Source: an uncultured archaeon (GTDB taxonomy: Archaea > Halobacteriota > Methanosarcinia > Methanosarcinales > Methanoperedenaceae). From it: DNA of 64,000 nt. The notes beneath the pieces are model-generated. The model ran no database searches, had not been told where the DNA came from, and saw nothing but the letters and a program-made list of their open reading frames with translations. This document shows, in pieces, positions 1 through 64,000 of the stretch; the stretch's first letter is position 1; each line of letters opens with the position of its first letter. Position numbers and translations under genes: made by a program. The stretch lies in assembly GCA_902386205.1 (NCBI GenBank), contig CABMIH010000041.1:1-64000 (forward strand), given 5' to 3'.

Positions 1-1687
1 AGTGGCATGTCCAGCAGTCGTTGTTGGTGACGTTATCGGTCCCGTCACTTGTGTTGATGTTGGCATGGCGGGCGAATTTGGAGATATTCACGTCGTTGGG
101 TACGTGGCAGGCGATGCAGTCGGTGCCGCCACCCCCTCTCAAATTGTCCGAGTGGAAATCTTTTGGTGCTGTACCTGTCGAAACATGGCATGTCCAGCAT
201 CTGCTATTTTCATTGCCCATGTACCAGTTGTGTGTGCCGCCTGTGATCTGGATAGCATTACCCCATGCCATCCTTATAACTGGGTCTATTTGTTTATGAC
301 AGAACAGACAGTCAGTAGTGTTTGGCATCGTATCTATGGTCTTGGTAGCGTGATATGGTGAACCTCTTGAATTAGCTGAGGTTTTGAACGCGAAATATCC
401 TCCACTTATTGACCTGTTATTATAGGAAATACCATGACACGTTCCTGCAAGTGTAGTGCTGTTGAAAGAATAGCATGAGGAGAATGTTCTGGCTGATTGT
501 GATGGAGGATATACCCCTGACTGATTGGGTACATTTATCCCAGAAGAGAAATTCGTATGAGCATATACTCTCGGAGTGGTTTCATTAAGATCCGGCCTCA
601 GCCAGGAATTAAAGACTGGACCACTTCCGTTTTCAAGATGGCAGTCTTCGCATATGCGATATGTTGTGGCATGACCGCTACCGTGGCACGATAAGCATGC
701 TTCGTTAGCTCCAAGAGGGCTGATTTCGTTATAATCATCATCTTGCCAGTCAAATCCAGAATGGATGTTAGATGGTTTTACAAGCGGTTGGCTGTGTAGA
801 TCCACGGCAAGTGTGGTATTATGGCAATTCCGGCAGAATGAATTCTCTTCAGACCTGGCAGGATGCCTGACCTTATTCGCCCAATAGGCACTTGAATTTC
901 TCGCATCTTTATGACAAAGGTTGCAATTAATGCTCGGGCTGACAAGATTTATTTTTGATGCATAATGGGAAACATTGGCTGAAATTGAAAGGCCCGAATC
1001 GGCATATGTCGCTTTGCTCTTATCATGGCACCCATTGCAATCAGCATTTGTGCTATTGACGGTTGAGGATATCTGTTCGTAATATGGAGATTGAAGGTGT
1101 TCATGCACTTTTTTGGCACTGAGGTCTGGTATTAGACTTATGTTCGTATAGGGGAGGTTGCTTGTCCTGTTGTGGCAGTCGCCGCAGGAATAAGGCGTTG
1201 CGTAATTGCTCTGATGCCCTGTTAACGGCTCTGTGCCATCACCGTGGCAGGCCCAGCATGCTTTATCTATTGTATCTGAGAGCCAAGTAGTGTTTATTGA
1301 GGCGTTGTTCAAGTTACTATGCACACCCTGTTTGATAGCCCAGACATCTATACGCTTGTCAAGCGGTGCACCGTTCCCGCCTATATCATGGCAAAAAACA
1401 CAATCCTGACTTCCGCCCTGAATCATAATTTCGGATTGGGTGGATGCACTCCCCGACCCATTCAACTTTGAATTCCCTGTCGCAGGGGGAACATCTGCAA
1501 TTAATTTATTGTTACTTTCATCTAAATTATGACAGTCCGTGCAGACCTGTCCATTTTCTATCAAATGAGTTTCAGGGGGATTGGCTTCTATACTGCTGCC
1601 AACCACACTATTCGATAACATTATTATAACTAATATTTTAAAAAATACAATACTCTGCTTTTGAATAACGCTGCCTATCCTATCCAT
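1..1687 (-). CDS. Multiheme c-type cytochrome (C-terminus beyond window)
   Basis: The minus frame is open from an ATG at 1687, with GGAGG at 1692-1696, through the left window edge, so at least 562 residues are present and the C-terminus is missing. Residues 1-30 form a signal peptide (charged start, then a hydrophobic stretch ending near SNSVVGSS). I count 13 CxxCH heme c motifs: CTDCH, CVFCH, CWACH, CGDCH, CNGCH, CNLCH, CRNCH, CLSCH, CEDCH, CLFCH, CWTCH, CIACH and CWTCH at the edge. There is also one atypical C-x11-CH at 434-475. Such proteins are exported and carry electrons across or outside the cell envelope; in ANME archaea they are linked to extracellular electron transfer. The electron partner cannot be told from here. 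Confidence 0.93.
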   Translation of the reverse strand, partial: MDRIGSVIQKQSIVFFKILVIIMLSNSVVGSSIEANPPETHLIENGQVCTDCHNLDESNNKLIADVPPATGNSKLNGSGSASTQSEIMIQGGSQDCVFCHDIGGNGAPLDKRIDVWAIKQGVHSNLNNASINTTWLSDTIDKACWACHGDGTEPLTGHQSNYATPYSCGDCHNRTSNLPYTNISLIPDLSAKKVHEHLQSPYYEQISSTVNSTNADCNGCHDKSKATYADSGLSISANVSHYASKINLVSPSINCNLCHKDARNSSAYWANKVRHPARSEENSFCRNCHNTTLAVDLHSQPLVKPSNIHSGFDWQDDDYNEISPLGANEACLSCHGSGHATTYRICEDCHLENGSGPVFNSWLRPDLNETTPRVYAHTNFSSGINVPNQSGVYPPSQSARTFSSCYSFNSTTLAGTCHGISYNNRSISGGYFAFKTSANSRGSPYHATKTIDTMPNTTDCLFCHKQIDPVIRMAWGNAIQITGGTHNWYMGNENSRCWTCHVSTGTAPKDFHSDNLRGGGGTDCIACHVPNDVNISKFARHANINTSDGTDNVTNNDCWTCH

Positions 1688-2175
1688 ACTTCCTCCAATT
1701 GGTTTTCAATGGTTCATACTATAAACCATTAAACCACAGTCCTAATTTTTCCTATCCTGTTGTGTTAAATAAAGACAAGATCGTTTGAGCGTTTTTCTTT
1801 ATGTTTATCCCGTCCCTATTTAAATTGTAATTTTCTTTCTTGCTATATATATATATATTCTATAACTGTGTATTAATATTATTAAGTGTTTGCCTGGCAC
1901 AGTCCTAAAATCCAGTGATTTTTCATTATTTCATTTTTATCTCTCATCTCTATTACAGAATCCTCAACTTATGAAAAGAGCAAAACTCTTAGACAAAGTT
2001 TCTGTAAATGAGGCTTTGCTGGAACTTCAAAAGTATATGAAATATATCCTGGTGAGAAGAGGAAATTGCGGAGTTAAGGTTTAAAAAAGAAATTTCTTGA
2101 CATAGCGAAAGAATTATGAATCATCTAAATAATTGGAACTTAATCCGATATTTGGCCTTATCTTTTACAAGTATC
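1688..2175. other. Intergenic region between divergent cytochrome and hemD
   Basis: This is a 488-base AT-rich spacer with a (TA)n run at about 1844-1858. It should hold promoters for the cytochrome (minus) and hemD (plus). A 64-codon plus frame at 1890-2084 and an upstream hemD ATG at 2116 exist, but neither has a convincing ribosome binding site or recognisable protein. No RNA gene was seen. Confidence 0.5.
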
Positions 2176-2886
2176 ATGAGAATCGCAGTTACCAAACTGA
2201 AGGAAAAATCCGAAGGCATCCATGAGCTGTTTGCACGATATGGACATGTTGCGTTCATAGTATCCACCATGAAAGCAGCAGAACCCACAGACCCTGCGCC
2301 TCTTTTTTTTCTCTGCGATATGATAGCAAAAGGTAAAATCGATATTCTTATTTTCACAAGCTCTCTGGGTGTTGAAAGGCTTTTTGGGAAAATAAGACCC
2401 GAAAAGAATGTAAGAATAGTATGCGTCGGCCCGAAAACCGCAAAAAAAGTGGAAGAATCCGGTATGCACGGCGAGGTGATAGCGGAATTTTCCTCTGATA
2501 ACTTTGCCAGGTACCTTGGTGAAATCAAAGGAAAGAATGTCGGCATTGCAAGAGCAGAGGTCCCAAACCCGCAATTGACAGCCTCCCTGACATCAAAAGG
2601 CGCACAGGTGATCGAGGCTTCGGCCTATGCACTTGTACCGGCTGTGAATGAGTTCCTCGATATCCTGAAAGAAGTGGATGCTGTTATTTTTACAAGTGCC
2701 AGGTCATTTGAATTATCGGGTTTTAATAATGAATTTGCGGGAAAGCTCAGAATCGTCGCGATAGGCCCAAAAACAGCCGAAACGATGCGAAAATATGGTG
2801 TAATCCCTGATTTTGTAGGAAACGGTACACTTGAGAATTGTCTTCTATTCCTCTCACTCAAAAGGGTTCCCGACACTTGCAAATAA
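2176..2886 (+). CDS. hemD: Uroporphyrinogen-III synthase
   Basis: The 236-residue protein begins MRIAVTKLKEK, the usual start of HemD, which cyclises hydroxymethylbilane to uroporphyrinogen III in tetrapyrrole synthesis (heme, siroheme, F430, cobamides). The two-domain alternating beta/alpha pattern is visible, with FTSSLGVERLF and VCVGPKTAKKVEESG in one half and IFTSARSFELSGF and VAIGPKTAETMRKYG in the other; these paired motifs are typical of the family. I chose the ATG at 2176 over the one at 2116 because the extra 20 residues match nothing expected. The 3' end overlaps the convergent ftsZ-like gene by 33 bases. No other tetrapyrrole genes are adjacent. Confidence 0.88.
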   Translation: MRIAVTKLKEKSEGIHELFARYGHVAFIVSTMKAAEPTDPAPLFFLCDMIAKGKIDILIFTSSLGVERLFGKIRPEKNVRIVCVGPKTAKKVEESGMHGEVIAEFSSDNFARYLGEIKGKNVGIARAEVPNPQLTASLTSKGAQVIEASAYALVPAVNEFLDILKEVDAVIFTSARSFELSGFNNEFAGKLRIVAIGPKTAETMRKYGVIPDFVGNGTLENCLLFLSLKRVPDTCK

Positions 2887-3816
2887 AGCTGTTATGCTTA
2901 TCCTACCTGTCATGGTTTCATCCACCCGCGCCCCCCATATGACCTTTGCGTTCGGGACGCGCCGGGACATTAACTCCCCTATCTTTGCCACTTCCTCAAG
3001 CGTCATATCCTGCCCGCCTCTTATACTTAACAGCAAACCATATGAAGAGGTTATATCCGGGATTTCCAGGAGTGGAGCCGCTATTGCCTGCCCGGCGGCT
3101 TTCTCGATACGGTTCTCACCGCCGCCTTCACCTATCCCGAATGATGAAATGCCGCCTTTTTCAAGCACGGATTTTATATCGGCAAAATCAAGATTTATTA
3201 GACTTGGCTCGGTAATAGTTTCAGTGACGCTTTTGATCATGGCTCCTATCAGGGCGTTTGCCACGGCAAAAGCAGTCCTTAGAGGAAGTTTTCCTGCAAA
3301 TTTCCGCAGTTTTGTGTTATCGATCAATACTACAGAATCGCATGTTCCAGAAAGAGAATGGATCGCCTTCCTGGCGTTTTCACGCCGCAGGAGTTCAACC
3401 TCAAAAGGCATCGTCAGGCACGCAATGGTAAGCGCGCCCAGCGATTTTGCAATACCCGCAACAACCGGGGCCGAACCTGTGCCTGTCCCGCCGCCAAGAC
3501 CTGCGACGATGAAGACAATGTTTATACCTTCAAGTTCTTTCTTTATATCTTCAGTACTTTCAAGGGCACATTCTGCGCCAGCTTCGGGAAACCCGCCGCA
3601 GCCTTTGCCCCTGCATCTCTCTTTTCCGATAAGCAGGAGTTTGTCCGCCTGCTGCAAAATAAGATGACTTATATCTGAATTGGCAGCTATTATTTTTGCG
3701 CCCGCGATACTTTTTTTTGAAAGATATGTAATGATATTGCAGCCTGCTCCCCCAAGGCCGATAACGGCAACGGACGGCCTTGCAGCTTTCATAACTTCCT
3801 TTAATTTGGTATTCAT
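2854..3816 (-). CDS. FtsZ/tubulin superfamily GTPase, short form
   Basis: The 320-residue protein has the tubulin signature GGGTGTGSAPVVAG near residue 110, an N-terminal GLGGAGCN nucleotide loop, and a T7-like loop NLDFADIKSVL with the two acidic residues needed for GTP hydrolysis in the FtsZ family. FtsZ forms the cytokinetic ring; CetZ-type relatives shape cells. The protein is shorter than typical FtsZ (about 350-390 residues). It ends soon after the globular domain (ITALFASVGNPFE), so it lacks the usual C-terminal tail that recruits membrane tethers. It may be a second, regulatory FtsZ rather than the main division protein. Its tail overlaps hemD by 33 bases. Confidence 0.85.
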   Translation of the reverse strand: MNTKLKEVMKAARPSVAVIGLGGAGCNIITYLSKKSIAGAKIIAANSDISHLILQQADKLLLIGKERCRGKGCGGFPEAGAECALESTEDIKKELEGINIVFIVAGLGGGTGTGSAPVVAGIAKSLGALTIACLTMPFEVELLRRENARKAIHSLSGTCDSVVLIDNTKLRKFAGKLPLRTAFAVANALIGAMIKSVTETITEPSLINLDFADIKSVLEKGGISSFGIGEGGGENRIEKAAGQAIAAPLLEIPDITSSYGLLLSIRGGQDMTLEEVAKIGELMSRRVPNAKVIWGARVDETMTGRISITALFASVGNPFE

Positions 3817-3889
3817 TTCAGGATTGTTAATATATTCTTTTTGCTATAAATATATTGCCTCCTTGGAAAAATTGCATCCTGCCTGCAAG

Positions 3890-3899
3890 AATTATTTAT
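3890..3899 (+). promoter_or_regulatory. Probable TATA box of pdxT
   Basis: The AT-rich box attatttata lies about 25-34 bases before the pdxT ATG at 3924. That suits an archaeal promoter with a very short leader. A TTAGGAG ribosome binding site at about 3916-3922 lies directly before the start. Confidence 0.4.
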
Positions 3900-3923
3900 A
3901 TCACTACCCGATAAGTTAGGAGC

Positions 3924-4517
3924 ATGCGAATTGGAGTCATTGCGATCCAGGGGAACATCGAAGAACACGTTTCTGCCATTAAGGAAGCATCCAGGATAGC
4001 AAATATTGTATCAGAGGTCATAAAAATAAAACATAAAGGAATAGTTCCGTCATGTGATGCAATAATCATTCCGGGCGGGGAGAGTACAACGATCGGGCGG
4101 CTTATGGAAAGAGAAGGGATCTCTTCCGAGATAAAAAAAATCACCCATGCGGGCATCCCGGTAATGGGAACGTGTGCAGGGCTTATCCTGCTTGCAAAAC
4201 ACGGGGATGAGCAGGTTGAAAAGACAGAACAACCCCTCCTGGAACTGATGGATATACGCGTCAACAGGAACGCTTTTGGACGCCAGAGGGAATCGTTTGA
4301 AGCGCAGGTGGATTTTAAGGGATTAGATTCTCCTTTTAATGCCGTGTTCATAAGGGCCCCATGCATCACGGAAGCTGGCAGGGAAGTGGAAATCCTCTCG
4401 CGGTATGATCATGCCATTGTTGCAGCAAGACAAAAGAATTTACTTGCCCTAGCGTTTCATCCCGAACTGACAGGGGATTTTCGCATTCATCTTTATTTTA
4501 TGAAAATGTTTAAATAA
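3924..4517 (+). CDS. pdxT: Pyridoxal 5'-phosphate synthase glutaminase subunit PdxT
   Basis: The 197-residue class I glutamine amidotransferase supplies ammonia to PdxS in the DXP-independent vitamin B6 pathway. It starts MRIGVIAIQGNIEEH, has the PGGEST substrate motif, the nucleophile cysteine in GTCAG (about residue 79) and the catalytic His-Glu in FHPEL near the end. The NAFGRQRESFE segment is typical of PdxT. Length is normal for the family. PdxS is not in this window. The stop codon abuts the stop of the convergent gene at 4518 with no spacer. Confidence 0.95.
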   Translation: MRIGVIAIQGNIEEHVSAIKEASRIANIVSEVIKIKHKGIVPSCDAIIIPGGESTTIGRLMEREGISSEIKKITHAGIPVMGTCAGLILLAKHGDEQVEKTEQPLLELMDIRVNRNAFGRQRESFEAQVDFKGLDSPFNAVFIRAPCITEAGREVEILSRYDHAIVAARQKNLLALAFHPELTGDFRIHLYFMKMFK

Positions 4518-5648
4518 TTATCCTGGCTTTTCTCTCATTTTATTGATCTTTTCAATTTGCTCCAGATAAGAACCCCGTAGTTCCTCATATTCTTCATCAA
4601 GCATGTTCCCTGAAGCATAATCCTTTTCAAGCTCGCTAAGTTTTATGCGGAGGTCGTTCTTCTGACTTTCAAGTTCATCCGTTGGAATCCCCGTCAAATC
4701 CACGTCCTCTTCTGCAACTTGTTTTTCCTCTTTTCCAGTTTCCGGGATTTCCTGTGCATCTGTTTCTTCAACGCCGGTGGTCGGTTCTGTTTCCAATGAG
4801 CTTTTTAATTTCTGCTCGATCGAGCGGAGTTTTTCACTTTTTTTCCGGAGGATTGGATACGCAAGCACGAGTATGATAAGACCTCCAATTATTGCATAAA
4901 TCGCAATCATTGAAGGAGATACTGCGGGTTCCGAGATGCTTAAGTTCATTTCTTTAAAATCCGGCATGTCCCAGGTATAGTAAACATCATTATTTTCCTC
5001 TCTCGGACTCCCTGAATCCAGGATGCTGTTTCCCTTTTCATCTGTTATGGCTATACTTGTTCCCGGGTTCCTTGTTAATTTGACCTGTATATTGGAAGGT
5101 TGTTTGGTCAATGCAGGATAAATGAATACTTTTTGATAATGCCTCGCTTTATTTAACATTCCTTCAGGCTTCGAGGGGAGGGTATATTCCACCACATAAA
5201 GAGGGGCGATGGTGTTCGTTGCGACTTCATCTTTCCAGCTTATGATATCCCCATTCCGGGTAACAGGAAGGTATCCGGATATCTCCCCGGTTGACATCTC
5301 GGTTTTTGCGATTTCACCCGATCCGTCCTGATTGATAATATCGGCCCCGCCAGGCACCCATGTTCTCAGTAAGCCTGAAAATCTCATTGTGCCTGTATTT
5401 TTAAAAGCCAGCGTTTCACGTATGTATAATTTATTTTCTGATTGCATTTTAACTGCATCGATCTCTATAAGATGGATCAGTAATTTAATGTCCTGATCAG
5501 ATTCCGTGATATTATTGTCCTGCTGGGTGATGTTGTTCACTGGTTGTGCGGTTGATTTATTACCTGTCATTCCCGGAAAGGCCCAGGCTGGATTTAAAAA
5601 AAATATTACCACTAATAAAAAGATTGTATATCGTATTGTTTTTTTCAT
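4518..5648 (-). CDS. Membrane-anchored protein with extracytoplasmic domain and cytoplasmic coiled coil
   Basis: I do not recognise a named family. From the ATG at 5648 (GGATGTG just upstream) the 376-residue protein has a signal peptide ending near PAWA. A soluble domain of roughly 220 residues follows; it reads like a beta-rich surface domain with an IHLIEIDAV and TLAFKNTG pattern. One transmembrane helix lies near residues 248-268 (IYAIIGGLIILVLAYPIL), then basic residues, a charged linker and a coiled coil (ELESQKNDLRIKLSELEKDY). The topology suggests an outside sensor or scaffold domain with a cytoplasmic coiled coil. It lies 79 bases after the type IV filament genes in the same direction and may belong to that cluster. 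Confidence 0.7.
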   Translation of the reverse strand: MKKTIRYTIFLLVVIFFLNPAWAFPGMTGNKSTAQPVNNITQQDNNITESDQDIKLLIHLIEIDAVKMQSENKLYIRETLAFKNTGTMRFSGLLRTWVPGGADIINQDGSGEIAKTEMSTGEISGYLPVTRNGDIISWKDEVATNTIAPLYVVEYTLPSKPEGMLNKARHYQKVFIYPALTKQPSNIQVKLTRNPGTSIAITDEKGNSILDSGSPREENNDVYYTWDMPDFKEMNLSISEPAVSPSMIAIYAIIGGLIILVLAYPILRKKSEKLRSIEQKLKSSLETEPTTGVEETDAQEIPETGKEEKQVAEEDVDLTGIPTDELESQKNDLRIKLSELEKDYASGNMLDEEYEELRGSYLEQIEKINKMREKPG

Positions 5649-5727
5649 AGATTCACATCCTTTAGATAGATTCATGCAGATATATTCTTTTATCCTTTAC
5701 ATGTATCCATTAAAAAAGTATTGTACC

Positions 5728-7701
5728 TTAAAGCACGAACAGGTTGAACAACAGGTAACCTATCGTAACCATTATCACGGAATGCTTCAATCCCGATAGC
5801 ACGCTGCCTTCACCCATCACCCCTGCGATCAGACCTGAGGAAAATCCCTGTATCAATGCACCGTGGAAGAACAGGCGGTTATAGGCAGCCATCGTATCCC
5901 TGCTTAGCCTCATTGTCACGGCAGACGAGCCTGAAGAAGTCACCTTTTCTCCGGCTTTAACCATCTCTGTAAGGAAAGTCGTGGAAATGATATAAATGAT
6001 ACCTATGAATACAAAAAATGATATATAAATTATAATTATATATATAAACATGCTGACCCGGCGCTCGTTCTTCAATTCCTGCTCTGCCGCAGCATCACGC
6101 GCGGCCACGGACAGCACCTCGCCTATGTCCCCGCTTGATTCATTGGCTTTTGTGAGCAAAGTGACAGACCTCGCCACTATGTGCGTCCTTACGCGGTTGG
6201 CAAACCTCTTCAGCGCTTCATTGATGGCAAGCCCCCATTCGATATCGTTCCATATTTTCTTGATTTCCTTTCCCATACCCATATCAGACAGGGTCATCAA
6301 TCTTATGGAATCGCGAAGCGTCATGCCCGTTTCATTGGTGCTGGCAAGCTTTTTCAAGAAATCAGGTATCTGGGACTGTATTTTATTTTCCTTGCTTTTC
6401 TTGTACTCATGGAACATCATCAGCGGAATTATTATTATAAAAATAGCAAAAACTATTTTATCATCAACATAATCCAGCAAATCCTTTGTCTTCATGCCCT
6501 GGAAAATCGATATAAGAAGAAAAATAAGAGCTATCGGCGCGGTTATGGCAAGTGAATATTCCGGTTTTTCCTTAAGCGGCTTTAGCGGGTCAGAAAGCAT
6601 TTTTTTTATCTTGATGGTATCTCTTGATTTCAAGAAATTCAAGAACACAGGCTTTTCCTCAGTTTCAGGAACAACGATTTCACCCACAAGACTCTCGGTG
6701 GGCAAAAGCGGCGCCTCTCCGGTTGAACCCGGGGTCAGCATGTTGATTATTACAACGAACATCACTGAGCCGATCGGTATCACGGCATATATTATCGCAT
6801 AAATCATTACGTTGCTGCCCGAACCCATTACAGACATCATCACTCCAAGAATTATAATAAAAAGCGGTCCTGCAACAAAAGCAGTAACGTAAGATTCGGC
6901 TATTAATCCCAGGGTTTCAAGAAAACCTTTCTGCTCGACCTTGGCCTTATTGAGATACTGCTCGGACTTGTCCTTAAAATAGGTAGATATATTCCCGCCG
7001 CTGTCTATAACTGTCAGGAGATTATACATAAGATCCCTGAAATTGGCAGACGGCGTAATTTCGCAAATATTATGGAGGGCGGTACGCAAGTCGTTACCGA
7101 AATAATCCATGTCCCTCAGTATAACGTCAACCTCCCGCGCCATTTCACCATATGTATCCGCACATCTACTAAGCGCCCGCATTATCTCGATCACATTCAT
7201 TCCCCCGCGGCTCAGTGCATACATGAAGGTCACTGCATAAGGCAGGTTCTTATCGATCGAGCCTTTCCTCTCACCTGCCTGGAAACCGGGATAGACAAGA
7301 AAGAGCGTATAGGTTATGCCGCCAAAAAGGGCGGTAAGAAAGACTACAATGAATATCGAGATTGATATGTTCTTATATTTTAGAAGCCAGACTGTCGATT
7401 CGGAGAATGTAAGATGGGTAATCTTATCAGGGAGGCCGACGACAGATACCACCGTATAAGCCATTACAAGGCCGATTAAAGCTCCAATAATACCAACAAG
7501 CACTGAATAGAACATGGCGTTTGAAATATACATCTCATATGACATGGGAATGCGCGCCTGTCTCATGGCATTACGCAGGTCGCGGTATTTATCCTGGCGC
7601 GCCTTCATCTTCTCACCCAGCAGGACAAAAGGCAGCGTCTTCAATTTTAGGAAAAATAATTCGACTGTTTTATTTAAATTCTGTAATTCCATGATCCTCA
7701 T
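5728..7701 (-). CDS. Type II/IV secretion platform membrane protein (ArlJ/TadC-like), duplicated T2SSF domain
   Basis: The 657-residue polytopic protein is the inner-membrane platform partner of the ATPase encoded just upstream; the two genes overlap by four bases (ATGA). Two T2SSF-type helical domains are visible. The first is near residues 150-245 (PYAVTFMYALSRGGM, then LLTVIDSGGN). The second is near 435-535 (IPDFLKKLASTNETGMTLRDS, then LLTKANESSGDIGEVL). Hydrophobic segments flank each, and the C-terminus is hydrophobic. Such two-domain proteins are common in archaeal type IV filament systems, where the platform couples ATP hydrolysis to pilin extraction. No pilin is encoded nearby, so the filament made is unknown. 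Confidence 0.88.
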   Translation of the reverse strand: MRIMELQNLNKTVELFFLKLKTLPFVLLGEKMKARQDKYRDLRNAMRQARIPMSYEMYISNAMFYSVLVGIIGALIGLVMAYTVVSVVGLPDKITHLTFSESTVWLLKYKNISISIFIVVFLTALFGGITYTLFLVYPGFQAGERKGSIDKNLPYAVTFMYALSRGGMNVIEIMRALSRCADTYGEMAREVDVILRDMDYFGNDLRTALHNICEITPSANFRDLMYNLLTVIDSGGNISTYFKDKSEQYLNKAKVEQKGFLETLGLIAESYVTAFVAGPLFIIILGVMMSVMGSGSNVMIYAIIYAVIPIGSVMFVVIINMLTPGSTGEAPLLPTESLVGEIVVPETEEKPVFLNFLKSRDTIKIKKMLSDPLKPLKEKPEYSLAITAPIALIFLLISIFQGMKTKDLLDYVDDKIVFAIFIIIIPLMMFHEYKKSKENKIQSQIPDFLKKLASTNETGMTLRDSIRLMTLSDMGMGKEIKKIWNDIEWGLAINEALKRFANRVRTHIVARSVTLLTKANESSGDIGEVLSVAARDAAAEQELKNERRVSMFIYIIIIYISFFVFIGIIYIISTTFLTEMVKAGEKVTSSGSSAVTMRLSRDTMAAYNRLFFHGALIQGFSSGLIAGVMGEGSVLSGLKHSVIMVTIGYLLFNLFVL

Positions 7702-9737
7702 CCTGTAATATTCAATTTCTTGAGAACCTTATCAGGAGTTGACTGATAATCATGAATAATAGTGGATATTGCATTGAAATCCGATATTTTATTATTTACC
7801 ATGAACTCAAGGATTTTTTGGCGGTTTATGAGTTCTGTCCTCAAGTCTGAAACGCTCCAGCCCCTTCTGACCATTATTTCATTCAGGGCTTTTGATTCAC
7901 CCACTCTCATGAATTTATCAGTCAGCGGGTCCCACACAAAAATGTCGTTCGTCCTGATATTCCTGGTAGTCGGGTCTATATCTGTGATCTCAACAAGTTT
8001 CATATTGCGGCGGGCCCTTTTACCTTTAACATATGTCTGGGACTGGATGCTTATGATGTTCAGCGCCTGGATCATGGTCCTTGGCACGCTGATAGGGGGA
8101 TTCTCAAGCCTGTGAATGGCGCTTGAGACAGAATCTGCATGCATTGTCGAGAAAGTGGTATGTCCCGTGCTCATCGCCTGGAAAAGAGTAAGCGCTTCTT
8201 TACCCCTTACTTCACCTACAAGCAGGTATTCAGGCCGCTGCCGCAGCGCCGCCCTCAAAAGCTCGTACATATCAATGCTTCCCTTGCCATCCGCAGTAAA
8301 GGAATCCCTTGTCACTCCCGGGATCCAGTTGGGATGAGGGAGTTTAAGTTCCCTGGTATCTTCAAGCGTGACGATCTTTGCCTGGGGAGGGATGAACAGG
8401 GAGACTGCGTTAAGGGATGAAGTCTTTCCCGAAGCCGTACCTCCTGCGTAAATCAGACTTTTGTTGTTCTCAATGCACAGCCATAGATATGCCATTTCCT
8501 CTGCCGAGAACGTATTCCAGTTAATCAGGTCAACAGGTGTTATCGGGATGTCGCTGAATTTCCTGATAGTGAAGGTGGCCCCGTGAGAAGTTACCTGCGT
8601 TCCCAGCGTCATCTGGATACGAGAACCGTCGGCCATTGTAGCATCTACCATGGGCTCTGCTATCGATATATGCTTGCCGCAGCGCTGCGCAAGCCTGATA
8701 ACATATGAGTTTAATTCATTTTCAGTATAATATACATTTGTTGGTATATTTGTGTATTTCTTATGATAGAGATAAATCGGGATGTCATGGCCGTTTGCAG
8801 AAATATCTTCTATCCTGTTGTCATGCATCAGAGGATCAAGCTTCCCGAATTTTATGAAGTCCCTGCGGGAGTAGTACATTACTTTTTCAAGGGTCAGGGG
8901 GGTTATTTCAATTGCATAATCTTTTACCAGGTGTCTTACTTTATTCGTGAGGATCTTATCCTTGTCAGCCTCAAGTTTTATATCTTCCACGAGGAGGACA
9001 TCCTTTAACCTGTCTTTGATCTCTTTGAGGAACAAATCCTCAAAATCTGAAAGCTTAGGCTCAGCCACGTAATACAGGTAAGAATTGTTGTCCGGATTAA
9101 ATAATATTACCACAAATGCATATGGTTCATTTACCCAGTATCGTTCAAGTTCCTTGTAGCCGGGAAGACCTTCGAAAGTGACAAGAGGGCCGTGCGATGC
9201 GGGATCATACGTTTCGATTGCTTCAGCCTCTTTTGTGAAAAAGGTTTTTATTTTTTCAATAATATTTTGTGGTGGTTTTTCAGCAAGAGCATCCAATTGG
9301 GAATCTTTTAGCTTCTTAATACGTGTCTCAACGTCAGACATCAATTTGTCTTCAAGAATGTCGATAACAGCCTGCTTCTCCGGGGTCAACTGCTCTTTTA
9401 TCATGGCCTTTGTCGAGGCTTCATCCCCATCAAGGCGCTTCATGAGGCCTTCAACTCCCTCTTTATCCCCTGAAACAACCGTTTCTTCCCCAGCTTTACG
9501 GTTTTTTCCCTTTTTTACAGGTTTTACATCTGTTTTCTCAACCTTTGGGGGAACTTCCTGCTTTTCGTCTTTCTCTTTTTTACTTTTCCTGCTGGTTTTT
9601 TTTATGGGTTTTGCAGCACCTTCATTTGCATCTGCTGGTTTTGGTTTTTCATTCACGGCATTTTCTTTTTTGGGGAGTGTGTCTTCCAGCTTTATTGTGT
9701 TGCTTCCCCCGGCTTCCGTATGCGAATTAGCTTCCAT
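7698..9737 (-). CDS. Type II/IV secretion system ATPase (ArlI/TadA/GspE family) with charged N-terminal extension
   Basis: The 679-residue hexameric secretion ATPase has Walker A GGTASGKTSS near residue 431. An aspartate box-like segment VTLEDTRELKLPHPNW and a Walker B region YLLVGEVRGKEALTLFQAMSTG follow, and then the His box STGHTTFSTMHADS. The N-domain with PLVTFEGLPGYKELERYWV fits archaeal type IV filament ATPases. Residues 1-120 are an unusual Lys/Glu/Pro-rich, low-complexity tail, probably disordered. The C-terminus continues past the ATPase core with a helical extension. The gene is 19 bases after a small membrane protein gene and overlaps the platform gene, so they form an operon with minD. 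Confidence 0.92.
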   Translation of the reverse strand: MEANSHTEAGGSNTIKLEDTLPKKENAVNEKPKPADANEGAAKPIKKTSRKSKKEKDEKQEVPPKVEKTDVKPVKKGKNRKAGEETVVSGDKEGVEGLMKRLDGDEASTKAMIKEQLTPEKQAVIDILEDKLMSDVETRIKKLKDSQLDALAEKPPQNIIEKIKTFFTKEAEAIETYDPASHGPLVTFEGLPGYKELERYWVNEPYAFVVILFNPDNNSYLYYVAEPKLSDFEDLFLKEIKDRLKDVLLVEDIKLEADKDKILTNKVRHLVKDYAIEITPLTLEKVMYYSRRDFIKFGKLDPLMHDNRIEDISANGHDIPIYLYHKKYTNIPTNVYYTENELNSYVIRLAQRCGKHISIAEPMVDATMADGSRIQMTLGTQVTSHGATFTIRKFSDIPITPVDLINWNTFSAEEMAYLWLCIENNKSLIYAGGTASGKTSSLNAVSLFIPPQAKIVTLEDTRELKLPHPNWIPGVTRDSFTADGKGSIDMYELLRAALRQRPEYLLVGEVRGKEALTLFQAMSTGHTTFSTMHADSVSSAIHRLENPPISVPRTMIQALNIISIQSQTYVKGKRARRNMKLVEITDIDPTTRNIRTNDIFVWDPLTDKFMRVGESKALNEIMVRRGWSVSDLRTELINRQKILEFMVNNKISDFNAISTIIHDYQSTPDKVLKKLNITG

Positions 9738-9756
9738 TTTATCCTTATAAATTTAA

Positions 9757-9945
9757 TTATATATTTATTTTTTTGAATTCTTCTATGTCATTGGACAGTC
9801 GCAGCAATTCTTCGCTCGTAATCGTAATCCTGTCTTTCAGGTCATTGAGTTCTTTTCGCAGTTGCTTTATCCTGACATTCATCAGATAAAGCACGCAGAA
9901 CGAGACGAACAATATTATGATTAAGGCCACTGTTATTGCGTCCAT
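9757..9945 (-). CDS. Small membrane protein with coiled coil (62 aa)
   Basis: The 62-residue protein has one N-terminal transmembrane helix (VALIIILFVSFCVLYLM) and then a heptad-like coiled coil (LRKELNDLKDRIT, EELLRLSNDIEEF). The start ATG shares its A with the stop TAA of minD (TAATG), so translation is coupled. I do not recognise a family. Its place between minD and the secretion ATPase suggests a small assembly or anchoring factor of that machine, which is inference only. Confidence 0.75.
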   Translation of the reverse strand: MDAITVALIIILFVSFCVLYLMNVRIKQLRKELNDLKDRITITSEELLRLSNDIEEFKKINI

Positions 9946-10733
9946 TATTTCCCTCCGAAGATCGACCTGGCAAGGCGGTCAACAAAACTTTCTTTATCTT
10001 CTTTTTCACTTGTTTCTGTGAACTTCTCACCTGCAATGGACGCTGCAAGCCTTTTAAAGGCGATCGAAGCTGGCGATTTCGGGGCCCTTACAACTATCGG
10101 CACCTTGAATGCGGCAGAACGCCTGACATTAGCATCTTCAGGCACCATTTCAAGCACTTTTACCCCTAAAAGTTCAGATACTTTATTGCGGTTGATTTCG
10201 GTTTTTTCAAGTTCTGCCCGGTTTAAGACCACTCCTTCAATATACCTGCCAAGCATTTCAGTCAGGGCTTTTGTTTTCAGGGCATCGGCCATTGAGGCAA
10301 GTTCAGGATTGACAACAAGAATAACCTTGTCTGCAACTGCAAGTGGTATTACGCCGTCCTTGCTTATGCCCGCCGGTGCGTCGATAAGCACATAATCCAT
10401 ACCCTCAATAAGAGCACCCATTACCTCTTTCAATTTATCAGGCTTTGAATTCTGGAATCCTCTCAAAGATAAACCGCTGGGCACCACCTTGAGGCCGGCA
10501 GGGCCTTCGTAAACGGCCTCATTTATATTAGCGCTACCGCTCAGGACTTCATGAAGGGTGATCTTGCTTTTTTCAAGACCGAGTAAAAGGCCCAGGTTCG
10601 CCATTCCTATATCTGCATCAAGAACTATGGTTTTTTTTCCAAGCATTGCCAGCGCAGTGCCAAGGTTCAATGTAGTGGTGGTTTTACCTGTACCACCTTT
10701 TCCGGAGGCGATTGTATATACACATGCTGTCAT
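9945..10733 (-). CDS. minD: MinD/ParA-family P-loop ATPase
   Basis: The 262-residue protein has the deviant Walker A KGGTGKTTTT at residues 12-21 with the signature lysine of the MinD/ParA family. It also has the DADIGMANLG switch region and the YVLIDAPAGI Walker B. It ends KEDKESFVDRLARSIFGGK, a short amphipathic helix that fits MinD-type membrane targeting. No MinC or MinE is nearby, as expected for archaea. Being first in the filament operon, it may position that machine in the membrane, as MinD homologues do for archaella and pili in other archaea, rather than place the division site. That role is inferred from context. Confidence 0.9.
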   Translation of the reverse strand: MTACVYTIASGKGGTGKTTTTLNLGTALAMLGKKTIVLDADIGMANLGLLLGLEKSKITLHEVLSGSANINEAVYEGPAGLKVVPSGLSLRGFQNSKPDKLKEVMGALIEGMDYVLIDAPAGISKDGVIPLAVADKVILVVNPELASMADALKTKALTEMLGRYIEGVVLNRAELEKTEINRNKVSELLGVKVLEMVPEDANVRRSAAFKVPIVVRAPKSPASIAFKRLAASIAGEKFTETSEKEDKESFVDRLARSIFGGK

Positions 10734-10919
10734 ATCTATTCCTTCGGCCCAGAACAGGCTATTTAGATATCATAATAGTTATAATACTCATTTGTAGTTT
10801 ATAACTTTAATTGATAATTATTATATAGTGTGATTAATTATGTTCATCATGATTATAGTTATGGAATGGTTTTTATAGTAAGAAATTGATAAACCTGACA
10901 AAGGGTATTCTGGTTATAT

Positions 10920-11777
10920 ATGGCTGCCGCGGACGAATTCATAAAATACAGTATCATGACGCTCGAAGTAAACTTCGGGCAATTGTCTTATGAAATTATC
11001 AATAAGGTATGTTCAAAGAAAAAACTGGACGAAAAGTCGAATATTAATGATTTCATAGAATTTATCGACCTTGTCGAAACCAGCATTGGCATGCTGTCAG
11101 GAAAAAAAAGAGCAGGAAATATATGTAATGACCTCCGCGAAAAGGCAAATGAAATAAAAGAAAACGAAAAAGTTCATGATATCTCACTGAGCAACGATAT
11201 TGATGAGGAAATAAACACTTTTTTGACCAATAAAACGCTTCCGACTGAAAGTGATATTGCAGATTATTCCAAATATATCACACTAAAATACGGGGTAAGT
11301 ACTAAAAAAATCGAAAAAGAGATAATTGAAAAGATCAAACTCAAAGTCAAAGAGATCATTGGCGGGAAAAAAATCGATGGTGAAATAAAGAGGTTCCTTA
11401 CAAGGTATCCGCAGCCGACACAAACTGATGTCAATGATTTTATTAATTATATTCATTTATTGAAATTAAATTTTCAGGAGGAGAAGCTGCGGCAACTTAT
11501 TGAAAAGGAAAGGCTTTTCCGGAAATTCCATGAGCCCATAGAAGCTGTAGAAACATCCGAACTTGATCATTTCGTTGATTTCATCAAAAATCATCCTGAA
11601 AAGAAAGAGATCAAAAAAGCAATGCAAAAGCAGGAACTCAGCTATCTTATAAAAGATGAGTCGGGTGTTTCAGATGACCTTTTATCTGAATTTAAGGAAC
11701 TTGCAACACCGAATGAAAGGGACATGAGGGATACTCTCGAAGGACTCGGGCTTAAACATTTGATCAGGAAAAAATAA
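10920..11777 (+). CDS. Unknown protein with internal repeats
   Basis: The 285-residue charged, helix-rich protein has no signal peptide or membrane helix, and I do not recognise its family. A weak internal repeat is visible. Copy one is EINTFLTNKTLPTESDIADY then SKYITLKYG (about residues 97-125). Copy two is EIKRFLTRYPQPTQTDVNDF then INYIHLLKL (about 156-184). More distant copies are FIEFIDLVE near residue 40 and HFVDFIKNHPEKKEIKKAM near 220. The pattern is a helix pair around a PT-x(3)-D turn. It reads away from minD and stops 84 bases before pyrG. Confidence 0.65.
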   Translation: MAAADEFIKYSIMTLEVNFGQLSYEIINKVCSKKKLDEKSNINDFIEFIDLVETSIGMLSGKKRAGNICNDLREKANEIKENEKVHDISLSNDIDEEINTFLTNKTLPTESDIADYSKYITLKYGVSTKKIEKEIIEKIKLKVKEIIGGKKIDGEIKRFLTRYPQPTQTDVNDFINYIHLLKLNFQEEKLRQLIEKERLFRKFHEPIEAVETSELDHFVDFIKNHPEKKEIKKAMQKQELSYLIKDESGVSDDLLSEFKELATPNERDMRDTLEGLGLKHLIRKK

Positions 11778-11824
11778 GGACGCTGTAGCCTCAGAAATAA
11801 TTGTTATGTATGCGACTGCTTCCA

Positions 11825-11836
11825 TTAAATATATAC
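11825..11836 (+). promoter_or_regulatory. Probable TATA box of pyrG
   Basis: TTAAATATATAC lies about 26-37 bases before the pyrG ATG at 11862. An AAGGAAGGG ribosome binding site lies directly before the start. This fits an archaeal promoter with a very short leader. Confidence 0.45.
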
Positions 11837-11861
11837 TAAATGCTTGCCCTAAGGAAGGGAC

Positions 11862-13439
11862 ATGAAGTACATCATAGTCACAGGCGGTGTGATGAGCGGC
11901 CTTGGAAAAGGAATAACCGCCGCTTCAATTGGTCGGATCCTGAAAAACAAAGGTTTCAATGTGACCGCTATCAAAATAGATCCTTATATTAACATCGATG
12001 CGGGAACGATGAGCCCCTACCAGCACGGAGAGGTATTTGTTCTGAAGGACGGGGGTGAAGTTGACCTTGATCTTGGCAACTATGAACGTTTTCTTGATAT
12101 CGAGCTTACACGCGAGCACAATATCACAACAGGCCAGGTGTACCGTACCGTTATCGAAAAAGAAAGGCGGGGGGATTATCTTGGGAAGACGGTCCAGATA
12201 ATACCCCACATCACGAATGAAATCAAGGAACGCATCAGGAAAGTCTCAAAAAAATCCAGCGCTGACATCTGCATAATAGAGGTGGGGGGCACGGTGGGCG
12301 ACATAGAGAGCATGCCTTTCCTTGAATCCATGCGCCAGATGCACAGTGAAGAAAATAAAGAGGATATAGTTTTCATACATGTCACCCTCGTGCCCCTTGA
12401 TACCCAGGGCGAACAAAAAACAAAACCAACGCAGCATTCAGTCAAAGAATTGCGAAGCCTGGGCCTTCAGCCAGATGTGATAGTGGCGCGGTGCAAAGAG
12501 CCGCTGCATGAGGACACAAAATCAAAGATCGCCCTTTTCTGCGACGTGCCTGCAAGCGCGGTGGTAAGTGCGCATGACGCAAGCGACATCTATTACGTCC
12601 CGACGATGATGGAGAAAGAAGGGCTTTCCGAATATCTTGTGCAGAAACTCAAGCTGTCCCCGAAAGACAATGCCCACGAATGGGATGCACTGATGAAAAA
12701 GATGGCATCCATCGACAGGGAGATCCGCGTGGCTGTCGTCGGGAAATATGCACATCTTGGAGACTCATATATCAGTATAAACGAGGCCCTCAAGCACGCC
12801 GGGATAGAGTGCCGCTGCCGCGTCAGGACAGACTGGATCGATGCCGAAGAGTTCGAGAAAAAACCCGCATCTATCGACCTGCTCCAGAAATACAACGGCA
12901 TCCTTGTCCCGGGCGGGTTCGGGGTGCGCGGGACCGAAGGAAAGATACTTGCGATAAAATACGCAAGGGAGCATAATGTGCCATATCTTGGATTATGCCT
13001 TGGTATGCAGCTTGCTGTTATCGAGTTTGCCCGGAATGTCGTCGGGCTAAAGGATGCAAACAGCACCGAACTTGCAAAAACCGAACATCCGGTGATAGAT
13101 CTGCTGCCTGAACAGGAGAACATAAAAAATATGGGCGGAACGATGCGTCTTGGGAATTATGAGGCGATACTTAAAGAAAATTCGCTGGCAGGTAAATTAT
13201 ACGGGAGCAACACTCTAATCGAGCGCCACAGGCACAGGTATGAGGTGAACCCGGAATATATACCGCAGATCGAAGCAAAAGGCATGAAATTCACTGGCAG
13301 GAACGACCACAGGATGGAGATAGCCGAAATACCGGGCCATAAGTTCTTTTTTAGCTCCCAGTTCCATCCGGAATTCAGGTCGCGGCCAGGGAAACCTTCG
13401 CCTCCTTTCCTTGCATTTATGAAGGCTGCGCTTGAATAA
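11862..13439 (+). CDS. pyrG: CTP synthase
   Basis: The 525-residue enzyme makes CTP from UTP, ATP and glutamine. The N-terminal synthetase domain starts [18 protein letters not shown] with the ATP-binding glycine loop and continues through [20 protein letters not shown] and [14 protein letters not shown]. The C-terminal glutaminase domain has the nucleophile cysteine in [11 protein letters not shown] (about residue 378) and the His-Glu pair in [18 protein letters not shown]. Length is normal. It appears to be a single-gene unit before the ATP synthase operon. Confidence 0.98.
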
Positions 13440-13474
13440 TAATTAAGATTAGAAACGAATGATTTATGTAGTTG

Positions 13475-13492
13475 CTCCCCTATCAAAGGGAG
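13475..13492 (+). terminator. Small hairpin after pyrG
   Basis: CTCCC at 13475-13479 pairs with GGGAG at 13488-13492 across an 8-base loop, 36 bases after the pyrG stop. It could mark the pyrG 3' end or be chance; no strong T tract follows. Confidence 0.25.
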
Positions 13493-13535
13493 TCAAAATG
13501 AGTTCACTATTATAAATTTGCATTAGAGGATTTGA

Positions 13536-13862
13536 ATGACACGGGATGAAATTTTATCTGAGATCAAGCGGGCTGAGGACGAGGCGAAAGCCCAGGTGGC
13601 CCAGGCAAATGAGGCGAAGAACAGGAAGATTTCCGCAGCCACGGCGCAATCAAGGGAAATAATAAAAAAGGCAGAGGAAGAAGCTCAACGATATGCTGAA
13701 TCCGAGATTAATGCAGCACGGAAAAAAGTAAGGGAAGAAAGAGAGAAAATCACAGGAAAAGGTATCGAAGAAGCAAATGAAGTCAAGAAAAAAGCGCAGA
13801 AGAACATAACGAAGGCTACAAATTTTATTTTAACAGAATTCGAGAGGGCCGTGGATGCTTAA
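13536..13862 (+). CDS. ahaH: A-type ATP synthase subunit H
   Basis: The 108-residue protein is almost entirely charged coiled coil (EIKRAEDEAKAQVAQANEAK, then KKAEEEAQRYAE). It is the first gene of the operon, as in Methanosarcina. Subunit H pairs with subunit E to form the peripheral stalk joining the catalytic head to the membrane subunit. An AGAGGAT ribosome binding site precedes the ATG. The end overlaps ahaI by eight bases. A TATA-like tattataaat lies about 25 bases before the start. Confidence 0.88.
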   Translation: MTRDEILSEIKRAEDEAKAQVAQANEAKNRKISAATAQSREIIKKAEEEAQRYAESEINAARKKVREEREKITGKGIEEANEVKKKAQKNITKATNFILTEFERAVDA

Positions 13863-15828
13863 ACCCACAAAAATGACAAGGGTCGTTATTGCAGGCTCAA
13901 AAGATATAATGGAAACGACCATATCAACCCTTCACAGGTTGAATGCCCTGCATATAACGGATTATACTGAAGAGATGAAAGAATTCAAGATTGGCAGGCC
14001 ATTGAAACCCGCATCCAAATTCTCAGAATATCTCCTTTCTTTAAGGGCTATCTCAAACCAGCTTGGAGTGACCGGGAAGGAACCGGTGTCAAAGAAAAGC
14101 GCAAAAGAGCTGGCTGCCCAATTTGATGAAAAGATCACAAAGCTGCAAAAAGAAGTCTCATCACGATTTGAAGAATTAAGGAGCATCGAATTCAAGATCA
14201 AGGAAAAAGAAGACATCATATCCTCGGTGAAACCATTCTTCGGGCTCCCGTTATCAATGGACTCTTATCACGGGTATGATACCCTGAAGGTATATACCGG
14301 ATATATCGGGAACAACTTTGAAGAAAAGCTGTCCAAAATAACAAAAAATTACGAATTGTTCACCGGTGAGTACGAGAAAAGAAAAATATTCGCACTATTT
14401 GTTCCAAAAGCCCTTGAGGGGGATATCCAAAAACTGCTTCAGGAAGAGTACACTTATGTTGAATTAAAAGTACCTCACCTGAAAGGCAACCCCCCTGTTA
14501 TCCTGGATGAACTTACAAAAGAGGTTTCCGCCTTAAAAGAGAAACAGGCAGCTATAAAATCAGAGCTTGAGAATATTAAAAATGAATATTCGGAATTTGT
14601 TCTTGCTGCGGATGAATACCTCTCGGCAGAGACCCAGAAGGCAGAAGCCCCGCTTAAGTTCGCAACTAGCCCGAATGCATTTATCATCGACGGATGGGTT
14701 CCTTCAAGAAGGTTCGGGGAAATCGAATCCGGATTGGCGGAAAGCACCCGGGGGCTTGCATATCTTGCCAGAATAGAAGAAGAGGCAAAAGAAGAAGAAA
14801 TTCCCATCGAACTTGAGAATCCCGCTCTTGCAAAGCCTTTTGAACTGCTGATAGATACGTTCGCCACACCCAAATACAAAGAGATAGATCCGGCATCGGT
14901 CATCTTCATAACCTTCCCGCTGTTTTATGCTATCATGCTCGGCGATGTGGGCTACGGAATAATCGTGGCTGCCATGGCCATGGTTATTAAAAATAAATTC
15001 AAGACCGGGGGACTCAATGCCCTTGCATTGATATTATTCCTCTCGGCGATACTCTCGATATTATTCGGTTTTATATTCGGGGAATTTTTCGGTTTCCCAA
15101 TATTTAATGTGGAAGTGAAAGGGGAAATGGAACACGGGATACTCGGTATTGCAGGACCCGTGATTGCAGGGATGCACCTGCCTATCCACAGGTTCGGGGA
15201 AGTCCAGGTTCTTCTTCTTATGACCCTGTTCATAGGAATATTTCACATTTTCCTTGGACTCATCATCGGGTTCCGCAATATTACAGTAGAACATGGTTTA
15301 AAGCATGCAGTTTACGAGAAAGGAAGCTGGATGATGATACTTGTCGGAGGCGTTACGGTCATTGCAAAACTGATGCCTTCCCTGATGTCAAGGACGCCGC
15401 TTCAGACAGGTGACCCTGTCTTTATTATAGGTATGGGGCTTGCCTTAATCGGGATGGTGTTACTGATAAAGGGTGAAGGATTCATCTCAATACTGGAGTT
15501 GCCCACACTTCTCAGTAACGTCCTTTCCTACTCAAGGATACTTGCAATCGGCCTGTCCTCGGCAGGAATCGCACTTGCTGTCAATACGATGTCCATGAAC
15601 CTTTTCATTAGGCCCGGCGGGGTATTGCTTGGGGGAGGGATAGGACTTGCCCTTGTGGGCGTGGTAATACTGTTTATCGGGCATTTGATTAACCTTTTAT
15701 TGGGAATTCTGGGTCCCGGGCTTCACTCATTGAGGCTGCAGTACGTGGAATTCTTTACTAAATTTTATGAAGGGGGGGGAAAGAAGTACGCCCCCTTTGG
15801 ATATAATAAAAAATATACGGAGGAATAA
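13855..15828 (+). CDS. ahaI: A-type ATP synthase subunit I (a-subunit, membrane ion channel half)
   Basis: The 657-residue protein has a long soluble coiled-coil N-half (to about residue 340) that docks the peripheral stalks. The membrane half opens at FITFPLFYAIMLGDVGYGI and carries about seven hydrophobic segments. LSNVLSYSRILAIGLSSAG near residue 560 contains the arginine that faces the rotor ring in V/A-type ATPases. Size and layout are typical. It overlaps ahaH by eight bases and is followed after five bases by ahaK. Confidence 0.95.
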   Translation: MLKPTKMTRVVIAGSKDIMETTISTLHRLNALHITDYTEEMKEFKIGRPLKPASKFSEYLLSLRAISNQLGVTGKEPVSKKSAKELAAQFDEKITKLQKEVSSRFEELRSIEFKIKEKEDIISSVKPFFGLPLSMDSYHGYDTLKVYTGYIGNNFEEKLSKITKNYELFTGEYEKRKIFALFVPKALEGDIQKLLQEEYTYVELKVPHLKGNPPVILDELTKEVSALKEKQAAIKSELENIKNEYSEFVLAADEYLSAETQKAEAPLKFATSPNAFIIDGWVPSRRFGEIESGLAESTRGLAYLARIEEEAKEEEIPIELENPALAKPFELLIDTFATPKYKEIDPASVIFITFPLFYAIMLGDVGYGIIVAAMAMVIKNKFKTGGLNALALILFLSAILSILFGFIFGEFFGFPIFNVEVKGEMEHGILGIAGPVIAGMHLPIHRFGEVQVLLLMTLFIGIFHIFLGLIIGFRNITVEHGLKHAVYEKGSWMMILVGGVTVIAKLMPSLMSRTPLQTGDPVFIIGMGLALIGMVLLIKGEGFISILELPTLLSNVLSYSRILAIGLSSAGIALAVNTMSMNLFIRPGGVLLGGGIGLALVGVVILFIGHLINLLLGILGPGLHSLRLQYVEFFTKFYEGGGKKYAPFGYNKKYTEE

Positions 15829-15833
15829 AAAAT

Positions 15834-16091
15834 ATGGTAGATGCATCGGTAGTAGATCCAGCACTGGTAGCAGCGAACGCAAAAGGAATGATCGCAATCG
15901 GAGCAGGAATAGCTGTAGGGCTTGCAGGCATTGGAGCCGCCCTGGGTGAACAGGCAATAGGAGCCGCAGCAGTCGGAGCAATGGCTGAAGATGAGAAATT
16001 CTTCGGTAAAGGTTTACTGATGACTGTCATCCCTGAATCCATCGCGATTTTCGGTCTTGTGGTAGCATTGATATTATTGTTCGTGTTCTAA
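15834..16091 (+). CDS. ahaK: A-type ATP synthase subunit K (rotor ring c-subunit)
   Basis: The 85-residue hydrophobic hairpin is the proteolipid of the rotor ring. Helix one (about residues 16-45, Gly/Ala-rich AIGAGIAVGLAGIGAALG) and helix two (about 58-85) are joined by a short polar loop, AEDEKFF. Glu68 in TVIPESIAIFG is the ion-binding carboxylate. It is a single-hairpin form, not the duplicated form seen in some methanogens. Whether the coupling ion is H+ or Na+ cannot be settled by eye; Gln40 and Ser69 lie near possible ligand positions. GGAGG precedes the ATG by ten bases. Confidence 0.95.
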   Translation: MVDASVVDPALVAANAKGMIAIGAGIAVGLAGIGAALGEQAIGAAAVGAMAEDEKFFGKGLLMTVIPESIAIFGLVVALILLFVF

Positions 16092-16107
16092 AAAAAAGTG
16101 GACGACT

Positions 16108-16659
16108 ATGGGACTTGATGCGATAGTTGAAGAGATAAAGGCCAAGGGAAAGGAGGAAGCAGACAGGATAAGCGGAGAGACTTATCAGGAAGTATCGAAG
16201 ATTATTGCAAATGCGGAGTCCCAGGCCTTGAAGATCAAAGCTGCAAAAGAGGAAGCTGTCAGGAAAGAAATCGAGAGACTCAGGCAGCAGGAATTATCCA
16301 GCGCCCATCTTGAGGTCAAAAGGACGATGCTGAATGCGCGTAAGGAGCTGCTTGACGAAGTATATGAATCCGCAAGAGAAGCCATCCTGAAACTCCCGGC
16401 TGAAAAGAACCAGAAGCTCCTTAAGTCCATTATCGGGAAAAACCAAAATAACAATGCAAAAATATATTCTGCAAAGAAGGAAAGGGAAATAATCAAGAAA
16501 CTCTCAAAACTCGAATACGCAGCAGAACTGGACTGCATTGGAGGCGTTGTAATTGAAAATGAAGGCGGGACAGAGTCCCTGGATTTCAGGTACGACACGA
16601 TATTGAAAAATGTCAGCGAGCAATCATTAAAACAGGTCTCAGACATCCTGTTCGGGTGA
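16108..16659 (+). CDS. ahaE: A-type ATP synthase subunit E (peripheral stalk)
   Basis: The 183-residue protein has an N-terminal coiled coil rich in Lys/Glu (ADRISGETYQEVSKII, then EEAVRKEIERLRQQE). A compact C-terminal domain ends with CIGGVVIENEGGTESLDFRY, the typical subunit E motif. It pairs with subunit H and binds the catalytic head. It sits in conserved order between ahaK and ahaC. Confidence 0.93.
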   Translation: MGLDAIVEEIKAKGKEEADRISGETYQEVSKIIANAESQALKIKAAKEEAVRKEIERLRQQELSSAHLEVKRTMLNARKELLDEVYESAREAILKLPAEKNQKLLKSIIGKNQNNNAKIYSAKKEREIIKKLSKLEYAAELDCIGGVVIENEGGTESLDFRYDTILKNVSEQSLKQVSDILFG

Positions 16660-16668
16660 AAAAAGCAT

Positions 16669-17682
16669 ATGGGAAGCACAGTCAAATATGCATACATCGT
16701 GGCCAGGGTCAGGGCCATGAAAGGTAAGCTTATACCGAAAGAGATGTACCCTAAATTCCTCAACATGGAAATACCCGAGATAACCCGGTTCATCGGGGAA
16801 TCGGAGTATAAGAATGATGTTGAAGAACTCGGGAAAAAATATAGCGGGACCGATCTTTTTGAACATGCCCTGAACCAGAATCTTGCCCTGACTTACCGCA
16901 AATTGATAGAAGTATCGCAGAACGAAGCCAACTTTTTGATCACAGAATATCTTCGCTCATGGGATATCTGGAATATAAAAACAATTATAAGAGGAAAATT
17001 TTCAGGAGCAAAGGAAGAGGAAATCCTTGAAGACCTTGTTTCAGCAGGACATCTGGGATACAGGGATCTCCTTGAAATCATCAAGGTAGGAACCATCGAG
17101 GGTGTAATAGCAGCATTTGAGAGGACACCATATTACCCTGCACTTGTGGGATTCAAAGGGAATCTGGCAGAGATCGAGAACAACCTTGACAGGATGTACT
17201 ATTCCAATATTATCAAAGCAGCAGAAGATACAGGAAATAAGTTGTTCTTAAAATTCCTGAGAACTGAGATAGACCTGAAAAACCTGAAGATGCTTTTCAG
17301 GATGAAACGCGCAGGTATGGAACGGGATGAGATAAACAAGCTGCTCATACCGGGCGGAATGGAACTCAAGGCGAATGACCTGACAAGGCTGTCCTCCCTG
17401 GCTTTTCCTGAATTCGTCCGCGCGCTTGAGGAGTATTCCTACTGGAAAGCGATCGCTGATATCAGCAGTGAATTTACCTCTCTTATAAATATTGAAACGC
17501 GTCTTGATAAGTACGGGCTTGTGTATGCATCCAGGATATCTTATTATTACCCGCTTTCCGTATTGCCGATCCTGGATTATATATTAAGTAAGAAAATCGA
17601 GGTGGATAACCTGAGAATAATCGTGCGCGGAAAGGAAACGGCTCTTCCCGAAGACATAATTAAGGCCCACCTGGTGATGTAG
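16669..17682 (+). CDS. ahaC: A-type ATP synthase subunit C (central stalk socket)
   Basis: The 337-residue all-helical protein begins KYAYIVARVRAMKGKLIPKE, typical of the funnel-shaped subunit C (V-type d) that links the rotor shaft to the proteolipid ring. Repeated three-helix units are suggested by YLRSWDIWNIKTIIRGKFSG and by FLRTEIDLKNLKMLFRMKRAG. Its stop is followed at once by the ahaF ATG. Confidence 0.93.
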   Translation: MGSTVKYAYIVARVRAMKGKLIPKEMYPKFLNMEIPEITRFIGESEYKNDVEELGKKYSGTDLFEHALNQNLALTYRKLIEVSQNEANFLITEYLRSWDIWNIKTIIRGKFSGAKEEEILEDLVSAGHLGYRDLLEIIKVGTIEGVIAAFERTPYYPALVGFKGNLAEIENNLDRMYYSNIIKAAEDTGNKLFLKFLRTEIDLKNLKMLFRMKRAGMERDEINKLLIPGGMELKANDLTRLSSLAFPEFVRALEEYSYWKAIADISSEFTSLINIETRLDKYGLVYASRISYYYPLSVLPILDYILSKKIEVDNLRIIVRGKETALPEDIIKAHLVM

Positions 17683-17982
17683 ATGGAAATCGCAGTTGTT
17701 GGACATAATGATTTTGTGATAGGGTTTCGTCTTGCAGGTATCCGGAAAATCTATGATACAACGTCCGGTAATATCGAAACCCAGATACAGAGCATATTGA
17801 ATGACAGGACTGTTGGTATTCTTGTGGTACACAATGAGGATTTGAAGAAGTTATCCCCGCAGATGCAAAGAACCCTGGATGACTCTGTCGAGCCAACAGT
17901 AATAGCTATCGGCGGAAAAGGTGAGAGCACAAACCTCAGGGAAAAAATAAAACAGTCTGTGGGTGTAGATCTTTGTAAATAG
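17683..17982 (+). CDS. ahaF: A-type ATP synthase subunit F
   Basis: The 99-residue protein starts MEIAVVGHNDFVIGFRLAGI, the Rossmann-like opening of subunit F, and later has GILVVHNEDLKKLSPQ and PTVIAIGGKGES. It sits on the central rotor with subunit D. The ATG begins directly after the ahaC stop, so translation is probably coupled. Confidence 0.94.
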   Translation: MEIAVVGHNDFVIGFRLAGIRKIYDTTSGNIETQIQSILNDRTVGILVVHNEDLKKLSPQMQRTLDDSVEPTVIAIGGKGESTNLREKIKQSVGVDLCK

Positions 17983-18026
17983 AGCACCGGATTAAGCCGG
18001 GGGACAAAAGAAGGTGTCTTTAGAAA

Positions 18027-19763
18027 ATGAAAACAAAAGGTGAAATTTATAGAATATCAGGACCAGTAGTTATCATAAGCGGTTTAAATACCAAGATGTA
18101 CGACGTGGTCAAAGTCGGGAATGAAGGGCTGATGGGAGAAGTAATCGGCATCGAGGGCGATAAATCCACTGTGCAGGTATATGAGGAAACCTCAGGTATA
18201 AGACCGGGGGAACCTGTGGAAAATACCGGAATGCCACTGTCGGTCGAACTCGGCCCCGGTCTCCTTGAGAGTATTTATGACGGTATCCAGCGTCCTCTCC
18301 CGATATTAAAAGAGAGCATGGGAGACTTTATTAAACGCGGTGTGTCGGCAAACGGCCTTTCACGCGAGAAACAATGGGATTTCGTGCCTGTGGTCAAGAA
18401 AGGGGACAAAGTTAACGGCGGGGATATAATAGGCAAAGTCCGGGAAACGCAGAACATCGAGCACAGGATACTTGTCCCGCCAAAAATCTCGGGCACGGTT
18501 GCTGAAATAAAATCCGGCAAATTCAAAGTTGACGAGGTCATATGCAAACTCAGCGAGGGACAGGAACTTACGATGATGCAGAAATGGCCTGTCAGGAAAC
18601 CAAGGCCCGTAGGCAAGAAACTGATGCCTAACACTCCTTTGATCACAGGCCAGAGAATCCTTGACGGCCTGTTCCCTGTTGCAAAGGGCGGGACGGCAGC
18701 AATACCCGGTCCGTTCGGCAGCGGAAAAACAGTAACGCAGCAGCAGCTTGCAAAATGGAGCGATACTGAGATTGTTGTTTATATCGGGTGCGGTGAACGC
18801 GGCAATGAAATGGCAGACGTCCTTAGCGAATTCCCCGAACTTGAAGACCCGAAAACCAAAAGGCCCCTGATGGAAAGGACAGTTCTTATAGCAAATACCT
18901 CCAATATGCCCGTGGCAGCCAGGGAAGCTTCCGTTTACACAGGAATTACGATTGCCGAATATTACAGGGACATGGGATATGACGTTTCACTGATGGCTGA
19001 TTCCACTTCGAGATGGGCTGAAGCAATGAGGGAAATATCATCAAGGCTTGAAGAAATGCCAGGCGAAGAAGGTTATCCTGCTTATCTTGCGGCGAGGCTC
19101 TCTGAATTCTATGAGCGCTCGGGTAAAGTAAAAGCCCTTTGCGGAAAAGAAGGCTCTATAACTGTCATCGGGGCGGTTTCCCCTCCGGGCGGTGACTTCT
19201 CAGAACCCGTCACCCAGAACACGCTTCGCATAGTGAAAGTATTCTGGGCGCTTGATGCCAAACTTGCACAGCGCCGTCATTTCCCGGCAATTAACTGGCT
19301 CAACAGCTACTCATTATACACAAAGGCGCTCGGGGACTGGTATAACGAGAACGTATCTTCAGAATGGGTAAAACTCAGGAACGACGCGATGGAACTGCTC
19401 CAGAGAGAATCCGAACTCCAGGAGATCGTCCAGCTCGTAGGTTCAGATGCCCTTCCCGAAGACCAGCAGCTTACGCTTGAGATTACAAGGATGATACGCG
19501 AATATTTCCTCCAGCAGAACGCTTACCATGAAGTGGACACCTTCTGCCCGATGGATAAGCAATTCAAATTACTGAAAGCCATCATGGCATGGGGCGATAA
19601 AGCCCAGTCAGCACTTGAGAGCGGCGGCTCTGTTGAAGAGATCATGAAATCAAAATCAAAAGACGACCTTGCCAAAGTCAAATTCGAGAAGGATTTCGAC
19701 GGTGCGCTTGGAGTGATCACAAAGAGCATGGAAGAAGAATTTAAGAAACTCGGGGGCAGGTAA
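18027..19763 (+). CDS. ahaA: A-type ATP synthase catalytic subunit A
   Basis: The 578-residue catalytic subunit has the P-loop [17 protein letters not shown] near residue 232. It also has the inserted non-homologous region of archaeal A subunits (about residues 110-190), the [19 protein letters not shown] motif with the catalytic glutamate, and [16 protein letters not shown]. No intein is present. Length is normal. It is followed by ahaB after one base. Confidence 0.98.
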
Positions 19764-19764
19764 C

Positions 19765-21153
19765 ATGGCAAAAGAATATAAAACGATAAGGGAAATCGCA
19801 GGCCCCCTCATCTTCGTAGAGAAGACAGAGCCTGTGGGATACAATGAACTGGTAAATATCACCCTTCCCGATGGGACCAACAAGAGAGGACAGGTTCTTG
19901 ATACTTCCAATGATGTTGTGGTCGTCCAGGTGTTTGAAGGCACAGGCGGTCTCAATAAGGAATGCGGCGTAAGGTTCACAGGCGAGACAATCAAACTGCC
20001 AGTCTCGATAGACCTTCTCGGCAGGATCCTTTCAGGCTCGGGCGAGCCCCTTGACGGGGGCCCCCGCATCGTGCCCGAAGACAGGCTTGAAATAACAGGC
20101 GCTGCGATCAACCCGTATGCGCGTCTTCCGCCAAAGGACTTCATCCAGACAGGTATATCCACTATCGACGGGATGAACACGCTTGTGCGCGGCCAGAAAC
20201 TTCCCATCTTCTCTGGATCGGGTCTCCCGCACAACGAGATCGCACTCCAGATAGCAAGACAGGCAAAAGTAAGGGGCTCGGATGAGCAGTTCGCAGTGGT
20301 GTTTGCCGCAATGGGCATCACCAACGAGGAAGCTCAGTATTTCATGCGCGACTTTGAAAGAACAGGCGCACTTGAGCGGGCCGTCGTGTTCCTGAACCTG
20401 GCGGATGACCCTGCCGTGGAGCGACTTATCACGCCAAGACTTGCTCTTACCGCAGCAGAATACCTTGCCTATGAACACGATATGCACGTGCTTGTCATAC
20501 TTACTGATATCACGAACTACTGCGAAGCGTTGCGGCAGATGGGCGCTGCAAGGGAAGAAGTACCTGGCAGGCGCGGCTATCCGGGTTACATGTACACGGA
20601 CCTTGCATCCCTGTACGAACGCGCCGGCGTCGTGAAAGGAAGAAAGGGCTCTGTGACCCAGTTCTCCATATTATCTATGCCAGGTGATGATATCACGCAT
20701 CCTATACCGGATCTTAGCGGATACATCACAGAGGGGCAGATCGTTATCTCAAGAGAACTACACAGGAAAGGAATATATCCACCTGTCAATGTACTGCCCT
20801 CACTGTCAAGACTGATGAACTCAGGCATTGGTGCGACAAGGACAAGGGAAGACCATAAAGCAGTATCCGACCAGTTGTATGCTGCGTATGCAGAGGGCAA
20901 GGATCTCAGGGGACTTGTGGCTATCGTGGGCAAGGATGCTTTGTCCGACAGGGATAAGAAATTCCTTGAGTTTGCTGATATGTTCGAGGACAGGTTCGTC
21001 AGGCAGGGCGTTGACGAGAACAGGGACATCGAGACCACACTCAGTATCGGCTGGGAACTTCTTTCCGAACTGCCCGAGGCACAACTCACAAGGATCGATA
21101 ACAAGTATATCCAGAAATACCACCCTGCCCATAAGGCAAAGGAAGAGAAGTAA
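19765..21153 (+). CDS. ahaB: A-type ATP synthase regulatory subunit B
   Basis: The 462-residue non-catalytic nucleotide-binding subunit lacks a Walker A. The equivalent place reads [18 protein letters not shown], the hallmark of subunit B. It also has GVNEDTRD-like family context in [19 protein letters not shown] and the [19 protein letters not shown] region (here [10 protein letters not shown]). It alternates with subunit A in the hexameric head. The stop lies seven bases before the ahaD ATG. Confidence 0.98.
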
Positions 21154-21160
21154 GACCGAT

Positions 21161-21781
21161 ATGGCTGTAAAGGACAATATAAAACCCACACGCTCTGAAC
21201 TCATCGAGCTAAAGAAGAAAATAAAGCTCAGCCAGAGCGGGCACAAGCTCCTGAAAATGAAGCGGGACGGCCTGATCCTTGAGCTTTTCGCAATTCTTGA
21301 AAAGGCCAAGGACATAAGGGCAGAAATGGAGAAACAATTCGCTGTCGCCTCGCAGAAGCTCTCCATTGCCAAATCCGTTGAAGGCGTGGTCGTGGTGAAA
21401 TCCACAGCCTTTGCTCTCAAGGATACGCCGAAACTCGAGCTTGAAAGTAAGAACGTGATGGGCGTTGTTGTCCCGAAAATCCAGGCTTCAAGTGTCCATA
21501 AGAAGCTTGAAGAACACGGTTACGGCATCATAGGCACAAGCTCGCGTATCGACGAGGCCGTTGATGCTTATGAGATCCTTGTTGAGAAGATTATCCTTGC
21601 TGCGGAGATCGAGACCACGATGAAGAAACTGCTTGAGGATATAGAGAAGACAAAGCGCAGGGTGAATGCTCTTGAGTTCAAAGTCATTCCCGAACTTACC
21701 GAAGCCAAGGATTTTATTGTGCTGAGGCTTGAAGAGATGGAACGGGAGAATACGTTCAGGCTGAAGAGGATAAAAGGGTAA
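21161..21781 (+). CDS. ahaD: A-type ATP synthase subunit D (central shaft)
   Basis: The 206-residue coiled-coil rotor shaft starts MAVKDNIKPTRSELIELKKK and has SGHKLLKMKRDGLILEL, the conserved subunit D opening, and a C-terminal helix RRVNALEFKVIPEL. The reading frame is open much further upstream inside ahaB, but the ATG at 21161 is right because homology starts there and it lies seven bases after the ahaB stop. The operon ends here: no ahaG-like small gene follows. Confidence 0.96.
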   Translation: MAVKDNIKPTRSELIELKKKIKLSQSGHKLLKMKRDGLILELFAILEKAKDIRAEMEKQFAVASQKLSIAKSVEGVVVVKSTAFALKDTPKLELESKNVMGVVVPKIQASSVHKKLEEHGYGIIGTSSRIDEAVDAYEILVEKIILAAEIETTMKKLLEDIEKTKRRVNALEFKVIPELTEAKDFIVLRLEEMERENTFRLKRIKG

Positions 21782-21883
21782 TATTCGGGCTGGTCAAAAT
21801 AATAGAAGAATGACCTCCCCTATTATTCCATGATCTTCACAAAACCCACCCCTGCTTCAATTATACATTAAAAGGATGTTCCT

Positions 21884-22549
21884 ATGTTCATCGGACACTT
21901 CGGCGTAGCGCTGGCGGCAAAAAGGGTTGATAAAAACATTTCACTTGGATTATTACTTTTCGCGGCCGTATTCGCCGATATCCTTTTTTTCGCACTTGTG
22001 CTTGCCGGGGTAGAGAGAATGTCAATAGTCCCGGGTATCACAGCTGCCAGTCCGTTCGATTTTACGTATTATCCCTATTCCCATAGCCTGATAGCTTCTC
22101 TTTTCTGGGCGGGTCTGTTCTTTGTTATAATTAAAATAGCAGCTCACAGGTATGATTCTCTGAAAAACAGAGTTGCACCTGTTGTGATGGGAGCCCTGGT
22201 TTTATCGCATTTCTTCCTTGATGTAACTGCTCACAGAGCGGATTTACCTCTGCTCCCCGGCGATTCTTACAAAATTGGTCTGGGTCTGTGGAATTATTTT
22301 TTAGCGTCTTATTTGATTGAGGTGTTGATTGTCTTCATCGGGTTATGGATATATCTTAAATCGACAAAAGGCTTAACGTTCGGCGGGAGATACGGTATGA
22401 TTATTTTCTCCATCTTCTTGCTGGTTTTGTTTACAGCCAGCATGATGGCGCCGCCCCCGTCGGATATAATCGGATTTGCAATATTCGCTCTTGTGTATCA
22501 GTTGCTGACGGTCCTGGTCGCAGCGTGGCTTGACCGGAAAAGAGTATGA
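21884..22549 (+). CDS. Polytopic membrane protein, YdjM/DUF457-like metal-dependent hydrolase type
   Basis: The 221-residue protein has five or six hydrophobic segments and the sparse His/Asp pattern of membrane-bound YdjM-like proteins. These include FIGHFGVALAAKR at the start, FAAVFADILFF, PYSHSLIASLFW and LVLSHFFLDVTAHRADLPLLPG. The catalytic role of that family is not firmly known. It follows the ATP synthase operon after 102 bases and seems to be separate. Confidence 0.65.
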   Translation: MFIGHFGVALAAKRVDKNISLGLLLFAAVFADILFFALVLAGVERMSIVPGITAASPFDFTYYPYSHSLIASLFWAGLFFVIIKIAAHRYDSLKNRVAPVVMGALVLSHFFLDVTAHRADLPLLPGDSYKIGLGLWNYFLASYLIEVLIVFIGLWIYLKSTKGLTFGGRYGMIIFSIFLLVLFTASMMAPPPSDIIGFAIFALVYQLLTVLVAAWLDRKRV

Positions 22550-22812
22550 AGACTTGATAAACCGAGAGAATGAGAGGCATGGGAATATACGAAGGTGTTT
22601 TATTCGTCAACCTTGCCGGCATCGGTTTTAACTCCCCGGTCGATAGGCGGCTTCATTGCCGGGTCTTTTTCAAGCTGAGGTAAACTTTGATTGTGTGGTG
22701 GTCATAGACTACTTTTATATAAATTATACTAAATATACTTTTCTACTTTTGTCCTATGTTCAGCTTCGGGAGGAGGGGATTGAAAAGCGCGGCCAGAGTG
22801 CGGGGATACTGT

Positions 22813-22929
22813 ATGTACAGGAACCCGGTAAACACCGATGAATTCTACAGCTACATGGTCACAATTATTCTCGATTACCCATTCCTTGAATTTCAGGATG
22901 TCATCAAGCATCATCCCAAATCGTCTGTG
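22813..22929 (-). mobile_element. IS110-family transposase remnant
   Basis: On the minus strand a stretch reads RRFGMMLDDILKFKEW, then VIENNCDHVAVEFIGVYR and VPVH. It matches the IS110 pattern R-FGT..DLL.L.DWL....THVAMESTGVYWKPV with decay (ES to EF, YW to YR). Stop codons and unrelated sequence bound it on both sides, so it is a dead fragment of about 40 codons. The rest of the 438-base gap 22550-22987 shows no gene. Confidence 0.7.
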
Positions 22930-22987
22930 GTTTTAGACAGAAAAGGGGGACATCGCAGGTATTAAGTTAATAGATAACAGAACCAGC

Positions 22988-24070
22988 ATGGATATGAATC
23001 TTTTAACCCGGTATAAATTTGGCGATATCGAACTCTCAAACCGCGTGGTGATGGCGCCTATGACCCGCTGTCGTGCGATAGAGGGAAATGTCCCGAATCC
23101 GCTGGCCGTCACTTATTACACGCAAAGAGCCACAGCAGGTTTAATCATCACGGAAGGATCGCAGGTAAGCCCTCAGGGAGTCGGTTATGTCCGTACCCCG
23201 GGAATTCACTCGCCGGAACAGGTTGCAGGCTGGAAGAAAGTGACCGACGCCATCCACAGGGCGGGAGGGAAAATTTTCCTTCAACTCTGGCATGTAGGAC
23301 GGGTATCGCATCCCGATTTCCTCGGGGGCAAACTGCCTGTTGCGCCTTCTGCATTTCCATTAGAGGGCGAAATTCATACGCCTCAGGGCAAAAAGAAATT
23401 TGTGATCCCAAGAGCTCTCGAATTGGACGAGATAGCCGGCATCATCGAGGAATTCCGAAATGGTGCAGAGAACGCAAAGGCGGCGGGCTTTGATGGCATT
23501 GAGATCCACGGTGCCAATGGATACCTGCTGGATCAGTTCCTGAGGGACGGCTCGAACAAACGGACTGATAAATACGGTGGAAGTTTACAGAACCGGGTAC
23601 GTCTTCCCCTTGAAGTCGCAGAAGCGGTCGCCGGCGTATGGGGTGCGGAAAGGGTCGGATACAGGATTTCTCCGCACTTTTCAAACTATTCAATGTCTGA
23701 TACGGATCCGCTTCAAACCTTTTCATATCTTGCAGAGGAACTGAACAATATCAAGGTCGGCTATCTTCACATGATAGAACCGGTTGGAGGGAGGCTTGGG
23801 TCAATAAATAAAGAAGCGCGATTGGCTCCGATCATTCGCGACATCTTCAAAGGGGCGCTTATTTTAAATGGAGGCTATGATGCCCGCAGTGGAAACGAAG
23901 CGATCGAAAAAGGCGAAGCAGACCTTATCTCATTCGGGGTTTTGTTCCTGGCCAATCCGGACCTGCCCCTGCGCTTTATGAAGAATGCGCCGCTTAATTC
24001 TGCGGATGTTGCCACCTTCTACGCAGGTGAGGAGAAGGGATATATTGACTACCCGGAAATGGGAAATTAA
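22988..24070 (+). CDS. Old Yellow Enzyme family NADH:flavin oxidoreductase (alkene/NEM reductase-like)
   Basis: The 360-residue FMN TIM-barrel enzyme starts LLTRYKFGDIELSNRVVMAP. It has the RATAGLIITEGSQVSPQG motif, QLWHVGRVSHPDF, a substrate-binding IEIHGANGYLLDQFLRDGSN pattern (His-x-x-Asn) and a KRTDKYGGSLQNR signature. These match the NemA/OYE subgroup, which reduces activated C=C bonds or nitro compounds with NAD(P)H. The sequence looks bacterial in type and may be acquired. A broken copy lies at 42895-43158. Confidence 0.93.
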   Translation: MDMNLLTRYKFGDIELSNRVVMAPMTRCRAIEGNVPNPLAVTYYTQRATAGLIITEGSQVSPQGVGYVRTPGIHSPEQVAGWKKVTDAIHRAGGKIFLQLWHVGRVSHPDFLGGKLPVAPSAFPLEGEIHTPQGKKKFVIPRALELDEIAGIIEEFRNGAENAKAAGFDGIEIHGANGYLLDQFLRDGSNKRTDKYGGSLQNRVRLPLEVAEAVAGVWGAERVGYRISPHFSNYSMSDTDPLQTFSYLAEELNNIKVGYLHMIEPVGGRLGSINKEARLAPIIRDIFKGALILNGGYDARSGNEAIEKGEADLISFGVLFLANPDLPLRFMKNAPLNSADVATFYAGEEKGYIDYPEMGN

Positions 24071-24097
24071 AAGGTGGCTCACATATTCAGAAATGGT

Positions 24098-24679
24098 CTA
24101 AGTGAATTGTATTGAACCCGCGCTCCTTTCTGATGTTTTGTGGTAGAGATGCCAGGAGAGAAATAACGTTATTAAAAAAACGGATCCACCTATCAGCCAG
24201 AATGGGCCGAGGAGGGTGGAAAAATTAAATGATAAATGTAGAGCCGTGGCGAGCAGGTAGAACGGTATAGCCCGGTCCTTTGCAATGCCGTAGGCTGTAA
24301 TTGACGTGCTTGCTGCGTGGAAGAAAATTCCCGGCAACCTGATATATACTGGTGCTCCTCCAAATACATAAAAGAAAAATTCAGTGATGCCGAATCCCAT
24401 GCCGACCAGAAAACCGAGAATGAATATTGATTTTTCGGTTTCCCCATGACGATAGAAAAGAGGGTAAGCTTTTGAAAATTCCTCAATAAAAGGAGCGAAA
24501 ATACCAACCGCGCATAATTCAGAATAGAATACCGGCAGCAGGAAGCACAGGTGGCTTGAGAATATATTTACAAAGAATGTAATAGGAATACTCACTATTA
24601 TTCCAGATAACAGGAAGAAAGATTTCTCTTTCAAACCGGGTTTATGCAGGGGTATTATAATTTTGTTATCGTTTACCAC
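24098..24679 (-). CDS. PrsW-like intramembrane metalloprotease
   Basis: The 193-residue polytopic protein has the PrsW pattern: APFIEEFSKAYPLFYRHGE (Glu-Glu-x-x-Lys), GFLVGMGFGITEFFFYVFG (glutamate in a Gly-rich helix), LPGIFFHAASTSITAYGIA (His) and ATALHLSFNF (His). These are the expected metal ligands of the PrsW/CAAX-protease clan. A GTG start at 24679 follows a GAGGAAGGGG site. Substrate unknown. It is convergent with the Old Yellow Enzyme gene. Confidence 0.75.
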   Translation of the reverse strand: MVNDNKIIIPLHKPGLKEKSFFLLSGIIVSIPITFFVNIFSSHLCFLLPVFYSELCAVGIFAPFIEEFSKAYPLFYRHGETEKSIFILGFLVGMGFGITEFFFYVFGGAPVYIRLPGIFFHAASTSITAYGIAKDRAIPFYLLATALHLSFNFSTLLGPFWLIGGSVFLITLFLSWHLYHKTSERSAGSIQFT

Positions 24680-24919
24680 ATTAAGAGAACCCCTTCCTCA
24701 CCAATCATAGTAATAATACTTCTTTTTGATATGTATAAATGTTACCTATAGCACTAAGACTGCGCATAATTTTTTATAATACACATCATTGAGAAATTCA
24801 ACATACTTCAAAAACCCATCTCCCCATCTTGGCGGTCAATTTCGTATATTCGCCAGGATGGGAAAAAGTGATATTTCTGAGAAGGAGTTATATAATATTA
24901 TTCTCATTTGCTCAGTTCA

Positions 24920-25705
24920 ATGTTAGAAATCCAAAAAATAAATTTGATAAGTATTATAAAAAATAGTTTCAGGTTTTTGATTTTTGAATGGAAATTTTTT
25001 GTTATTGTTTTGGGTTTTTATATATTTAGATATTTCACAAATGGTTTGTATTCTTACACAGGTAATGATTCAAATCAGCTACTTTATGAAGTAGTTGTGA
25101 GTGGAATATATCTTAACATTTTCTATTTATTATTCTGGGTTGGCATTATACCACTTATCATACTTGCTGTAAAGGAATACCTGACGAAACAGCAAAGAAT
25201 TAGCTTTAAGAAAGATATGATTATTAGATATTTTGTACCACTTTTTGCATATCAATTCCTGTTTTCTGTTCTCGATTTTCTCATTTCTCGCGTTTCTGCT
25301 CTCGCTACGTTCAATTTAATATTGATGCCTGAACCCGTTATCAGGATATTTTTTGTATTTTTGTCTCTTTTTGGTTTTATCCTTGGATTCATCTTTTTCC
25401 TGGCACCTGTCATAATAGTGCTGGAAAACAAAACATTTATTGATGGAACAAAAAAATCCTTCGGCATCATCAGAAGCAAATTCAAGGAAAGTGTCACATT
25501 TTATCTGATATTGGTAATTGTAATTGACTTCTTATTTTTATTCCCAGTTAACATAAAATTTTGGTATCAAATTATAACAGGCATTGAATTTGTAATTCCA
25601 GGATTTAATTATCTTCAATTAATCTTTGCTAGTGGATGGTTTATATTCTACATTGCCGCTATCGTTGGATTTTATTTGAGCATTTCAGAGGATAGGAGAT
25701 TCTAA
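24920..25705 (+). CDS. Hypothetical polytopic membrane protein
   Basis: This is an AT-rich gene for a 261-residue membrane protein with about six hydrophobic helices and few charged residues outside EIQKINLISIIKNSFRF at the start. It has a pattern like archaeal membrane proteins of unknown function (KNSF..L..EW and IVLENKTFIDGTKKSFGIIR). The longest frame starts at a TTG at 24908; I prefer the ATG at 24920. No catalytic motif is visible. Confidence 0.6.
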   Translation: MLEIQKINLISIIKNSFRFLIFEWKFFVIVLGFYIFRYFTNGLYSYTGNDSNQLLYEVVVSGIYLNIFYLLFWVGIIPLIILAVKEYLTKQQRISFKKDMIIRYFVPLFAYQFLFSVLDFLISRVSALATFNLILMPEPVIRIFFVFLSLFGFILGFIFFLAPVIIVLENKTFIDGTKKSFGIIRSKFKESVTFYLILVIVIDFLFLFPVNIKFWYQIITGIEFVIPGFNYLQLIFASGWFIFYIAAIVGFYLSISEDRRF

Positions 25706-25765
25706 GCCAAAAATCAATAGAATCGCAAAAAGCCAAAAAAACAAAAAACGATAGGTGATTGAAAT

Positions 25766-26587
25766 CTATAGTCCATCGTAGTTTGATGTACTTTTGGCGC
25801 AGATGAGGCGCGAAGCAGCATACCCGTATACCACCGAATCGCCGAGCATCTCAACCATGTGGAAAGGCGCGACTGGAGATAAGGAGCTAAACGATACCAT
25901 ACTCCAGACTAATGGAAAGAATGCTCCTGGAATGAAGAGCAGTGTCGAAGCAACCACAAAGTTCAATCTCCTTCCACTTTTGATTCCAGCAAAAACAACT
26001 AAAAGAACAACAGCATAAATGAACCCTCTCAGAAGCTCAAGGGGTATTATGATCGTAAAGGAAGGTATAATCAAGCCTGATGATGGTTGTGAGTAGTACG
26101 GTATCACAAACGGTGACACCATCACTCCGAAAATGAAATATATGGGCAAATATACAACCGATGCTGCGATTATTCTTTTCACCCAAGAATTTCTGGTCCT
26201 TGAGCTTATATGGCTCTTCAAGGCAGCAGTTATATCCTTGCTTCCTTTAGGTTGTAACAGGAGAATCGCTGAAGTGCTTTTCAATAGAGCGCTGAATAGA
26301 GAAATTAGCATTGTCATCATAAGCGTTTCAATAGATTGGTACTGTTTTGTGAAGAAATACGCTTCTAACAAATTGATGAAAACTCCAATCATGAAGAGGC
26401 TAAACCAGACGAGTATAAATGCACTGCCGGGTTTCAAATCCACTTTCGAAATGAACCATGCAAGAAATATGGCAAGCACAAAACCTTCGAAAGCTGCTAT
26501 TAGTGTGAAAGAGAAAGTCCAAGAAGAAATCAGAGACAGTATTATACCCAATATTAAAATTCTATATGCAGTCTTTAACATTGCCAT
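25766..26587 (-). CDS. Hypothetical polytopic membrane protein
   Basis: The roughly 273-residue protein has about seven hydrophobic segments and starts MAMLKTAYRILILGIILSLI. The longest frame starts at a TTG at 26650 and adds 21 hydrophilic residues, but the ATG at 26587 gives a normal membrane-protein start. I do not recognise the family. The residues PKGSKDITAALKSHISSRT form the main soluble loop. It is convergent with the preceding membrane-protein gene. Confidence 0.6.
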   Translation of the reverse strand: MAMLKTAYRILILGIILSLISSWTFSFTLIAAFEGFVLAIFLAWFISKVDLKPGSAFILVWFSLFMIGVFINLLEAYFFTKQYQSIETLMMTMLISLFSALLKSTSAILLLQPKGSKDITAALKSHISSRTRNSWVKRIIAASVVYLPIYFIFGVMVSPFVIPYYSQPSSGLIIPSFTIIIPLELLRGFIYAVVLLVVFAGIKSGRRLNFVVASTLLFIPGAFFPLVWSMVSFSSLSPVAPFHMVEMLGDSVVYGYAASRLICAKSTSNYDGL

Positions 26588-26707
26588 GCGGGATAGTTGA
26601 GTTTTGTTATGGATTAAGTTGTTGGTGAATAATGAGAGGGGAGCATCCAAGCCGATGCCTTTGGATTTCTAATCCGAGGTCTGTCACTTTTTTCAAATTT
26701 TCATATT

Positions 26708-28030
26708 TCACAATGCTTTCAACAACTCAAGCACCGAATACCCCGCCCGCGTTATTCCCATGCTTCGCATATCGGTATCTGTTCCAACAACATACAGGCC
26801 CTCAACCGGGGTTTTGATCGAAGGGAAATAATTAAGAGAAACAGATGCTTTCTCGGGAGCCATTACCTGCGTATGTATCATCTCAATATTCTTCTCTACT
26901 GCGGGGACCAGGGAGTATATCGTGTTGAGAAGTTTTTCCTTCGAATCACGGCATTTTTCAGGGTCTATTATCGTGCTTATTCCTACAAGACCTTTATTTC
27001 GCGGCGCAAGCTCTGGCACAGGCATGAGCCAGTAGAACAGTTCTTTATCGGTATCACGGACATCGCAAAACACCTCCGAACCGTTATAATTGAACTCAGG
27101 TATAGGTTCCTTAAGCCCGAGCCATATCGTCATTGCTGTTGCCTGGTCCAGTACTTTTACCCGCCTGCTCCATTCCACAGGCATCTCGATAATGCCGGGC
27201 AGCTTCTTTACCTCGCCGGAATAGACAACTATGTCTGAAAGGTGATTGGCGTGCGAGGTTGAAACGCAAAAACCGCTTTTGTCCTTTTCAATCTTTTGAA
27301 CTTCTTCTCCTGTATGATACTCCACGTTTTTTGGAAACGATGTGATTACACCATCCGTTATCGACTGTATGCCGCCCAGAGGATAACCCTGCGAGCGGTA
27401 TCCGGAATTGTTGAAAAGCTTCGCCATTTCAGCTATCCTTCCGATTATTCCTCTTTTACCGCCGGAACCGAATCCACATCCTTCCAGAAGCCGGGATATC
27501 GGCGTCTTTTCCATTGAAAGGCCGCTCAACAGATAAGAAAGGGCATCCACGAATTGCATTGCTTTCCTGCTGAGCCTGTGCTTTGATATGACATCATATA
27601 CAGCCTTTTCTTTTACCCCAAAAATGGCGCGCGATATCACAGTATTAAGAAGATCACCTGCAAGAACCAACCTGTCTTTTGCCGGAAGGGCATCCATTTT
27701 CAAGAAACCCGGGAGCGTTGATGGAAATTTTTCCAATCCGCCTTTTTTGCGAAGATAGTAGTCATTATGCCGCCTGAATACAGGAAATTTTCCCGGGTCG
27801 AAATAATGCTTCAATTGCGTAAGCGGCCCGTAAATGAGGTCTGTTATTGCATGAACGCCGGTATCAACACGCCAGCCAGGATAGTCTTGAGGTTCATATG
27901 TCCTGCAGTTTCCGCCAAGGGCATCTGTTTTTTCAAGAAGAAGAACGTTGTTTCCCTTCTTTCCGAGAGCCAGCGCAGACAAAAGTCCGGAAATCCCTCC
28001 ACCCACAACAATCACATCATAATCATTCAT
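26708..28030 (-). CDS. CrtI/phytoene desaturase-type FAD-dependent oxidoreductase
   Basis: The 440-residue protein starts DYDVIVVGGGISGLLSALAL (FAD Rossmann motif), then LLEKTDALGGNCRTY. It ends EGLYVVGTDTDMRSMGITRA, a CrtI-like C-terminal FAD motif. The NAD(P)/FAD oxidoreductase family includes carotenoid desaturases, isomerases and retinol saturase-like enzymes. In archaea, related proteins act on isoprenoid chains. Substrate not determinable. A GGGAG site precedes the ATG. It is divergent from the peptidase and Tes genes downstream, so a lipid link is only suggestive. Confidence 0.82.
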   Translation of the reverse strand: MNDYDVIVVGGGISGLLSALALGKKGNNVLLLEKTDALGGNCRTYEPQDYPGWRVDTGVHAITDLIYGPLTQLKHYFDPGKFPVFRRHNDYYLRKKGGLEKFPSTLPGFLKMDALPAKDRLVLAGDLLNTVISRAIFGVKEKAVYDVISKHRLSRKAMQFVDALSYLLSGLSMEKTPISRLLEGCGFGSGGKRGIIGRIAEMAKLFNNSGYRSQGYPLGGIQSITDGVITSFPKNVEYHTGEEVQKIEKDKSGFCVSTSHANHLSDIVVYSGEVKKLPGIIEMPVEWSRRVKVLDQATAMTIWLGLKEPIPEFNYNGSEVFCDVRDTDKELFYWLMPVPELAPRNKGLVGISTIIDPEKCRDSKEKLLNTIYSLVPAVEKNIEMIHTQVMAPEKASVSLNYFPSIKTPVEGLYVVGTDTDMRSMGITRAGYSVLELLKAL

Positions 28031-28067
28031 AGGAACTCCCGATCAACACTTTATGACAATTCAGCTC

Positions 28068-28460
28068 CTAATATCTTCTCGGCCGGCATTTATCCAGCAG
28101 GATGACTTTGCGGGCAGTCTCTATATCATCAGTTTTAAGTCTCATTTTGAACCACCACTTGTTGCCGCCTTCTTCTACGCTGCCTACGGCAACCATCCAG
28201 AATTCCCCGTCGATTACTGCCAGACCGTAATCATCCCCGAACCATTCGGTTACCTGCCCTATGACTTTATCGGTTTCTTCCAGGGGCAGGTCATAAAATG
28301 ATTTCTTATCTTCGAATTTATCCAGGAACTTATCTGTCCCCTCCTTCCAGGTCTCATCAAAAAAATCATCAAGCATGTTCAAATCCCTGAGACATTTCAA
28401 TCCCATTTCTATTTTCTTAGCCTTGTCTTTTGTCTGTTCAATGGTTCTTTCTGAATTCAT
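28068..28460 (-). CDS. Hypothetical cytoplasmic protein
   Basis: The acidic 130-residue soluble protein is read from the ATG at 28460, which has a good GGAGTGG site; the upstream frame start at 28502 lacks one. It is mainly helical at the start (KDKAKKIEMGLKCLRDL), then has EWFGDDYGLAVIDGEFWMVAVG, which looks like a beta sheet, and ends KCRPRRY. No known family recognised. It lies 37 bases upstream of the CrtI-like gene in the same direction. Confidence 0.6.
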   Translation of the reverse strand: MNSERTIEQTKDKAKKIEMGLKCLRDLNMLDDFFDETWKEGTDKFLDKFEDKKSFYDLPLEETDKVIGQVTEWFGDDYGLAVIDGEFWMVAVGSVEEGGNKWWFKMRLKTDDIETARKVILLDKCRPRRY

Positions 28461-28547
28461 ACTCTTGCCACTCCAATTATATTCAATATTATGTGATAAC
28501 AAAGGGATAAATGTTATTAAAGTGTTCTATTCATTTTATTCATATTA

Positions 28548-28564
28548 TTAAATATATTTATAAG
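28548..28564 (+). promoter_or_regulatory. Probable TATA box of the HExxH peptidase
   Basis: TTAAATATATTTATAAG lies about 50 bases before the ATG at 28614. That suits a leadered transcript with a GGGAG site at 28607-28611. Confidence 0.4.
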
Positions 28565-28613
28565 TCTATCGAAAAGTATTAAGTCATTTCAATCAGATGT
28601 TATATTGGGAGTT

Positions 28614-30167
28614 ATGGTTGCCAAACCTGCCAAGAAACAAATCGAACTTGCAAAAAAATTAAGACAACATGGGGAAAAAATCAAAATCCTGTGGAGCAAA
28701 ACAGGGACAGTTTCCCAGATAGACGGGCTCATCACGATTCGGTTGCTTGATGACATTGAGGAATCAGTGCGTAATTTCCTGAGGGAATATAGCATGCTTT
28801 TCGGTATCAAGATCGATCTATCGGATTTGAAATTTATCGGCAGGGCAGATGGCATCAGGACCGTCCATATCAGGTATCAGCAGCATCACGATGGTATTCC
28901 GGTCCTGAATGCTTTCACGTCGGTCCATTTAAATAAAGAACATAAGATCATAAAAATCAAATTGAATTATCATCCTGCAATAACCCTGGATACAAAAAGA
29001 ATTCTGGGCCAGGGAATATCAAAAGAACAGGCAATTGGATTCGTAAAGTCACATCTTGCAGCAGAAACAAAAGACATTCACCATTCCTCGGCAAATCTTA
29101 TAATTTATCCAAAGGATGATGCATTTTATCTTGCATGGGAAGTGCGCATTTCATTAAAGTCCCCTGCGCAAAGCCATCATATTTATGTCAATGTTGAGGA
29201 TGGAAGTATCCTTAACAGGATAGACGTTTTAAAAAAAAAAGATGGAACAGGCAAAGTCTTTATTCCTAATCCAGTGGTGGCTCTTGGGGATTTGAACCTT
29301 ACCCCGGATTCGGATATTCCAGAAAAAGCTTATAAAGAGGTAATTCTAAAAGAACTTGACGGCTCAGGCTTTCTAAAAGGTCCTTACGTAGATACGGGTG
29401 ATACTCCGAACAGGGCATATGAAACTGCTCTCGTATTCAATTACAAACGGGGGGACGGCAGATTCTGCGAAGTCATGGCATACTATCATATAGATTCATG
29501 CCAGAGATTCATCCAGTCCATCGGATTCAATAACATCTGCAACAAGCAGATAAAAGTGAACGCATACGCTTCTGAGAGCTATATCTCATACTTTGAACCG
29601 CATACCAAAACCCTTACTTTCGCAGCAGGCGGGATACCGGATGCTGAGGATGCAGATATCATTGTTCATGAATATGCCCATGCATTACAGGATGACCAGG
29701 TTCCGGGTTTTGGTATGACAGATGAAGGATGTGCAATGGGTCAGGGTTTTGGGGACTTCCTTGCAGCATGTTTTTTTGCCGAGGAAAACGGGGGATTTAA
29801 TCGTGAAGCTGTTGGTGACTGGGACGGCATCGGCATGATACAGCACTGTGTCCGCAGGGTAGACAGTAAGAAACATTATCCAGAGGATTACTTGGACCTG
29901 CTAAGATGCGACGCCGACAGTGAGATATGGTCGGCAACTCTCTGGGATATTTATCTTGCATTTGGAGGTGACTCCAAGAAAAAAGAAAAAAGAATGATAG
30001 CAAGAGAACGTTCAATAAAATTATTACTTGAAAGTTATTTTTTTCTCAATCCGCTCTCACAGTTCAAGGATGGAGCCGACGCCATTATTACGGCAAATGC
30101 ACATCTATTCGCGGGCAGGGATGAAAAGAAAATCCGAGCCACATTCATAAAAAGGGGGATTCTCTAA
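28614..30167 (+). CDS. M4/M36-like zinc metallopeptidase with N-terminal FTP-type propeptide
   Basis: The 517-residue protein has an N-terminal region (to about residue 200) that looks like the fungalysin/thermolysin propeptide fold (RYQQHHDGIPVLNAFTSVHL, then KEHKIIKIKLNYHP). The peptidase core has DIIVHEYAHALQDDQVPGFG (HExxH zinc motif, about residue 353) and the third ligand region DEGCAMGQGFGDFLAACFF. No signal peptide is visible despite the secreted character of the family, which is odd and could mean intracellular or non-classical location. The start is the ATG at 28614, not the TTG at 28605. A 3' fragment copy lies near 46.5 kb. Confidence 0.8.
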   Translation: MVAKPAKKQIELAKKLRQHGEKIKILWSKTGTVSQIDGLITIRLLDDIEESVRNFLREYSMLFGIKIDLSDLKFIGRADGIRTVHIRYQQHHDGIPVLNAFTSVHLNKEHKIIKIKLNYHPAITLDTKRILGQGISKEQAIGFVKSHLAAETKDIHHSSANLIIYPKDDAFYLAWEVRISLKSPAQSHHIYVNVEDGSILNRIDVLKKKDGTGKVFIPNPVVALGDLNLTPDSDIPEKAYKEVILKELDGSGFLKGPYVDTGDTPNRAYETALVFNYKRGDGRFCEVMAYYHIDSCQRFIQSIGFNNICNKQIKVNAYASESYISYFEPHTKTLTFAAGGIPDAEDADIIVHEYAHALQDDQVPGFGMTDEGCAMGQGFGDFLAACFFAEENGGFNREAVGDWDGIGMIQHCVRRVDSKKHYPEDYLDLLRCDADSEIWSATLWDIYLAFGGDSKKKEKRMIARERSIKLLLESYFFLNPLSQFKDGADAIITANAHLFAGRDEKKIRATFIKRGIL

Positions 30168-30233
30168 AGCATGAAATATTTTTGCCATGCTTTGTTTCGA
30201 CGAGAGAGTCATGAAGTTCAGTGATAGAACTTC
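30166..30233 (+). repeat. Two consecutive inverted repeats between peptidase and Tes genes
   Basis: AAAGCATG (30166-30173) is matched by CATGCTTT (30186-30193), a perfect 8-base stem. GAAGTTC (30213-30219) is matched by GAACTTC (30227-30233), a 7-base stem with a 7-base loop. The first starts inside the peptidase stop codon, so it may act as a 3' end hairpin; the second could act on tes expression. Confidence 0.5.
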
Positions 30234-30293
30234 TTAACTTCTTAAGCAAATTCTTTATACTTTAAATCCTTTCTATTCTTGGGAGAGTTAGTA

Positions 30294-31829
30294 ATGTTAA
30301 ATAATGAGGTTAGTTCATCAGAGAAAGCCGGAGCCATCTATTTCAACAAAACGAAATCGTTGTGTCCTGAATGTCTTGACGTAATAGATGCATCCGTATA
30401 TGAAAAAAAAGGGCAAATAATGATTGAAAAAACATGCAAGAAGCATGGAACTTTCAATGATATTTACTGGTCGAATGCAGAACAGTTCAAACGGTTTAGC
30501 CGTTATATCCATGATGGAAACGGCATAACAAATCCAAATGCATCGAATGGGAATTGTCCGCATTCATGTGGCCTGTGCTCCTCGCATAAAACAACCACAA
30601 TTCTTGCAAACATTGACATAACCAACAGGTGTAACCAGAACTGCCCTGTATGTTTTTCGAATGCATCGTCTTCGGGCTATCTTTACGAACCTTCGCTCAG
30701 ACAGATCAGCGCAATGATGCAGATGCTCAGAAACCAAATGCCAATGCCATGTCCTGCCATTCAGTTCGCCGGAGGGGAACCGACAATGAGAGATGATCTT
30801 ATCCAGATTATTGAAATGGCAAAAGGATTCGGATTCAAACAAATCATGATAGCCACCAATGGAGTAAAACTTGCAGGCAGCCTGAAATTTTGCCGGGATC
30901 TGCTGGAATCAGGTCTTAATACGGTTTATCTGCAATTCGACGGAGTGACAGAAGAACCTTATAGAATAAACAGGGGATACAATGCCCTGAAGACCGAGCT
31001 CGGGGCTATAGAAAACTGCAGGACAGCCGGTTTGAAGGGTGTAATCCTTGTACCTACACTGGTAAAAGGCGTGAACGACAGCCAGGTTGGAGACATAATA
31101 AATTTCGGTATCAATAACATGGACACGGTATTTGGCGTTAATTTCCAGCCTGTTTCCTTTTCAGGAAGGATAGATATGGAAAAAAGAATAGAAAAGAGAA
31201 TTACTATTACCGATTTCATGGAACTTGTCGAAAGACAAACAGACGGAGCTATTTCGGCAGAAGATTTTTACCCTGTACCATCTATTGTGCCAATTTCCCA
31301 TCTCCAGATAGCAGATTATGGTTTTTCTGAGGTAGAATTTACAGTCCATCCGCACTGCGGGGCGGGTACGTATGTTGTTTTTGAAAAGGGCAAGATGACA
31401 CCCATAACCCGTTTTATAGACGTTGATGGGCTTCTTGAGGATGTCGATGAGCTGGCTTCGAAAAAGCATAAGTGGCTCGGCAGATACCTCGGTAGAATTA
31501 TAAGAATGAGCAGCCTCTATTCCAAGCTGCCCAAGTATATCGACAACGAAAAAGCGCCAGAGTCTATTGATGTAAAAAAACTTCTGTCCACCCTCCTTTT
31601 GACAGGCACAGGAAATGTGATAAATGGATCGGATCGCAATATATTATTCATAGGCGCGATGCATTTTATGGATCTATACAATATGGATCTTGAGAGAACC
31701 AAACGATGCGGGGTCCATTACGCCACTCCGGATGGGAGGATTATTCCGTTCTGCACATATAATACTATACACAGGGCAGAAATCGAGAGAAAATTTGCGG
31801 TTCCCATGATAAACATTAAAGCGAGATAA
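30294..31829 (+). CDS. tes: Radical SAM enzyme, tetraether lipid synthase Tes-like
   Basis: The 511-residue radical SAM protein has an N-terminal rubredoxin-like metal site (SLCPECLDVIDA and TCKKHG), a CPHSCGLCSSHK cluster motif, and the radical SAM CNQNCPVCFSNAS (CxxxCxxC, about residue 112). FAGGEPTMRDDL and a C-terminal RIIPFCTYNT follow. This layout matches archaeal Tes (MJ0619/MA1486 family), which couples lipid tails to make tetraether GDGT lipids; a paralogous radical SAM with the same layout cannot be excluded. A GGGAGAG site lies eight bases before the ATG at 30294; the longer TTG start at 30279 is less likely. Confidence 0.78.
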   Translation: MLNNEVSSSEKAGAIYFNKTKSLCPECLDVIDASVYEKKGQIMIEKTCKKHGTFNDIYWSNAEQFKRFSRYIHDGNGITNPNASNGNCPHSCGLCSSHKTTTILANIDITNRCNQNCPVCFSNASSSGYLYEPSLRQISAMMQMLRNQMPMPCPAIQFAGGEPTMRDDLIQIIEMAKGFGFKQIMIATNGVKLAGSLKFCRDLLESGLNTVYLQFDGVTEEPYRINRGYNALKTELGAIENCRTAGLKGVILVPTLVKGVNDSQVGDIINFGINNMDTVFGVNFQPVSFSGRIDMEKRIEKRITITDFMELVERQTDGAISAEDFYPVPSIVPISHLQIADYGFSEVEFTVHPHCGAGTYVVFEKGKMTPITRFIDVDGLLEDVDELASKKHKWLGRYLGRIIRMSSLYSKLPKYIDNEKAPESIDVKKLLSTLLLTGTGNVINGSDRNILFIGAMHFMDLYNMDLERTKRCGVHYATPDGRIIPFCTYNTIHRAEIERKFAVPMINIKAR

Positions 31830-31865
31830 ATTTTCATTATATCTATAGTAGAAAAATGCGACCTA

Positions 31866-31877
31866 AAATATTTATAC
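31866..31877 (+). promoter_or_regulatory. Probable TATA box of the GYD gene
   Basis: AAATATTTATAC lies about 42-53 bases before the ATG at 31919. A strong GGAGGT site follows closer to the start. Confidence 0.4.
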
Positions 31878-31918
31878 CATCAAGACTTGATTAATTATGG
31901 GAATTGGAGGTATAAATT

Positions 31919-32203
31919 ATGCCAAGATATATTATAATATCCAGATTGACAGATGAAGGTGCTAAAACGCTCAAGAAGAATCCCGGTAGAATAAAAGAAG
32001 TTAATTCCGAACTTAAAGATATGGGTATAAATGTATTAGATCAATATGCTGTCCTGGGAAATTTTGACTTTTTGAATATCGTGGAAGCGGATAATGAAAC
32101 CACAATCACCAAGGCCTTGGTCGAACTTCTATCCCGGGGTAGCGTCAAAACAATGACATACAAAGCAATACCTGTGAGCGAGTTCGTGGAATCACTAAAG
32201 TAA
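31919..32203 (+). CDS. GYD domain protein
   Basis: The 94-residue protein starts MPRYIIISRLTDEGAKTLK and contains VLDQYAVLGNFDFLNIVEAD, where GNFD stands in place of the usual GxYD turn of the GYD family. It ends YKAIPVSEFVESLK. These small ferredoxin-fold alpha/beta proteins have no assigned function. A clear GGAGG site precedes the ATG. Confidence 0.85.
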   Translation: MPRYIIISRLTDEGAKTLKKNPGRIKEVNSELKDMGINVLDQYAVLGNFDFLNIVEADNETTITKALVELLSRGSVKTMTYKAIPVSEFVESLK

Positions 32204-32311
32204 CAAGGTTAAATAAAAAAACATTAGAAACCGACATTGGCGGTATATCGGTTGAAATGAGGCGCCCAGCGATAAATAGTATATGCTTCTACAGTTTTCC
32301 TTTGATTATGC

Positions 32312-32437
32312 TCATCTTTTATACTCAAGTGCGCCGATCAATATTGCAATTATACCTACAAGCATAAATCCAAAGCCTCGCATTGCGAATATCGCGTCAA
32401 TGGTTGATGATATTCCCCAGAGAATCTGGATAATCTT
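32312..32437 (-). pseudogene. Possible fragment of a small membrane protein
   Basis: The minus strand between the GYD gene and the next radical SAM gene has an open frame ending with AIFAMRGFGFMLVGIIAILI, then GALEYKR and a stop. It looks like the C-terminal helix of a membrane protein. No ATG, GTG or TTG with a ribosome binding site begins it, so it is probably a remnant. Nothing else was seen in this 273-base gap. Confidence 0.3.
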
Positions 32438-32476
32438 TAAGTTAAGTTGCGCTGATATATTATTTTGGGAGTTAGT

Positions 32477-33907
32477 ATGAAAAAAGATAGTGTAGATGAT
32501 GTGAGCGTTTTCCTCGCTGTTGAATGTTCTCTGGGGAACCTTTTTAGTAGATTTATTATTAACATACTGTCAAATAAAAAAAACGGGACAAGTCTTCTTG
32601 AAGAAGCATTGCTGAGTTACTGCGACATCAATAAACCATCTCTCATGAAGAAATTAATAACAGTACCTATATACGTCCTGCTCGGAATGGGGCGCACGGC
32701 ATTTGGCGCAAGGAAAGAGGAGATGCATGAATTTTTCAGCTATCCTCCTGCAAGGAGAGGTCTTCTTAATGTAATGAGAAGTATTGGAAGATACGGGATT
32801 AAGAGACCTTTCAGGCTCGCATCTCCTTTTCTTGTGGTATGGAACTACACCAGTGCCTGCAACCTGCGCTGTCGGCACTGTTACCAGAGCGCAGCAAAGC
32901 CGCTGCCCAATGAGCTCAGCCTTGAAGAAAAATTTGCTGTTATCGATCAGCTGGCGGAATATGACGTGGTTGCGCTTGCTTTTTCAGGAGGAGAACCCCT
33001 TATGGCTCCTGATTTTTTTGAAGCAGCCTCATATGCGTCCGGGAAAAACCTGTACGTAAGCCTTGCCACCAACGGAACGCTTCTCAATGAAGAAACTGTG
33101 GACAGGCTTGTAGAGAGTGGTGTCAAATACATTGAAATTAGCCTTGATGCCGCAACCCCGGAAATACATGATAATTTCAGGGGTGCTGCAGGCGCATGGA
33201 ATAGAGCCCTTCAGGGCATAAAAAATGCCGCGTCGCGCGATGAGCTTTTCGTATGTGTCGCATCTACCATTACCAGGCATAATTTTGGGGAGGTTAACGC
33301 TCTTATCAAACTTGCCAGGGAACTTGGAACAGAAAGATTCCTTGCCTTCAACTTCATTCCGACAGGAAAAGCAGTTAACATTAAAGATACAGACCTCACA
33401 CCCGCAATGCGTGAGGAGCTTTTGGAAATCCTGTACGCTCAGCTTAAAAAAGGCGGTATGGAGGTGATGACCACAGCACCGCAGTTTGCAAGGATATGTA
33501 TGAACAATTCAAAGAATACTATTTCAGTGGCACACTTTGGAACTGGCGAAGCCGGTGACAGAACACATATGCTGGCAGAGTTCATCGGCGGCTGCGGGGC
33601 GGGACGCTTATATTGTGCAATCCAGCCAGACGGGATTGTCACCCCATGTGTATACATCCCCATCGAGATCGGAAACCTGCGCAAAAATAACCTCAGAGAT
33701 ATATGGGAAAACTCGGTTACTTTAAAAGCACTGCGCAGGAGAGACAATCTTCTTGACAACTGCGGCAAATGTGATTTCAGGAATGTATGCGGCGGCTGCA
33801 GGGCCCGTGCCTATGCCTACACAGGGAAACTTAACGGCTGCGATCCGGGATGTATCAGGAACATCGCAGTTTATGATAAAATAGCAGAAAAAATCTTTGA
33901 CAGGTAA
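32477..33907 (+). CDS. Radical SAM/SPASM domain enzyme
   Basis: The 476-residue protein has a 120-residue N-terminal extension, then radical SAM CNLRCRHCYQSA (about residue 128), LAFSGGEPLMAPDFFE and VSLATNGTLLNEE. The C-terminal SPASM-type cluster region has GGCGAGRLYCAIQPDGIVTP, CVYIPIEIGNLR and NCGKCDFRNVCGGCRARAYAY. Such enzymes modify peptides or act in cofactor and heme-related pathways (PqqE, AhbC/D and MoaA-like groups). The arrangement resembles archaeal heme-pathway-like radical SAM proteins, but no substrate can be named. No precursor peptide is obvious nearby. Start ATG at 32477 after GGGAG. Confidence 0.85.
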   Translation: MKKDSVDDVSVFLAVECSLGNLFSRFIINILSNKKNGTSLLEEALLSYCDINKPSLMKKLITVPIYVLLGMGRTAFGARKEEMHEFFSYPPARRGLLNVMRSIGRYGIKRPFRLASPFLVVWNYTSACNLRCRHCYQSAAKPLPNELSLEEKFAVIDQLAEYDVVALAFSGGEPLMAPDFFEAASYASGKNLYVSLATNGTLLNEETVDRLVESGVKYIEISLDAATPEIHDNFRGAAGAWNRALQGIKNAASRDELFVCVASTITRHNFGEVNALIKLARELGTERFLAFNFIPTGKAVNIKDTDLTPAMREELLEILYAQLKKGGMEVMTTAPQFARICMNNSKNTISVAHFGTGEAGDRTHMLAEFIGGCGAGRLYCAIQPDGIVTPCVYIPIEIGNLRKNNLRDIWENSVTLKALRRRDNLLDNCGKCDFRNVCGGCRARAYAYTGKLNGCDPGCIRNIAVYDKIAEKIFDR

Positions 33908-33943
33908 TTTTATTTTGCGCTGGTGTTGAGTCAGGAGGATCTT

Positions 33944-34981
33944 GTGGAGAGGTTCAAACAGAGAGATATCTGGATCGTAATTTTAATCGGAATTGCTATT
34001 TATGCTCTTTTCATACGAATGATTGGGATTGATCGGTTTCTAATATTGATGAGCTATGTTAATAAATTCCTTGTTCTCCTTGTGGTCTTATTTAATTTGC
34101 TGAATCTCACAGCTTTCACTTTAACATGGCGATTTCTTATTTCAGCACCTGTCAGTTCTTACAAACTGTTCAAATTCTATATGATTGGCACATTCATCAA
34201 TAATATTACACCCACATTAGGGGTGGGCGGTGAACCTGTAAAAGCAATTTTGTTAGGCAAGGAGACGGGTACCAGCCAGGCAGGATGCTTTGCAACCGTA
34301 GTATCACAGAGAATGTTAAATATGTTCCCGTTCATGACTATAGGGGGACTTGGCATCACCCTTCTGTTTTATAAACCCGGAATTGTACTTAAAACCTGGG
34401 AAATACTGGCTTTGTTGTTCTCTATTGGATTTGCATTCGGTATTTTCGGTCTGATCGTTTATTTCTATATCAGGAAAGACAAACTCTCTTTATTTGTACA
34501 CTCTTCAATTAGATTCTTTGCTCCTTTTATAGGACTCGTGAAGAAAGGCTTCAATCAGGAAGAATACGCAGAAGCCATGGAAAGATCAATCAATTCATTT
34601 CATGGCGGACTTGCTCATATACATCATAACAGATACGGTCTTGCGAAGGCAACTCTGTTTGCTTTTCTCGGCTGGATTTTTGATATTATGTCAATATATT
34701 CCGTGTTCCTCTCACTGGGGTCAACAGAATACATCCATATCAGTGTACTTATTATAACTTACACGGTCTCAATGATTAGCAGTTGGTTGCCTTTCTTTCT
34801 TCCCGCGGGTCTTGGTATCGTGGACAGTATTATGGCGTTATTATTTGTTTATGGCGGTGTACCAGTCGAAACTGCAATAATTGCAACTCTGCTTTATCGT
34901 CTTTTATCTTACTGGTCGAATACCGTACTGGGCGGATATTTCTTGTTGACTTACTTAAGAAGCAATCCTGCAGGGATTTGA
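33944..34981 (+). CDS. Lysylphosphatidylglycerol synthase TM region / UPF0104 flippase-like membrane protein
   Basis: The 345-residue polytopic protein has about eight helices and the family motif FYMIGTFINNITPTLGVGGE, then PVKAILLGKETG. Later features are SWLPFFLPAGLGIVDSIMALL and LLYRLLSYWSNTVLGGYFL. The family includes lipid flippase-like and glycolipid export proteins. A GTG at 33944 has AGGAGGAT just upstream, so it is preferred to the GTG at 33923. It is 36 bases after the SPASM gene and probably cotranscribed. Confidence 0.8.
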   Translation: MERFKQRDIWIVILIGIAIYALFIRMIGIDRFLILMSYVNKFLVLLVVLFNLLNLTAFTLTWRFLISAPVSSYKLFKFYMIGTFINNITPTLGVGGEPVKAILLGKETGTSQAGCFATVVSQRMLNMFPFMTIGGLGITLLFYKPGIVLKTWEILALLFSIGFAFGIFGLIVYFYIRKDKLSLFVHSSIRFFAPFIGLVKKGFNQEEYAEAMERSINSFHGGLAHIHHNRYGLAKATLFAFLGWIFDIMSIYSVFLSLGSTEYIHISVLIITYTVSMISSWLPFFLPAGLGIVDSIMALLFVYGGVPVETAIIATLLYRLLSYWSNTVLGGYFLLTYLRSNPAGI

Positions 34982-35101
34982 ATGAGGCAAACAGTTTACC
35001 TCTCTCCTCCCGAGCTTTTCCCGTTGATTTTCGGCGCTATCATAGTTGATATACATTTCAACAGATTGATTGAAATATATGGATTTCGGGCAACATTATG
35101 A
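34982..35101 (+). CDS. Possible 39-residue peptide
   Basis: An ATG directly follows the stop of the flippase-like gene and opens 39 codons (MRQTVYLSPPELFPLIFG, then AIIVDIHFNRLIEI). No separate ribosome binding site is visible, but translation could be coupled. It may be a real microprotein or the end of a decayed gene. Confidence 0.25.
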   Translation: MRQTVYLSPPELFPLIFGAIIVDIHFNRLIEIYGFRATL

Positions 35102-35187
35102 GACTCAATATCATCACAGAAAGATATTTATTCTATCCCATCAGCTAATAAAATAGCAAAAAATCTTTGCGGAGAGGGAGGTTTTAC

Positions 35188-35337
35188 ATGATTGATATAA
35201 ATAAGGATGAAAAAAAAGAGTTTACAGAAATTCGATGCCCGATTTGCGGAGGAAGGATGATAGGCCACAAAGGGGTTTACCGATGTCCCGATTGTGAAGG
35301 TAGTGAAGATATTGCCAGACGACGGGACCATATTTAA
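35188..35337 (+). CDS. Small zinc-ribbon protein (49 aa)
   Basis: The 49-residue protein has two CxxC knuckles, IRCPICGGRM and YRCPDCEG, spaced as in a zinc ribbon. It has an acidic/basic N-terminus and an RRRDHI tail. GGGAGG precedes the ATG by six bases, which supports expression. A second small zinc ribbon lies at 37971-38171, beyond the ATPase gene. Role unknown; nucleic acid or protein binding is the usual guess for this fold. Confidence 0.7.
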   Translation: MIDINKDEKKEFTEIRCPICGGRMIGHKGVYRCPDCEGSEDIARRRDHI

Positions 35338-35482
35338 GAATAAAAGAATATAGAAAATGAAAAATCAAATTATTTCATCCCAAACTGTTGATTGGCAGAA
35401 TCCTTGAGGCAGTACCGATCCCATCTTAGAGCCATCATTCTCTGTATTTCTTCTGGCATATTTAACCCCTTTTATTAGCATG

Positions 35483-37921
35483 CTAACGATTGGCGAGCCG
35501 TATTCGCTTATAGAAATGTATCTTCACAAAGTCGGCTACGATGAAATCTGCAAGCGCCCACCCGATTCCAAATGCTGCGAGGTTCCACCCGAGCGGTGTC
35601 ATGAGGGAAAAACCATATACTGCTATCAGTACCCCAAAAAATTGGGTAGTCTCTGTAATCCAGAACAGAATCCCCGCCGGAAAAGGACGGGACCAGAAAT
35701 GGTGCTCATGTGTACGCGTCAGGTAAATCGTCAGGTGTCCGGCAACCGCAAATTTCATGAACATTAGGGTCTGGATTACAGGCTTATCAAGATACATCAC
35801 CTGGACAGCAACATAGAACAACAAGAAACTGAATACCACACCTACAGCGCCGATGACGCCTGCTATAATCAAAACTTTGTGCATCTCCCAGCTTGCAGGC
35901 TGGCCCATGGGTTTTGTATTGTCATAGGCGATCATCATTATAGGTAAATCGTTGAGCAGGGCAAGGATGACGATCATTACAGCGGTGAGAGGATAGAAAT
36001 TGAAGAGGATGATGGAAAGTGTAAGGAATATCAATACACGTATCGTCTCTGCAATGCGGTAAGTAGCGTAGTTGTTCATGCGCTGGAATATCTTATGACT
36101 TTCCTTGATCGCATCGATTATGACAGAAAGTCCGGGTCTTGTGAGAACGATATCTGCAGCAGATTTTGCCGCATCGGTGGCACCTGCAACGGCAATCCCC
36201 GCATTCGCTTTTTTAAGCGCAGGGGCGTCGTTCACCCCATCTCCTGTCATGCCGACTATATGCCCCTTTTCCTGGAGCAGTTCCACGATCCGGTATTTAT
36301 GTTCTGGAAAGACCTGGGCAAAACCGTCAGCGTTTTCAACGATTACCTCGGCTTCACTTTCGGGTTTATCAAGGAAGGCATCGGCAGATGCGATATTTGT
36401 TCCAAGGCCGACCTGCGAAGATATCTGCTTTGCGATAGCGATATGGTCACCTGTCACCATTTTCACATCAACGCCCAGGGATCTTGCTGTTTTTATGACT
36501 AAACCGGAGTCCTCCCTCGGCGCATCATAAATGGCAATAAGCCCGGTATATAACCAGTTCCCCGAAGAGTCTGTCCCGGCTACGCCAAGTGAGCGATGCC
36601 CGCTTGAGGCAAAAACGCTCACCAGCTCATTGACTTTGGAAGCAATATCCTCCCTGTCAGAAACCAGCGAAAGAATGGATTGCGGTGCGCCTTTTGATAC
36701 TTTGAATCGAATACCATCTACACCTTCAACCGTTGCCTCGGTACGTTTTGATACAGGATCAAATGGTTTAAATGAGAGTATTTTATAAGCAGGCATTTCC
36801 TCATGTAATTTCAAGGTCTTAACCTTCCTGATTATTGAATTATCTATAGGGTCCTGATCTTCCTCCCTGGATGCCAGTGCACCAAGGAGAAGCACCTCAT
36901 TTTCAGTAAATCTTCCGAAAGGCTTTACCCGCGCAATCCCAAGCTCATTCTTTGTTATGGTACCCGTCTTATCTGCACAGAGAATATCCATCCCTGCCAG
37001 TTCTTCTATGGAAACAAGCCTGCTGACGATGGCTTCTTTTTTAGCCAGTGCTATCGCACCTACCGCCATCGTTACCGACAACACAGCAGGCAATGCCACA
37101 GGTATAGAAGCGATTGTCAGGATAAGAATGAACTGCAAGGTCTCGAGTATGCTCTCATGCCGTAAGATTGCCAAGATAAATACAATCGCTACGAGCACGG
37201 CATCAAGTCTGATAAGATAATCGCCTATTTTGATGACCGCCTCCTGGAAGTGGCTTCGCATCTTTGTTTCCTCCACCAGCTTTGCAGTTCTGCCAAAATA
37301 AGTGTTCATCCCTGTGGTTACTACAAGCGCATCCATTTCTCCCTGCCGCAGTATGGATCCGGAGTATGCTATGTCCGAAACATGTTTCTCCACGGGCAGG
37401 GACTCGCCTGTCAGTGCTGATTGGTCTGCTAGCAGATATTCTCCCTCAGTGAGCTTGATATCAGCGGGTACGATATCCCCGAGTCGAACACGCACGATAT
37501 CCCCGGGAACAAGCCCCCGCGCCGGGATCTGAAGCCATTTTCCATCCCTCAGCACACGCGCCTGCAGTGCCAGTTTCTGTTTTAGCAGTTCAATGGCGTT
37601 CTCCGCCTTGTGCTCTTGCCAGAACCCCACCGCGGCATTTATCACAAGAAGAGCAACTATTATCGCAAAATCTTCCCAGTGCCGGATGATGGCGGACAGA
37701 ATGGCAGCGATCTCGATCATCCAGGGAATCGGTCCCCAGAAATAGCCAAGGAATTTTATGATCGGGCTGATTTTCTTTTCTGATATTTCGTTATAGCCGT
37801 TTTGCGCAAGGCGCTTTTCCGCTTCCTGGGAGGAAATGCCCCTTTCACTCGATGAAAGCTTCTGATATAATTCGGGTATGGATGCCTTATTTGCCTCTTC
37901 AGTACTTATGCTATTGTTCAT
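35483..37921 (-). CDS. P-type H+-ATPase (type III, plasma-membrane proton pump)
   Basis: The 812-residue protein has all P-type motifs: ADQSALTGESLPVEK (actuator), ILCADKTGTITKNE with the phosphorylated aspartate near residue 317, KGAPQSIL (nucleotide-binding lysine), and VGMTGDGVNDAPALKKA. The M4 helix IASIPVALPAVLSVTMAVGA and the M6 segment LLNDLPIMMIAYDNTKP, with an acidic residue as in fungal and plant pumps, place it in the type III H+-exporting group. It would use ATP to expel protons. The C-terminus is short, without a plant-like autoinhibitory tail. A truncated copy of its last third lies at 41595-42359. Confidence 0.95.
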   Translation of the reverse strand: MNNSISTEEANKASIPELYQKLSSSERGISSQEAEKRLAQNGYNEISEKKISPIIKFLGYFWGPIPWMIEIAAILSAIIRHWEDFAIIVALLVINAAVGFWQEHKAENAIELLKQKLALQARVLRDGKWLQIPARGLVPGDIVRVRLGDIVPADIKLTEGEYLLADQSALTGESLPVEKHVSDIAYSGSILRQGEMDALVVTTGMNTYFGRTAKLVEETKMRSHFQEAVIKIGDYLIRLDAVLVAIVFILAILRHESILETLQFILILTIASIPVALPAVLSVTMAVGAIALAKKEAIVSRLVSIEELAGMDILCADKTGTITKNELGIARVKPFGRFTENEVLLLGALASREEDQDPIDNSIIRKVKTLKLHEEMPAYKILSFKPFDPVSKRTEATVEGVDGIRFKVSKGAPQSILSLVSDREDIASKVNELVSVFASSGHRSLGVAGTDSSGNWLYTGLIAIYDAPREDSGLVIKTARSLGVDVKMVTGDHIAIAKQISSQVGLGTNIASADAFLDKPESEAEVIVENADGFAQVFPEHKYRIVELLQEKGHIVGMTGDGVNDAPALKKANAGIAVAGATDAAKSAADIVLTRPGLSVIIDAIKESHKIFQRMNNYATYRIAETIRVLIFLTLSIILFNFYPLTAVMIVILALLNDLPIMMIAYDNTKPMGQPASWEMHKVLIIAGVIGAVGVVFSFLLFYVAVQVMYLDKPVIQTLMFMKFAVAGHLTIYLTRTHEHHFWSRPFPAGILFWITETTQFFGVLIAVYGFSLMTPLGWNLAAFGIGWALADFIVADFVKIHFYKRIRLANR

Positions 37922-37970
37922 TGTTCCAGTGACATACCCCCATTTTCGTCATTTGCCTCGGCCTTCTAAT

Positions 37971-38171
37971 TCACTTTTCGAGAATAATCGCACCGATATA
38001 TCCGCAGTCTTTACAGCGATACTGATAGCCCAGTTCTCCTCCCATGTAGTATACAACATTACTGGAATTACATACGGGACACATCAGAACCGAAACAGGC
38101 TTGCTTTCCTTTTCCTCTTCCTTAATTAATTCTTCAATCTTGTCTATATCATCGTCATTTTCAATCGACAT
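37971..38171 (-). CDS. Small zinc-ribbon protein (66 aa)
   Basis: The 66-residue protein has a very acidic N-terminus (ENDDDIDKIEELIKEEEKE). A zinc ribbon follows, with VLMCPVCNSSNVVYYMG and YRCKDCGYIGAIILEK. GGAGATTTAT precedes the ATG. It lies between glutamate dehydrogenase and the P-type ATPase on the same strand, 22 bases after the dehydrogenase start side spacing, so cotranscription is likely. Function not assigned. Confidence 0.75.
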   Translation of the reverse strand: MSIENDDDIDKIEELIKEEEKESKPVSVLMCPVCNSSNVVYYMGGELGYQYRCKDCGYIGAIILEK

Positions 38172-38193
38172 ATAAATCTCCTAACTTGAAATA

Positions 38194-39468
38194 TTATAAA
38201 TTTCCGCGTAATTTTTCTGCTTCCAGTATCCTTTTCAGTGCAACTGAGTAAGCAGACTTTCTCAATCTGCACTTTTGTTCCTGGCACAGTGAATATACGT
38301 CATTGAAAGCCGTTATCATGGTTTTTTTAAGCTTTTCAAGAACTTTTTCTTCCTCCCAGTAATCATTATTGAGGTTCTGGCTCCATTCGAAATAGCTGAC
38401 GACAACGCCGCCTGCGTTAGCAAGTACATCAGGTATCAGCATTATATTTTTATCGAAAAATATATCATCAGCATCCCTTGTCGTAGGAGCATTGGCAAGC
38501 TCCAGCACCAATTTTGATTTTACGTTCGGCGCATTATCCCTGTTAAGCTGGTCTGATAATGCGGCAGGGATCAGAATATCACATTTGCAGGTCAGCAATT
38601 CCTCGTTCGTAATATTCTTGCTGCCCGGAAAATCAATGACGCTTCCAGTCTCGTTTTTATGTTTAATAACCGCCGGGATGAATAGGCCATCTTCTTTTAT
38701 TATGCCGCCTTTTGAGTCACTTACTGCGATAACATTATATTCTCTTTCATGCAAGAGGCGGGCCGCATTTTCTCCCACATTTCCAAATCCCTGTATGGCG
38801 ATGAAGGCTTTGGATTTATCCAGATTTATCTTTTTCATGGCCTCTTCCAGAACATAGATCCCACCAAGAGATGTTGAGTAACTCCTTGCTTTACTACCCC
38901 CCAGTTCAATTGGTTTCCCCGTCACCATAGATGGTACATGTTCCCCTTTTATTCGTTCAAATTCATCAAGTATCCATGCCATGATCTTTTCATCAGTATA
39001 AACATCGGGTGCGGGAATGTCTTTAAAAGGTCCGATATAGTCTGCTATGGCTCGTATGTAACCTCTGGTAGCATGTTCAAGTTCATTCCTGCTCAGTCCC
39101 TTTGGATTAACTACCACGCCTCCTTTCGATCCTCCAAAGGGTATGTTTGCGACAGCGCATTTTAGCGACATCAGAAAAGCGAGATCTTTAACATGATCAA
39201 TAGTCAATTCAGGATGAAATCTTATGCCGCCTTTGGCTGGGCCACGAGCATCGTTATACTGCACCCTGTGCCCGATGAACATTTTTATTTTTCCTGAATC
39301 CATTCTTACGGGAAAATGAACAGTAAATGTACGCCGTGGCATATCCAACAGGTCAAGTTCTTCTGTCGACAGTCCAAGATCCGTATATAAATCTTCTAGT
39401 TCACTCATAGCCAGATGACAGAGATTTTTGTCATCTAAATGAATTCGTTCATGATTCTTAGTTACCAC
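38194..39468 (-). CDS. gdhA: Glutamate dehydrogenase (Glu/Leu/Phe/Val family)
   Basis: The 424-residue enzyme interconverts glutamate and 2-oxoglutarate plus ammonia. The substrate-binding motif is CAVANIPFGGSKGGVVVNPK, preceded by RVQYNDARGPAKGGIRFHPE. The cofactor domain has IAIQGFGNVGENAARLLHE. Length is that of archaeal hexameric GDH. A GTG start at 39468 follows GGAGG at seven bases. NAD or NADP preference was not determined. It is upstream of the small zinc ribbon and the P-type ATPase. Confidence 0.96.
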   Translation of the reverse strand: MVTKNHERIHLDDKNLCHLAMSELEDLYTDLGLSTEELDLLDMPRRTFTVHFPVRMDSGKIKMFIGHRVQYNDARGPAKGGIRFHPELTIDHVKDLAFLMSLKCAVANIPFGGSKGGVVVNPKGLSRNELEHATRGYIRAIADYIGPFKDIPAPDVYTDEKIMAWILDEFERIKGEHVPSMVTGKPIELGGSKARSYSTSLGGIYVLEEAMKKINLDKSKAFIAIQGFGNVGENAARLLHEREYNVIAVSDSKGGIIKEDGLFIPAVIKHKNETGSVIDFPGSKNITNEELLTCKCDILIPAALSDQLNRDNAPNVKSKLVLELANAPTTRDADDIFFDKNIMLIPDVLANAGGVVVSYFEWSQNLNNDYWEEEKVLEKLKKTMITAFNDVYSLCQEQKCRLRKSAYSVALKRILEAEKLRGNL

Positions 39469-39583
39469 AATTCCATCCTCCTTATCACCGCCGATACTAC
39501 GAAATTTATTAAATCACTCATTGCATCACTCCCATTTTAATAACTGTTAGAAAAGGCAATAAAATTATTGGAAGAATTGATGA

Positions 39584-39946
39584 TCACTGGCGAAGATTTG
39601 ACATAGAGAGCTCAAGAAACGTTTTCAATGCTACTGCACCATTATGTACTTCATCCTTGGCCGCATAAACAAAGGTAACTGTCCCCTCTTTATTCTTTTG
39701 TTTCAGTAATTTGATCTCATCTTGTTTGCTCTCAAGTTCTTTCCAGTAACGCTTGCGGAATTCCTCCCATCTTGCAATATCATGACCAAACCATTTCCTC
39801 AATTCTGGGCTTGGTGCGACTTCTTTTAACCAGAGATCTACAGCAACACGTTCTTTTGTAAGACCGCGCGGCCAAAGCCGCTCAACCAATATTCTAAAAC
39901 CATCGTCTTTCATAGGCTCTTCGTAAACACGTTTCAATTTAATCAC
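39584..39946 (-). CDS. DUF488 (YeaO-like) protein
   Basis: The 120-residue protein has the DUF488 signature: IKLKRVYEEPMKDDGFRILV, ERLWPRGLTKERVAVDLWLK, EVAPSPELRKWFGHD and TFVYAAKDEVHNGAVALK. Widespread family without a firm function. The GTG start at 39946 follows GAGGTG. It is 16 bases after the APC permease gene on the same strand. Confidence 0.9.
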   Translation of the reverse strand: MIKLKRVYEEPMKDDGFRILVERLWPRGLTKERVAVDLWLKEVAPSPELRKWFGHDIARWEEFRKRYWKELESKQDEIKLLKQKNKEGTVTFVYAAKDEVHNGAVALKTFLELSMSNLRQ

Positions 39947-39962
39947 AATATTTACACCTCAT

Positions 39963-41258
39963 TTATTTGCCATCTCTCCAATTTCTATCTGCGAATTTAG
40001 TTAACTTCGATTTTAATATATGATCCTTAATATTTATTCTTATCACTATATAATAATATACAGCTCCTGCAAAGAGAACAGCACTGCCTATTACCCAAGC
40101 ATCCCATGAAAGAAATAATAGCAAAACAATACAGGTAACTATACCAAGAACCGGAATTATCCGAGGATACACTCGTTCTTTGAGTTTTAGAGCAGCGTAA
40201 TTGGTAATAAGATAGTATAGCAATGAACCGAAATTTGCCAGCGCCACTGCCTGGAGCAAGTTTGTGAAAAAGACCAAGACTGTCATTGAGAATCCAAATA
40301 CCAATACGGTATAATAAGGGGTAGAACGTTTATCCAGCTTCGAAAATAATTGAGGGAGCTCGCGATCTCTTGCCATTGCAAAAGAAATACGAGATAATCC
40401 CAGAAGCGTTGTCAGAAGAACGCTCAAAGTAGCCACAAGAGCGCCAATAGAGACAAGATAAGTCAGGTTTTTGTTCACCGATTGAGCGGCATCGGCAAGA
40501 GGCGAACCTGAGGACTCAAGCATTTTATATCCGACAAGGCCTATTGCAGTGATACTGACCATCATGTAAACAATAGTCGATATGATCAATGCAAGAATTA
40601 TTGCGAGAGGTATGGTTCTCTTTGGCCGTTTTACTTCTTCACTTACGAGAGTAATCCTTGCAAATCCCGAATACGCAAAAAATATGATTGTTGCACCCTG
40701 CATGATGCCAATTTCTCCGTTTGGAACAAAGGGTGAAAAATTGCTAATTTTTACCAGGCCAAAGCCGAAAACCACAAAAAAGGCCAGAATGAGTAGCTTA
40801 ATAATTACCAGAATATCATTGACAAGACTTGAATCCCGTGCTCCCATGTAGTTTATGAAGGTAACACCAAGACATGCCAAGGCAGCAATAAGATTTACAT
40901 CCACAGGAAACGGCAGGAATAATAAAAGGTAGCTTGCAAATCCGAGACTCACAACAACACCCGTGACTACATTGGACAGAATCCAGAGCCATCCGGAAAT
41001 AAAGCCTGCGAATGGAGATATTAGTTCATGAGCAAACTCATAACCCCCTCCTTCTTTTGGGATGAATTCAGACAGTTCTGCGAAGCTCAAAGCCGTGAAT
41101 GCAGAGATAACTGCCCCGATTATTAAGGATATTAACAACGCTGGGCCTGCCAGACCAGCTGCTACTCCGGTTACCACGAAAATACCCGATCCGATTATAG
41201 CGCCAATTCCTATTGCAAAAGCGTCGAATAGTCCGAGTGTCCTTTTTAATTCAGCCAT
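39963..41258 (-). CDS. APC-family amino acid permease
   Basis: The 431-residue transporter has about 12 helices and starts MAELKRTLGLFDAFAIGIGA, then IIGSGIFVVTGVAAGLAGPA (helix 1 of APC carriers with the unwound GSG motif). It later has ELSEFIPKEGGGYEFAHELI. It imports or exchanges amino acids; substrate unknown. The start at 41258 is chosen to match its paralogue at 56749; a TTG at 41276 and an ATG at 41264 are upstream. The paralogue is alignable over the whole length. Confidence 0.92.
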   Translation of the reverse strand: MAELKRTLGLFDAFAIGIGAIIGSGIFVVTGVAAGLAGPALLISLIIGAVISAFTALSFAELSEFIPKEGGGYEFAHELISPFAGFISGWLWILSNVVTGVVVSLGFASYLLLFLPFPVDVNLIAALACLGVTFINYMGARDSSLVNDILVIIKLLILAFFVVFGFGLVKISNFSPFVPNGEIGIMQGATIIFFAYSGFARITLVSEEVKRPKRTIPLAIILALIISTIVYMMVSITAIGLVGYKMLESSGSPLADAAQSVNKNLTYLVSIGALVATLSVLLTTLLGLSRISFAMARDRELPQLFSKLDKRSTPYYTVLVFGFSMTVLVFFTNLLQAVALANFGSLLYYLITNYAALKLKERVYPRIIPVLGIVTCIVLLLFLSWDAWVIGSAVLFAGAVYYYIVIRINIKDHILKSKLTKFADRNWRDGK

Positions 41259-41411
41259 TTTCATCCCACTTTTCAATTCCTATTAAATTAGTTACTATAA
41301 TAGTATTTATCATTCAAATAAATATAGGTATCACGAATAATGCTAATATTAACTTAAGATTATAAAATTCTTCAAAAGTTCAGAGAGCATCCAAAATTTT
41401 GGCAGGCACCG

Positions 41412-41474
41412 GCTATGTCCTCTTTTTTATCCTGGGAAAAAATGTTTAATAGCTTTCCATTGGTCATCGGTTAA
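41412..41474 (-). mobile_element. IS5-type transposase N-terminal remnant
   Basis: The minus strand reads LTDDQWKAIKHFFPG, then a stop, then KRG. That is the opening of IS5/IS427-type transposases (LTDEQW..I..LLP...KRGRP). It breaks off in both directions, so it is a decayed scrap. It lies about 120 bases before the truncated ATPase copy. Nothing else was seen in the 41259-41594 gap. Confidence 0.6.
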
Positions 41475-41594
41475 GGATTTCTAGCTAATAAAAATTCAGC
41501 AAACACTAATTTTCACCTCGATTTTTTAGATTTCCAGTTGAAATAATCGTTAGATATCGAAGCATTTAACAAATCCAACACAGAAAATCCGCCA

Positions 41595-42359
41595 GGCGAT
41601 GGAGTAAACGATGCCCCGGCCCTGAAAAAGGCGGATGCGGGAGTCGCGGTCGCGGGCGCCACGGATGCCGCTAAATCGGCAGCCGACATAGTTCTCACAA
41701 GACCCGGGCTTTCAGTGATTATCGATGCTATCAGGGAAAGCCACAAGATATTCCAGCGCATGAACAACTACGCCACATATCGTATCGCGGAGACCATCCG
41801 CGTGCTAATATTCCTTACGCTGTCAATTATCATTTTTAATTTTTATCCGCTGACCGCAGTGATGATAGTTATCCTTGCCCTTCTGAATGACCTGCCAATA
41901 ATGATGATAGCATATGACAACACAAAACCTCTTCAGAGGCCCGCAAGCTGGGAAATGCACAGAGTATTGACCATTGCGACAGTGCTGGGTATAGCCGGGG
42001 TCGTTTCAAGTTTCCTGTTATTTTATTTCAGTGACCAGGTGCTGCATCTTGACAGGCCCACTATCCAGACCCTCATGTTCCTGAAACTTGCAGTGGCGGG
42101 CCATATTACGATATATTTGACGCGCACAGGTGAACATCATTTCTGGTCGCGCCCATTTCCTGCCGGCATCCTCTTCTGGACAACTGAGATCACACAGTTG
42201 GCTGGCACATTGATCGCTATCTATGGCGTTTTCATGAAACCTCTAGGATGGCAGCTTGCCGCGTTCGTCTGGGCATGGGCACTGGGATTTTTCATAATAA
42301 ACGACTTCATAAAAATCCATTTCTATAAGCGAATGGAGCGACCAACGATCCATAAATAG
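41595..42359 (+). pseudogene. Truncated C-terminal copy of the P-type H+-ATPase
   Basis: The frame begins at GDGVNDAPALKKADAGVAVA, the hinge motif, and runs uninterrupted to the end of the protein (about 254 codons: hinge, M5 to M10). It matches the intact pump at 35483-37921 nearly residue for residue through VLIFLTLSIIIFNFYPLTAV and LALLNDLPIMMIAYDNTKP, then diverges mildly. Everything before the hinge, including the phosphorylation site, is absent, so it cannot pump. No start codon with a ribosome binding site precedes it. The frame has stayed open, suggesting recent truncation or use as a membrane fragment. Confidence 0.88.
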
Positions 42360-42418
42360 GGGGATCCCAACACATTTCGGGGCGGTGGTACTCGGCGATG
42401 ATGTGGGTGCATTGTAGC

Positions 42419-42835
42419 TTATGCTGTGGGATATGCCTCTTTGGAATACGATTTAGCCACGACAGTCATCGAGTCTTTTAATCGTTTGATATTCGATTGT
42501 ATTTCTTTGAATTCTTTCATCTTTTGTTTTTCAAGGTAAGCGATAATCTCTTTAAAGCTCAATTTGAGTGAGTATATCTTAAACGGTCTGCCTTTTCCCG
42601 GCTTCTTTTCTTCCCGTTCGCTTATCCAATCCCGTTCTTTCAGATCTCTCATAACAATGCTTACTTCAGGCTGGCGTAACCCTGCCACTCTCTCAAGTTC
42701 CACAGATGTAGCCTCTTTTAAATCTTTGAGGTAACCCAACGTCTTTGCTATAGGTCTGCTCAAGCCTAACGAAGTAAGTACATCTGCGATTTCTTCGTCT
42801 TTCTCATTAAACTGTTTTCTAACTGTAGATTTCAT
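42419..42835 (-). CDS. Winged-helix transcriptional regulator
   Basis: The 138-residue protein has a DNA-binding domain: DVLTSLGLSRPIAKTLGYLK, then EATSVELERVAGLRQPEVSI, VMRDLKERDWISEREEKKPG (recognition helix and wing) and KGRPFKIYSL. A C-terminal helix follows (EKQKMKEFKEIQSNIKRLKD). This resembles TrmB/MarR-like archaeal regulators. A GGGGGT site precedes the ATG. It is flanked by two pseudogenes, and the target is unknown. Confidence 0.85.
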   Translation of the reverse strand: MKSTVRKQFNEKDEEIADVLTSLGLSRPIAKTLGYLKDLKEATSVELERVAGLRQPEVSIVMRDLKERDWISEREEKKPGKGRPFKIYSLKLSFKEIIAYLEKQKMKEFKEIQSNIKRLKDSMTVVAKSYSKEAYPTA

Positions 42836-42894
42836 AATTACCCCCAGTATATATTCCGCAGTGATATTATTTTAATCTTTCTAAGGACATACTC

Positions 42895-43158
42895 ATCTTT
42901 AACCCGGTACAAATTGGGCGATATCGAACTCTCAAACCGCATGGTGATGGCGTCTATGACCCGCTGTCCTGCGATAGAGGGAACTATCCCGAATCCGCTG
43001 GCCGTCACTTATTACGCGCAAAGAGCCACAGCAGGTTTAATCATCACGGAAGGGTCACAGGTAAGCCCTCAGGGAGTCGGTTACGTCCATACAGGATTTC
43101 TCCGCACTTTTCAAACTATTCAATGTCTGATACGGATCCGCGCCAGACCTTTTCATAC
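42895..43158 (+). pseudogene. Internally deleted Old Yellow Enzyme copy
   Basis: The segment matches the intact gene at 23009-23200 almost base for base. It then jumps at GTCGGTTACGTCCATACAGG to sequence equivalent to 23659 onward and ends near the equivalent of 23732. About 450 bases of the active-site core are missing. A lost T near 42898 also shifts the frame at the front. The 43159-43398 remainder holds a TATAGTTT/AAACTATA inverted repeat (43239-43276) and no gene. Confidence 0.88.
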
Positions 43159-43398
43159 ATCCAGGGAGGAAGACCTGGACCCCATAGATAAAACACCCCT
43201 GCAAACCGCAGCGCCGTGGTAATGCATTACTGAGCATGTATAGTTTTCGAATTCGGAAGTATATTAGCAAACTATAAATTAAATAACAGCTAAATACTAA
43301 ATGGCAGTAAATTATTCCAAAAAAATAAGGCCGTCTTGATGCGAGTGGGACAAAGTAAGTAAATGATTGAATATTTTCTTACATTGATAATCTTAGCT

Positions 43399-44769
43399 AT
43401 GAAAATGAAAATAATAGATGCGCCGGGAAAGAATAGCAGATATCTCCATGAGAAATCAAAGCTGATTGGAAGAACACAAAATGCTTGTTTATATGGAATT
43501 GCGCTCCAAAGTGGAGATGGGAATCATATAACAGATGTCGATGGCAATAGATATCTGGATTTTCTTTCCGGGGCTGCTTCAAATACAATTGGATATGGCC
43601 GTAGAGATGTGGTAGAGGCATATGCAAAAACTGCTATGAGATTACAGCATTCGTGTTATATGTATACTCTTAATAAAGAGGCGATTGAATTAGCGGAAAA
43701 ATTAATTGATATAACGCCGGGCGATTTTGAAAAAAAAGTCTTGTTTGACCTGTCTGGTTCCAGCAGCATAGACGGGGCCATAAAAGTAGCGAGGAAATTT
43801 ACTGGAAAAAAAGGGATTATCACATTTAAAAATTCAGAACATGGCTCAACAAGCCTTTCAATACAAGCCTCAACTTTATCGAATCTGACGGGTTTATTTT
43901 TAGATGATGGCTTTTATCACGTTACATTTCCAACCAAGGAAGAAGAAATTGTTGATATATTGGCAAAGATAAAATCATTATTTAGACAAGGTATTGCAGC
44001 AATTTTAATAGAACCTATCCAGGGGGACGCAGGAGTTATTGTTCCTCCCAAAAATTTTTTTAAAGATTTATATTATCTCTCAAAAGAAAATGGTGTATTG
44101 TTTATAGTAGATGAAATTCAAACTTGTGCTGGAAGAACTGGCAGGTGGTGGGGCATAGAGAACTTCGATGTGGTTCCTGATATTGTTATTTGTGGAAAAG
44201 GAATTTCAGGAGGCTATGCGCCAATCAGTGCAGTAATAGGTGAAGAAAAAATGATTGATTCGTTGGAGAAAGCACAGCATTTATTTACCTATGGAGGTCA
44301 TCCGCCTTCCTGTGCGGCGACAAAAAAAGTTTTAGATATTATTGAGAAGGAAAAGTTAATGGAAAATGCATTACAAATTGGAAAATTACTCGAAAGCGAA
44401 CTAAAACAATTAAAAAATTGTAATGTGGTAAAAGATTTTAGAGGAATTGGATTAATGCTAGGTTTAGATGTTGCTTCTGAAAATTTGGCCGGGATTGCAG
44501 GAATGAGATGTATTGAATATGGATTATATCCCGGATACTATGGTAAATATAATGAAGTATTGAGACTTCAGCCGCCACTGACATTGACTGAAGTTGAAGC
44601 GCTTTGGGCGGCAAGAATTATAAAAAAGGTAATCGATGAGATGGAAAATAAAGAAATTCCAAATTCTACTATTGAAAAGTATAAAAAATATTCACGTGGC
44701 GGTATCTGTTCAACATGCTCAATAAACAGTGGATTTGAAGAAACGCTGGTTAAACACAATGCGATTTAA
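43399..44769 (+). CDS. Class III PLP-dependent aminotransferase
   Basis: The roughly 456-residue enzyme has the fold-type I pattern: DVDGNRYLDFLSGAASNTIG, VLFDLSGSSSIDGAIKVAR, LIEPIQGDAGVIVPP, FIVDEIQTCAGRTGRWW, then the PLP lysine in VICGKGISGGYAPISAVIG. The C-terminal tail has a CSTCSINSG motif beyond the usual end. Substrate unknown; class III members use omega-amino groups (GABA, ornithine, diaminobutyrate). The start is set to the ATG at 43399 because MKIIDAPGKNSR resembles family openings; an ATG at 43363 adds a hydrophobic stretch. The gene is more AT-rich than its neighbours and pairs with the next gene. Confidence 0.85.
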   Translation: MKMKIIDAPGKNSRYLHEKSKLIGRTQNACLYGIALQSGDGNHITDVDGNRYLDFLSGAASNTIGYGRRDVVEAYAKTAMRLQHSCYMYTLNKEAIELAEKLIDITPGDFEKKVLFDLSGSSSIDGAIKVARKFTGKKGIITFKNSEHGSTSLSIQASTLSNLTGLFLDDGFYHVTFPTKEEEIVDILAKIKSLFRQGIAAILIEPIQGDAGVIVPPKNFFKDLYYLSKENGVLFIVDEIQTCAGRTGRWWGIENFDVVPDIVICGKGISGGYAPISAVIGEEKMIDSLEKAQHLFTYGGHPPSCAATKKVLDIIEKEKLMENALQIGKLLESELKQLKNCNVVKDFRGIGLMLGLDVASENLAGIAGMRCIEYGLYPGYYGKYNEVLRLQPPLTLTEVEALWAARIIKKVIDEMENKEIPNSTIEKYKKYSRGGICSTCSINSGFEETLVKHNAI

Positions 44770-44787
44770 ATTGGAAAGTGAGGAAAA

Positions 44788-45546
44788 ATGGGGAGGGAAG
44801 ATATCAGGCGATTAGAAGAAATGGATGAATTTTACGAATTAGCAATTGTTCAAAAAGATGCATGGGGTTTAGAGGATATCGATGTACTCCCCGCACATAT
44901 ATTGAGGGTTGCCTCAACCTTAATGGGTCCAAATGGAATAGTTCTTGGATATTTTATTGATGAAAAGTTGGTTGGATATATCCTGACATTCCCAACATCA
45001 AATCCCAGAGAAGTACTTCTCGATATGCTGGCTGTGTCTCCGGATTATCAGAGCCAGGGTATCGGTTATAATTTAATGTTGGAATTAAGAAAAATAATGT
45101 TAGCTCAGGATATTGATAAAATATTTTGGACATACGATCCGCTGGAAAGCGTTAATGCGAATTTATATATCAAAAAACTTGGAGGTGTTATTTTCCGTCA
45201 TTTGATAGATTATTATGGCAGTATAGATTCCAAAATTCATTCGGGTCTTCCTACTGATAGATTTATGGTGGAATGGAATATTCGAAGCAAACGTGTAGAA
45301 AACAGAATTAAAAATGAAAATGAAAAAGTTAATCATATTTCTGATAACAAAGAGATAAAACATGTCGAGATTCCTCTTAATATCCAGGAGCTAAAAAATA
45401 AGGATATTAATGTAGCAATAGAGTGGAGAATGAAAACACGAAAATTATTTGATGAGTATATTGAAAAAAAGAAATTGATGGGAATAGATTTTATTCATGA
45501 TCAAATTAATCAAAAAGGAATATATATATTCAAGAGAGAACTCTGA
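44788..45546 (+). CDS. GNAT-family acetyltransferase (COG3375-like)
   Basis: The 252-residue protein has the GNAT acetyl-CoA loop LAVSPDYQSQGIGYNLMLEL and the marker KIFWTYDPLESVNANLYIKK. LGGVIFRHLIDYYGS and GLPTDRFMVEWNIRSK follow, typical of COG3375 proteins. A charged C-terminal part of about 80 residues follows the catalytic domain. GTGAGG lies just before the ATG, 18 bases after the aminotransferase stop, so the two form a transcription unit and may act on one substrate (amino transfer, then N-acylation). AT-rich like its partner. Confidence 0.82.
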   Translation: MGREDIRRLEEMDEFYELAIVQKDAWGLEDIDVLPAHILRVASTLMGPNGIVLGYFIDEKLVGYILTFPTSNPREVLLDMLAVSPDYQSQGIGYNLMLELRKIMLAQDIDKIFWTYDPLESVNANLYIKKLGGVIFRHLIDYYGSIDSKIHSGLPTDRFMVEWNIRSKRVENRIKNENEKVNHISDNKEIKHVEIPLNIQELKNKDINVAIEWRMKTRKLFDEYIEKKKLMGIDFIHDQINQKGIYIFKREL

Positions 45547-45554
45547 ATCGAATT

Positions 45555-46145
45555 TTACTTAATAAAAAGTGTTCGGAATGTACGCAATGGAAATCCATAA
45601 TAGTGATTTATCGGTGGAAATATCCCTTCGCTTGCTGAGCGGACTTCTTCGATAGAGTAAAATGCTTTCGGATCGAACCTCTTGATAATTCCTACTACAT
45701 TATCCACATCCCTCCGTCTTATGGCTGTATAAATGAGTTTTACCTGACCGGTAGCCCCCTCGCCATAAAAACTTGTAACTCCGTAGCCCTCAGATTTAAT
45801 ATTTTCCACTAATCTTGTGGAGTCTTTTTTTGCGATAACCCGAACCACCACTGTGCCCACTGCTATTTTCTCTTCTATCGAGATGCCAACAAAAATTCCC
45901 GTTGCAAAACCACCTGCATAAGCCAAATAATATGCAATACTGGTTAGATGTGTCATAATCTGTCCTATTGCAAAAAGCCATATCATTATTTCAAAAAATC
46001 CTAAGAACGTAGCCAGGAATTTCCTGCCTCTTGAAACAGAGATGATACGGATCGTATCAAGAGTCATATCCAAGACTCGAGCAGTAAAGATAAGTAATGG
46101 AATGATGATTAATGAAAATGTTTCTGAACTTTCGACATTGAACAT
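45555..46145 (-). CDS. UPF0316 / DUF2179 membrane protein
   Basis: The 196-residue protein has three N-terminal helices (LIIIPLLIFTARVLDMTLDT, then FFEIMIWLFAIGQIM) and a soluble DUF2179-like domain (GYGVTSFYGEGATGQVKLIY, then TAIRRRDVDNVVGIIKRFDP). These match UPF0316 proteins, whose function is unassigned. It is convergent with the GNAT gene, eight bases apart. Confidence 0.88.
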   Translation of the reverse strand: MFNVESSETFSLIIIPLLIFTARVLDMTLDTIRIISVSRGRKFLATFLGFFEIMIWLFAIGQIMTHLTSIAYYLAYAGGFATGIFVGISIEEKIAVGTVVVRVIAKKDSTRLVENIKSEGYGVTSFYGEGATGQVKLIYTAIRRRDVDNVVGIIKRFDPKAFYSIEEVRSASEGIFPPINHYYGFPLRTFRTLFIK

Positions 46146-46218
46146 ATGATTCTCGTTTTTCTATGGATTATCCATTTCATATAAGACTTCTGTCTTAATA
46201 AATATTGGCATCCGCGGA

Positions 46219-46452
46219 TCATCCGTTCTGATTCATTCTATCTGATGGCGCCCTTTCGATCCTCGTCTTGAGCTGGATTTTCTTCTGTCCCCTGAATAAT
46301 CCAACATTAACTACATCACCCACATCATGTTTGGTGATCACTTTGATAAGATCTTTGACATTGTTGATCTTTGCATCATCTATCAATAATTATATCTCCG
46401 ATCTCAATGCCCGATCTATCGACTTCACTTCCCGGAACCAATTTCGTCAAAA
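46219..46452 (-). pseudogene. Frameshifted PDZ-domain fragment (HtrA-like protease C-terminus)
   Basis: One minus frame reads LVPGSEVDRSGIEIGDIIID, then a stop. The next frame continues without loss: DDAKINNVKDLIKVITKHD, then VGDVVNVGLFRGQKKIQLK and TRIERAP. Together they make a standard PDZ domain of DegP/HtrA-type proteases, split by one frameshift near 46381. The catalytic protease domain is absent upstream. Confidence 0.8.
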
Positions 46453-46499
46453 TTTTTCACACTATCACCCCATACAAAAAATTTATCTTTCAATAATTT

Positions 46500-46632
46500 T
46501 TTGCGGCTTTATGGGATATGTATCTTGCAGTTTTTCGATGGGACTGAGGCCATCATTACGGCCAACAAGTATCTCTACAAAGGGAAAGACGACGAAAAAA
46601 TCAGGGGGCGCTTTCATAAAGAGAGGTTTTTT
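46500..46632 (+). pseudogene. C-terminal remnant of the HExxH peptidase
   Basis: FAALWDMYLA at 46500 onward matches SATLWDIYLA of the intact peptidase at 28614-30167. The frame then shifts and continues as FFDGTEAIITANKYLYKGK, then DDEKIRGRFHKERF, which matches the last 35 residues of that protein. About 38 codons in between are deleted. It is a decayed copy. Confidence 0.8.
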
Positions 46633-46828
46633 CTAATTGAATGCATTTCATTTTTGACCCGCCAGTTTTGGTTTTTGCAGCTTCTTTTATGCCGGCATTA
46701 ATTGCCCCGCATGGGTCATCATCCACCCTCACTGGCATTATGGCTACTACCCTTCCGGGATCTATCACAAATATTTTATATTTATCTATGTACGGCTTTT
46801 CCCATTCCGACATATCCCATTCCGACAT
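46601..46828 (-). CDS. Small protein of unknown function (75 aa), 3' end over a remnant
   Basis: AAGGAG at about ten bases before the ATG supports a real start. The protein reads MSEWDMSEWEKPYIDKYKIF, then VIDPGRVVAIMPVRVDDDPC and GAINAGIKEAAKTKTGG. The opening WDMSEW repeat comes from a 12-base tandem duplication. The last 15 residues lie over the peptidase remnant, so the original C-terminus was probably replaced. Family not recognised. Confidence 0.45.
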   Translation of the reverse strand: MSEWDMSEWEKPYIDKYKIFVIDPGRVVAIMPVRVDDDPCGAINAGIKEAAKTKTGGSKMKCIQLEKTSLYESAP

Positions 46829-46945
46829 CTTTCAATCACTCCTTAATGTGAAATATGAACAATATCTATTTAAATGATTAGTTTCTTATTTTATATGGCG
46901 AGTGGCTGTGACTTCTTATATGCCTGACATCGAAAAGGGTGTTCA

Positions 46946-48658
46946 ATGAAATTCCACCATGATATTGTTATTGTAGGTGCCGGTCTTGCCGGTCTGCGGG
47001 CGGCTGTTGAATGTGTGGAAAAAGCAGATATTGCAATAGTCAGCAAGGTCCTTCCCACGCGGTCACATTCAGGTGCGGCCCAGGGAGGGATTACAGCCTC
47101 CATTGGAAATGAGGAAGAAGATCACTGGGAATGGCATATGTTCGATACAGTCAAGGGAAGCGATTACCTTGCAGACCAGGATGCAGTGGAGATAATGGTC
47201 AGGGATGCCCCCAGGGTGATATATGAACTTGAGCATATGGGAGTCCCCTTCAGCCGGAACACGGTTGGCAGGATCGCACAAAGAAATTTCGGGGGGCATA
47301 CACGGGACTATGGCAAGAAACCTGTAAAAAGGGCATGCCATGTCTCGGACAGGACCGGAAGGGTGGTTCTTGATACGCTGTATGACCAGTGCCTCCGCCA
47401 TAAGGTAAAGTTCTACCCTGAGCACTATGTCCTTTCTCTCGTTCTTGAAGATGGGAGGTGCGACGGGATGATTGCCTATGATCTCTCATCAGGCGAACTT
47501 AATCTCATTGAAGCAAAAGCCGTCCTCCTCGCAACAGGAGGTTGCGGCAGGATCTTTAAGACCACATCAAATGGATTCGCCTCTACCGGCGATGGTCTTA
47601 ACCTGGCGCACAGGGCAGGGATACCTCTTATGGATATGGAATTCGTCCAGTTCCATCCAACCGGGCTTTATCCTCTGGGAATTCTTGTGAGTGAAGCGGC
47701 AAGGGGGGAAGGCGCGATCTTGCGGAACAACCAGGGCGAGAGATTCATGGAACGATACGCTCCGACCGTAAAAGACCTGGCTGCCAGGGATGTTGTCTCA
47801 AGGGCAATTCTCACTGAGGTGCGGGAGGGCAGGGGTTTTGAAGGGGGTTTTGTGCACCTTGACCTCACGCACCTGGGAGAAGAAAAAATACTTGAGAAGC
47901 TTTGGGAGATCACTTCTTTTGTTAGGATATACCTGGGCATAGATCCAGTGCATGAGCCCATACCGGTTTATCCCACATGCCACTACATCATGGGGGGCAT
48001 CCCTACCGATGCTGAAGGAAGGGTGCTGAAGGATGAGTCGAGGACGGTCACAAAAGGATTGTACGCTGCGGGAGAATGCGCCTGCGTGTCCGTGCACGGC
48101 GCGAACAGGCTCGGGTGCAATTCCCTGCTTGATACGCTCGTATTCGGGCGAAGAGCCGGATTGGCAATGAAGGAAGATATTGCGAAAATTGAATATCACC
48201 CAGTCTCTGATGAGCCACTGGAAAAAGCAAAGGAGTTGATAGGCGGCCTGCTTGACAATAAAGGCCCTGAAAAAATCGCTATTATCAGGCGAAATATGCA
48301 GTCGCTGATGATGGATCATTGCTCGGTCTTCAGGGACGAGGACAATTTGGGAATCGGGCTTGAAGAGATACGGTCGCTCAAAAAGCGCTTGAGGAACGTG
48401 GAGATCGTAAATAAAGGCAGGTATTTCAATTATGAACTTATGGAAGCGATCGAGCTGGGACATCAGCTTGACCTGGCAGAGGTGATACTCTTGAGCGCTT
48501 TCCGCAGAAAAGAGAGTCGCGGGGCCCACTTCAGGGAAGATTTCCCTGCAAGGGATGACACGAACTTCCTAAAACATACTCTTGTCTTCCCGGGTGGGGA
48601 AGTGAGATATAAATCAGTGACAGTAACGAGATATCATCCTGAAGCGAGGGTGTATTGA
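46946..48658 (+). CDS. sdhA: Succinate dehydrogenase/fumarate reductase flavoprotein subunit
   Basis: The 570-residue FAD subunit starts [20 protein letters not shown], has [20 protein letters not shown] (flavin His region), and the catalytic motifs [20 protein letters not shown] and [40 protein letters not shown] follows. It interconverts succinate and fumarate. The stop overlaps the sdhB ATG. Direction of catalysis and the membrane partner cannot be deduced. Confidence 0.95.
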
Positions 48659-49377
48659 TGATAATGAATTTCAGGATTTTCAGGTATGACCCGGAAAAGG
48701 ATGATGAACCTTACTACCGGGATTACGAGATAGAGGCCGACCCGAAGGACAGGATACTTGACTGCCTTAACAGGATCAGAGCGGAAAAGGACCCCACCCT
48801 GTCCTTCAGGATGTCCTGCGGCCACGGCGTGTGCGGATCTGACGGGATGAGGATAAACGGCGCAAGCGCCCTTGCATGCCAGAAGCTGGTCAGGGATTTT
48901 AAGGAGAATGAGGAAGTGCTTATCGAACCTTTGCAGGTATTCAGGGTTGTAAAGGATCTGATCGTTGATTTGGATCCATTCTTCGAACGGTACAATTCCA
49001 TCAGGCCTTATCTTATTACGAAAAATCCTGTCCCGGATAAAGAACGGTTCCAGTCCGTTGAAGAACACAGGACGTTTGAGGATGCCATCCGCTGCATCCT
49101 TTGCGCCTGCTGCACTGCTTCATGTCCCGTCAACCAGGATAAAGCGACCGAGGCTTATATCGGCCCTGCCTCGCTTGTCCGGGCTTTCCGGTATCTTTTC
49201 GATTCAAGGGATGAAGGTTCAACTGAGAGGATCGCCCTTCTGGATAATAAGGATGGGGCGTGGGGATGCCAGACAAAATGGATGTGTACGAAGGTATGTC
49301 CCAAGGAGATACCTGTTACGAAAGAGATATTTGAGATCAAGAAGCGCATATTGGAGAGTAGAAAAGGTAAAAAATAG
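48658..49377 (+). CDS. sdhB: Succinate dehydrogenase/fumarate reductase iron-sulfur subunit
   Basis: The 239-residue protein has a plant-ferredoxin-type 2Fe-2S domain (RMSCGHGVCGSDGMRINGAS, then ALACQK) and a bacterial ferredoxin domain with CILCACCTASCPVNQ and GCQTKWMCTKVCPKEIP for the other two clusters. The ATG at 48658 overlaps the sdhA stop (TGATG). It lacks the CCG domains of thiol:fumarate reductase TfrB, so it is a true SdhB type. No SdhC/D gene follows: the next gene lies on the other strand nine bases away. Confidence 0.95.
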   Translation: MIMNFRIFRYDPEKDDEPYYRDYEIEADPKDRILDCLNRIRAEKDPTLSFRMSCGHGVCGSDGMRINGASALACQKLVRDFKENEEVLIEPLQVFRVVKDLIVDLDPFFERYNSIRPYLITKNPVPDKERFQSVEEHRTFEDAIRCILCACCTASCPVNQDKATEAYIGPASLVRAFRYLFDSRDEGSTERIALLDNKDGAWGCQTKWMCTKVCPKEIPVTKEIFEIKKRILESRKGKK

Positions 49378-49385
49378 GTACCGTT

Positions 49386-50342
49386 TTATCTTTTTCTGGA
49401 CAGTACCGTTATCAGCAGTGCTGAAATTGCCAGGAGCGCTTCAAAGGCCGGTGTTTTTGTCGTTGCAGTAGGTTGACCTGTTGCAGTTATTGGTGTTGTC
49501 GGCATTGGTGTTGCAGCTGATAGAGCTGTTGCATCTATAAACCCATTATCAACGCCTGCTTTACCGTAGTGACACCTGTAACACCACCCGTTGCTGGTTG
49601 TGATCTGCGTGAAAGCTGCTGGCTTTGTATCCAGATTAATATGGCAGCTTTTGCACTTGCTGTCGGTTCCATTGTAATCATATGCATGGTTGTTTTCGCC
49701 AAGCATCCAGTCCGAAAAAGCCGGATTGATCGCTGTAGAAGTGCTCGGATGGATGGCAGCGGTAGGCAAATAAGAATTTAATTGGGATGCTGTTCCAAGT
49801 ACGTTGATCTCGAGTGTCTGAGGACTCGTCTTAAGGGACAACAGGACATAGGCATACTGTTCCGGGATATCATTAGAGCCGTCAGAGTATATTACAACCG
49901 GATGTTCTCCCTGTCCTTTGGAGAACGTCTGTATCCGGTAGGTCGGATCCGAAAGGTTTCCGATGACCGTCACCCTCAACTTCTGCCCCACGAACTGATT
50001 GATAGCTGTCGCCGTATCATCGATCCGCGTTGGAACAAGGTCATCGGCAAGGTCATTTACCCTGATAAAATAATCACCTGCATCAATTCCGCTCAGGTTG
50101 AACTGAACTGTGCCTCCAGAAACATCGCCATTTATCATAACTATTCCATCCGGGCTGGTCAGTTCAGCCTTTGTAATGGAAGTTGCTTTGACATCCCCTT
50201 CACCGTCAAGCCCGGGCTGAAGGCTTAGCATTAATTTGCCCCCTGTTGCTGCCTGCACAACAGTGGATCCCATACTTAATGAAAAACAGATCAAAAGACC
50301 TGTGGCTATATAGCTTACCATATTCCTTTTGCGAGTATTCAT
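49386..50342 (-). CDS. Surface-anchored diheme c-type cytochrome with C-terminal sorting-type anchor
   Basis: The 318-residue exported protein has a signal peptide (about residues 1-32, ending VVQAA). A roughly 180-residue beta-rich domain without hemes follows. Near residues 230-260 are two heme c motifs, CKSCH and CYRCH. A Thr/Pro-rich linker and a terminal TPAFEALLAISALLITVLSR anchor resemble archaeosortase (PGF/PEF-CTERM) signals. That suggests it is cleaved and lipid-anchored on the outside. GGGAGG precedes the ATG. It converges with sdhB. It probably moves electrons at the cell surface. Confidence 0.85.
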   Translation of the reverse strand: MNTRKRNMVSYIATGLLICFSLSMGSTVVQAATGGKLMLSLQPGLDGEGDVKATSITKAELTSPDGIVMINGDVSGGTVQFNLSGIDAGDYFIRVNDLADDLVPTRIDDTATAINQFVGQKLRVTVIGNLSDPTYRIQTFSKGQGEHPVVIYSDGSNDIPEQYAYVLLSLKTSPQTLEINVLGTASQLNSYLPTAAIHPSTSTAINPAFSDWMLGENNHAYDYNGTDSKCKSCHINLDTKPAAFTQITTSNGWCYRCHYGKAGVDNGFIDATALSAATPMPTTPITATGQPTATTKTPAFEALLAISALLITVLSRKR

Positions 50343-50542
50343 GATATTCCTCCCGAAGAACTGATTGGAGCCAACACAATCCCATATTAGCTTTCAATTG
50401 CTCTTATCTCAATGTAATATTTTTTCTTTGCAACATATATTTTACTATCATGGAACCACCATTGATTTGCACAATTATCTTTAAATCCATTTCCTTTGTG
50501 CAGCCAGCTCTATTTTTTCAATAATGGAAATCGTGCTGCATT

Positions 50543-50743
50543 TCATTCCCGCTTCTTCGCCTCAACCGGCAGGAAAAATGTGAAGCTGCTACCTTCACCG
50601 TACCTGCTCTCTACCATAATCCTTCCCCCGTGGAGTTCCACAAGCTGCTTTGTTATGGCAAGTCCAAGCCCTGCCCCATCATATTTTCTTGTGAGTCCCG
50701 AATCAAGCTGTTCGAACTTCTGGAATAGTTTCGGTATATCTTC
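50543..50743 (-). pseudogene. Histidine kinase ATPase-domain C-terminal fragment
   Basis: 66 codons read EDIPKLFQKFEQLDSGLTRK, then YDGAGLGLAITKQLVELHGG and GEGSSFTFFLPVEAKK. This is the F box to G2 box end of a HATPase domain. A stop codon directly precedes it and no start exists, so the rest of the kinase is gone. The flanks, 50343-50542 and 50744-50928, show no gene; the latter should carry the promoter of the next gene. Confidence 0.8.
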
Positions 50744-50928
50744 CTAATGGAATGAGGGGTCAGGAAATCGTTAATTATATCAGGAACAAAAGACCTGGCG
50801 CTTTATTTAATATGAATTTTGTAAATTACCTTGTAAATTTGAACTGAAAGATTGTATATTAATTTATGCAAAAACCATTATATACTCATAACCAGAATAG
50901 TTAATATGTTGATTTAAGGGGGTAAAAT

Positions 50929-51228
50929 ATGCCAAAAGAAGCACAAAATACTTTTGAACAGAATATGGAAGCAATGAGCAAAATGTCTCCTGCCGAAGTG
51001 CAGGCCAAGATCAAAGAATTAGATAAGATCTGCATCTGCGGAAAATGCCCTACCTATATTGGAACAGGGGAAAAGAAACTCACATTTTGTGCGATCGGGA
51101 AAAGCACAATAATCAAGAAAGATAAAGGCTGCCTGTGTCCCGGCTGTCCTGTCCAGAAGGCAATGGCTCTCAGGTGGGACCGTTACTGCCTCAAAGGTTC
51201 TGGAATGGAACAGTCCCGGATGAAATAA
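50929..51228 (+). CDS. DUF2769-like cysteine-rich protein
   Basis: The 99-residue protein has cysteines in ICICGKCPTYIGTG, LTFCAIGKS and GCLCPGCPVQKAM. That pattern resembles DUF2769 proteins seen mostly in methanogens and may bind metal or an iron-sulfur cluster. AAGGGGG precedes the ATG. It lies 16 bases before the rubredoxin-FMN gene, so cotranscription is likely. Function unknown. Confidence 0.75.
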   Translation: MPKEAQNTFEQNMEAMSKMSPAEVQAKIKELDKICICGKCPTYIGTGEKKLTFCAIGKSTIIKKDKGCLCPGCPVQKAMALRWDRYCLKGSGMEQSRMK

Positions 51229-51244
51229 TCTTAAACCGTTAAAT

Positions 51245-52474
51245 ATGGCTAAATGGCTGTGTACGGTCTGCAATATCTATGTTTACGATGAGGAGAGGGG
51301 CGACTCCCAAACAGGTATCAGTCCGAACACAGAAGTTTCGGAGTTTCCCGATTCCTGGAAATGTCCTGTCTGCGGGGCGGCTAAAGATAAACTTGTCATT
51401 ATCCCGGAAGAAGAATACTGGCAGAAAGCCAGGGCTTATACTGACTTTACAGAGAAAAAAGAGGAAAAAAGAAGCATCCTGGTCGGTGTTGATAACCCGT
51501 TAACCGTGCCTGAATTCAGGCAGGAATACGGGATGCCCCTGGGACTGCGCGGCATTGGACAGGGTCTTACATATCTTGCCAATTTTTCCGCCCTCTCAAG
51601 ATACAGGCTGAAAAAAAGGCTTATCTCAAAGCATGAAGACCCGTTTATTGAGACTGATTTCCTGGGAACAAAAGTAAGTATGCCAGTTTTAGGCGCTCCC
51701 ATGAGCGGCCTGAGCTACGTGAGCAATATAACGGAAGAGGATTTTGCCTACAATATCCTGGAAGGATGTAAAGTCGCAGGGACTATCGGATGTACAGGTA
51801 ACACATCAAGGGACTATGAAATGATACATCCTGCGATAATGGCACTCAAGAAAGTTAACGGTCACGGGGTGAACATTTTCAAGCCACAGTCCCAGGATGT
51901 CCTGATAGACCTGATAAAACAATCCGAGAAAGAAAAAGCGGTGGCTGCAGGCGTTGATATAGACGGGGCAGGCTCTGTGAACTTTGCGCTTGCCGGAAAG
52001 CCTGTTTACAGGAAAACGATAGATGAAATTAAAGAACTTAGAAATTCAACGGGGCTTCCGTTCATTATTAAGGGAGTTATGTGTATAGAGGATGCTCTTG
52101 CGGCTGCTGAAGCCGGGGCAGATGTCATAGGCATTTCCAATCATGGCGGCAGGGTGCTGGATTCAGGATTGGGGGTTGCGGATGTACTTCCTGAGATCGT
52201 AAAAGCTGTAAGGGATACCGATAACGGTGAAAATATCGTGATCACGGCAGACGGGGGAGTAAGAACAGGATTTGATGTTGTCAAAATGCTGGCTCTGGGG
52301 GCGGATTTTGTTCTCCTGGGAAGGCCGCTTGCAAGAGAGGCAGTTTCAAACGGGGTCGAAGGTGTCAGGAGGATACTGGAATATTTAAGAACAGATATAA
52401 AAATTGCAATGATAATGACTTCCTGCAATACACTGGAAGACATTAATGAAGGAATTCTTATGAGAGAGCCATAA
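51245..52474 (+). CDS. Rubredoxin-fused FMN-dependent oxidoreductase (2-hydroxyacid oxidase/GltS-like TIM barrel)
   Basis: The 409-residue fusion has residues 1-60 as rubredoxin (WLCTVCNIYVYDEERGD, then WKCPVCGAAKDKLVII). It is followed by an FMN TIM barrel with PVLGAPMSGLSYVSNITEED, then IGISNHGGRVLDSGLGVADV and ITADGGVRTGFDVVKMLALG. The barrel resembles alpha-hydroxyacid oxidases and the glutamate synthase FMN domain. The built-in rubredoxin would deliver or accept electrons one at a time. Substrate unknown; a peroxide, nitro or quinone reduction role is possible in this context. Confidence 0.85.
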   Translation: MAKWLCTVCNIYVYDEERGDSQTGISPNTEVSEFPDSWKCPVCGAAKDKLVIIPEEEYWQKARAYTDFTEKKEEKRSILVGVDNPLTVPEFRQEYGMPLGLRGIGQGLTYLANFSALSRYRLKKRLISKHEDPFIETDFLGTKVSMPVLGAPMSGLSYVSNITEEDFAYNILEGCKVAGTIGCTGNTSRDYEMIHPAIMALKKVNGHGVNIFKPQSQDVLIDLIKQSEKEKAVAAGVDIDGAGSVNFALAGKPVYRKTIDEIKELRNSTGLPFIIKGVMCIEDALAAAEAGADVIGISNHGGRVLDSGLGVADVLPEIVKAVRDTDNGENIVITADGGVRTGFDVVKMLALGADFVLLGRPLAREAVSNGVEGVRRILEYLRTDIKIAMIMTSCNTLEDINEGILMREP

Positions 52475-52508
52475 ATGAATTTGAATGTCAGGGAAAAGGA
52501 GAGAGAAT

Positions 52509-53147
52509 ATGCTTAAGGTTTACATAATTTTCTATACCCGCTACGGCAACACATTAAAACTTGCAGAAATAATCGCAGAAGGCGTTCGTTCTGTTAAAGA
52601 TTGCGATGCGATATTGCGCAGGACTGCCGAACTTGCTCCTGAAGATATCATTAAAAAGGACGAGCGATGGAAAAAAGCCAGAGGATCCTCAAAGATCATT
52701 CCTGAAGCAAAAACAAGCGACCTCTTTGATGCCGATGCTGTTATATTTGGAACTCCCACACGCTATGGCAATATGAGTTCGTCATTAAAGGATTTCATAG
52801 ACAAGACTGCCGGGGTATGGGTAAAAGGCGGCCTTGTCGGAAAGGTGGGCGCTGCTTTTACCTCAAGCACCTCGATCCACGGCGGGCAGGAAACCACGCT
52901 CCTGACAATGTTCCTTCCGATGCTCCATCATGGAATGATAATCGCGGGAATTCCTTATTCCGAGGATAAATTATTCACAACGACAGCAGGCGGCTCCCCC
53001 TATGGAGCCTCATCAGTAACTGGCATGATGGCGGACCGGCCGCCCACGGAAGAAGCAGAAGCACTCGCCAGGGCACTGGGTAGAAGGGTCGCCGAACTTG
53101 CTATGAAACTGAAACTTGGCGAGGAAGCTATAAAAAAACAGGGATAA
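52509..53147 (+). CDS. wrbA: NAD(P)H:quinone oxidoreductase, WrbA type
   Basis: The 212-residue flavodoxin-fold protein starts MLKVYIIFYTRYGNTLKLAE (phosphate loop). It has DAVIFGTPTRYGNMSSSLKD and GGQETTLLTMFLPMLHHGMI, which are WrbA hallmarks. It reduces quinones with two electrons to avoid radicals. A GGAGAG site precedes the ATG at 52509; the longest frame starts earlier at 52485. It is 34 bases after the rubredoxin-FMN gene and three bases before the next gene. Confidence 0.93.
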   Translation: MLKVYIIFYTRYGNTLKLAEIIAEGVRSVKDCDAILRRTAELAPEDIIKKDERWKKARGSSKIIPEAKTSDLFDADAVIFGTPTRYGNMSSSLKDFIDKTAGVWVKGGLVGKVGAAFTSSTSIHGGQETTLLTMFLPMLHHGMIIAGIPYSEDKLFTTTAGGSPYGASSVTGMMADRPPTEEAEALARALGRRVAELAMKLKLGEEAIKKQG

Positions 53148-53150
53148 AAT

Positions 53151-53762
53151 ATGCCCAGGGTTTGCTCTGAACTCAGTGATATCGAATACAAGATACTTAA
53201 AAATTTAGAAATAGTTGAAGGGGATAACGGCGATAAGCTGAGGAACCTTCTCAGGTATTTTATATTTACTACGCCTGAGATGGAATCATCGCAATATGCC
53301 GTGAAAAGGGTCGAGAACAAGGAATACATCGATGGGCTGCTGGCAGACATTGAAGCCTCCTATGAAAATACAGAGAATCCTGTTGAGCTGTGGAGCGAAG
53401 ACAAAATAGACAAATTGACCTCGGATCTCGTTGAGATAAATGTACTTATAAAAACCGGTGAAAAACAATTCGTGCCCTCAAATAAATTCAGAAGCCTGTT
53501 CAAGATGCTTCTGCATGACATAGCAACTGAAACTACACAGATGGATGAATATGAAGCAGCCGTCGTGGCAGCGATTCAGTTACTAATGGAGTTCGCAAGT
53601 GGAAGTTTGAGCAGGGAGATAATAAGAGATGGCACTATATTTGTTACCGAGGTGTGGATGTTCCCATACGCAAACGCAATGAAGAAGGCAAGGGAATTCA
53701 AGAAGACAAAGAAGATCTTCTTCACAGAAACTGAAATCGCAGAATCTTTTTCATCTGTTTAG
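53151..53762 (+). CDS. Hypothetical protein, last gene of the WrbA cluster
   Basis: The 203-residue soluble, largely helical and charged protein has no motif I recognise (LSDIEYKILKNLEIVEGDNG at the start, then DEYEAAVVAAIQLLMEFASG, and a terminal KKTKKIFFTETEIAESF). It starts three bases after wrbA, so it is in that operon. Its 3' end overlaps the convergent cytochrome b gene by 12 bases. Confidence 0.65.
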   Translation: MPRVCSELSDIEYKILKNLEIVEGDNGDKLRNLLRYFIFTTPEMESSQYAVKRVENKEYIDGLLADIEASYENTENPVELWSEDKIDKLTSDLVEINVLIKTGEKQFVPSNKFRSLFKMLLHDIATETTQMDEYEAAVVAAIQLLMEFASGSLSREIIRDGTIFVTEVWMFPYANAMKKAREFKKTKKIFFTETEIAESFSSV

Positions 53763-54359
53763 CAAGTCTCTTTTTTCTTTCAAAAACCAATCCGGATAAT
53801 GCTCTTTTGCCCATACGGCGTCAGCTTTTCCGTAAATAATGCTTTTCATCGATTCAATATAATACAGAGCTAAAATGATGTGCCCCGAGAGAAGCAATAT
53901 GGAGAATATCGCAAGGGAATCATGAATGATAAAATTCAATTCAACGAAACTACGACTGAACATTGATTTCATCCAGACCACAAAACCCGTGAGAACAAAC
54001 CCTGACATAAGAAGCAAGACCAAAAGAAAATTTGCTTTCTGCCCTCCATTGAACTTTCCTCTAACGTCGGCTTTATTCTTTTTCAATAATCCTATGAACC
54101 AATTTATGTCATCCCTCGCCCATCCCATCAGTTCTTTGATATCATTTCGTGTTGATACACTTCCACGAAGATATATTATAAGAGGTAATATAATAAAAGG
54201 CAGGGATGCATACAGGTGAACCATTTTTATAATGGGATCACCAAGAAGGGATTTTGGTGTTAGGAATAAAGCAACACCTGTTGTCAGGAGCCAGAAAAAA
54301 ACCAGTGCATGAGACCAGTGCAGGATTCTTGATGAAATATCGAATCTTGATATTTTCAA
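53751..54359 (-). CDS. Cytochrome b561 / formate dehydrogenase gamma-type membrane subunit
   Basis: The 202-residue four-helix protein has RILHWSHALVFFWLLTTGVA, KMVHLYASLPFIILPLIIYL and FIIHDSLAIFSILLLSGHII, with His residues placed for two b hemes. A soluble tail ends HYPDWFLKEKRDLLNR. It would link the molybdopterin enzyme encoded upstream to the quinone pool. A TTG start at 54359 overlaps the stop of that gene as TTGA; the ATG at 54446 lies deep in the neighbour and is less likely. Confidence 0.85.
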   Translation of the reverse strand: MKISRFDISSRILHWSHALVFFWLLTTGVALFLTPKSLLGDPIIKMVHLYASLPFIILPLIIYLRGSVSTRNDIKELMGWARDDINWFIGLLKKNKADVRGKFNGGQKANFLLVLLLMSGFVLTGFVVWMKSMFSRSFVELNFIIHDSLAIFSILLLSGHIILALYYIESMKSIIYGKADAVWAKEHYPDWFLKEKRDLLNR

Positions 54360-55009
54360 GGATAAGACACCCCATCGATCTGATAACCAAAACGTTCCCA
54401 GTAACCCGTTTCCTGTGTTTTTGTAAGTGTTATCCGGTTCACCCATTTCACGTTCTTATATCCGAACATCCTTGGCATCACAAGGCGCAATGGGCGGCCC
54501 TGTTCTTCAGGCAATGGCTCATCGTCCATCATATAAGCGAGCATGACATCAGGTTCAAGACTTTCTTTTATGGAGAGGCTGTCGCTGTATATGTCGCTTG
54601 CTGAATAAAATGTTGCAAATCCTGCTTCGGGTTTAAGTCCGGCTTTATCAAATAAAACTTTTAACCGCACTCCTTTCCATTTCACATCATCCACTGACCA
54701 GCCCTCAACGCAGTGGAAATCAGAAATTTGTTCCTCGCTTTCAAGCTTAAGAAGATCATCATAACTTATATCGAGTGGAATGTTTACAAGCCCGTCTATT
54801 GTGAGTTTCCATGTATCAGGGTCAAACACAGGATTTTGTTCGATGCTCCTTATCCTGAATTTATTAATTGTTTTTATCCCTATCTGCTTAAGATAGCTAA
54901 GGCCTGCGATTATTGTTCCAAGAAGGGCCCCCAACAGTATCAAAAACCTTCTGCGGCTTATAATAGAATTTGATTCCTTTTCCTCAAATGACTTTTTTTC
55001 CATTTTCAT
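54356..55009 (-). CDS. Sulfite oxidase-type molybdopterin oxidoreductase (MsrP/YedY-like) with Tat signal
   Basis: The roughly 217-residue protein has a Tat-like ISRRRFLILLGALLG signal near residue 20. The sulfite-oxidase-fold domain follows, with WKLTIDGLVNIPLDISYDDL and the molybdenum cysteine in ISDFHCVEGWSVDDVKWKGV, then PLRLVMPRMFGYKNVKWVNR. The catalytic domain acts outside the membrane. The family reduces sulfoxides (MsrP) or oxidises sulfite; which applies here is open. The start is uncertain: the ATG at 55009 or 55003 overlaps the ferredoxin gene, and a longer frame begins at 55066. Confidence 0.85.
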   Translation of the reverse strand: MKMEKKSFEEKESNSIISRRRFLILLGALLGTIIAGLSYLKQIGIKTINKFRIRSIEQNPVFDPDTWKLTIDGLVNIPLDISYDDLLKLESEEQISDFHCVEGWSVDDVKWKGVRLKVLFDKAGLKPEAGFATFYSASDIYSDSLSIKESLEPDVMLAYMMDDEPLPEEQGRPLRLVMPRMFGYKNVKWVNRITLTKTQETGYWERFGYQIDGVSYP

Positions 55010-55223
55010 ACACGTGGATGCATATAGCCGGACAGCTCTCTGCAGCTTCGATGTTGCAACTCGCATCGTCCATTTCCCTTTCCTCGTTCTCGCCTGATTT
55101 TTTTGAACCCTTTAAGTGGGAGAAACCATCCGGCGCCATCTCCCAGAATTCAGGGCAGATGTTAACGCAACTCTCACAGGATATGCATAATGGTCTTTCA
55201 ATCTCAACTTTAAATTTTGCCAT
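54984..55223 (-). CDS. Small ferredoxin
   Basis: The 79-residue protein from the ATG at 55223 has PLCISCESCVNICPEFWEM, a CxxCxxCxxxCP 4Fe-4S motif, and a second, partly degenerate site near SCPAICIHVYENG. Together these give one 4Fe-4S or a 3Fe-4S plus 4Fe-4S ferredoxin. An acidic insertion (GENEEREMDD) lies between. A GGGGAGG site lies about 12 bases upstream. It is the first gene of the three-gene operon with the molybdopterin enzyme and cytochrome b. Confidence 0.85.
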   Translation of the reverse strand: MAKFKVEIERPLCISCESCVNICPEFWEMAPDGFSHLKGSKKSGENEEREMDDASCNIEAAESCPAICIHVYENGKKVI

Positions 55224-55390
55224 AATATCGTCTAACCTCCCCTTTGATTCTCTCATTTTATATCAAAGACATTACTATTTAAACATTCTCCCAAACTCTT
55301 GTTAAAGAAACAAAAGCCCCGGTTTTTGAGGCCATAGAGACGATTATAGCAATCTTTATTGTAAGGCGCCTGAATAATGTTAACTGGATT

Positions 55391-56530
55391 ATGGTTCACA
55401 GGATTTATTTTTCGGTCTGTGGCGAGGGCTACGGACATTCAAGCCGGGATATGGCAATAGCCAGAGAACTTACCTGCGCGGGAGCCGACGTCCTTATGGG
55501 AAGCTACGGGTATGTGCTTGAACGCCTGAAAAAGAGTTTTAATGCTGTTGAGGTTGAAAGGGAGTTCGAGATGATGGGAAACCAGGGGTCTTTTGACCTC
55601 AAGGCAACGATAACCCGCAGCAGCAGTAAAGCGTTCCTTTTTTCAAGAATAATCTCGGATGAAAGAAAAGTCATGGAGGATTTTAACGCCACGTGCGTTG
55701 TGGCGGACGGCAGGAGCGCAGCAGTATTTGCAGCCTTCAAATTGGGACTCCCGTGCATCATAATCTCAAACCAGACAAGCTTGATGCCTTTTTTCGACGA
55801 CGGCACTTTTTTCCTGCGCCTTATAGGAAAATCTGTTGATTTTACCCTGAAGACCATGACCGCACTTACAGAAGAGGTTCTGATTCCGGATTTTCCGCCT
55901 CCATATACCGTATGTCTTAACACTTTAAGCAAAAGCCCCCATACAATGAAAAAGCAGCGTTTTATAGGACCAGTTGCAGCTATAAATCATGAAAACCAGG
56001 AACCCCCCGATATAAAATCCCCATTTGTCCTGACGCTGCTTGGAGGACATTCGTTCAGGCTTCCGATCTTTAACGGGATATTAAAGATAGCAGATAAATT
56101 TCCTGAGATCAATTTTATTATCTTTACTAAATTCAAGAGCGATAATATTCCCGGAAATGTCAGAGTATTTGAGTTTGCCGAGGATATCTCTTCGTATATG
56201 AAGGCTGCGGAACTCATAATAACACAGGCAGGACACAGTACGGCGATGGAAATACTTACTCTTGGAAAACCTGCGCTCATTATTCCGGATAAAGGGCAGA
56301 TCGAACAGGAGAGCAATGCTGCGCGCATGAGGGAGCTGGGGGTCTGCGATACTCTTGATTACGATTCCCTTGAGCCTGAACATATTTTTGAAAAAATCCT
56401 TGCCCTGCTTAACGATATAAGATTCCGGAAAAGGGCGATGCAATTTTCCGAGCTGGCAAAAAAGATGAGCGGACCGCAAAAAGCGGCGCAGATTATCCTT
56501 GAGCTATCTGGGAGGATATCATGTTATTAA
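55391..56530 (+). CDS. MurG/UDP-glycosyltransferase-like protein (MJ1255 type)
   Basis: The 379-residue GT-B fold protein starts YFSVCGEGYGHSSRDMAIAR, typical of the archaeal glycosyltransferase-28-like group. Its C-terminal donor-binding half has ELIITQAGHSTAMEILTLGK, then PALIIPDKGQIEQESNAARM. The acceptor is unknown; roles in glycolipid or S-layer glycan synthesis are usual for the group. The gene stands alone between divergent and downstream units. Confidence 0.85.
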   Translation: MVHRIYFSVCGEGYGHSSRDMAIARELTCAGADVLMGSYGYVLERLKKSFNAVEVEREFEMMGNQGSFDLKATITRSSSKAFLFSRIISDERKVMEDFNATCVVADGRSAAVFAAFKLGLPCIIISNQTSLMPFFDDGTFFLRLIGKSVDFTLKTMTALTEEVLIPDFPPPYTVCLNTLSKSPHTMKKQRFIGPVAAINHENQEPPDIKSPFVLTLLGGHSFRLPIFNGILKIADKFPEINFIIFTKFKSDNIPGNVRVFEFAEDISSYMKAAELIITQAGHSTAMEILTLGKPALIIPDKGQIEQESNAARMRELGVCDTLDYDSLEPEHIFEKILALLNDIRFRKRAMQFSELAKKMSGPQKAAQIILELSGRISCY

Positions 56531-56690
56531 TAAAAATAGACTTCCTGACCAATGGATGAAAACAGGTGTAATATTTTGAGACAAATCTCCTTCCGGCTCA
56601 AACCTGTGGCGCCATTTCGATTGGATTATGGCATTCACATCACATATCCACCTGCCGCAATATGATCTGGCGAACGAGCGTATATCCACG

Positions 56691-56703
56691 TTAAATATAT
56701 TTA
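56691..56703 (+). promoter_or_regulatory. Probable TATA box of the second permease
   Basis: TTAAATATATTTA lies about 46-58 bases before the ATG at 56749, which has GGAGG six bases ahead. The remaining 56531-56690 bases show no gene. Confidence 0.4.
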
Positions 56704-56748
56704 ATAGGAAGCAAAAGTTAATTGACAGTATTGAGAAGTTGGAGGTAA

Positions 56749-58014
56749 ATGGCTAATGGATTGAAACGGACACTTGGATTATTTGATGCATTCGCCATAG
56801 GGACAGGGGCTATCATCGGCTCAGGTATTTTTGTGGTAACTGGCATTGCGGCAGGTCTTGCAGGTCCTGCGCTGTTAATATCTTTAATAATCGGCGCTTT
56901 TATTTCCGGGTTCACAGCCCTGAGTTTTTCAGAACTTGCGCAGTCGATACCAAAGGAGGGGGGTGGCTACGAGTTCGCCCGGGAACTCATCTCGCCTTTT
57001 GCCGGCTTTATTTTCGGATGGCTCTGGATATTATCCAACGTAGTGACAGGTGTAGTGGTAAGTCTCGGGTTTGCAAGCTATCTTGCCCTTTTTTTGCCGT
57101 TTCCCGTGAATGTGAATCTGATGGCTGCCCTGGCATGCCTCGGTGTAACCGGCATAAATTATCTTGGGGCTCGAGAATCAAGTCTCGTCAATAATATCCT
57201 TGTGATAATTAAGCTTCTGATTCTGGCTTTTTTTGTTGCTCTTGGCCTGGGTTCTGTAAAGCTTGGCAACATTTCGCCATTTGTGCCCAATGGAGAAATC
57301 GGTATCATGCAGGGGGCTACTCTTATATTCTTTGCATATACGGGGTTTGCAAGGATCACCCTCATAAGTGAGGAAATTAAGGATCCAGAAAAGAATATCC
57401 CCCGCGCAATACTTCTTGCATTGGGAATATCAACTGTTGTTTACATGCTGGTCAGTTTCACTGCGATAGGTCTTGTGGGATATAGGGAACTTGCGTCCTC
57501 AGGTTCGCCTCTTGCCGATGCCGCCCAATCGGTCGGCAAGAACCTGACCTACTTTGTCTCAATAGGCGCCCTTGTAGCTACTTTAAGCGTCCTTCTGACA
57601 ACGCTTCTGGGATTATCCCGCATTTCTTTTGCAATGTCCAGGGACCGTGATCTTCCGCAATTCTTTACAAGGCTGGATAATCGTTCTACTCCTTATTACA
57701 GTGTATTGTTCTTCGGCTTTACCATGACGATTTTAGCCATATTCTCAAACCTGTTGCAGGCTGTGGCGTTAGCCAATTTCGGTTCACTCTCGTATTATCT
57801 TATTGCTAATTATGCCGCACTGAAACTGGAAAAACGCAGATATCCCCGCATAATTCCAGTGCTTGGGATAATAACCTGCATAAGTTTGCTGCTTTTCCTT
57901 ACACAGGATGCCTGGATAAGAGGTTGCATAGTTCTTATAGCAGGTTCTGCATATTATTATATTATGAAAAAATGGCAAAACCATAAAATTATAGCGCTAT
58001 CGAGGGGTTCATGA
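56749..58014 (+). CDS. APC-family amino acid permease, paralogue
   Basis: The 421-residue transporter is close to the one at 39963-41258 throughout: MANGLKRTLGLFDAFAIGTG, ELAQSIPKEGGGYEFARELI, and MQGATLIFFAYTGFARITLI. It has the helix 1 GSGIFVVTG motif. It overlaps the following FAD oxidase by four bases (ATGA), so its substrate is probably the one oxidised by that enzyme. A GGAGG site precedes the ATG. Confidence 0.94.
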   Translation: MANGLKRTLGLFDAFAIGTGAIIGSGIFVVTGIAAGLAGPALLISLIIGAFISGFTALSFSELAQSIPKEGGGYEFARELISPFAGFIFGWLWILSNVVTGVVVSLGFASYLALFLPFPVNVNLMAALACLGVTGINYLGARESSLVNNILVIIKLLILAFFVALGLGSVKLGNISPFVPNGEIGIMQGATLIFFAYTGFARITLISEEIKDPEKNIPRAILLALGISTVVYMLVSFTAIGLVGYRELASSGSPLADAAQSVGKNLTYFVSIGALVATLSVLLTTLLGLSRISFAMSRDRDLPQFFTRLDNRSTPYYSVLFFGFTMTILAIFSNLLQAVALANFGSLSYYLIANYAALKLEKRRYPRIIPVLGIITCISLLLFLTQDAWIRGCIVLIAGSAYYYIMKKWQNHKIIALSRGS

Positions 58015-59225
58015 ACTTTGATTACATAATCATCGGTGCCGGCATCATAGGAAGCTCCACTGCATATTACTTAAAAAAAGCGCTGCCTGGCAGCAGGATA
58101 CTGCTCATTGACAGGAATCACACAGCAGGTGCAGGAAATACAGCTAAAAGTGCAGCACTTTACAGGAACTTTTTTTCATCGAATACAAGCAGGATGCTGT
58201 CAGGCAGTTCTATCAAGTACTATCTCGGACTCGGTGATAAGGTCAAGATTGACCCGATAGGCTATCTCTGGCTGTTTTCGAAAGACCAATGGGCCGTCTC
58301 CCGAAAAACCATTGAACGGCTCGACCCTCAGGAAAATAAATTCGAGATACTGGGCAGGGACGCGATAGGTGAAATTCTCAGGATAGAATACCAGGCAAAA
58401 GATCGTTTTCCCGATGTCCATGCCGGGATTTTCTGTCACCTTTGCGGTTCCCTCTCTGCAATGGCACTTGCGCAATATTATGCTTCTGAATTCAAATCCA
58501 TGGGGGGAGAGGTAAGTTTCAATACAGAGATTGTGAAATTCAATCTGACTGGGCACGAAAGTCGCTATGCGCCCTGGGATGAAGTTTATATCAAAGGAAT
58601 TATGGACCAGAAAGGTAATACTTATAATGCAAAAGAATTTATCGTGGCAACCGGCGCATGGACGCATGACCTGCTTGCTCCCATTGGCATTGCTTCAGGC
58701 ATCCTTCCTAAAAAGCGCCAGCTTTTCACTCTAAATATAGACGACCCAAAGCGGTTCCTTTCCAATTCTGCAAAAAGGCCTGCAATCATTCTGCCGGCCG
58801 GGGGAGTTTATATAAAACCCGTAATAGACAGGAACATCATAATTGCCGGTTGCGCAGACGACCTGGGACAGCCTTTCCTCATGTCTGACCCTGAACCTGA
58901 TTCTCTCTATTTCCACAGTGCGATAGAACCTGTTATAAAACACTATTTTCCGGGGCTCCGGGATTCCATATTATCCCACAAATGGGCAGGATACTATGAT
59001 TATCACTGGCCTGATATGACACCAGTAATCGAATCCGTGGCCAATCTCATGTGGGTTGGCGGGACTTCAGGAAGCGGCATTATGAAAGCCGATGCCGTGG
59101 GGCGGATTGCGGCCGCAAGGTTGCAGGGCCATGAGGAGGCAATTCTTGCTGATGGGTCAAGGTTTCGGGTTTCAAGACTTTCAATGCGAGATAGGAACGT
59201 TGAAAAAGAAGAGCTAATAATTTAA
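58011..59225 (+). CDS. FAD-dependent amine/amino acid oxidoreductase (DAO family)
   Basis: The 404-residue protein starts NFDYIIIGAGIIGSSTAYYL (FAD Rossmann) and has TAGAGNTAKSAALYRNFFSS. It ends GGTSGSGIMKADAVGRIAAA, the C-terminal FAD motif of the DAO superfamily (sarcosine, glycine, proline, D-amino acid oxidases and dehydrogenases). The overlap with the permease implies uptake and oxidation of one compound, perhaps an N-methylated amino acid; the exact substrate is unknown. Cytoplasmic. Confidence 0.9.
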   Translation: MNFDYIIIGAGIIGSSTAYYLKKALPGSRILLIDRNHTAGAGNTAKSAALYRNFFSSNTSRMLSGSSIKYYLGLGDKVKIDPIGYLWLFSKDQWAVSRKTIERLDPQENKFEILGRDAIGEILRIEYQAKDRFPDVHAGIFCHLCGSLSAMALAQYYASEFKSMGGEVSFNTEIVKFNLTGHESRYAPWDEVYIKGIMDQKGNTYNAKEFIVATGAWTHDLLAPIGIASGILPKKRQLFTLNIDDPKRFLSNSAKRPAIILPAGGVYIKPVIDRNIIIAGCADDLGQPFLMSDPEPDSLYFHSAIEPVIKHYFPGLRDSILSHKWAGYYDYHWPDMTPVIESVANLMWVGGTSGSGIMKADAVGRIAAARLQGHEEAILADGSRFRVSRLSMRDRNVEKEELII

Positions 59226-59422
59226 TTAAAGTAAATGATAGGTGGAGGACATCATCGGGTAAAAATATTTTGAATAGCAAAAGTTAATTAATGATAAAGG
59301 GGTAGGTTAATTAAAGAAAATCTGATATTATTAACATTGAAATTTATTCAAAACACAATTTAAAAGCAGAGGTAGGGAGTACGTTAAAAGGTCGGTCAAA
59401 TAGCAGGATAAAAATACTGGTC

Positions 59423-59779
59423 GTGGATGATGAAAAGAGCACGGTAGATACATTGAGAATGGCTCTTGAATTGGAAAACTACGATGTAGTAGAAGCCCAT
59501 AACGGTGAAAAAGCAATCAGGAAAGCGCAAAGTGAATCTCTTGATCTTATACTGTTAGATATTATGCTTCCCGACATAACAGGTTATGAGATATGTAATA
59601 AGCTCCGGAAAAATCCGTTGACAAGGTCGGTCCCGATTATTATGCTGACCGGAATGACAGGTACGTCAAATAAAATGGCAGGTCTGGATCTGGGTGCTAC
59701 TGACTTTATTTCAAAGCCATTTGACCTGAGTGAACTGAAAGCGAAGATTCGTACTGTGTTGCAGCGTCCTACTCCTTAG
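59423..59779 (+). CDS. Response regulator (single REC domain), start unclear
   Basis: The 118-codon frame from a GTG is a receiver domain: VDDEKSTVDTLRMALELENY, the phosphorylated aspartate in LILLDIMLPDITGYEIC, the Thr in MLTGMTGTSNK, and the Lys in DFISKPFDLSELK. The open frame extends upstream as RIKILVVDDE, the full first strand, so the GTG at 59423 cuts the fold. The frame reaches back to 59315 without any ATG, GTG or TTG. A GAGGT site (59369-59373) sits seven bases before an ACG at 59381, which would be the natural start if ACG is used or was ATG. No output domain. It converges with the hybrid kinase. Confidence 0.85.
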   Translation: MDDEKSTVDTLRMALELENYDVVEAHNGEKAIRKAQSESLDLILLDIMLPDITGYEICNKLRKNPLTRSVPIIMLTGMTGTSNKMAGLDLGATDFISKPFDLSELKAKIRTVLQRPTP

Positions 59780-59802
59780 GCGCAAATGCCTTCTATCAAA
59801 TA

Positions 59803-62800
59803 TCATTTTTCCAGGGTATCAAGCCATACTTTATGTATGTTCTCTAACAAATTCTCTGCAGTATAAGGTTTTCTTAATACAGAAATTACACTTCTTTCAA
59901 CTTTTGAAAACATCTCTTCATCTATCAATCCGCTTACTGCTATGATCTTTATATCGGGGTCAATTTTCAAAAGGGCACGAATACAGGTGGGACCATCCAT
60001 AACTGGCATCGACATATCGATAAGAACAAGTTTTATCGCTTTTCTGTTCTTTGTGTATTGCAGGACAGCCTCAACCCCATCGCAGGCTGCGATTGTTTTA
60101 TAGCCGCAATCTTCCAGTATAGTACAGGTGGTCTCCCGGATTGGCGCTTCGTCATCAACTATAAGAATTGTTTCCCCATTTCCCCTGATAAGTTCGATGG
60201 GTTGCGCCTGTACTCCCTGCTTTTCGGTTTTTAATGCCGCGGGCAGATATACCTTGAATGTTGTTCCTTTTCCAACCACGCTTTGCACATCTATGAATCC
60301 GCCGTGGCTTTTCACAATTGTAAGTGCTGTTGGAAGGCCGAGCCCAGTGCCTTTGCCAAATTCCTTTGTCGTAAAAAACGGATCAAAGATCCTGTCCAGT
60401 ATTCTGGGAGGGATGCCTGTTCCGGTATCCGAGACTGAAATGACAACGTAAGAGCCGGCCCTGGCTTCGATATGCGTCTGTACATAATTCTCATCGATGA
60501 AAGAATTCTCAGCTGAGATACTTAAGGTTCCGCCTTCAGGCATGGCATCTCTCGCATTCACGCAGAGGTTCATAATAACCTGATGCAGTTGCGTGGCATC
60601 TCCTGAGATGGGAAAGAGGTCTTCTTTTATATCGGTTATAATTTCGATGTTTCTTGGAAATGCCACTTTTGCAATCTTCTCGATTTCAGATATGAGTTGA
60701 GCTGCCGCAACATGATTGCGTTCACCCTCTACCCCCCGTGTAAAAGATAGAACCTGCTTTATCAGATCAGCTCCGCGCCTTGTGTTCTGTTCAAGAACAG
60801 CAAGCAATTTCTGGCTTGACTCATCTTTGAATTTTTCTCTTAACATTTGCAGCGACAGCATCATCGGCGTCAGCATATTATTCAGGTCATGCGCAATACC
60901 ACCCGCAAGAGTGCCTATGCTCTCCATCCGCTGCGCTCGTAATAACTGCGCTTCAAGCATTTTCTTCTCAGTAATATCTTTGGCGATAACTGAGAGACCA
61001 GTCCCGGTCGGATAAGAATTGATTTCAAAAATGAATTTCTTGTCCCCAAGCTTGAACTCACTCTCTAAACGCTCAGGTTGCCGCATTTTTAATGATTTAA
61101 TATAGAATTTTTCAGCTTTTGTCCCTTTCACATCGGAGAAAAGCTCGTAGAGAGACTTTCCGATAGCATCTTTCGCCGAAATCCCTGTAAGAGCTTCAGA
61201 TGCCTTATTCCAGTAGGTATATCTTAAATCGCTATCCATCGCATAAAAAGGGTCGTCAATGCTTTCAGTAAGCTCCCTGTAGCTTGCTTCGCTCTCTCGC
61301 AATGCTTTGTTGGCCTCTTGCAGCTCTGCTGTCCGTTCCTGAACGTGTAGTTCTAACTCGTCATGTGCTTTTCGCAGTGCCTCCTCAATACGCTTGCGCT
61401 CGGTTATATCCTGCCAAAATACCGAGATTCCTTCTGCCGAAGGATAAACACGTATTTCATATGACTTATCCGTTAGTTTACCGTGCATTTCGAAATATTG
61501 CGGTTCATATTGTTGCATTGCCTTGCGGTAATATATTTCGTGCTCGGTACCCCTGATTGCTGGAAACATATCCCATATATTCTGTCCGATGAGGTCTTCG
61601 GGCTCAAGTTCCACGTTAGCTGCTGCACGCTGGTTTATATAGGTAAAGCGCCAGTCATTATCAATTGCCATAAAGCCATCCGTGATACTCTCCAGAATCT
61701 GAGATACCTTTTTGTTGCTGTGAGCTAATGCCTCCTCAACCCGTTTGCGCTCGGTGATGTCGCGGAAAACGAGTACCGCGCCTGTGGTTCTGCCATCTGG
61801 GTCTCTTATAGGCGCGCCGTTGTCATCGATAGGGATTTCAGTTCCGTCCTTCCTGACAAGAATTGTGTGGTTGGCAAGACCGGAAATCATCCCTTCCCTG
61901 AGCACCCTGATGACTGGATTTTCAACTTCAGAACGGGTATCCTCGTTCATGATATTGAATACCTCGGTCACAGGTTTTGCCAGAGCTTCAACCAGAGTCC
62001 ATCCGGTCAGTGCTTCAGCCACTGCATTCATGAAAGTTATCCTGCCATCAACATCAGCAACAATTACCGCATCGCCGATGCTTGACAGAGTGGTAGCATG
62101 GCGCTGTTCACTTTCCCGCAGTGCCTTTTCGGCCTGTGAATACTCTATCAGGTCCGCCACCTGTCGCGCCAGCAGGTCGATCCTCCAAAGATCATGCTCG
62201 TCGGGGGAATACGGAATACACCATTGGGTCGTGAGGATGCCCAGCAGCACGCCCGTGCGACTTATCATCGGTGTGGATTGCACAGCCCGTACCCCGGCCT
62301 CGCGCAATGTCGCCAGCGAAGGTGTCCCAACAAACAGTGGACTCTTCTCAACGTCGGGGACAATCACGCGCTCTTTGCTCATCATCGCATCCCCGCACGC
62401 CGATGCCTGATTTTCAGCAGACGCAAAGAACTCGAGAAATGGCTGTTGATGCCCGTGATGGGCGACGATCCGCAACGAACCGCTTTCAAGCAGTTGAAGG
62501 GTGCCCCGGTCGGCCTGCATAATGGCAACCGCCGCATCTATGATTTCCTGTAGCAGCGGCTGGAGTCCCCCCACTTCGAGAATCCGCCCGCTCAGCGCAT
62601 GCATTCGGTTGAGGGCGGCCAGATCCGCTGTTAGACGGCTCTCCACACTCTTGCGCTCACCAATTTCAACATTTAATTGTTCATTAATTTCGACAAGCTC
62701 TCTGGTTCTATCCTGAACTTTTATCTCCAATTCATCATGCGCTTTTTGCAGCGCCTCCTCAGCCCGTTTGCGTTCCGTTATATCCGTGGCAACAAGATAG

Positions 62801-63165
62801 GCAGCAGATAAGCCATCCAGCAGCATGGTGTTAACTGAAAGATGGACAGGTACGACTGTCCCGTCCCCTGCCAGGAATGTGACTTCTCCTTTGCTGCTGC
62901 CTGCCCTGCCCCGCTGCAGCAGTTCATTAAAAAACGGCCTGTCCCTGGATGAAACGAATTGTGAAATCCCTATCCCGATCATTTTTTCAAGCGGTTTCCT
63001 AAGCATGTCGGCAAAGCCCTGGTTGCAGTAAAAGATAGTGTTGTCTTCTGAGAGAGTTACGGCCCCCTCTTTCATTTTCTCCATAAGAACACGGTAGGGC
63101 CGCTCGGCACCTTTAAGAGTGTAAACCTGGTCGCCCTGTGGCGTTGAGACAACCAGTGCATCCAC
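59803..63165 (-). CDS. Hybrid histidine kinase (PAS-GAF-PAS-PAS-PAS-HisKA-HATPase-REC)
   Basis: From the first usable start, GTG at 63165, the protein has 1120 residues. In order: a PAS domain (about 20-135), a coiled coil, a GAF domain (about 190-345), three PAS domains (about 350-740), HisKA with GGIAHDLNN (His near 757), HATPase with GTGLGLPTALTIVKSHGG, and a C-terminal receiver with VLIDMSMPVMDG (Asp near 1050). No membrane helix: a cytoplasmic sensor. The frame stays open 36 codons further up, to 63273, adding RKRETKSKRELLLEIEKLSS and LRAIRSGEVDALVV, which belongs to the family. There an AGG stands six bases after GGAGGT, where ATG is expected. It follows kaiB. Confidence 0.92.
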   Translation of the reverse strand: MDALVVSTPQGDQVYTLKGAERPYRVLMEKMKEGAVTLSEDNTIFYCNQGFADMLRKPLEKMIGIGISQFVSSRDRPFFNELLQRGRAGSSKGEVTFLAGDGTVVPVHLSVNTMLLDGLSAAYLVATDITERKRAEEALQKAHDELEIKVQDRTRELVEINEQLNVEIGERKSVESRLTADLAALNRMHALSGRILEVGGLQPLLQEIIDAAVAIMQADRGTLQLLESGSLRIVAHHGHQQPFLEFFASAENQASACGDAMMSKERVIVPDVEKSPLFVGTPSLATLREAGVRAVQSTPMISRTGVLLGILTTQWCIPYSPDEHDLWRIDLLARQVADLIEYSQAEKALRESEQRHATTLSSIGDAVIVADVDGRITFMNAVAEALTGWTLVEALAKPVTEVFNIMNEDTRSEVENPVIRVLREGMISGLANHTILVRKDGTEIPIDDNGAPIRDPDGRTTGAVLVFRDITERKRVEEALAHSNKKVSQILESITDGFMAIDNDWRFTYINQRAAANVELEPEDLIGQNIWDMFPAIRGTEHEIYYRKAMQQYEPQYFEMHGKLTDKSYEIRVYPSAEGISVFWQDITERKRIEEALRKAHDELELHVQERTAELQEANKALRESEASYRELTESIDDPFYAMDSDLRYTYWNKASEALTGISAKDAIGKSLYELFSDVKGTKAEKFYIKSLKMRQPERLESEFKLGDKKFIFEINSYPTGTGLSVIAKDITEKKMLEAQLLRAQRMESIGTLAGGIAHDLNNMLTPMMLSLQMLREKFKDESSQKLLAVLEQNTRRGADLIKQVLSFTRGVEGERNHVAAAQLISEIEKIAKVAFPRNIEIITDIKEDLFPISGDATQLHQVIMNLCVNARDAMPEGGTLSISAENSFIDENYVQTHIEARAGSYVVISVSDTGTGIPPRILDRIFDPFFTTKEFGKGTGLGLPTALTIVKSHGGFIDVQSVVGKGTTFKVYLPAALKTEKQGVQAQPIELIRGNGETILIVDDEAPIRETTCTILEDCGYKTIAACDGVEAVLQYTKNRKAIKLVLIDMSMPVMDGPTCIRALLKIDPDIKIIAVSGLIDEEMFSKVERSVISVLRKPYTAENLLENIHKVWLDTLEK

Positions 63166-63285
63166 TTCGCCGCTTCGGATGGCGCGCAGGGTTTCCTCAG
63201 CCTCAGCTAACCGTGAACTGAGCTTTTCAATCTCAAGCAGGAGTTCCCTTTTTGACTTTGTTTCTCTTTTCCTAAAACTACCTCC

Positions 63286-63624
63286 TTATTTCTGCTTCAA
63301 ATCGAGCCCGAGAAGAATACGTTCTTTATCTGACATATCACCTATAAGTTTACGTAAAGGAAGAGGAATCTTCTTTATAAGCGTTGGGGCGGCGATTATC
63401 TGTTCATCTTTGGCAAGAACAGGCTGCTGGTAGATATCAATGACTTCAAGTTCGTATCGTCCTTTAAGATTCTCTTCACAAATCTTCTTGATGTTCAGGA
63501 CGGCCTTTGTGGATTTCGGTGTCATGCCTGTAACGTATAAACGCAGGACATATATTTCGTTCTCTTTTCCTTCAAGCAAATGTTCGAATTCTTCCGTACT
63601 GTTTTCTATTTCTGTTTCTTTCAT
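63286..63624 (-). CDS. kaiB: KaiB-domain protein
   Basis: The 112-residue protein has an acidic N-terminus, then the thioredoxin-like KaiB fold: IYVLRLYVTGMTPKSTKAVL, YELEVIDIYQQPVLAKDEQI, then IAAPTLIKKIPLPLRKLIGD and KERILLGLDL. In archaea KaiB partners KaiC-type ATPases and sensor kinases in signalling. Its TAA stop is followed by GGAGGT and the hybrid kinase frame in the same phase. AGAGGT precedes the ATG. No kaiC is in the window. Confidence 0.93.
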   Translation of the reverse strand: MKETEIENSTEEFEHLLEGKENEIYVLRLYVTGMTPKSTKAVLNIKKICEENLKGRYELEVIDIYQQPVLAKDEQIIAAPTLIKKIPLPLRKLIGDMSDKERILLGLDLKQK

Positions 63625-63665
63625 GGAACCTCTCTTTCCCCATTATCTGGCATCTCCCCTCCTAT

Positions 63666-63977
63666 TTATCCTTTTGCGGGGCGCAGATCAAGACCCACAA
63701 GGACACGCTCGGTGTTGGAGAGGTCTCCGATTATTTTCTTTAAAGGTGGTGGAAGTTTTCGAACGAGCGTGGGAATGGCAAGAATCTGGTCTCCCCTGGC
63801 AAGCTGGGGATTCTTCAAAAGGTCTATTACCTCAATTGTATATTTGCCTGCAAGGTGTTTTTCACAGAGTTTTTTGAGATTGGCAAAGGCTAATAAGGAT
63901 TTAGGCGTAGCTCCTGCAACATAAAGCCTGAGTTCCCATGTATCAGGTTTTTCGGTTTTTTTTGTTATTTTATTCAT
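63666..63977 (-). CDS. kaiB: KaiB-domain protein, tandem copy
   Basis: The 103-residue protein has the same fold as the next gene: [40 protein letters not shown], then [20 protein letters not shown] and [14 protein letters not shown]. It has a short basic N-terminus instead of the acidic one of its neighbour. The gap to the second kaiB is 41 bases. The tandem pair suggests two different partners or a heteromeric assembly. The gene starts 23 bases from the right window edge; upstream genes, perhaps kaiC, are outside. Confidence 0.93.
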
Positions 63978-64000
63978 TCTATGCTTCCCTCTATGATTGC

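Follow-up and report, generated by a model that had tools for sequence, protein, structure and literature searches.

We found that a hybrid sensor histidine kinase gene in the window (the whole 64,000-nucleotide stretch of DNA analysed) carries AGG at the position where its family has ATG. We put the probability at about 0.5 that this kinase gene is functional and would start at that AGG via a Shine-Dalgarno (SD) sequence, aided by ribosomes finishing translation of kaiB. The window belongs to genome G000, which was compared with G008, a sister species of the same genus; both are Methanoperedens-like, methane-oxidising archaea. The wider reading, in which AGG would be a natural and conserved archaeal start for low, kaiB-coupled synthesis of a kinase of the clock operon, with the SD compensating and a CUCC motif possibly regulating it, is held more tentatively, at slightly under even odds.

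The kinase and the adjoining kaiB are read in one minus-strand frame and are parted by a single TAA, as a preliminary description of this DNA had it, and from that TAA the kinase frame is open to 59803 (1160 codons). The rest of its account of the junction was also confirmed on re-reading: the TAA is followed by GGAGGT, by a 6 nt spacer (AGTTTT, 63279-63274), by AGG and by 36 family-like codons before the first GTG at 63165. These 36 codons encode RKRETKSKRELLLEIEKLSSRLAEAEETLRAIRSGE. No in-frame ATG, GTG or TTG precedes this GTG in G000, and in both G000 and G008 the conserved N-terminus of the kinase lies upstream of every in-frame NTG. The features are collected in Table 1.

Table 1. Features of the kaiB-kinase junction and its operon in the window, and start positions in homologues.
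Feature	Coordinates	Strand	Remarks
kaiB, copy adjoining the kinase, 112 aa	63286..63624	-	stop TAA 63286-63288; Pfam KaiB domain
Second kaiB copy of the operon, upstream	63666..63977	-	Pfam KaiB E=1.4e-26
SD sequence GGAGGT, directly after the kaiB TAA	63280..63285	-	kept in G008 (GGAGGTGG)
AGG at the family's ATG position, proposed initiation codon	63271..63273	-	12 nt past the kaiB stop
CTG, rival start	63238..63240	-	sole near-cognate NTG shared by G000 and G008 between AGG and the constrained segment
GTG, first in-frame canonical start codon, rival start	63163..63165	-	36 codons after AGG
Hybrid sensor histidine kinase	59803..63273	-	N-terminal helix, PAS, GAF, PAS, HisKA, HATPase_c, receiver (Pfam)
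ATG at the exact AGG codon, archaeal			G018, G003 first copy, G004, G013, G014 first copy, G024
ATG at the exact AGG codon, bacterial			four sequences (Deltaproteobacteria, Smithellaceae, Syntrophaceae)
ATG one codon downstream of the AGG position			G017, G020, G021, G012, G003 second copy, G014 second copy, Nitrospirae sequence

The start was compared with those of 18 further homologues from archaea and bacteria, with positions counted gap-free from the conserved TLRAI motif, which lies 27 codons downstream of the AGG. All 18 have a canonical start. ATG stands exactly at the AGG codon in 10/18 and one codon downstream in 7/18, whilst Dethiobacter (1/18) has it four codons downstream; the second G014 copy additionally has GTG at the exact position. 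The look at related genomes that had been proposed thus places the AGG where ATG belongs, with the remaining starts within four codons. The tree joins G000 to G008 (support 90/88) amid canonical-start sequences. ATG was thus replaced by AGG, most simply once, in an ancestor that the two species share. A lost ATG and a non-AUG start, offered in the preliminary description as separate options, merge into a single history: an ancestral ATG became AGG and the gene was kept.

The kinase is present in 12 of the 31 genomes of the genus. The closest, G008, belongs to a different species; at protein level the first 195 residues are 74% identical. The DNA of G000 and G008 is 82.6% identical over the block comprising two kaiB genes and the start of the kinase, and 81.6% identical over kaiC. 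The G008 junction reads TAA GGA GGT GGT TTT AGG, again with no ATG, GTG or TTG ahead of the conserved N-terminus, and the pattern common to both species is TAA-GGAGGT-RGTTTT-AGG. From the end of the TAA through the AGG only one of 15 bases differs between the two; 41% of the synonymous sites of the gene differ, and if this rate is taken as neutral the conservation of the junction has P ~0.004. Further cases of AGG starts were found neither in the rest of the genus (31 genomes) nor in IMG/VR by protein search. A search of PLSDB gave bacterial homologues only, and the two examined both have canonical starts.

Comparison of these junctions indicates that G000 and G008 gained a strong SD. Pairing was computed against a generic anti-SD (AUCACCUCCU), assumed rather than read from the species' own 16S, because the 16S 3'-end pattern was looked for in the G000 and G008 assemblies and not found. 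On this basis the SD energy before the AGG is -11.4 kcal/mol in G000 and -15.6 kcal/mol in G008. The eight archaeal copies that directly follow kaiB have weak or absent SDs (+0.6 to -5.6 kcal/mol). The distance from kaiB stop to kinase start is 12 nt in G000 and G008 and -4 to +7 nt in those eight copies; set against a termination-reinitiation range of about -8 to +10 nt, the G000 gap is +12 nt. The SD may pair with CUCC at 63243-63240 (CTCC in kinase codons 11-12), whose letters are retained in G008, and the predicted minimum-energy fold uses this GGAG–CUCC pairing in G000 only. The CUCC could keep the SD covered as long as kaiB is untranslated, or could be there by chance. Kinase copies without kaiB directly upstream in G014 and G024 (L182 and L183) have a strong SD (-11 kcal/mol) and a normal ATG, which fits SD use where kaiB coupling is absent.

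We also examined how the stretch ahead of GTG 63165 evolves, noting that all substitution numbers in these blocks are small. In the 18 codons directly before the GTG, 5/5 differences between G000 and G008 fall at third positions (P=0.004) and dN/dS is 0.08. These codons are thus probably translated, judging from their substitutions, and a start at the GTG is unlikely. Over the codons following the GTG, dN/dS is 0.25. In codons 2-18 after the AGG, eight nonsynonymous and two synonymous differences give a dN/dS of ~1.2 on small numbers, and in ATG-bearing pairs the same codons give 0 to 0.48. In G008 a Leu-to-Pro change is found and the family's Ser in RSGEV is lost (Ser-to-Arg). Selection therefore provides no proof of translation for codons 2-18, and the start may instead lie at CTG 63240.

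Such a start, 11 codons past the AGG, would give a slightly shorter N-terminal helix. The CTG is retained in both species, has a modest SD-like AAGGG/AGGGG (-4.0 and -6.2 kcal/mol) and lies behind codons that look little constrained. We nevertheless consider it unlikely. G004, G013 and the second copy of G014, all ATG-bearing, have this CTG too and at a similar pairing energy, so it represents no new signal; constraint begins about seven codons after the CTG and not at it, and the gained GGAGGT would be left unexplained. A start at GTG 63165 or later, yielding a kinase minus its N-terminal 36 residues, is a little less likely again. Both species have this GTG, and no canonical start comes before it, but the coding-like evolution of the 18 codons ahead of it argues against it, it has no SD in G000 (-1.7 kcal/mol), and the codon is GTC or ATA in G017, G020, G021 and G013. 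The preliminary description had raised relatives whose kinase starts at this point; our search found none. We regard as equally doubtful that the start was lost in a decaying gene whose frame stays open by inertia. The missing ATG, the relaxed look of codons 2-18 and the Ser-to-Arg change in G008 would all suit decay. However, the two species are separated by ~0.6 synonymous changes per site, yet their kinase frames still run to 1160 (G000) and 972 codons with the catalytic domains retained. The constraint past the GTG likewise opposes decay, and the SD was gained, with none lost.

Readthrough of the TAA into a KaiB-kinase fusion had been proposed as well. Such readthrough, or a bypass of the UAA, with a product acting like SasA, is now disfavoured as quite improbable. 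In its favour, both species keep kaiB and kinase in one frame and lack a start codon for the kinase, and SasA joins a KaiB-like domain to a histidine kinase (PMC5520375). Against this, the UAA and the G that follows it are retained in both species, and the SD right behind the stop serves initiation. The check for fused proteins in relatives was negative: KaiB open frames span only 46-156 codons in 100 related genomes, which therefore hold no KaiB-kinase fusion. The phase of the two genes is not special, since the kaiB TAA is also in phase in G012, which has ATG, and the archaeal readthrough cases reviewed involve UGA and UAG (PMC8211752). Finally, the G000 assembly is in 88 contigs and the AGG might be a sequencing or assembly error. 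The identical AGG and SD in G008, a separate genome of another species with many flanking differences, makes this very unlikely, the least probable of these alternatives. Judged from the two assemblies, the AGG is a correct observation and no sequencing error.

AGG was rejected as a general start codon in G000. Genome-wide, GGAGGT-N5-7-AGG occurs at 60 sites and its reversed control pattern at 73, indicating no enrichment, whereas GGAGGT-N5-7-ATG is enriched (98 versus 41 for the control). We inspected thirty of the 60 SD-AGG sites, of which only the kinase site has a near upstream stop and a long frame with its first NTG far downstream; no other gene was found to start at SD-AGG among these 30. 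No dedicated initiator tRNA with anticodon CCU was found among the 39 tRNA genes of the genome, which is ~95% complete, and the initiator-like tRNA of G000 carries CAU. A tRNA left unnamed by ARAGORN (L218; G000 contig 12, 875-962) looks by eye like an intron-bearing elongator tRNA-Arg(CCU). A start in another frame followed by a frameshift was also rejected: no ATG or GTG is usably placed in both species, and the GTG within the SD of G008 is GTA in G000. When IMG/VR was searched at DNA level, the junction matched seven phage contigs. Six of these (L226, L228-L232) share TAAGGAGGTTGTTTTAGG before a conserved protein, with ATG two codons after the AGG and an unusually long SD spacing, and in the seventh the frame has four codons. 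With ATG so close behind the AGG in six and so short a frame in the other, the phage matches were taken as coincidental.

The kinase belongs to a kaiC-kaiB-kinase operon, in which a two-domain kaiC, kaiB and a PAS histidine kinase all run in one direction. The operon extends past the window to a third kaiB at contig position 64177-64482 and then kaiC, giving three kaiB genes in total, two of them inside the window. Its kinase has AGG in place of a canonical ATG, GTG or TTG start in both G000 and G008. The G008 kinase is a full open frame with an H-box (HDLNN) and a receiver. Between the sisters the kinases differ in their middle part, with GAF in G000 and other PAS units in G008 (59803-63273 versus L172), and both ends are retained, so sensor modules were exchanged. 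In the second kinase copy of G003 (L179, contig 29) a kaiC-like start (KGRPTLVCGSA) appears to run into the junction, which looks like a deletion of kaiC and kaiB.

AGG is among the weakest start codons tested; initiation from all 64 codons was reportedly the subject of a 2017 study by Hecht et al. In the reading favoured here, the ancestral ATG became AGG and the kaiB junction passed from a short gap with little or no SD to 12 nt with a full GGAGGT. We infer that the AGG would be put in the P site either by ribosomes ending kaiB at the UAA or by 30S subunits that the SD recruits, and that initiation would follow there. The initiator is presumably the ordinary Met-tRNAi, notwithstanding the second-base mismatch, so that methionine would be the initiating amino acid. 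The likely effect would be a low kinase yield that depends on translation of kaiB. Counted against a start at AGG are the dN/dS in codons 2-18, the unenriched SD-AGG pattern and the possible partial masking of the SD by CUCC. Stronger SDs are documented to go with weaker starts for GUG and UUG in prokaryotes (PMC5622118), and reinitiation in Haloferax at +13/14 nt retains 40-60% efficiency (PMC10666635).

Archaeal starts are given as AUG, GUG and UUG in a 2020 review (PMC7531240), and according to a 2021 review archaeal non-canonical translation is demonstrated in elongation and termination only (PMC8211752). Our literature search, which covered few subscription papers, found no prokaryotic gene with an AGG start. 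If true, initiation at AGG would offer a clean test of how far an SD and translational coupling can replace codon-anticodon pairing, with the ATG state visible in close relatives. Standard annotation would then put the kinase start 36 codons too far downstream.

Among known systems, bacterial infC starts at AUU, a non-NTG codon. Like the kinase AGG, it is evolutionarily kept and is none of ATG, GTG and TTG, but its mismatch lies at the third base and that of AGG at the second. Archaeal termination-reinitiation pairs have a short stop-to-start distance, often with involvement of an SD (PMC6728339, PMC10666635); compared with these, the 12 nt gap lies at the limit of efficient distances, and AGG would have to serve as restart codon. 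As in SasA, KaiB and a histidine kinase come from one locus, and the imagined readthrough product would resemble SasA; here, however, they are separate genes with their own stops, with no fused form in relatives. A comparable order of kaiC, one or two kaiB genes and then a kinase is found, for example, in operons of Cereibacter sphaeroides 2.4.1 plasmid pB and Pararhizobium qamdonense p3. Those bacterial kinases have the same N-terminal helix (EAEETL.AI..G.VDA) and lie near the end of kaiB or overlap it, but start with GTG or ATG, whereas the G000 kinase combines AGG with a 12 nt gap and an SD that was gained. Provisionally, the start codon is the new element in an operon type that is already known and annotated in bacteria.
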